Shown in pieces: positions 1 to 22,114 of a stretch of DNA of 22,114 bases; positions within the stretch are counted from its first letter, which is position 1, and each line of letters begins with the position of its first letter. A program made the translations under genes and the position numbers. The DNA lies in the IMG/VR virus record IMGVR_UViG_3300044712_002045, positions 1-22,114 of that record; one strand, written 5' to 3'. Under the pieces are notes generated by a model. It was not told the origin of the DNA, searched no databases, and worked only from the letters and a program-made list of their open reading frames with translations. This DNA comes from a virus.

Positions 1-280
1 ACTTGCAGTCGACGTTCGCGGCCCACTTCACGGCGGCCTCGTAGGCCTCGCGCGTGAGCTCCTGGCCGATGGCGAAGCCCTTGCCGAGCTTCATCCCGGC
101 GAAGAGCCAGTCGGCGGTGCCGAGCTCCTCGGCCCAGGCCTCGATCGTCTTGAGGCCCTCGAGCGGCGCCTCGTCGGCCTTCGGCTGCTCGGCCGGAGCG
201 GCCAGCGGCGCCTCGTCGGCGACGGGCCCCTCGGAGGTCTGCGCGAGCTCGTCGACCTGGTCCTTCTGCTTCTTGCTCAT
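1..280 (-). CDS. Phage structural-module protein, 3' end cut by window edge
   Basis: This is the N-terminal part (about 93 residues) of a protein that continues past position 1. It begins MSKKQKDQVDELAQ, and its start overlaps the stop of the preceding gene by four bases (ATGA at 277-280), so the two are translationally coupled. Residues 1-45 are acidic and Ala/Pro-rich with a repeated ADEAPL motif (twice) and look disordered. From about residue 46 a compact segment follows with the core TIEAWAEELGT and ELTREAYEAAV, probably helical. Short helical proteins of this look occur downstream of head-completion genes in Mu-like and related phages, but I do not recognise a characterised family. Its position after the tail-terminator-like gene suggests a head-tail junction or tail role, which is inference only. 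Confidence 0.75.
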   Translation of the reverse strand, partial: MSKKQKDQVDELAQTSEGPVADEAPLAAPAEQPKADEAPLEGLKTIEAWAEELGTADWLFAGMKLGKGFAIGQELTREAYEAAVKWAANVDCK

Positions 281-801
281 GGCTCTCCTGCCTCGACGAC
301 GCCGTCACCCTGCTGCGCGCCGGTGGCGTCGAGCTCGAGCTTGTTCGGCTGCACCGTCTGGTACGTCTTCGCTTCGACCGGGACGCTAGGAACGAACGTC
401 ACGAGCGCCACGTGGCCGTGGTCGGTGTGGGTCGGCTGCAACCACTCCTCGCCGCCCATCTCCACCGAGCCCCACGAGGAGCGGTAGATCGCGACGAGGA
501 GGTTGTGCACCAGGTCCTCGCACGCGTCGTAGCTCTCGGTCGGCGTGTCGGCGGCGGCCCAGCAGTGAGCCACGATCGACGGTGCGCGCGTGAGGAGCCT
601 GCGCGGCTGCGAGCGGTCCTTCTTCTCGAACCCCTTCGACTCGGGCGCGCCGTGGCGCACCGTCGTGGGCACCCAGATGACGCGCGGCGGAGCGAGGTCC
701 TGCCGGTCGAGGTCACGGCTGCCGAGCCCGAACGTGATCTTCGGGTAGATCTTGCGGAGCGCATCCTCGAGCTCGGCGAGGAGGGCGGTGACGCGGGCCA
801 T
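277..801 (-). CDS. Putative tail-terminator / tail-completion protein
   Basis: The 174-residue protein starts MARVTALLAELEDALRKI, has the central core PPRVIWVPTTVRHGAP and a later conserved-looking DACEDLVHNLLVAIY. This layout (N-terminal helix, a beta strand with R-V-I-W, a mid-length helix around a D-L-V-H-N-L motif, then beta strands) resembles small phage neck or tail-terminator proteins that sit just after the gpG/HK97-gp10-type gene. The last 25 residues are polar and probably flexible. It lies four bases after the virion morphogenesis gene and overlaps the next gene by four bases. No catalytic motif is visible. The assignment rests mostly on gene order, with weak support from the fold-like pattern. 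Confidence 0.6.
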   Translation of the reverse strand: MARVTALLAELEDALRKIYPKITFGLGSRDLDRQDLAPPRVIWVPTTVRHGAPESKGFEKKDRSQPRRLLTRAPSIVAHCWAAADTPTESYDACEDLVHNLLVAIYRSSWGSVEMGGEEWLQPTHTDHGHVALVTFVPSVPVEAKTYQTVQPNKLELDATGAQQGDGVVEAGEP

Positions 802-805
802 CCTG

Positions 806-1321
806 TTACCCCTTCATGAGCCGCGAGATGAACCGCTTGCCGGTCTCCTGCAGCGCCTTCGACCAGATCGGGCCGAGGCGCCCCTCCGGGACCATCATGC
901 GCTGCGGGATCGTGACCTCACGCGCGAAGATCCACTCGGTGAAGCGTCGCTTCCGCCCGTGGATCTTGCCGCGGAAGCGGAGGAACTTCGCTCGCTTCGG
1001 GCGGATCGTCGCGCCGTACTGGTGCACGGCGGCGCCGATGAAGTTCGTGCCGATCGTGAAGCCGGCCGGGCGCGCGCGGTACGAGAACGAGCTCCGGAGC
1101 CGCCCGGTGTCGAGGAGCGGCTTGCCGCCCGCGCGCAGGCCGAGCTCGGGCCAGGGCTCACCGTACGGGTTTCGCGATTCGCGGAACCCGAGCTGCACCT
1201 GGGCGAGCGCCTCGGCGCCCATGACGTTGGCGAACCGGACGCGGGTGTCGCTCGTCGCGAGCGCCTTCACCTTCGCCTGCAGCCTCGAGAGCTTCGCGAA
1301 GTCGCCGGAGACGCCGCCCAT
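806..1321 (-). CDS. Phage virion morphogenesis protein (Mu gpG / P2 gpS-like)
   Basis: This 171-residue protein carries the typical signature of the phage virion morphogenesis family (Phage_tail_S type): an N-terminal helix, then FRESRNPYGEPWPEL, then GGKPLLDTGRLRSSFSY, then GTNFIGAAVHQYGATI. Family members are head-tail joining or tail-completion factors of Mu- and P2-like phages. The C-terminal half is strongly basic (KRAKFLRFRGKIHGRKRRF), which is longer and more charged than in many relatives. The start ATG at 1319-1321 lies three bases past the connector gene's stop. The neighbours (gp36-like connector upstream, terminator-like gene downstream) fit the usual order. Confidence 0.85.
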   Translation of the reverse strand: MGGVSGDFAKLSRLQAKVKALATSDTRVRFANVMGAEALAQVQLGFRESRNPYGEPWPELGLRAGGKPLLDTGRLRSSFSYRARPAGFTIGTNFIGAAVHQYGATIRPKRAKFLRFRGKIHGRKRRFTEWIFAREVTIPQRMMVPEGRLGPIWSKALQETGKRFISRLMKG

Positions 1322-1324
1322 GGG

Positions 1325-2056
1325 TCACCATCCGCGTCGAACGGTCGTCGAGATCACGACGCCGTCGTCTGGCACGGTCGTCGCCGATGAGTCGGTGAGG
1401 CCGATCGGGTCGGCCTTCGACGCCGCGACGTCGGCGAGCCACTTCATCGCGTCGAGGTAGCGGTCGCGCACGTTCTGGTCGTCGCCGTCAGGGTTGAATC
1501 CGCGCACGCTCAGGATGTCGTACGCGGAGATCTTGCAGATGGCCTGCGTGATGTCGGAGCCCCACGTGAGGATCGGCAGCGTGTAACGCGTGGCGAGCTT
1601 GCCGCTCGCGAGCTCGGTCGTCGCGGCGAGCGCCTCCGCGATCTTCGACGGCTTCAGCGCCGCAGAGGTTGCGGCGGGGAGGCCGTGCGTCGCGAAGTCG
1701 TCGAGGTTCGCGAAGCAGAGGCCCCGCGTGCCGACGACCTGGAATGTGAACGACGGGCCGGTGCCCGCGACCGTCCAGGCGACGCGCACGTAGCGCTCCG
1801 GCGAGACGAACGAGACCTTCTCGGTGCCGAGCGTGGTCGCGCGCGCGAACGAGCCGAAGGGCGTCCAGCCCGTCAGCCCGTCCGCGGACGCCTCGAGGCG
1901 AACGTCGAGCAACGGAGAGGAGCCGCTGGCGGCGGTCACGGCGATCGTCTGCCGGAGCAGCCGGTCGCGCGTGCCGAGGTCGACTGCGGAGCCGGCGCCG
2001 TTCGACGTCTGCGTGCCGGAGGCGAGCAGCGTCGTCGCCGACTCCCAGTTCGACAC
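1325..2056 (-). CDS. Mu gp36-like (DUF1320) connector fused to an N-terminal beta domain
   Basis: The protein has 243 residues and a GTG start at 2054-2056, three bases after the previous stop. Residues about 111-235 match the Mu gp36/DUF1320 pattern: FANLDDFATHG, SGKLATRYTLPI, AICKISAYDIL and a DRYLDAMKWLADVA segment. This family is a head-tail connector component. Residues 1-109 are an extra domain not needed in ordinary gp36 proteins. It is beta-rich and ends in GTGPSFTFQVVG, and it is visibly related to the whole of the neighbouring 119-residue protein (2060-2419): both contain SPLL/PSLTV, an E-x-S-x-D-G core, a T/N-x-W, R-x-V-R and GTxPSFTF. So a free beta-sandwich virion protein appears to have been copied and fused onto the connector. 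The exact role of the added domain is unknown. Confidence 0.8.
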   Translation of the reverse strand: MSNWESATTLLASGTQTSNGAGSAVDLGTRDRLLRQTIAVTAASGSSPLLDVRLEASADGLTGWTPFGSFARATTLGTEKVSFVSPERYVRVAWTVAGTGPSFTFQVVGTRGLCFANLDDFATHGLPAATSAALKPSKIAEALAATTELASGKLATRYTLPILTWGSDITQAICKISAYDILSVRGFNPDGDDQNVRDRYLDAMKWLADVAASKADPIGLTDSSATTVPDDGVVISTTVRRGW

Positions 2057-2059
2057 GGC

Positions 2060-2419
2060 TTACTTCGCCTCGCCGTTGATGCCGAACGTGAAGCTCGGCG
2101 TCGTGCCCGAGATCGCGCAGTTCGCACGCACGAAGCGATCGAGACCGGCGAAGACCTTGCGGGTCGTGCCGGCCGCGTTCTGCGCGGCGTACGCGGCGAC
2201 CGTCTGCCAGTTCGTCGAGCCGTCCTTCGACGTCTCGATCGTGACGGTGAGGCTCGGCGTCGTGCCGCTCGCCGCCGAGATGACGAGGTCGAGCGCCGCG
2301 GTCCCGCGGTCGCCGATCTCGACGGCCGGACCCTGGAAGGTGGCCGTGCGCGCCGCGCTGTCGAGGACGGTGACGTCCAACGTGTTGGCCCACTGGCCGT
2401 TTGCCTTCTGGTAGCCCAT
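2060..2419 (-). CDS. Beta-sandwich virion protein (paralogue of the connector's N-terminal domain)
   Basis: This 119-residue protein has the strand-like alternation of a small beta-sandwich: ALDLVISAASG, SLTVTIETSKDGSTNW, DRFVRANCAI, GTTPSFTFGING. The start is supported by a strong ribosome-binding sequence, AAGGAAG, five bases before the ATG at 2417-2419. The region from about residue 40 to 116 aligns by eye with residues 35-108 of the next gene product, sharing the E-x-S-x-D-G, R-x-V-R and PSFTF landmarks. It is encoded among the head and connector genes, so a decoration, neck or tail-tube-associated role is plausible. I cannot assign a named family. No signal peptide or membrane segment is visible. 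Confidence 0.7.
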   Translation of the reverse strand: MGYQKANGQWANTLDVTVLDSAARTATFQGPAVEIGDRGTAALDLVISAASGTTPSLTVTIETSKDGSTNWQTVAAYAAQNAAGTTRKVFAGLDRFVRANCAISGTTPSFTFGINGEAK

Positions 2420-2437
2420 GTGATCTTCCTTCTCGTT

Positions 2438-2713
2438 TCAGAGGGCGGCCCACGCCTCGAGGATCGCTGTGGCGTCCCTCGAGCCGAACCCAGACCAGGC
2501 GAGCTCGGTGGCGTCGGCGCCGTCGAGGTCTTCCTTGGTCGAGTAGCCCGCCGCGACGAGCCGATCGCGGTGGGGGAACGTCGTCGGGAGCGCCGTGCCG
2601 GGCTCCGCTTCCTGCTTGGCGCGCCACGTCGACGCGAGCGAGCTGCACGCCGCCACGGCGACGAGGCGCTTCAGCAGGTAGAAGCGGCGCGGGCTCGTGA
2701 CCCGCGCCCCCAT
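2438..2713 (-). CDS. Small head-module protein with helix-hairpin-helix-like C-terminus
   Basis: This is a 91-residue protein. The N-terminal third is basic (TSPRRFYLLKRLVAVAA) and helical. The C-terminal part, LVAAGYSTKEDLDGADATEL followed by GFGSRDATAILEAWAAL, has the spacing of a helix-hairpin-helix unit: a helix, a turn, then G-F-G-S-x-x-A in place of the usual G-I-G-x-x-x-A. Such units bind DNA non-specifically in other proteins. Comparable small HhH-bearing proteins occur near the capsid gene in Mu-like phages. The start lies two bases after the upstream stop with no clear Shine-Dalgarno, so it is probably translated by coupling. Function is unproven. Head completion or DNA contact at the portal is a reasonable guess. 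Confidence 0.65.
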   Translation of the reverse strand: MGARVTSPRRFYLLKRLVAVAACSSLASTWRAKQEAEPGTALPTTFPHRDRLVAAGYSTKEDLDGADATELAWSGFGSRDATAILEAWAAL

Positions 2714-2715
2714 GG

Positions 2716-3027
2716 TCAGCCGCCCTTGCGGCTGCGGCGCGGCTCGCCCGTGGGCTCCGCAGCCGGTTCGGCGGCAGGCTCCTCGGGCGAGGCCGGCGCG
2801 GCGGCCGGTTCGGCGGCAGGCTCGGCCGCCGGAGCAGCGTCCGCGACCTGCGCGGGCGCAGCCTTCAGCGCGGCGAGCTCCTGCTCCTTGGCGGCGACGT
2901 CGGCCTTCGCGTCGCTGAGCGCGAGCTCGGCCTTCGCCGCGATGTCGCGCGCACGCTCGAGCGCGAGCTCGGCGCGGGCGACCTTGTCCTCCGGCTGGTA
3001 GTGCCGGCGAAGCGTCGCGGTGCTCAT
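2716..3027 (-). CDS. Coiled-coil protein with Glu-Pro-Ala repeats
   Basis: This 103-residue protein begins MSTATLRRHYQPEDKVARAEL. Residues 15-55 form a heptad-like coiled coil rich in Ala, Leu, Glu and Lys (ALERARDIAAKAELALSDAK). Residues about 63-94 are a low-complexity AEPAAEPAAAP-type stretch, and the last residues are basic (RRSRKGG). The stop lies two bases before the next gene. The gene follows the major capsid gene closely (start seven bases after its stop). A structural or assembly role in the head is inferred from position. No family was recognised. Confidence 0.65.
   Translation of the reverse strand: MSTATLRRHYQPEDKVARAELALERARDIAAKAELALSDAKADVAAKEQELAALKAAPAQVADAAPAAEPAAEPAAAPASPEEPAAEPAAEPTGEPRRSRKGG
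2762..2823. repeat. 20-bp direct repeat inside the Glu-Pro-Ala tract
   Basis: The sequence GCCGGTTCGGCGGCAGGCTC occurs at 2762-2781 and again, identical, at 2804-2823, 42 bases (14 codons) apart. It encodes the repeated EPAAEP unit of the coiled-coil protein. The perfect identity at synonymous positions suggests a recent in-frame duplication. Confidence 0.8.
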
Positions 3028-3034
3028 GCGCCGC

Positions 3035-3904
3035 TCACTTCGTCTTGAGGATGACGACGCCGGGCTTGGTGGCGCCCGCCATCGGGTTGTAGCGGTGCAC
3101 CGCGTAGTACATGTGCACGGCCGCGATGTTCGCGTTGATGAGGATGTCCTTGTCGGTCAGGACCTCCGGATTCCCGTTCACCCACGCCGCGAGCGCGCCG
3201 CGCTTGCAGAGCAGGTTCGAGTAGACGCTCGAGGCGACGTTGATGCGGTCGCTCACCATGACCGGGATGCCCGCGAACTTCGACAGGCCGCCCTCGTTGA
3301 TGTCGGTGAGGAGCGGACGGCCGCCGGCGTCCTTGACCTTCAGCATGTCGCCGAAGACCTTGGAGTGAACGACCATGAGCGCGATCGCGTCGGCCTCGTC
3401 GCCCCACTTCTGACGGGAGTCGATGACCGCGTCGTACGTGATGGTGCCCGCGCCGCTCGCCGACACGTCGTTCACGTACGACGAGTAGCTCGTGGTGTCG
3501 CTCGCCACCGTGATGAGCTCCTTGTCGAGGCGGCGGAAGAAGCCCTCGACGAGCTGGCGCGCGGCCTCCTCGTACGGGTCGAGGCCCGCGGCGGCCCACT
3601 CGGCCCACTGCGTGAGCTCGAACGCCTTGCCCGAGTGCTTGACCGTCGCGCTCGTCTGGCTCGAGGTCTGGGTCGCCGGCGTCAGCGCGTCGCCGTCGTT
3701 GACCAGGTCCTCGAACTCACCGAGCGAGGTGAAGTAGGGAACCTTGATCGTGGTGCCGACGCTGGCGCGCCCGCTCTTCGGCATCGTGAGCGACGTCGCC
3801 GCCGCACCGCTCCCGTAGAGCGCCATCTTGCCGGTGAACGCCGCCTTGACGGCATCGGCGAGGATCTCCGGGACGAAGAAGTCCGTGGTCTTGTTGATCG
3901 CCAT
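3035..3904 (-). CDS. Major capsid protein (HK97-fold, predicted)
   Basis: This 289-residue protein begins MAINKTTDFFVPEILADAV, which is typical of phage coat proteins that start with a short N-arm. It continues with KVPYFTSLGEFEDL, a long helix with ARQLVEGFFRRLDKELI (spine-helix-like), then VIDSRQKWGDEADAIALMVVHSKVFGDML and FAGIPVMVSDRI, the A-domain pattern seen in HK97-fold coat proteins of this size. It ends AGATKPGVVILKTK. The start is supported by GGAG seven bases before the ATG at 3902-3904. The gene lies directly after the protease-scaffold gene, the expected order. Whether it belongs to the P22-type or another coat subfamily cannot be decided here. There is no long N-terminal delta domain, which fits a separate scaffold made from the preceding gene. 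Confidence 0.85.
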   Translation of the reverse strand: MAINKTTDFFVPEILADAVKAAFTGKMALYGSGAAATSLTMPKSGRASVGTTIKVPYFTSLGEFEDLVNDGDALTPATQTSSQTSATVKHSGKAFELTQWAEWAAAGLDPYEEAARQLVEGFFRRLDKELITVASDTTSYSSYVNDVSASGAGTITYDAVIDSRQKWGDEADAIALMVVHSKVFGDMLKVKDAGGRPLLTDINEGGLSKFAGIPVMVSDRINVASSVYSNLLCKRGALAAWVNGNPEVLTDKDILINANIAAVHMYYAVHRYNPMAGATKPGVVILKTK

Positions 3905-3940
3905 CTCTTGTCTCCGTTGCTTCTCGTCTGACCGTCTGCG

Positions 3941-4492
3941 TCAGCGGGTGGTCTGGTTCTTCGCGGCCTCGTAGGCCGACTTGTCGAGGGTGTAGAGCTG
4001 GTGCTTCTCCATCGGCGTGAGCTGCTTCCAGCCCTTCTCGAGGAGCTTCGCGATGAGCTCGGCGTCGCTGGCGTTGGTCGTCGGCGTCGGCTGCACCTGC
4101 GTCTCGCCCTTCTCGGCGAGCGCCGGGATCGCCGGGGCCTTCTCGAGGAACGCCTTCAGGGTGTCGATGCCGACCGAGCGGGCCCACTCCTCGAGCGCCG
4201 GGGTGAGCTTGCGGTCCGCCTTGCCCTTCGCGATGAGCGCGTCGAGCTCGCGCGCGACGTTCGCCTGCTCGAGCTCGGCGAGCTTCGCGTTCGCGGCCTC
4301 GAGCTGCTCGGCCGCGGCCTTCCACGCCGTGACGATGCCGAGCGCCTTGTCGTGCGAGTCGGCGCCGACGGCCGCGAGGAGCGCCTTCAGCGCCTTGCCG
4401 TCCTCGGCGAGGGCCTTCGCGAACGCGAGCGCCTCCTCCTCGGTGGTGGTCTCGGCGAGGCCCAGCGCGATCGCGATCTGCTTCACGTTCAT
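3941..4492 (-). CDS. Nested in-frame scaffold protein (internal start, like Mu gpZ)
   Basis: The protease gene contains an in-frame ATG at 4490-4492 (Met175) exactly where the protease domain ends. GGAG lies six bases upstream of it. Translation from there gives a 183-residue protein, MNVKQIAIALGLAETTTEEE onward, that is only the helical scaffold domain. Mu uses the same layout: gpI (protease-scaffold) and gpZ (scaffold alone) share a C-terminus. The internal start is inference from the ribosome-binding sequence and the domain boundary. It would supply many scaffold copies for each protease copy. Confidence 0.6.
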   Translation of the reverse strand: MNVKQIAIALGLAETTTEEEALAFAKALAEDGKALKALLAAVGADSHDKALGIVTAWKAAAEQLEAANAKLAELEQANVARELDALIAKGKADRKLTPALEEWARSVGIDTLKAFLEKAPAIPALAEKGETQVQPTPTTNASDAELIAKLLEKGWKQLTPMEKHQLYTLDKSAYEAAKNQTTR

Positions 4493-5014
4493 GTCGTTCT
4501 CCGTCTTCTGCGAGCGCGCGATGAGCGCACGCACCTGGTCGTCGAAGGCCTTCGCGGCGACCGCCACGGCCTCGGGGTTGGCCGGGATGGGCACCACGCT
4601 GATCTCCATCAGCTCGTTGCCCGTCAGGACGAAGACGTCCTTCCCGTTCACGTTCTGCATCTGCGCAGACTTCGACCGGAAGCCGACCGACACCGCGCGG
4701 AGCGAGCCCTGCACGATGCCCTGCCAGACCATCTCGGCCATGGGGTTCGCGCGCGCGTCGACGAAGTTCAGCGACGCGAGCAGCTTCCCATCCTCGACGC
4801 GGACGTTCGACGCGTGCCCGATCGGCAGGCCGTACGAGTTGTGTCCGTACAGCACGACGGGGTTCGCCGCATACCGGGTGAGGTCCCAGTCCTGCGCGAC
4901 GATCTCGCCGTAGCCGTCGATCGCCGTGCTGGATGCCACGACGTCGACCGAGCGCTTGTCTTCGGCCATGGCGCGCACGGCGATGCCGTACGACCGGCGG
5001 AACAGGTCGTTCAT
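3941..5014 (-). CDS. Prohead protease (S78-like) fused to a Mu gpI-type scaffold domain
   Basis: This 357-residue protein has two parts. Residues about 15-150 match HK97-type prohead proteases: VVLYGHNSYGLPIG holds the likely catalytic His58, GSLRAVSVGF the likely nucleophile Ser109, and ELMEISVVPIPANP the conserved acidic residue (Glu137) and closing motif. Spacing (51 and 79 residues from the His) is close to that in HK97 protease. Residues about 175-357 are helical and charged with a coiled-coil stretch (AAAEQLEAANAKLAELEQ) and a C-terminal LLEKGWKQLTPMEKHQLY, the organisation of the Mu gpI protease-scaffold. The start has GAGG five bases upstream. Expected role: assembling the prohead around the scaffold, then digesting it before packaging. 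It lies between the MuF-like gene and the capsid gene. Confidence 0.88.
   Translation of the reverse strand: MNDLFRRSYGIAVRAMAEDKRSVDVVASSTAIDGYGEIVAQDWDLTRYAANPVVLYGHNSYGLPIGHASNVRVEDGKLLASLNFVDARANPMAEMVWQGIVQGSLRAVSVGFRSKSAQMQNVNGKDVFVLTGNELMEISVVPIPANPEAVAVAAKAFDDQVRALIARSQKTENDMNVKQIAIALGLAETTTEEEALAFAKALAEDGKALKALLAAVGADSHDKALGIVTAWKAAAEQLEAANAKLAELEQANVARELDALIAKGKADRKLTPALEEWARSVGIDTLKAFLEKAPAIPALAEKGETQVQPTPTTNASDAELIAKLLEKGWKQLTPMEKHQLYTLDKSAYEAAKNQTTR
4499..4502 (-). promoter_or_regulatory. Internal Shine-Dalgarno for the nested scaffold
   Basis: On the minus strand GGAG is followed by AACGAC and then ATG (4492-4490). This is as good as the ribosome-binding sites in front of the capsid and protease genes, and it sits at the junction between protease and scaffold domains. 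Confidence 0.6.
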
Positions 5015-5038
5015 GTCTGCCTCGTTGTCGACGCGCAG

Positions 5039-5218
5039 CTACTCGAACTGCACGCCTTCGTTGATGACGAACTCGAGCAGCTCGCCGTCGCCGTTCGCCG
5101 CCTTCTCGGCCTCGGCCAAGATCCGCAGGTACTCGGCCTTCGTCCACTTGCGAGCGTCGATGAGCGCCTGCATCTCGTCGGCGAGCTCGCGGAGGCGCGC
5201 CCAATCGGGTTCCTTCAC
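5039..5218 (-). CDS. Small acidic helical protein (59 aa)
   Basis: A 59-residue reading frame starts with GTG at 5216-5218, overlapping the stop of the MuF-like gene by four bases (GTGA), and ends with TAG at 5039-5041. The product starts VKEPDWARLRELADEMQALI and continues through WTKAEYLRILAEAEKA to ELLEFVINEGVQFE. It is mostly helical and acidic. GAGGGG lies seven bases upstream of the GTG. Small proteins of unknown function often lie between the MuF-type gene and the protease in Mu-like phages. The coupled start, ribosome-binding sequence and protein-like composition make it likely to be real. Confidence 0.7.
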   Translation of the reverse strand: MKEPDWARLRELADEMQALIDARKWTKAEYLRILAEAEKAANGDGELLEFVINEGVQFE

Positions 5219-6471
5219 GGCGTCACCCCTCGAGCTGTGAGTACGTCCTCGACCATCTTGAAGCCGACCGGATCGAACTGCCGAAGCGCGTTCCGGTCAA
5301 CGAAGTACGCCGCGAAGCTCTCCGCGAGGTACTCCTTGTAGTTCGTCCCCGCGTACTTCGTGATGGGTGTCTTCGTGGTCCGAAACGCCTTCAGGACGAG
5401 CGCATCGATGGCGCCGTCCTTGCCGGTGTGGTGGATGTGGTGGCCGATCTCGTGGATGAGCGTCCGTCGGCGTGCTTCCTCTTGCGTCAGCGCCGTCGAC
5501 GAGATCGTTCGACTCACGCCGGGCATCAGCGGCTTGCCGAAGGTGAACGACTGACGCACCATCGCGACCCTGATCTGGCCGCTCCGCGTGTCGTACCAGC
5601 CAGCTGCGCCGCGCCCTGCGCTGCGCGACAGCGAGAGCTTCTCGACCGGGTGCTTCTCGAGGAGGTCGAGCAGCGTCGAGTCGGTGACGCCGGCGAAGAG
5701 CTCGCGCACCTGCTTCGCCGCGACGCCCTTCGTCTCGACCGCCTTCACGTGCACGCTGTCGGTGAACTTCGGCGCGGGAGGTGGAGGCGGAGCGAGCTTC
5801 TGCTTCGCGTCGAAGACGAACGAGAGCTGCTTCGGGTAGTCCTTGGTGTCGGGCTCCCACTCGTCATCGCTCGGCGTGACGCCGAAGCCGCCGTCAGGCT
5901 CCTGGTCGGGCGGCGAGGTCGTGACCTTGCCGGCCTGAGCCACCGTCAGCGCGATGAACGAGCTGCGGCAGTTGTGGTGCAGCGGCGGCGTGTGCGTCTG
6001 CCACCAGGCGTCGTTCGCCGGGCGCTTCGTGCCGTCGCAGGCCTTGCAGATGCTCGAGGTGCGACCGTCGAGGATCGCGTCGAACATCCACACCGGCCGA
6101 TCGCCGAGGACGTCGGGGTGCGTGGCCTGCTTGAAGCGGCCCGCGCCGTACGCCATCTGGACGTTGGTGCGGAAGATCGTCTCAAGCCGCCACGGCGGAT
6201 CGGCGACCTTGCTGCCCCAGGCCTTCTTCAGGTCATCGCCGATCGACTTCTTGAAGTCGTCGAGCGACGTGCCCTTCTTGACCGCGTCGTCGATCGCCTT
6301 CCACGCGTGGTGGACCAGGTCGAGCTGAGCGAGGTTCGCGACGGTGAACGCCTTGCGCTTCGCCGCCGCCGACATGCGCCGGTAGTCCGACTTCGACACC
6401 GCGACGCGCTTTTTGAACCACGCGATCGCCTCGTCGAAGTCGACCGGGTCCGCGCTGACGGACCAGGTCAC
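5215..6471 (-). CDS. MuF-like head morphogenesis protein fused to an HExxH metallopeptidase
   Basis: This 418-residue protein starts with GTG at 6469-6471. Residues about 60-175 are the Mu gpF/SPP1 gp7 type minor head domain: IFRTNVQMAYGAGRF, ILDGRTSSICKACDGT and PPLHHNCRSSF, with the usual metal-site pattern C142, C145, H165/H166, C168. Residues 176-235 are a polar linker ending in a proline run (LAPPPPPAPKF). Residues about 238-418 are a separate domain with TLIHEIGHHIHH (His340, Glu341, His344) and, 40 residues later, YLAESFAAYF, whose Glu384 is a likely third zinc ligand. This is a gluzincin-like metallopeptidase layout. MuF proteins with C-terminal toxin or enzyme domains are a known class, and some are thought to be delivered into the host with the DNA. 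Whether this enzyme acts on virion or host proteins is unknown. Confidence 0.87.
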   Translation of the reverse strand: MTWSVSADPVDFDEAIAWFKKRVAVSKSDYRRMSAAAKRKAFTVANLAQLDLVHHAWKAIDDAVKKGTSLDDFKKSIGDDLKKAWGSKVADPPWRLETIFRTNVQMAYGAGRFKQATHPDVLGDRPVWMFDAILDGRTSSICKACDGTKRPANDAWWQTHTPPLHHNCRSSFIALTVAQAGKVTTSPPDQEPDGGFGVTPSDDEWEPDTKDYPKQLSFVFDAKQKLAPPPPPAPKFTDSVHVKAVETKGVAAKQVRELFAGVTDSTLLDLLEKHPVEKLSLSRSAGRGAAGWYDTRSGQIRVAMVRQSFTFGKPLMPGVSRTISSTALTQEEARRRTLIHEIGHHIHHTGKDGAIDALVLKAFRTTKTPITKYAGTNYKEYLAESFAAYFVDRNALRQFDPVGFKMVEDVLTARGVTP

Positions 6472-6475
6472 GGCG

Positions 6476-6751
6476 TCACACGTACAGGAGCAGGAGCCCC
6501 GTCGCCGTGGTGCCCGTCGTCCACACGCGCTGCACGCGCAGCGGAAGCAGGCCCGACCACCCCGTCGCGATCGCGAGCGTAATGGTCGTGCCGCCGACGA
6601 GCGTGACCTTGACGTTGCCGCCAGTGCCCGTGCAGACGATCGCCTGCGAGACGCCGGCGGGGTCGTCGACCGAGTCGCTCAGCGTCGGCGCGACTGCGTT
6701 CTGGAACGGGCCACGCCCGTCGACCTCGCGCCCCTGGAACTTGTCAGCCAT
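6476..6751 (-). CDS. Small head-spike-base-like protein (GTA Rcc01079-type)
   Basis: I place the start at the ATG at 6749-6751 (MADKFQGREVDGRGPFQNAV), giving 91 residues and an eight-base overlap with the end of the portal gene. A longer reading frame upstream exists, but its extra residues are Arg/Ser-rich read-through of portal codons. The sequence has the look of the small proteins described as the spike base of Rhodobacter gene transfer agent: a short polar N-terminus, then VAPTLSDSVDDP, AIVCTGTGGNVKVTLVGG, a middle strand, and LLPLRVQRVWTTGTTATGLLLLYV. In gene transfer agents that protein sits at head vertices. Its position beside the portal supports a head-surface role. Family assignment is from memory of the pattern. 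Confidence 0.65.
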   Translation of the reverse strand: MADKFQGREVDGRGPFQNAVAPTLSDSVDDPAGVSQAIVCTGTGGNVKVTLVGGTTITLAIATGWSGLLPLRVQRVWTTGTTATGLLLLYV

Positions 6752-8282
6752 CGGTGTCCTCGTTGACCGCGTGGCGCCCGCCGAGCTCCGCCATGGTGAT
6801 GGCGGCCTCGACAAGGCGGGCGAGATCCTGCGGGCTCATGCCCCGGTAGACCTTGAACAGGCGCTCGCGGATGTCGGTGTACGACTCGCCGGCGTCGATG
6901 GCCTCAAGGACGCGCACGAGGTCGTCATCGAGGATCTTCGCCGCGCGGTCGCGCGCGTTGTCGGCGAGCTCGTCGGCGTAGAGCTGCCCCTGCACGAGGC
7001 CGGACTTCGCCGAGACGGTGTTGCCGGAGGCGAGGCGGACCATCTTCGCCGCCTTGGCGGGCGGCGGAGGCGGGGGCGGAGCGTCGTTCGGCGCACCGCC
7101 GGCGACGGGCTTCACGAGCTCCTCGCCGCCCTGCTCGAGCGGGTCGTAGCCGGCTGCCTCGCGCACCTCGTTGACCGTGAAGGCGCCGACCTCGGCGAGC
7201 GTTTTCGCATGCTCGGCCTTCGCCTTCTTGTCCTCCGGCGGCTTCGTGTCGTACTTCGGCCACGGAGCGAGCTCGCGCGACCCGAAGTTGAACTCGGCCC
7301 ACCAGACGAGCGCCTGGTCGTGGAGACACGTGGTGAGCGTCTCCGCGTCGGCGTCGATGTAGATCTGCATCACGCGACCGTGGAGGGTCGCGCCGGTACC
7401 GACCGGGCCCGTGACCTCGGTCGACATGTTCTGCCCGAGCAGGGCGACGGCGGTGCCTAGGTCCGCGGCGTTCTTCTGCGCCTCGAACGTTTGCCAGTTC
7501 GACGCCGTGGCCTCGACCATCTCGAGCGTGAAGCCCGCCGGGAGGACGACAGCGGTGTCACGCCCGAGCTGGCGGAAGTCCTCCGCGAGCTCCTTGCGCT
7601 TCTCCTTGCTGCTGACGCTCTCCGGCGCCGTCGCGACGAGCGTGCCCTGGCCGTTCTTCTCGCTGTACCGCGCCCAGTCCTGGATCGCGTACTGCTTCAG
7701 CAGGAACCAGAGCGCGATCGCGCGCCACGCGCCGAACGCCCACGGACGGTGCACGCCGTAGGGCGTGTAGAGGATCCACTTGCCGTCGCCGGGTACGATG
7801 TCCGTCTCGTACCCGCTCGCGAGCTTGACGCGCCACACGCGGCGCATCCAGTCGTAGCGGAGCGCCCGCGGATGCCACACCTCGAGCTTCGGCACGAGGC
7901 GGTTGATGGTGAGGCCGCGGTCGGTCCAGGCGAGCTTGCCGAGGCCGACGCCGAGGAGGTTGCCCCAGGCGAGCAGCTGCGAGAGCGCGTCCTCGGAGAA
8001 GGACGCGTACCAGTCCTCGCCGACCTCGAGCGCCTTGACCGCGCGCTTACCGCCGCGCGACGACTCGAACGTCAGCGGCAGCGAGACGAGGCCCTTGCAG
8101 CGCGTGTTGAGCGCCGCCATGACGCGGTCGTCGCCCATCGCGGACTCGCAGAAGTCTGCGGCCATCGACAGGTTGCCCGCGTCGGCGAGCATGCGCGCCT
8201 GCTTGACGAGATCGGGCGTCCAGTCCGCGAACGTGCGGACCGTCGGCTCGACGAACGTCGTGGTGTCGGGCGCCTCGGCCAT
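6744..8282 (-). CDS. Portal protein (Mu gp29-like, DUF935)
   Basis: This 512-residue protein forms the DNA entry and exit ring at one capsid vertex. Features typical of the DUF935/Mu gp29 family are visible: ESAMGDDRVMAALNTRCKGL near residue 50, the LLAWGNLLGVGLGKL segment, KWILYTPYGVHRPWAFG, ALWFLLKQYAIQDWARYSEKNG, then QNMSTEVTGPVGTGATLHGRV and the C-terminal helical domain. A seven-proline run (NDAPPPPPPPAK, about residue 415) separates the body from a C-terminal extension of about 90 residues ending NEDTDG. Length is in the family's usual range. The ATG at 8280-8282 follows the terminase stop by 28 bases. It is paired with a MuF-like gene, as in Mu. Confidence 0.92.
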   Translation of the reverse strand: MAEAPDTTTFVEPTVRTFADWTPDLVKQARMLADAGNLSMAADFCESAMGDDRVMAALNTRCKGLVSLPLTFESSRGGKRAVKALEVGEDWYASFSEDALSQLLAWGNLLGVGLGKLAWTDRGLTINRLVPKLEVWHPRALRYDWMRRVWRVKLASGYETDIVPGDGKWILYTPYGVHRPWAFGAWRAIALWFLLKQYAIQDWARYSEKNGQGTLVATAPESVSSKEKRKELAEDFRQLGRDTAVVLPAGFTLEMVEATASNWQTFEAQKNAADLGTAVALLGQNMSTEVTGPVGTGATLHGRVMQIYIDADAETLTTCLHDQALVWWAEFNFGSRELAPWPKYDTKPPEDKKAKAEHAKTLAEVGAFTVNEVREAAGYDPLEQGGEELVKPVAGGAPNDAPPPPPPPAKAAKMVRLASGNTVSAKSGLVQGQLYADELADNARDRAAKILDDDLVRVLEAIDAGESYTDIRERLFKVYRGMSPQDLARLVEAAITMAELGGRHAVNEDTDG

Positions 8283-8310
8283 CGTGCTCTCTTCGCTGCG
8301 ACGCAGCTGG

Positions 8311-9630
8311 TCAGCGGCGCGAGCGGCCGCCGCGGATGATCTCGGTGTCGCCGTCGCCGCCCTCGAGCATCAACTCGGTGAGCGCCCAGACGAGCGCGTC
8401 GAGGCGGTCAGGCGACTTCTCGGCCGTCGTCGGGTCCCAGTCGCAGAGCTGGTCCTCGAGCTGCGAGAGCGAACCGACGTGGTGCACGCGGCCCTGCTCG
8501 TACAGCGATGCGATCGGCTCGGCGCGGGTCTGCTTGCCGCGCGACGCGCGCACGGCCTTGTAGCTGATGTCCTTGTCGACGCTGCGGATGTTCGCCTCGA
8601 CCAGGTCGCCGCCGTTGTTCACCTCGCCGACGACGCGATCGGCGCGCCGATCGTGGTAGGCGTTCGACGCCGCCGTCGCCCACTCGTGTGGCGAGCCCAT
8701 GAGCGATCGGTCGTCGAGGACGTAGCCGTGGCCGTCCGTGCCAAGGCCCGCGACGACGATGCCGGTCTCGGCGCTCGTCGCCGTGGCGCTCACGGCGGGG
8801 TCGACCGCGACGACGACGCGAACGAGCTCGGGCACGTCCTTCACGCGAACGCGATGGTCGTCGAGCTCGACACGCTTCCAGAGCGCACCCGGGTTATCGT
8901 CGAGGACCTCCGCGTGGAGCTCCTGGCGGCCGAGGCGCGTGCCCTCGTACTTCTTGAGGATGCGCGTGAGGAACGTCTTCGCGAGGTTCGCGCGGTTGTC
9001 GTACGTTGAACCCCCCGTCACGAACGTGAGCGGGTCGGCCTTCAGCTCCTTGACGTGCTTCGTCGGCTTCGGCGTCGTCGTGATGACCGCTCGCGGGTCC
9101 TCGCCGAGGCGGAGGCCGAACTGGAAGTTCGACCACGTGTCCTCGGGGTAGCGCCACGCGGCGATCTCGTCGGCCCACCCGAAGTGGAACTGCGGACCGC
9201 GGAGTCGTTCGGGCTCGTCGGCGCTGAAGCAGAGGCCCTGCGCGCCGTTGTAGAACGTGACCAGGCGCTTCGACGGCTCGTAGATCGGCCTGCGCTTCGG
9301 GTGCGCGGTGGCGATGAGCCCCGACTCGCCCTTGACCATGACGTCGCGAACGTCGGAGGCCGTCGGGCCGATGAGCGCGAACCGCGTGGGACCGCGATGC
9401 TCAACCTGCTCGTGAATCCACTCGGCACCGGTGCGAGTCTTGCCCCAGCCACGGCCCGCGAGGATGAGCCAGAACTGCCAGTCGCCCTCGGGCGCGAGCT
9501 GCTCCTGTCGCGCCCAGAGGCGCCACGTGTAGAGGAGCTCGAGCGCCTCGTCGTCAGTGAGGCTGCTCACCACCTCGATCCGCTTCGGCAGCGGCAGCGA
9601 GGCGAGAGAGGCGATCGAGAAGCTGCTCAC
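8311..9630 (-). CDS. terL: Terminase large subunit
   Basis: This 439-residue packaging motor and nuclease starts with GTG at 9628-9630, preceded by AAGGA five bases upstream. The start lies inside the end of the small terminase gene (77-base overlap). ATPase motifs: LAGRGWGKTRTGAEW is the Walker A (Lys64, Thr65) in the G-R-G-W-G-K-T form typical of gene transfer agent and related terminases, FHFGWADEIAAW is the Walker B with catalytic Glu155, and VITTTPKP (about 182-189) is the coupling motif. Nuclease motifs: VVVAVDPAVS (Asp277), VVGEVNNGGDLV (Glu336) and SPDRLDALVWAL (Asp408/Asp411), the three acidic positions of the RNase H-like nuclease. It takes genome from concatemers into proheads through the neighbouring portal. 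Confidence 0.95.
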   Translation of the reverse strand: MSSFSIASLASLPLPKRIEVVSSLTDDEALELLYTWRLWARQEQLAPEGDWQFWLILAGRGWGKTRTGAEWIHEQVEHRGPTRFALIGPTASDVRDVMVKGESGLIATAHPKRRPIYEPSKRLVTFYNGAQGLCFSADEPERLRGPQFHFGWADEIAAWRYPEDTWSNFQFGLRLGEDPRAVITTTPKPTKHVKELKADPLTFVTGGSTYDNRANLAKTFLTRILKKYEGTRLGRQELHAEVLDDNPGALWKRVELDDHRVRVKDVPELVRVVVAVDPAVSATATSAETGIVVAGLGTDGHGYVLDDRSLMGSPHEWATAASNAYHDRRADRVVGEVNNGGDLVEANIRSVDKDISYKAVRASRGKQTRAEPIASLYEQGRVHHVGSLSQLEDQLCDWDPTTAEKSPDRLDALVWALTELMLEGGDGDTEIIRGGRSRR

Positions 9631-10039
9631 GGACTTCCTTCGACGGCAGCTCGGCGGTGAGCTGCACCGACGCCTCCGGCGCGTCGAGGCCGTGGAGCGT
9701 ACGGAGCTCTCGGTCGATCTTGAGGACCCGGTCGGCGGCGGCGAGACGCTGCTCGAGCGGCTTGCGCTTGTTCAGCGCGATGGGCGCGAATTCGGCGAGG
9801 AGGAGCTGCATGCGCGCGTCGGACTCGGAGCGGCGCTGCTCGACCTTCGGCGAGTAGAACTCCTTGAAGCCGCGCTCGACGAGGTTCGATGCGTGCTGTG
9901 GCCCGGAGAGCTTCATCTCCTTGGCGATCTGCCGGAACGAGAGGCCTTGCGCGCGGAGCTCCCACGCGCGGAGCGAGTCCTCGACCTTACTGGCCCGAGC
10001 GCGGTGTGCGCCCCTGGTGTTGCGACGCGGGTTGCTCAT
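9554..10039 (-). CDS. Terminase small subunit-like HTH protein
   Basis: This 161-residue protein, read from the ATG at 10037-10039 (MSNPRRNTRGAHRARASKVE), ends inside the large terminase gene. An N-terminal basic tail is followed by a helix-turn-helix (SLRAWELRAQGLSFRQIAKEMKL, residues about 22-45), then a helical region with DARMQLLLAEFAPIAL and a C-terminal helix near LPSKEVREQLLDRLSRL. This is the arrangement of small terminases that recognise the packaging site and hand DNA to the large subunit. A longer upstream reading frame exists, but its extra residues look like read-through of the zinc-ribbon gene. No clear Shine-Dalgarno precedes the chosen ATG. The role is inferred from position immediately before terL plus the HTH. 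Confidence 0.78.
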   Translation of the reverse strand: MSNPRRNTRGAHRARASKVEDSLRAWELRAQGLSFRQIAKEMKLSGPQHASNLVERGFKEFYSPKVEQRRSESDARMQLLLAEFAPIALNKRKPLEQRLAAADRVLKIDRELRTLHGLDAPEASVQLTAELPSKEVREQLLDRLSRLAAAAEADRGGEQPH

Positions 10040-10217
10040 CGGAGATCGACACGGAGACACGCACGCGCGTGCCGCCGCATGCCTCGCATGGTTCGGCGAC
10101 TTCGGCGTAGAGCGCATCCTCGGTCTCGAGGACGCGCGGCACGCCGGTGGGGAGCTCGCAGGCTGCGCCGCATCCGACGCACACGGCGTTGACGTCGAGC
10201 TGCGCCTCGAGCCTCAT
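9987..10217 (-). CDS. Small zinc-ribbon protein
   Basis: This 76-residue protein has two CxxC knuckles: CVGCGAAC (Cys13, Cys16) and CEACGG (Cys44, Cys47), about 27 residues apart, a zinc-ribbon pattern. The C-terminal tail is polar. It overlaps the small terminase gene by 53 bases. No Shine-Dalgarno is seen before the ATG at 10215-10217. A TACCCT hexamer lies just upstream, so a leaderless transcript beginning here is possible but speculative. As the first gene of the packaging operon it could be a late-gene regulator or an accessory to the terminase. I do not recognise a family. Confidence 0.65.
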   Translation of the reverse strand: MRLEAQLDVNAVCVGCGAACELPTGVPRVLETEDALYAEVAEPCEACGGTRVRVSVSISDEQPASQHQGRTPRSGQ

Positions 10218-10232
10218 CCGAGTAGGGTAGCA

Positions 10233-10278
10233 GACCGTCCCCGTACACCCACCGAAGCGGGACTACTCGGGGACGGTC
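10233..10278. promoter_or_regulatory. 11-bp dyad in the gap before the packaging operon
   Basis: GACCGTCCCCG at 10233-10243 is exactly inverted as CGGGGACGGTC at 10268-10278, with 24 bases between. The gap 10218-10383 holds no convincing gene. A smaller dyad (CTGCA-CGA-TGCAG, 10283-10295) lies next to it. No U-tract follows either, so an operator or promoter-proximal site is likelier than an intrinsic terminator. Confidence 0.5.
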
Positions 10279-10383
10279 GCCACTGCACGATGCAGGAGGA
10301 GTGCTGCGATCGCGTCTTCCACCCTGGGCGCGTAGGCCGCGGAATTTGATCGAGCGCGATCGTTGCGGATCGCACGAAGTTCG

Positions 10384-10734
10384 TCACGCGGCCGAGCGCG
10401 ACGTGCGCATCTTCGCGATGTCCCTGGTGTTCGAGCCGACCTGCAGCGCGGTGCGACGAATGTCAGCGTCGTGCTGTCCGACGCGCTCCTCGAGCTCCTC
10501 GACGCGCACCTCGAGCGACTCGATGGGCTCGAACAGGTCGGCCTCGAGCTTCGCGAGCGTGGCGACGCAGAACTCGTAGGGCGAGGTCGGCCCGTTGCGG
10601 GGGAGAAACAGCTTGCCGCCGTGCTTCTTGTCGATCTTGAGGAGGAAGCGGCGCGCCTTCAGGAAGTGCCAGCCCGCGTGCGCGGCGAAGTCGGCGACGT
10701 TCCAGACGCGCTTCTTGCGGAGGACGGGGTTCAT
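10384..10734 (-). CDS. HTH-like protein with C-terminal coiled coil
   Basis: This 116-residue protein is read from ATG 10732-10734, which overlaps the previous stop by four bases. The N-terminal half (VWNVADFAAHAGWHFLKARRF, then HGGKLFLPRNG) resembles an excisionase/MerR-type winged helix: recognition helix followed by a hairpin with the K-H-G-G-K-L motif. The C-terminal half is a heptad coiled coil (SLEVRVEELEERVGQHDADI) continuing to the end. A dimeric DNA-binding regulator is a reasonable reading. It is the last gene of a three-gene operon just before the packaging genes, so control of late transcription or of packaging is possible, but nothing here proves it. Confidence 0.65.
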   Translation of the reverse strand: MNPVLRKKRVWNVADFAAHAGWHFLKARRFLLKIDKKHGGKLFLPRNGPTSPYEFCVATLAKLEADLFEPIESLEVRVEELEERVGQHDADIRRTALQVGSNTRDIAKMRTSRSAA

Positions 10735-11006
10735 GCCGGGCAGCTCCCGGGGCCATCGACGTCGCCCGCGCAGAGGTGCGGTCCCGAGTGGCCTTCCTCG
10801 AGGTCGCACGACCCGCCGCACTCGAGCGGACCGAAGTGGCAGCGGTACCGCGCACGGATCGCGCCGAACGCCGCGACCATGTCGTCGACGAGCTTCCGGT
10901 TCGCGGCCATGTAGAAGCCTCGGATCGCCCAGCCCATGCGCACGAGCGCCTTCGCGAGCGCGATGTTCTCCTGCGTCGGCGTGATGTTCTCCCGCACTTC
11001 GGTCAC
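10731..11006 (-). CDS. Small protein with a C-terminal GHxGPHxC metal-site motif
   Basis: This 91-residue protein has a GTG start at 11004-11006 that overlaps the upstream stop by four bases (GTGA). A longer frame upstream is Arg-rich read-through. The N-terminal 55 residues are helical (TQENIALAKALVRMGWAIRG). The C-terminus has Cys56, Cys63 and Cys67 followed by DLEEGHSGPHLC and a final Cys88. The C-x(n)-G-H-x-G-P-H-x-C signature recurs in small uncharacterised proteins of high-GC bacteria and their phages and probably binds zinc. Both ends are coupled to neighbours. Function unknown. Confidence 0.7.
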   Translation of the reverse strand: MTEVRENITPTQENIALAKALVRMGWAIRGFYMAANRKLVDDMVAAFGAIRARYRCHFGPLECGGSCDLEEGHSGPHLCAGDVDGPGSCPA

Positions 11007-11719
11007 GACGCCCTCCGCAGCTTCGCCTCGAACCGCTCGGCGGCGCGGCGGCGCTTCTTGCCCAGGAGCTCGTCGAGCAGCGCGGCACGCTCGGCGGCGC
11101 GACGCGCCTTGTCGGCGCGACGGCCGGCGGCGTACAGGTCGCGCGTGCGGACGTAGAGCGCGACGGCCTCGACGACGACGGCGGTTGCGCGCTCCTCGAG
11201 GTCGACCTCGCCGGCCTCGACGGCGGCGCGTGCCGCGTGGGCGATCTCGTAGGTGTGCGGACGGCGCGTGCGCTTCGCGGCCTCGAGGACGTGCATGGCG
11301 AGCAGGATGCCGGTCTCGCCCCAGCGCAGGCGCATGTCGTACTCGTCCTGCATGGCCTGCTCGACGAGGAGGCGCTCGGCGACGACGCGCCCGACGCGGA
11401 GCGCCTCGGGGAGGCCCGCGGCGACGCTCGGGTAGCCCGTGCGGCCCGCCTTGTCGTCGAAGACGGCGGAGCAGAGCACGGCGACGGTCTGCGGCGCGAG
11501 ATCGGCGATCACGCGCCCGACGCGTGCGACGTCGCTCGGGACGGCCGCACCACGACCGAGCACGAGGCGCGCGAGGCGCGTGTCGGTGTGCGGGTCGTAG
11601 CCGGAGCCCTTGGGCTCGTACGACTGGGCCACGATGTCGATGCCAGCGGCAGCGGGACCACGTGCGGCCGTGAAGTAGGTCTCGAGCTCCTCGCGCAGCG
11701 CGGGGGTGAGCACTCCCAT
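11003..11719 (-). CDS. Unknown helical protein, first gene of the middle operon
   Basis: This 238-residue protein is read from the ATG at 11717-11719 (MGVLTPALREELETYFTAAR), chosen for its very strong ribosome-binding sequence. A longer upstream frame would run through the repeat region and is Arg-rich. The first half holds a pattern SYEPKGSGYDPHTDTRLARLVLGRG. The middle and C-terminal half are long Ala/Arg/Glu-rich helices (LLVEQAMQDEYDMRLRWGE, then ALYVRTRDLYAAGRRADKA) ending in a basic, coiled-coil-like tail. I do not recognise a family. Position after the origin-like region and before an HTH gene suggests a regulatory or replication-linked role, which is inference. Confidence 0.7.
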   Translation of the reverse strand: MGVLTPALREELETYFTAARGPAAAGIDIVAQSYEPKGSGYDPHTDTRLARLVLGRGAAVPSDVARVGRVIADLAPQTVAVLCSAVFDDKAGRTGYPSVAAGLPEALRVGRVVAERLLVEQAMQDEYDMRLRWGETGILLAMHVLEAAKRTRRPHTYEIAHAARAAVEAGEVDLEERATAVVVEAVALYVRTRDLYAAGRRADKARRAAERAALLDELLGKKRRRAAERFEAKLRRAS

Positions 11720-11724
11720 CGTCT

Positions 11725-11730
11725 CCTCCT
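11725..11730 (-). promoter_or_regulatory. Strong Shine-Dalgarno before the middle operon
   Basis: The minus strand reads GAGGAGGAGACG and then ATG (11719). AGGAGG is a near-perfect match to the anti-Shine-Dalgarno and decides the start of the 238-residue gene. Most other genes nearby rely on coupled overlaps, so this marks the start of a new translation unit. Confidence 0.7.
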
Positions 11731-11799
11731 CGGTGCGCCGGTGGGGGCGACACCTGCGTCTACGATGGATCGTCCAGACGGACGGCGCGCAGTTTCTTC

Positions 11800-11830
11800 C
11801 ACGTGACTGGCGGAATCCGCCAGTCACGTG
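11800..11830. repeat. 31-bp near-perfect palindrome
   Basis: Left arm CACGTGACTGGCGGA (11800-11814), one central A (11815), right arm TCCGCCAGTCACGTG (11816-11830). All 15 positions pair. It contains the repeated half-site ACTGGCGGA in both orientations. Confidence 0.95.
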
Positions 11831-11880
11831 AGCGAGCGTCACCGCAGGGGTGGCGGAATCTCACTGGCGGAATCGAGAGG

Positions 11881-11936
11881 GTGTTCCCGAAACCCCTTAC
11901 TAAGATCCATTCTCTTATAAGGGGTTTCGGGAACAC
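11881..11936. repeat. 24-bp hairpin with AT-rich centre
   Basis: GTGTTCCCGAAACCCCTTA (11881-11899) is exactly inverted at 11918-11936. Inside it TAAGA (11901-11905) pairs with TCTTA (11913-11917), leaving one bulged C (11900) and a seven-base loop. There is no U-tract on either side, so it is unlikely to be a simple intrinsic terminator. Confidence 0.95.
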
Positions 11937-11966
11937 TCACTGGCGGATTCGGTGCGTTTCAGCCAC

Positions 11967-14918
11967 CTACTCGGCGTGACTGGCGGAATCCGCCAGTGAG
12001 CGCAAACGCGACGCGACGGCCGGCGGGACTCCACGACCGGCGAGGTACCGGTGCACGGTCGAGGGCGCACACCCGAGCTCACGAGCGGCCGCTCGGGCGC
12101 CTCCCAGGCGCGTCAGCAGCTCCGCGAGCTCGCCCTGAGGCATCGGTGACCCCGCGGGCGGTCGGCCGCCAGGGAGGCTCTGGAAGCGAACAGCGGGGCG
12201 AGGGTCGAGTGAGGTGCCGGTGACCGGGTCGACGGCTCGCGGGAGCCACCCCGACCCACCTGGGACAACGCGGCCGACGTGGAGGGCGAAGCCGGGGGCC
12301 CGGCGGTGGACCGTGCGGAGGCGACCGTGCGCCTGCTCGAGCTCGGCCTGGGTGGCAGCGACGAGGCGAGCATCGGCGGCGACGTCGAGGTAGTCGGCCT
12401 CGGTCTGCACGATGCCGACGTTCGGCCACGGGTCGCCGACGGTCGCGAGGCAGTCGACGCCGGCGAGGCGGTTCAGGCCGCGCGTGGCGCCGTAGTGGGC
12501 GAGGAGCACCGACGAGATCGGAGCGTCGGCGAGGATGTCGCGGATCGCGGCGATCGCGCGCTCGAACGTCGAGGCGCTCTGGCGCGCGCGAACCCAGTCG
12601 GCGACGACGTCCTCACCGAGGGCGGCGCGGATGGCGATCTCGACGGTGCGGACGGTGATGATGCCGAGCGCGACGGGGCGCTGCATTTGATCGGCACATT
12701 CCTTCACCCACGCGACGACGCCGCGGAGCGCGGCGAGGAGCCCGGTGTCGAGGACGAGCTTGCCGTGGGAGAACCACGAGCGGCGTGTGGCGGAGCCGCA
12801 GCGGAGCATGGTGCGCTCGATGCGGGCGCCGTCGGCGGCGACGAAGCGGTGCAGCGGCGGGTCGTAGTCGACGACCTTCGCGAAGCCGGGGAGGTGCAGG
12901 TCGGCGTTCGCGTCCATCGCGACGACCGCGCCCTGGCGGCGGAGGGCGGCGGCGAGATCGTCTCGCGGCGCGGTGACGACGATGCGGTGCGGGTCCTCCT
13001 CGAGGCGGACGGACGCGTCGGTCGAGACCATGGCGGCGTAGAGGGCGCGAAGCGTGCGCGAGGTGGCGCCGACGGTGCGGGCGACGACGACGTCGGCGCG
13101 GCACGCGCGCGCGGCGTCGTGGCGGAGCGGAGGGCGGGGAAGGGGCTTGTCGTCGGGGCCGGTGGGCGGCCGGTCGAGCGTGTCCGTGAGGTCGGCGAAC
13201 GAGACGTCGGGATCGTCCCAGTCCTTCAGGGCCAGAAGCACAGGGCGCATCGCGTCGGCGTAGACGCGCTCGAACGAGTCGACGTTCGCGATCGCCAGCC
13301 GGACGTCGTCGAGCGTCAGCACCATCGTCTCGAGCAGCGGCGGCGGCTCGTCGATGACGAGGAGGCCGGTCGTGCCGGCGGACGCGTCGAGCTCGCCGAG
13401 GAGCGCGTGCGTGCCGACGGTGACGCGCGGGCGAGTGTCGATGGATGCGATGTGCGGCGGCAGATGCAGCCGCTCTCCGTCCTTCGCCGGGCACTCATCG
13501 TAGTACTCGCACCGGTGCTTGCCGCGGCCGAGGCAGAACTCCCACGTGATGCTCTGTCCGCCCTCGACGAGGGGGAGGGCCTTGTGGGCGAACTTGCAGA
13601 TCGGCTCGCCGCGGTCGTCGACGACGGAGAGCGGGCCGAACACGCGCCGGACGGGCACGCCATGGGCGGCGAGGTCCTCGGCGACCTGGATCGCGAGCTC
13701 GTTCTTGTCGACGGAGATCGACGTCTTGGTCTGCGCCGGGCTTCGGCGGGCGTCCGGACGAACGCGCGCTCGTCTGGCAGCGACGCGCTGGGCGGCGTTC
13801 GTCTTGCCGAGGCCGCACTCGGCGACGACGACGGTGAGGCCATCGGGGGCGTTCGCGATCGTGCGCTCGAGCGCGTCGGTGGTGGCGGCGAGCGTCTCGG
13901 CCGGCGTGGGCGGCGGCGCAGGAGCTGCGACGAGGCGGGCGCCGTCGTCGATCGCATCCTGCACGGCGTCGGCGACGGAGGGCCATCGCGTGACGAGATC
14001 GCGCATGCCCGAGACGGCGATGCCGTTGAGGTAGCGGCCGACGGTGTCGCGCGCCGAGCGTTCGTGGTGGGCGGGGTCGCGGGAGGCAGCCGCGATCGCG
14101 ACGAGGCGCACGAGCTCGGGGACGTACTCGGGTGGCACGCGCCGCTGCAGGATCGCGCCGGCGAGGGCGAGGAAGAGGTCGTGCCACGTGCCGGGCTGGA
14201 CGGTGTCGCGGACGACGCCGCCGATCGTCGCCGCGCGCGCCTGCCAGTGCTCGGCGAGCGTCGGCGTGAACGGGATCGGCGGCAGGGGCTCGCGCTTCGC
14301 ACGTGGCGATCGCGCGCGCGCCGGCATCGAGAGCGGTTCGAGGTCGACGGGGCGCATCCGCGACAGGTCGACGTAGGGCGAGCGGAACGGCTGGCCGCCG
14401 CGGAGGACGTTCGGCATGCGCATGTGCCGGGTCCAGTCCTTCGCCGACCAGTCGACGCGGAGGCCCGCGGCGTCGAGCTCGGCGAGGGCGCGCCGGATGA
14501 GCGGCTCGGCGTCGGCGACGGGGACCGGCGCGGCGAGGGGCAGGACGAAGCGTGCCCCCTTGGTCGTGTGGTAGACGCCGAACGGCAGCGGCGCGTTCGC
14601 GTAGCGCTCGAGCGCGGCGTCGAGCAGCTCGGGCGTCCACGGCGCGTGGCCGGGGTTGTCGGCGTCGACGAGGATCGTGGTGAAGAGCGTCTCGGCGAGG
14701 ACGTCGGCGGGCGCTTGCTTGGTGAGGCGCGGCTGGCGGTTATGCTGAACGAGCGGATGACCGTCGGGCAGGATGTAACAGACCGCGTGAGCGTCGGTCA
14801 GATACACGTGTTCGAGCGCCGTCACGAGGTCTAGGCGCTCGTAGGCGATCTGCGCACGCGGCTTCGGGTAGCCGCGCGCGAACTTGTCCTTCGCAACAGC
14901 GATACGCGGCCACGGCAT
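11967..14918 (-). CDS. Primase-helicase with Fe-S-type Cys cluster and C-terminal HTH
   Basis: This 983-residue protein is the likely replication initiator. Residues about 40-200 look like an archaeo-eukaryotic (PrimPol-type) primase: TTILVDADNPG gives the D-x-D pair (Asp85, Asp87), GVYHTTKGARFVLPL the second motif, and WTRHMRMPNVLRGG the basic motif. Residues 360-375 (VVVAECGLGKTNAAQ) are a Walker A, and GLLVIDEPPPLLE (Asp523, Glu524) a Walker B. Between them lie four cysteines, Cys441, Cys462, Cys470 and Cys476, the place where XPD/DinG helicases carry a 4Fe-4S cluster. Late helicase-like segments include AVVAMDANADLHLPGF and LLAHYGATRGLNRLAG. The end holds an HTH (GGARAAARELGCAPSTVHRYL). 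The last codons overlap the repeat complex, so self-recognition of the origin through the HTH is a natural hypothesis. The ATG lies three bases past the upstream stop. Confidence 0.82.
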   Translation of the reverse strand: MPWPRIAVAKDKFARGYPKPRAQIAYERLDLVTALEHVYLTDAHAVCYILPDGHPLVQHNRQPRLTKQAPADVLAETLFTTILVDADNPGHAPWTPELLDAALERYANAPLPFGVYHTTKGARFVLPLAAPVPVADAEPLIRRALAELDAAGLRVDWSAKDWTRHMRMPNVLRGGQPFRSPYVDLSRMRPVDLEPLSMPARARSPRAKREPLPPIPFTPTLAEHWQARAATIGGVVRDTVQPGTWHDLFLALAGAILQRRVPPEYVPELVRLVAIAAASRDPAHHERSARDTVGRYLNGIAVSGMRDLVTRWPSVADAVQDAIDDGARLVAAPAPPPTPAETLAATTDALERTIANAPDGLTVVVAECGLGKTNAAQRVAARRARVRPDARRSPAQTKTSISVDKNELAIQVAEDLAAHGVPVRRVFGPLSVVDDRGEPICKFAHKALPLVEGGQSITWEFCLGRGKHRCEYYDECPAKDGERLHLPPHIASIDTRPRVTVGTHALLGELDASAGTTGLLVIDEPPPLLETMVLTLDDVRLAIANVDSFERVYADAMRPVLLALKDWDDPDVSFADLTDTLDRPPTGPDDKPLPRPPLRHDAARACRADVVVARTVGATSRTLRALYAAMVSTDASVRLEEDPHRIVVTAPRDDLAAALRRQGAVVAMDANADLHLPGFAKVVDYDPPLHRFVAADGARIERTMLRCGSATRRSWFSHGKLVLDTGLLAALRGVVAWVKECADQMQRPVALGIITVRTVEIAIRAALGEDVVADWVRARQSASTFERAIAAIRDILADAPISSVLLAHYGATRGLNRLAGVDCLATVGDPWPNVGIVQTEADYLDVAADARLVAATQAELEQAHGRLRTVHRRAPGFALHVGRVVPGGSGWLPRAVDPVTGTSLDPRPAVRFQSLPGGRPPAGSPMPQGELAELLTRLGGARAAARELGCAPSTVHRYLAGRGVPPAVASRLRSLADSASHAE
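11979..11997. repeat. 19-bp palindrome inside the end of the primase gene
   Basis: ACTGGCGGA (11979-11987), central A (11988), TCCGCCAGT (11989-11997). It is the core of the 31-bp palindrome at the other edge of the region. It overlaps the coding sequence of the primase C-terminus, where it encodes residues SLADSAS. Confidence 0.95.
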
Positions 14919-14921
14919 GGT

Positions 14922-15515
14922 TCACGGGCACGAGGCGATGAAGTCGAGCAGCTCGCGGTCCGCGCGGAACCACTCGCCGCGAATGTGCAGACGCTGGAAG
15001 CGACGATGCAGCGCAAGCTCGTCGTCGCGCGTGCCCGGCATGAACCCGAGCAAGAGCAGCTTCTCCGGATTCCCGACCTGCATCGACCAGAGGCGCACGG
15101 TGACGCCGGCCTCGACCCAGCCGATCTTGATGGGGCCGCGATGCCCGGAGCGGATGAAGTAGATCGACGGCTCGTGCCGCAGCGACGCGCGCTTCTTGGC
15201 GGTGCGCTGCTTGCTCGACTCGAGGTGGCGCTCGCAGAGCGTCTTGCTCGTCGGCGCGAGCAACGACGTGCACTGCGAGCAGATGCCAGCCTGGCGCGTG
15301 GCATCACGCTTTGCGGCGACGCGCTCGCGACGTTCGTGAAGGTGCTTCTCGCAGAACTTCTTATCCGGCACGCACGGCGACGCGCAGTCGATACAGCGCT
15401 TCGATTCGACGTTCTTTTTGTGGCGGGCGCGCTGCCACGCGGCGGCCTTCGCCAGATGCTTCTCGCACATGGCTCGACCGGGCGCTGCTTGCGCCCTGCA
15501 CGATCGACACTTCAT
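14922..15515 (-). CDS. Triple zinc-finger protein with a GIY-YIG (Mug113/T5orf172-like) domain
   Basis: This 197-residue protein starts at the ATG at 15513-15515, coupled to the upstream stop. The first 100 residues hold three copies of a small finger: Cys3-Cys6-Cys17-His20, Cys41-Cys44-Cys55-His58 and Cys79-Cys82-Cys94-His97, each ending C-E-K/R-H-L and separated by basic helices. Residues 116-193 form a compact GIY-YIG-superfamily domain: SIYFIRSG, PIKIGWV, a conserved Arg (141), LALHRRFQRLHIRGEWF with His170 and Glu181. That superfamily cuts DNA. The Mug113/T5orf172 branch is common in phages, but its exact function is poorly known. A second copy of the domain is encoded at 21374-21826. 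Likely a DNA-binding nuclease. Confidence 0.82.
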   Translation of the reverse strand: MKCRSCRAQAAPGRAMCEKHLAKAAAWQRARHKKNVESKRCIDCASPCVPDKKFCEKHLHERRERVAAKRDATRQAGICSQCTSLLAPTSKTLCERHLESSKQRTAKKRASLRHEPSIYFIRSGHRGPIKIGWVEAGVTVRLWSMQVGNPEKLLLLGFMPGTRDDELALHRRFQRLHIRGEWFRADRELLDFIASCP

Positions 15516-15925
15516 GCTGCCCTCCGGCGTGCATCGATGGCGCAGAGGACGGCGGATGCGGCGCGCTCGACGTTGTCGGCGAGCGAGAGGCCGGCGTCGT
15601 AGGCGAGCAGGACGTAGACGCCCCCCGAGGCGGTGATGAAGTCGCCCCAGCGGATCTGCTCGAGCGAGCGCGTACCGTCGGCAGACTTCAGCTCGATCTC
15701 GAGGCGCCAGCCTTCGGGGCGCACGATGCCGGAGAGGTCCGACGCACCGGTCGGCGGACCCGCGTGGAAGACGCGTACGACCTTCCCGAGGCGATCGCGG
15801 ATGGGGACGCTGCCGACGTTCTGCCGCCAGAGGCGCAGCGTGTTCGTCGCGCCGAGCTTCAGCATGAGGTGCTGCTGGAACTCGAGCTCGTCGGGCGTCT
15901 CGACCCGGGGGGCGCGGCGCTTCAT
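15512..15925 (-). CDS. VRR-NUC-type nuclease
   Basis: This 137-residue protein is read from the ATG at 15923-15925, overlapping the upstream stop by four bases. The arrangement matches the VRR-NUC branch of PD-(D/E)xK nucleases: TLRLWRQNVG, then GPPTGASDLSGIV (Asp63), WRLEIELKSADG (Glu76, Glu78, Lys80) and SLEQIRWGDFITASGGVYVL (Gln90). Phage members are usually stand-alone and are thought to process branched or flapped DNA during replication and recombination. The neighbours (helicase, primase-helicase, GIY-YIG protein) fit that. Length is normal for a single-domain member. All expected active-site positions are present. Confidence 0.88.
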   Translation of the reverse strand: MKRRAPRVETPDELEFQQHLMLKLGATNTLRLWRQNVGSVPIRDRLGKVVRVFHAGPPTGASDLSGIVRPEGWRLEIELKSADGTRSLEQIRWGDFITASGGVYVLLAYDAGLSLADNVERAASAVLCAIDARRRAA

Positions 15926-16188
15926 CGCCGTGCCTGAATGGTGGTGAGCCGCAGCGGCCCGGCGAAGTAGATCGGCTTCTCGCTCTCGGCGGAGAACTTG
16001 AAGTCGAGGCGGTCGAGCACCTCGTAGCGGTGCCACTGCTTGTGGCGGAGCCAGCGACGCACGATCGCGACCTCGTCGTCGACGACGGCGCGAACCTCAC
16101 CAGACCACGACGTGTCGGCGAAGCCGGTGTCTTTGCACATGCGCTGGCCGACCTTCGGTGGCCACGTCATCGCCTTTCGCTCTGTCAC
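15922..16188 (-). CDS. Small unknown protein, possible SH3-like barrel
   Basis: This 88-residue protein has a GTG at 16186-16188 with GGAGG five bases upstream and a four-base overlap with the preceding stop. An ATG at 16168-16170 is an alternative start. The sequence KVGQRMCKDTGFADTSWSGEV followed by VRAVVDDEVAIVRRWL, HRYEVLDRLDF and KPIYFAGPL alternates strands and turns like a small SH3-type barrel. No family was recognised. It lies between a zinc-ribbon gene and the VRR-NUC gene and is coupled to both. Confidence 0.65.
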   Translation of the reverse strand: MTERKAMTWPPKVGQRMCKDTGFADTSWSGEVRAVVDDEVAIVRRWLRHKQWHRYEVLDRLDFKFSAESEKPIYFAGPLRLTTIQARR

Positions 16189-16580
16189 GGGATCCTCCCT
16201 TCGGTCCTCAGCACGCGCTGCAGCGCGAGCGTGCAGATCGGGCACATGCCTCCGCGGCCGACGTCGAGCGCATCGCCGCAGGTGTCGCACGCGCCGGCGC
16301 GCGCGAGCGGCACGCCCGGCATCGCGACACGCGGCCACGGCATGTCGGGCATCGGTCGCTGCCGCACGAACACGACGGCGCGACGTTCGATCTCGACGAG
16401 CAGCGCCTGGCGGAGGTCCTCGCGACCCGGCGGCCCGGCGACGGTGACCGTGCCGCCCTGCATCGTGAACACGACGCCAGCGCGGACGAACCCGCGCGCG
16501 GTCCAGCGGAGCGGGACCACGTTCGACGGCGGCGGTTGAAGAACGGGAGCGGCGCTCATCGCATGGTTCGACGAAGACAT
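16185..16580 (-). CDS. Zinc-ribbon protein of the replication operon
   Basis: This 131-residue protein is read from the ATG at 16578-16580 (MSSSNHAMSAAPV), which shares one base with the helicase stop (TGATG). A GTG at 16590-16592 would add four residues and cannot be excluded. Residues 20-75 are strand-rich (PLRWTARGFVRAGVVFTMQGG, then VEIERRAVVFVRQRP). The C-terminus has CDTCGDALDVGRGGMCPIC (Cys98, Cys101, Cys113, Cys116), a CxxC-x11-CxxC zinc ribbon. The internal MPWPRVA is the same heptad that begins the primase-helicase (MPWPRIA), and the DNA encoding it is nearly identical there. Function unknown. A nucleic-acid-binding or assembly role with the helicase is plausible. Confidence 0.65.
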   Translation of the reverse strand: MSSSNHAMSAAPVLQPPPSNVVPLRWTARGFVRAGVVFTMQGGTVTVAGPPGREDLRQALLVEIERRAVVFVRQRPMPDMPWPRVAMPGVPLARAGACDTCGDALDVGRGGMCPICTLALQRVLRTEGRIP

Positions 16581-18277
16581 CAGAAGGGCCACTCTTCCAC
16601 CGACCCAATGCCCGGCGACGCGTCGAAGTCGTCACCGACGGCCATCGCGATCTCCGACGGCGGCTGCACCTTCGCCGGCCGCGGCATCATCCACGCGGCG
16701 GGGACCTCCTCGCCGAACTTCACGCGGTAGCGCTGGTAGATCCAGCCGATCGAGTAGCCGCGCTCCTGCTGCGTGTCGCGGAGCTGCTCGACGTAGGCGC
16801 GCTTCTCGGCCTCCGTCGCCGGCGGTCGCTCGACCTCGGGGAACTTGAACGACGACGGCGGCGCGACGCCGAACTTGTCCTTGTACCGGTAGAACGCCCA
16901 GCCGGGCTTGTAGCCCTTCGCGACCGCGGTCTTGCAGATGTCGTCCCACGCGGCGCGCTTCTCGTCGACGGTCGCCGGGCGCACCTCGACGAGCTCGCCG
17001 GGCTTCTCCTCGGTCTTGTCCTCGGCCTCTGCGACGGGGAACTCGGCGCCGCAGGCGGGGCAGACGCGCGCGGCGAGCGGCACGATCGCGTAGCAGGCCT
17101 CGCACGTCTTGCAGGTCGTCGTGACCGTGCGGCGCTTCTTCGGCGAGTCGAGCGAGAACTCGCGATCGTCCTGCGGCAGGCCGTGCTCGAGCACGACGCC
17201 GGCGTGGTCGAGGATGATGGCGCCGGTGTTCTGCCACGGGCGCAGGATGCGCCCCGCGCACTGGAGGAAGAGCCCGGTCGACTTCGTCGGGCGCGCGAGC
17301 ACGGCGCACTTCACGCTCGGCTGGTCCCAGCCCTCGGTGAGCACGGCGCAGTTCGACACGACGCGCGTCTCGCCGCGCTCGAGGCGCGCCAGGATCGCGT
17401 CACGCTCCGCGGTCGGTGTCGTGCCGTCGAGGTGCTCGGCGGCGACGCCGGCGGCGCGGAACCGCTCGACGATGTGGCGCGAGTGCTCGACGTTCACGGC
17501 GAAGACGACCGTGAGCAGGTCGGCGGCGTGCCTCTGCCAGTGCTCGACGATGTTGCCGACGAGCCCGGCCTGGTCGACGGCGGCCGCGAGCTGTCCCTCG
17601 TCGTAGTCGCCGCCCTTGACGCGCACGCGCGAGAGGTCCGGCAGGTCCTTCGCTGGCACGGTGAAGACGCGCGGCTCGACGAGCGCGCCCTGGTCGATGA
17701 GCTCGCGCGGGGAGGCGACCACGACGAGCTCGTCGTAGGCGTCGCCAAGGCCACGACCGTCGGCGCGGTACGGCGTGGCCGTCAGGCCGATGATCGCCGC
17801 CTCGGGGTAGGCAGCGACGATCGCCTGGTACGTCCGCGCGAGCGAGCGGTGCGCCTCGTCGACGATGATCAGGTCGGCGTGCGGCTTCGCGCGGTTCCGC
17901 AGGGTGTCCACCGACGCGACCTGGACGACGGCGCCGGGGTTCCGCCGGCGATCGTCGCCCATGAGCACGCCGACCATCTTTCGCGGCAGGCCGTCGGCCG
18001 TGCAGAGCGGATCACGCATCAGCGTGTCGTGGTCGTAGCCGGGCCGGCACGAGCAGCCGATGCACTTCTTGAAGGCCTGCGTGATGAGCTCGCGCCGGTG
18101 GGCGAGGAACAGGATGCGGTTCCCGAGCCCCGTCGAGCACTCGATGATGTGCGAGGCGATGACGGTCTTGCCGGCGCCCGTGGGCGCGACGAGGAGCACG
18201 CGCCTTCGCCCGGAGCGAAGATGCGCGCGCACCGCGTCGACGCCGCGGAGCTGGTAGGGCCTCAAGGAGTACGACAT
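16580..18277 (-). CDS. SF2 DEAD/DEAH-box helicase with zinc ribbon and tandem C-terminal motif
   Basis: This 565-residue protein starts at ATG 18275-18277, with GAGG seven bases upstream. Helicase motifs in order: SLRPYQLRGVDAV (Q-motif-like), VAPTGAGKT (residues 30-38), IIVDEAHRSL (Asp140-His143), GLTATPYRADG (166-169), VVSNCAVLTEGWDQP and QCAGRILRPW (339-348). This is the SSL2/RadD-like family common in phages. Extra features: a Cys cluster KKCIGCSC plus Cys92 between motifs Ia and II; a ribbon CKTCEACYAIVPLAARVCPAC (Cys389, 392, 406, 409); and two related C-terminal units, KRAAWDD to FGVAPPSSF (about 440-477) and KRAYVEQ to FGEEVPAAW (about 492-529), both with G-Y-x-x-G-W-x-x-x-R-Y-x-x-K-F-G. 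It probably unwinds or remodels DNA in phage replication or recombination. Confidence 0.92.
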   Translation of the reverse strand: MSYSLRPYQLRGVDAVRAHLRSGRRRVLLVAPTGAGKTVIASHIIECSTGLGNRILFLAHRRELITQAFKKCIGCSCRPGYDHDTLMRDPLCTADGLPRKMVGVLMGDDRRRNPGAVVQVASVDTLRNRAKPHADLIIVDEAHRSLARTYQAIVAAYPEAAIIGLTATPYRADGRGLGDAYDELVVVASPRELIDQGALVEPRVFTVPAKDLPDLSRVRVKGGDYDEGQLAAAVDQAGLVGNIVEHWQRHAADLLTVVFAVNVEHSRHIVERFRAAGVAAEHLDGTTPTAERDAILARLERGETRVVSNCAVLTEGWDQPSVKCAVLARPTKSTGLFLQCAGRILRPWQNTGAIILDHAGVVLEHGLPQDDREFSLDSPKKRRTVTTTCKTCEACYAIVPLAARVCPACGAEFPVAEAEDKTEEKPGELVEVRPATVDEKRAAWDDICKTAVAKGYKPGWAFYRYKDKFGVAPPSSFKFPEVERPPATEAEKRAYVEQLRDTQQERGYSIGWIYQRYRVKFGEEVPAAWMMPRPAKVQPPSEIAMAVGDDFDASPGIGSVEEWPF

Positions 18278-18286
18278 CGGAGCGCC

Positions 18287-18478
18287 TCAGCCGAGGCCGG
18301 CGAGCTGGCGGAGGACGGTGCGCTGCAGGTTCGCGACCGCGACGGCGAGATCGCGGTGCTCGTTCGTCGGCGCGCCGAGGCAGCGCTCGAGGTAGGCGTC
18401 GAGGTTGTCGATCTCGAGCACCAGGCCGGCGACGGCGAGGAGCTTGGCGTGCGTCTTGGCGTAGTCGGCGTCGTTCAC
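18287..18478 (-). CDS. Small helical protein, unknown (63 aa)
   Basis: This 63-residue protein begins MNDADYAKTHAKLLAVAGLV. Its start overlaps the large ParB-like gene's stop by four bases and it ends nine bases before the helicase start. It is helical and mildly acidic (EIDNLDAYLERC), with a second helix VAVANLQRTVLRQLAGL. No motif was recognised. The tight packing between two confident genes and the coupled start are the support. Confidence 0.6.
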   Translation of the reverse strand: MNDADYAKTHAKLLAVAGLVLEIDNLDAYLERCLGAPTNEHRDLAVAVANLQRTVLRQLAGLG

Positions 18479-20034
18479 CTGCCACCGCCCTTCTTGGCCT
18501 TGCCGAGGCCGTAGAACGTCGCGAACGCGTCGAGCGTCGCGTCACGCGAGTCGCTGCCCGCGCCGGTTGGACCGAACGTCGCGAGCAGCTCGACGACGAG
18601 GCCGCGCGCCTGGTTGCCCTTCATCTTCGCGACGGTTTCGCGGAAGCGCTGCTCGCGCTCGTCGTAGGACCCGTCGGTGGCGAGGAGCTTGCGGCGAGCG
18701 AGAAGATCGATGCCGTCCCAGTCGAACGCGCGCGCGATCTCGAGCGCGAGCAGCCGCCAGAATGTGTCGCCTGGCACGACCCGCTCAGCCTTCGCGACCA
18801 CCTCGACGAGTCGCGCCTCGCGCTTCTTGGCCTCGCGGGCGCGCTTCTTCTGCTCGGCTTCCCACTCCTCCTCGCGACGCTTCTCGGCGGCGGTCATCTT
18901 CGCCGGCGGCGCCGACTTCGGCTTCGGGGCGGCCTTGGTGAACTCCGACCGCGCGACCAGCTCGCGCACGCCGCCGTCGGGATCGCGCGCGAGGACGATC
19001 TCGACGTCCTTCGCTGCCTTGCCGAGGAGCTGCTTGCGCGTGCGCTGCTTCGGGTCCGAGTAGTCGGGCTCGTTGATGTCGACGTAGGGCGACGTCCCGG
19101 ACACGCTCCGCATGCCGTGCGGGAACACGTCCTTCGTCTCCTTTTCCGAGAGCACCTTCTGGCCCTTCTCCTTGGCCTCGGCGACGCGCCGCTCCCACGT
19201 CGCATCGCGCTTCGCGCCGAAGCACTTCGGGTCCGTGCAGAGGTCGTCCTTCGCCTCGATGTCGCTGAAGAGCTCGCGCTGGTTGCCGGTGCGCTTCGGG
19301 CAGCCCTGGCAGGCCGGCGCGCCCGCAACGAGCGAGGCGTCGGCGCGGTCGAACGGAGCGTCGACGAGGCGGAGCATGTAGTTCCGCTGCACGATGCGGG
19401 CGGCCTCGCGGAACGCGGGCAGCGCCCCGTCGTAGCCCTCGGTCGTGATCTCCTTCAGCGCCTTCTTCTGGAGGTCCTCGTGCGGGATGCGCGCGATGAG
19501 GAGCGCTGTCGCCGCGGTGAGCTTGCCGTCGAGGAAGGCCTTGCGCGCCTCCGGAACGAGCGCCGCGAACTTGAGGCGAGCGTAGATGGTCGCCGTCGAC
19601 TTGCCGACCTTCGCTGCGATCTCCTCGACGGCGTAGCCGTGCGTCGTCGCGAGCGCGTGGTAGGCGTCGGCCTCCTCGAGCGGGTGGATGTCCGAGCGCT
19701 TCGCGTTCTCGACGATCTGGATCTCGACGACCTCGGCATCGGAGAGCTCGCGCACGGTCGCGAGGATCGACTTGAGGCCGGCGAGCTTCGTGCCGCGCAG
19801 GCGCCGCTCGCCGAACACGAGCTCGTAGCGGCCGGCCTTCTTCGGGTGCGGGCGGACGAGCACGGGCTGCAGCAGGCCGTGGAGCTTGATGTCGGCGGCC
19901 ATCTCCTCGATGCCGGTGAAGGTCTTGCGCGGCTGCGTCGGGCTCGGGTCGATGAGCGCGACGTCGAGCGAGCGCAGGCCCGTCTCGTTGGGGCGCGCCG
20001 CCTTGCCGTTCGTCTGGTGGGTCTCGATGTTCAT
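18475..20034 (-). CDS. Large ParB-like DNA-binding protein
   Basis: This 519-residue protein is read from the ATG at 20032-20034, coupled to the upstream stop. N-terminal ParB/Spo0J motifs: IDPSPTQPRKTF, LLQPVLVRPHPKKAGRYELV, the nucleotide-binding GERRLRGTKLAG (residues 75-86) and EIQIVENAKRSDIHPLEEA (104-122). An HTH follows (YAVEEIAAKVGKSTATIYARL, 134-154). A Cys cluster comes next: CQGCPKR and LCTDPKCF (Cys242, Cys245, Cys266, Cys271). A long charged coiled coil (KRREEEWEAEQKKRAREAKK, about 385-405) and a helical C-terminal domain complete it. ParB proteins load on DNA at parS-like sites using CTP. The plasmid KorB type also represses transcription. No ParA is in the window. It may act in partition if this element is extrachromosomal, or in regulation. 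Confidence 0.88.
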   Translation of the reverse strand: MNIETHQTNGKAARPNETGLRSLDVALIDPSPTQPRKTFTGIEEMAADIKLHGLLQPVLVRPHPKKAGRYELVFGERRLRGTKLAGLKSILATVRELSDAEVVEIQIVENAKRSDIHPLEEADAYHALATTHGYAVEEIAAKVGKSTATIYARLKFAALVPEARKAFLDGKLTAATALLIARIPHEDLQKKALKEITTEGYDGALPAFREAARIVQRNYMLRLVDAPFDRADASLVAGAPACQGCPKRTGNQRELFSDIEAKDDLCTDPKCFGAKRDATWERRVAEAKEKGQKVLSEKETKDVFPHGMRSVSGTSPYVDINEPDYSDPKQRTRKQLLGKAAKDVEIVLARDPDGGVRELVARSEFTKAAPKPKSAPPAKMTAAEKRREEEWEAEQKKRAREAKKREARLVEVVAKAERVVPGDTFWRLLALEIARAFDWDGIDLLARRKLLATDGSYDEREQRFRETVAKMKGNQARGLVVELLATFGPTGAGSDSRDATLDAFATFYGLGKAKKGGGR

Positions 20035-20306
20035 GCGGTTCTCCTCGCTTCGGTGATGTCGATCCAGGACGGCTCGTCCTGGGAATCGGGCTGCTTGCCG
20101 GCCTTGAGCGTTTCGTGGCGCTCTCGCGCGAGCGCGGAGAGCAGGCGGATGCGGTCGCGCTTCGCGCGCGTGAGCCACTGCGGATTCGAGTCGACGAACA
20201 CGCCATCGGCCGTGGCACGAATCGCGAAGTCGTCGAACGTGTAGCGGACGCAGGTGATCGGCTTGCGGTTGTCCATCGGGAAGTCCCGTCGGCTGGCGCG
20301 CTTCAT
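20031..20306 (-). CDS. Small unknown protein (91 aa)
   Basis: This 91-residue protein begins MKRASRRDFPMDNRKPITCV. The ATG at 20304-20306 overlaps the upstream stop by four bases. An internal ATG at residue 11 is an alternative. The segment VRYTFDDFAIRATADGVFVDS looks strand-rich and is followed by a helix with WLTRAKRDRIRLLSALARERHETL. No motif or family was recognised. It is coupled to the large ParB-like gene downstream, which hints at a linked function. Confidence 0.62.
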   Translation of the reverse strand: MKRASRRDFPMDNRKPITCVRYTFDDFAIRATADGVFVDSNPQWLTRAKRDRIRLLSALARERHETLKAGKQPDSQDEPSWIDITEARRTA

Positions 20307-20533
20307 GCGGCCTCGGCCTTCGTGCAGCGGCGCCGGTCGTGTCCGCGAGCTCCGCAGAAGCCGCAGCGCATGTCGCGCGGCTTCGCGTTCGGCGTCATCG
20401 CGTAGTAGCGCCGCTTGTGCCGGTTGTTGTCGTGTTCACCGCAGCGCTGGCAGCGCACGCGATCGGGGCGGGCCCTCGCACCGCAGTCGATGCAAAGGCC
20501 GGCGTCGATTCGCTGCTGCTTCACGCTGCTCAC
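20303..20533 (-). CDS. Double zinc-finger protein with CCHC knuckle
   Basis: This 76-residue protein starts at GTG 20531-20533, overlapping the stop of a 31-codon frame by four bases. An internal GTG three codons later is an alternative. The N-terminal finger has Cys14-x2-Cys17-x10-Cys28-x2-Cys31, the spacing and wording (L-C-I-D-C) of the fingers in the GIY-YIG protein at 14922-15515 (R-C-I-D-C). The C-terminal finger, CGFCGARGHDRRRC, is C-x2-C-x4-H-x4-C, exactly a retroviral-type CCHC zinc knuckle. Between them is a basic stretch (NRHKRRYYA). Such knuckles bind single-stranded nucleic acid in other proteins. An RNA- or ssDNA-binding role is inferred. Confidence 0.75.
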   Translation of the reverse strand: MSSVKQQRIDAGLCIDCGARARPDRVRCQRCGEHDNNRHKRRYYAMTPNAKPRDMRCGFCGARGHDRRRCTKAEAA

Positions 20534-20625
20534 TGCAGGCCCCGCACATGCGCGCAGGGCCAGCCTCCGGTCTGCTCGGCGATGAGCGGCAGCTCGCGCG
20601 CCGTAGTGTCGTTCGCGGGCGCCAT
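20530..20625 (-). CDS. Possible 31-residue protein coupled on both sides
   Basis: An ATG at 20623-20625 shares one base with the stop of the ParB-like gene (TGATG). The frame encodes MAPANDTTARELPLIAEQTG and then GWPCAHVRGLQ before TGA at 20530-20532, where it overlaps the next gene's GTG by four bases. Without it the zinc-finger gene would follow an untranslated gap of 91 bases, unlike the other junctions in this operon. AGGAG lies about 11 bases upstream, which is long. It may be a real micropeptide or only a translational relay. Confidence 0.45.
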   Translation of the reverse strand: MAPANDTTARELPLIAEQTGGWPCAHVRGLQ

Positions 20626-21377
20626 CACGCCGCCGTCTCCTGGGCGATGCGCGCGAGCTTGGGGAGCTGTTCGCGAACGATGACAGCGACGAGCTCGGCT
20701 CCCTTGCGCGACGACCGTGCCACTTCGGTCAGCTGATCGATGCCTCGCTCGAACGTGTCCTGCGCGCGCGCAAGGCTGCTCACGAACGCGTCTTGCTCGC
20801 TCGGCGGCGCTGGCGTGGATGGGACGACTGACGCCGGCGAGGCGACCGGTCGCGCCGCATTCGCCGCGGCGATGTTCGAGACGTTCATTACGGCCTCGGT
20901 GCCGTGGCGCGTCGTGTAGCGGCGCTGCCCGCTCTCTTCCGGGGCGTCACCAGCGAGCCGTTTGCGCTGGGCCCGAACGGTCTCGTGGTTCACGCCGACG
21001 GTCTCGGCGATCTTGCGATCGCTCCACGTCGACCACTCCTCGTCACGGAGCAGGCGCTCGATGGCGATGCGCTTGTCAGCGCGCGTGAGGTGCACCCCGT
21101 GACGTCGGTTCGCACCCAGGCTGTAGAAGATCGCGTCGCGAAGGACGCCTTGCCGAACGTCGGCTTCCAGCTCCGTCAGGCCCGCGGCAGAGGCCGCCTG
21201 AACCCGGTGGAAACCGTCCGCGAGGATGTAGCTCGTGCCGTCGTAGAACACGATGATCGGCGGGAAGACGTCGCCGCGCATCATCGCGTCGCCGTACTCG
21301 GTGACGGCCTCCTCGTTGAGCTGCGCACGCGCCTGCGTGCCGGCGTTCAGGACGATCTGCGCGATCGCGAGCTTCAT
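20625..21377 (-). CDS. ParB-like domain protein with HTH
   Basis: This 250-residue protein is read from ATG 21375-21377 (MKLAIAQIVLNAGTQARAQL), coupled to the upstream stop. A longer frame upstream is Arg/Pro-rich read-through. Residues 1-90 form a ParB-like N-terminal fold with PPIIVFYDGTSYILADGFHRVQAA (the D-G-F-H-R motif, 54-58) in place of the classic G-E-R-R. Next comes GANRRHGVHLTRADKRIAIERL, then an HTH (WSDRKIAETVGVNHETVRAQRKRL, 118-141). The last 80 residues are a polar linker and a helix. Proteins of this layout occur in phages and mobile elements of high-GC bacteria, usually next to replication genes, and are thought to be DNA-binding regulators. It is a second, distinct ParB-type protein in the same operon. 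Confidence 0.85.
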   Translation of the reverse strand: MKLAIAQIVLNAGTQARAQLNEEAVTEYGDAMMRGDVFPPIIVFYDGTSYILADGFHRVQAASAAGLTELEADVRQGVLRDAIFYSLGANRRHGVHLTRADKRIAIERLLRDEEWSTWSDRKIAETVGVNHETVRAQRKRLAGDAPEESGQRRYTTRHGTEAVMNVSNIAAANAARPVASPASVVPSTPAPPSEQDAFVSSLARAQDTFERGIDQLTEVARSSRKGAELVAVIVREQLPKLARIAQETAA

Positions 21378-21826
21378 GCGGCCACCGCCTGCAGCTCGAT
21401 GAATTCGCGGAGCTCCGGAACAGGCTGGAACCACTCCCCCCGAAGGCGCGCGTAGCGAAACCACCCGTGCAGCCGACGCTCGGTCGGAACACCACCGCGG
21501 ACCGTTCCGAGAAGCCGAAGTCGCTCTGCGTTTCCAGTTTGAAGCTCGCGGAGCCGCTCGTTGACGTGACCTGTCGTCGTGCCGATCTTCACTGGGCCGC
21601 CGAGACCGGCCTCGACGAAGTAGACGCGGCCCGTGGTCGAGTCCTCGTCGCTCAGCGCGAAGAAGCGCGTCGTCAGCAGCGCCTTCTGGAAGTTCGACCA
21701 AGGCAAGCGACTCCGCACGGCGAGGAAGAGGTCGGTTAGCTCGTCCGCGCTGGCGACCGTGCGGAGCGTGCTGCGCTCGCCTTCGGTAAGCGACGGAAGC
21801 AGTTCCTCGAGCAGGCGGGGGTTCAT
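21374..21826 (-). CDS. GIY-YIG (Mug113-like) domain protein
   Basis: This 150-residue protein is read from ATG 21824-21826 (MNPRLLEELLPSLTEGERST) with GAGG six bases upstream. Residues 1-62 are helical with SLTEGERSTLRTVASADELTD. Residues 67-144 are a GIY-YIG-superfamily domain of the same branch as the one at 14922-15515: RVYFVEAG, GPVKIGTTTG, Arg91, LQTGNAERLRLLG, ERRLHGWFRYARLRGEWF (His120, Glu131). The two domains share K-I-G, T/V-G-N, L-L-G and R-G-E-W-F at matching spacing, so they are paralogues. This copy has a helical N-terminus instead of zinc fingers. It is the first gene after the control region. Possible nuclease or DNA-binding protein. Confidence 0.8.
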   Translation of the reverse strand: MNPRLLEELLPSLTEGERSTLRTVASADELTDLFLAVRSRLPWSNFQKALLTTRFFALSDEDSTTGRVYFVEAGLGGPVKIGTTTGHVNERLRELQTGNAERLRLLGTVRGGVPTERRLHGWFRYARLRGEWFQPVPELREFIELQAVAA

Positions 21827-22114
21827 GTGGCCCTCGTGAACTGCGCGGACACGCAGAACGCCGCGACCGCCGGCACCACGCCGCACCCGCGAACAAAAAA
21901 AAGTGCGGCCCGTGAAACACTCGCCGCTGAACGCGAGAGTCGGTGGGAGAAAAATGCGCCGCGATCTCGTTGCGGATTCCGGCGGTGTTCAGCTACCGAC
22001 TCGGCGCCGGGTTCAGCACATGAACCACGGCGCAGAGTGCTCGCGCGAGCACCACTGAACACTGCGTGCACATTGCACCCAAGCTCGACATCGCGAACGT
22101 TCGACACGTGACCT
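21827..22114 (-). promoter_or_regulatory. Early control region with clustered dyads
   Basis: No convincing gene lies here. The stretch holds: GGTTCA-n5-TGAACC (22010-22026); GTGTTCAG (21985-21992) inverted at 22055-22062; a further CTGAAC (21927-21932); GTGCTCGC-GCGAGCAC, a 16-bp perfect palindrome (22037-22052); GTGCA-CAT-TGCAC (22066-22078); and CGAACGTTCG (22094-22103). A run of eight T on the minus strand (21895-21902) lies between CCGCAC and GTGCGG arms. The recurring GTTCAG/CTGAAC half-sites look like repressor operators upstream of the leftward operon. I could not pick a reliable -35/-10 pair. Confidence 0.55.

Follow-up and report, generated by a model that had tools for sequence, protein, structure and literature searches.

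The stretch of DNA analysed here (the window, 22,114 bases, an entire IMG/VR contig of a tailed phage) carries a cluster of repeats and palindromes around an AT-rich hairpin at the end of a primase-helicase gene, which raises the question of whether replication starts at this locus and, if so, which of its parts matter. All main genes of the window lie on the minus strand and include those for a Mu-type portal, a gpF-like protein, a protease, a capsid protein, a terminase, a DEAD/ResIII helicase and two ParB-like proteins; the phage is a myxobacterial phage. Two distinct GIY-YIG-like (MUG113/T5orf172) proteins occur in this single phage fragment (14922-15473 and 21374-21886, minus strand), and the Mu gpF-like head protein (5215-6471, minus strand) bears a C-terminal HEXXH metallopeptidase-like domain.

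The hairpin, the repeats and the adjacent gene

The gene next to the cluster (11967-14918, minus strand) encodes a replication protein of 983 amino acids, the presumed initiator. Its downstream neighbour (11003-11719, minus strand) encodes 238 amino acids from the ATG at 11719, most likely its start, and has a strong ribosome-binding site and no Pfam match; the 247-bp intergenic gap between the two (11720-11966) holds most of the element. For the N-terminal domain of the 983-aa protein, in which D85 and D87 are invariant, the top ten fold matches of a structural model (pLDDT 89) are all AEP polymerases or primases (LigD-Pol and S-2L PrimPol among them), weak matches with E values of 1.3e-3 and up and a TM score of ~0.35, with RepB' coming next (E ~0.2). 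A match to Prim-Pol PF09250 (1e-39) was obtained with the distant homolog L064 only. The full-length model (pLDDT 84) best matches DinG and XPD, SF2 Fe-S helicases (E 1e-11), and the cysteine cluster between the Walker motifs is conserved; the helicase fold is thus SF2 XPD/DinG rather than the SF3 domain of the pRN1-type protein. A C-terminal HTH of DNA-binding type, which looks closer to XRE/YdaS than to the winged helix of the pRN1-type protein, is present in most homologs. The name ‘primase-helicase with HTH’, used in the preliminary description, is a fair one, its primase part being the least certain given the weak fold matches.

The putative origin core is a 56-bp DNA stem-loop (11881-11936) that lies 31 nt beyond the stop codon of this gene. 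Perfect 19-bp arms (11881-11899 and 11918-11936), which with their flanks become 24-nt arms of 92% complementarity (11876-11899 and 11918-11941), enclose an 18-nt loop (CTAAGATCCATTCTCTTA on the plus strand, 11900-11917) that is a candidate unwinding or priming region. The loop is indeed AT-rich, as had been reported from a first look, and marks the AT-richest 20-, 30-, 40- and 60-bp stretch of the 22-kb window. Folded as single-stranded DNA, the hairpin reaches a z score of -8 to -9 against shuffles; an Rfam search gave no match.

Two exact palindromes flank the hairpin, one of 31 bp (CACGTGACTGGCGGAATCCGCCAGTCACGTG, 11800-11830, 15+1+15), a phage-specific accessory site, and one of 19 bp (ACTGGCGGAATCCGCCAGT, 11979-11997, 9+1+9), which lies within the final codons of the primase-helicase gene; both the bracketing of the hairpin and the embedding of the outermost copy in the gene end are as first described. 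The dense half-site cluster at 11800-11997 is also real, with seven sites in five places recovered by motif search: exact copies of ACTGGCGGAATC at 11806, 11863 (to 11874, plus strand) and 11979; copies of ACTGGCGGATTC, one mismatch away, at 11939 (to 11950, plus strand) and, on the minus strand within the palindromes, at 11813 and 11986; and GGTGGCGGAATC, with two mismatches, at 11849-11860 (plus strand). With up to three mismatches allowed, the window has 17 matches to the motif against 19.9 in shuffles and so shows no excess, but every copy with zero or one mismatch belongs to this cluster. Six copies of one 9-mer per 200 bp are the window maximum, the runner-up, with four, being a CG run.

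Similar palindromes are found elsewhere. The REP-like palindromes CTGGCGGAWTCCGCCAG of other phage contigs have a 17-bp palindrome core in common with those of the window phage but occur as single scattered copies rather than as a dense cluster, and TATCTGGCGGAWTCCGCCAGATA is a scattered palindromic repeat in other phage contigs, apparently with cyanobacterial hosts (L072-L078). A host REP element was rejected as an explanation, with the palindrome found in 0 of 379 Myxococcota genomes. The exact 19-bp palindrome also lies within two ParB-like genes (L004:7713-7731 and L008:697-715), right after the HTH and in differing reading frames, and the proteins concerned are 41-45% identical to the window ParB (20625-21920). 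A link to ParB sites was rejected as a general rule because the palindrome, with two mismatches allowed, was absent from all 80 additional ParB relatives.

What relatives keep and what they lack

About two dozen homologs of the 983-aa protein were found in Myxococcota phages and prophages. There were none in 50,697 phage records or in 72,556 plasmids, and a single-sequence protein search of genome contigs returned nothing; alignment-based searches succeeded, yielding homologs in Myxococcota MAG contigs and in further phage contigs, to which a phylum search added few loci. One candidate, L066, was dropped as not a homolog. Among the 24 homologs whose 3' region was readable, about 20 have the hairpin, ~50-65 bp in length, where the gene ends; no hairpin was detectable in L037 and L064, L048 is a fragment without one and L033 has one arm only. 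The hairpin score lies above, or in the top ~1% of, 376 same-size control windows at 16 of 21 Myxococcota phage or prophage loci, and some other loci carry imperfect or lower-scoring forms. The gene order helicase, primase, hairpin, terminase is maintained among the phages compared, and the arms often share GAAACCCC and the loops a TCTCTTA/AGAGAA motif. A gene-blind scan of IMG/VR DNA for the arms returned 17 loci, and at eight of these a homolog of the 983-aa protein is encoded where the hairpin lies; the gene itself is rare in IMG/VR (7 loci by alignment search).

The repeats fare differently. In the nearest relative, L003, whose protein is 50-52% identical, ACTGGCGGA is missing, yet a hairpin stands at the equivalent gene end with the same arms as in the window (CCGAAACCCCT..AGGGGTTTCGG). 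ACTGGCGGA repeats are absent from every hairpin-bearing relative checked for them, and in other homologs the surroundings of the hairpin are generally not enriched in repeats, the exceptions being L041 (tandem copies) and, weakly, L043, where additional hairpin arms make up the repeats. Iterons for initiator binding that are conserved next to the initiator gene, as in a P4-like iteron origin, were not found, iterons being dense in the window phage only. The idea that palindromic iterons form the core of the element does not survive these comparisons. The preliminary description had counted relatives with the gene but without a repeat cluster against an origin; such relatives lack this repeat cluster but do have the hairpin. 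The ACTGGCGGAATC array is best seen as an accessory, phage-specific addition, consisting of either initiator sites or operators.

In five loci (L003, L010, L040, L042 and L043) the stem lies within the reading frame, which extends 50-300 nt beyond it. Where the frame of the replication gene runs on through the hairpin, a repeated peptide, RGFGPT or GVSGAP, occurs in several of L003, the L010 clade, L040 and L043, and these same phages have additional GGGGTTTCGG arm copies upstream or downstream that give alternative hairpins. The hairpin region is tandemly duplicated at L041:2539-2780. The 82.6-kb contig of L012 (G008) holds two primase-helicase copies separated by ~50 kb, both with a hairpin of their own behind them; one of the two appears to contain an in-frame stop.

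Stem pairing is conserved while stem sequence is variable. An alignment of 18 hairpins, imperfect for L045 and L049, shows two-sided changes at 19 of 19 stem pairs; 86.3% of cells are paired, against 35-52% after sliding partners, and 0 of 500 shuffles matched any measure. G-U combinations occupy 10 of 342 cells, a share that does not exceed expectation for non-Watson-Crick combinations, so that selection looks like DNA rather than RNA pairing, and the constraint on the stem, as read from the alignment, looks like one on Watson-Crick pairing of DNA. Towards their outer ends the arms differ wholly between phages and still remain complementary, which is not what a fixed protein site predicts. 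A covariance model, R1, built from 18 of the loci that it subsequently matched, had matches solely beside a 983-aa-type gene in the 367 kb searched, including L046 and L052, both outside its training set.

The loop itself can be inverted. Within the L010 clade, whose flanks are collinear and 91-93% identical, the loop (20-odd bp) reads ATACTCTTCTTCT in L010, L011 and L020 and its reverse complement in L017, L018 and L024. The last three are mutually 99.7-100% identical, and the flipped clade may for that reason represent a single inversion event. Such inversion would be an expected product of hairpin formation during replication, the action of a recombinase being the alternative.

Origin, terminator, operator, packaging signal or recombination site

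On these grounds the stem-loop at 11881-11936 is probably the replication origin of this Myxococcota phage family, or its essential core, acting in cis with the primase-helicase-HTH protein encoded beside it. The first proposal, an origin with the adjacent gene as initiator, is supported in so far as most relatives keep the hairpin beside that gene, as in pRN1, and fails in its iteron core, the origin function itself being putative. Relatives do not conserve the presumed initiator sites, which counts against an origin and leaves recognition by the HTH unexplained by it. The homologs with no hairpin (L037, L064) or half of one (L033), the absence of an SF3 helicase and the weak AEP fold matches weigh on the same side. 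The GC and AT skew of a 54-kb relative (G007) takes no turn at the hairpin and is uninformative.

A transcription terminator, or an RNA-processing hairpin, between the early (replication) and late (head) operons would fit the position of the hairpin at the early/late boundary, with all genes on the same strand, and some unrelated phage hairpins with identical arm letters do look terminator-like. We nevertheless regard such a role as quite unlikely: a scan found no terminator-like site, a T-rich stretch follows the stem in 1 of 18 members only, and in the five loci named above the stem sits inside a reading frame that continues past it. The near-absence of G-U pairs, the free orientation of the loop and the recurrent AT-rich loop motif speak against it as well. 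An operator array for a repressor or activator of the operon starting at 11719, with an incidental hairpin, is unlikely too, even though the gene that follows these palindromes and direct half-sites, all of a single motif, has a strong ribosome-binding site, and the repeats are phage-specific, like the operators of immunity systems. It leaves unaccounted for a hairpin kept by relatives that lack the motif; moreover, the window has no close motif copy elsewhere, and no sigma70-type promoter was found, which is weak evidence in a high-GC organism. The iterons may well be operators alongside an origin role of the hairpin.

The large terminase gene lies about 1-4 kb downstream in the window, L003, L017 and L042, as might be expected of a packaging (pac/cos) signal, but the hairpin invariably adjoins the primase gene, whereas its distance from the terminase ranges from 0.9 to ~5 kb; it falls within the primase frame in several phages, and neither the window nor the 54-kb relative has its ends there, making a packaging role very improbable. 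The inverted loop of close relatives could instead mean that the arms are recombinase sites, either attP or an invertible switch whose loop a recombinase flips. Two contigs, G001:C38 (272 kb) and G002:C139 (129 kb), far exceed such a phage in size and are most likely integrated prophages; primase, hairpin, terminase and late genes are contiguous in them, and the hairpin is therefore not attP. The arms are fixed in pairing only and not in sequence, the parts examined showed no recognisable recombinase gene, and one inversion event can explain the flipped clade; recombination sites are accordingly a highly doubtful reading. A telomere-resolvase site was rejected, the centre being non-palindromic in most members. 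A hairpin that is paired as DNA, tethered to one gene and free in orientation is better explained by an origin than by any of the terminator, packaging, attachment and operator readings.

A possible initiation mechanism and known replicons

If the stem-loop is an origin, the protein could bind downstream of its own gene through the HTH, in the window phage perhaps at the ACTGGCGGAATC sites. The AT-rich centre would then melt and the arms on the exposed strands could form a hairpin or cruciform, the XPD/DinG-type helicase might enlarge the bubble, and the AEP-like domain, judging from the predicted domains, could make the first primer, to be extended by host or phage polymerases. There is, in our estimate, an even chance that this Myxococcota phage family initiates at a DNA stem-loop with a single protein combining an AEP primase and an XPD/DinG Fe-S helicase, and that the loop inverts since the hairpin truly extrudes in replication. 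In the literature we found, a fusion of this kind with a stem-loop origin is not described. Were it correct, stem-loop origins, first seen in an archaeal plasmid, would also occur in a family of bacteriophages whose helicase is unrelated. That would suggest a recurring association of hairpin origins with primase-helicase fusions, and an under-studied host phylum would gain a small, testable replicon.

The closest parallel is the Sulfolobus plasmid pRN1, in which a stem-loop just 3' of the AEP primase-helicase gene (ORF904) is required for replication, its structure being conserved and its sequence not; a pairing-restoring mutation rescued one mutant (PMC4234260). A similar stem-loop occurs in Bordetella phage BIP-1, for which a stem-loop origin was also proposed (PMC4234260). 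Like pRN1, the window phage has its stem-loop immediately 3' of the replication gene, its family conserves the structure (19 of 19 pairs) without the sequence, and its protein combines an AEP primase domain, suggested by weak fold matches, with a predicted C-terminal DNA-binding domain. By contrast, pRN1 is an archaeal plasmid with an SF3 helicase and an element of ~100 bp, whereas the tailed phages of Myxococcota, which are bacteria, have an SF2 XPD/DinG-like helicase with Fe-S cysteines and an element of ~50-65 bp. They also differ in their shared GAAACCCC arms, their loop motif and the occurrence of both loop orientations, and the window phage in its extra iterons. The alpha protein of phage P4 is likewise a multi-domain primase-helicase whose C-terminal DNA-binding domain acts at repeats, but its primase is of Toprim type and its origin iteron-based (PMC4234260), whereas the iterons described here are not conserved among relatives. 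The RSF1010 oriV (ssiA/ssiB) similarly joins iterons with exposed-strand hairpins that are recognised by the primase RepB'; it uses three separate proteins and two hairpins (PMC4234260), where the window phage has one protein and one hairpin.
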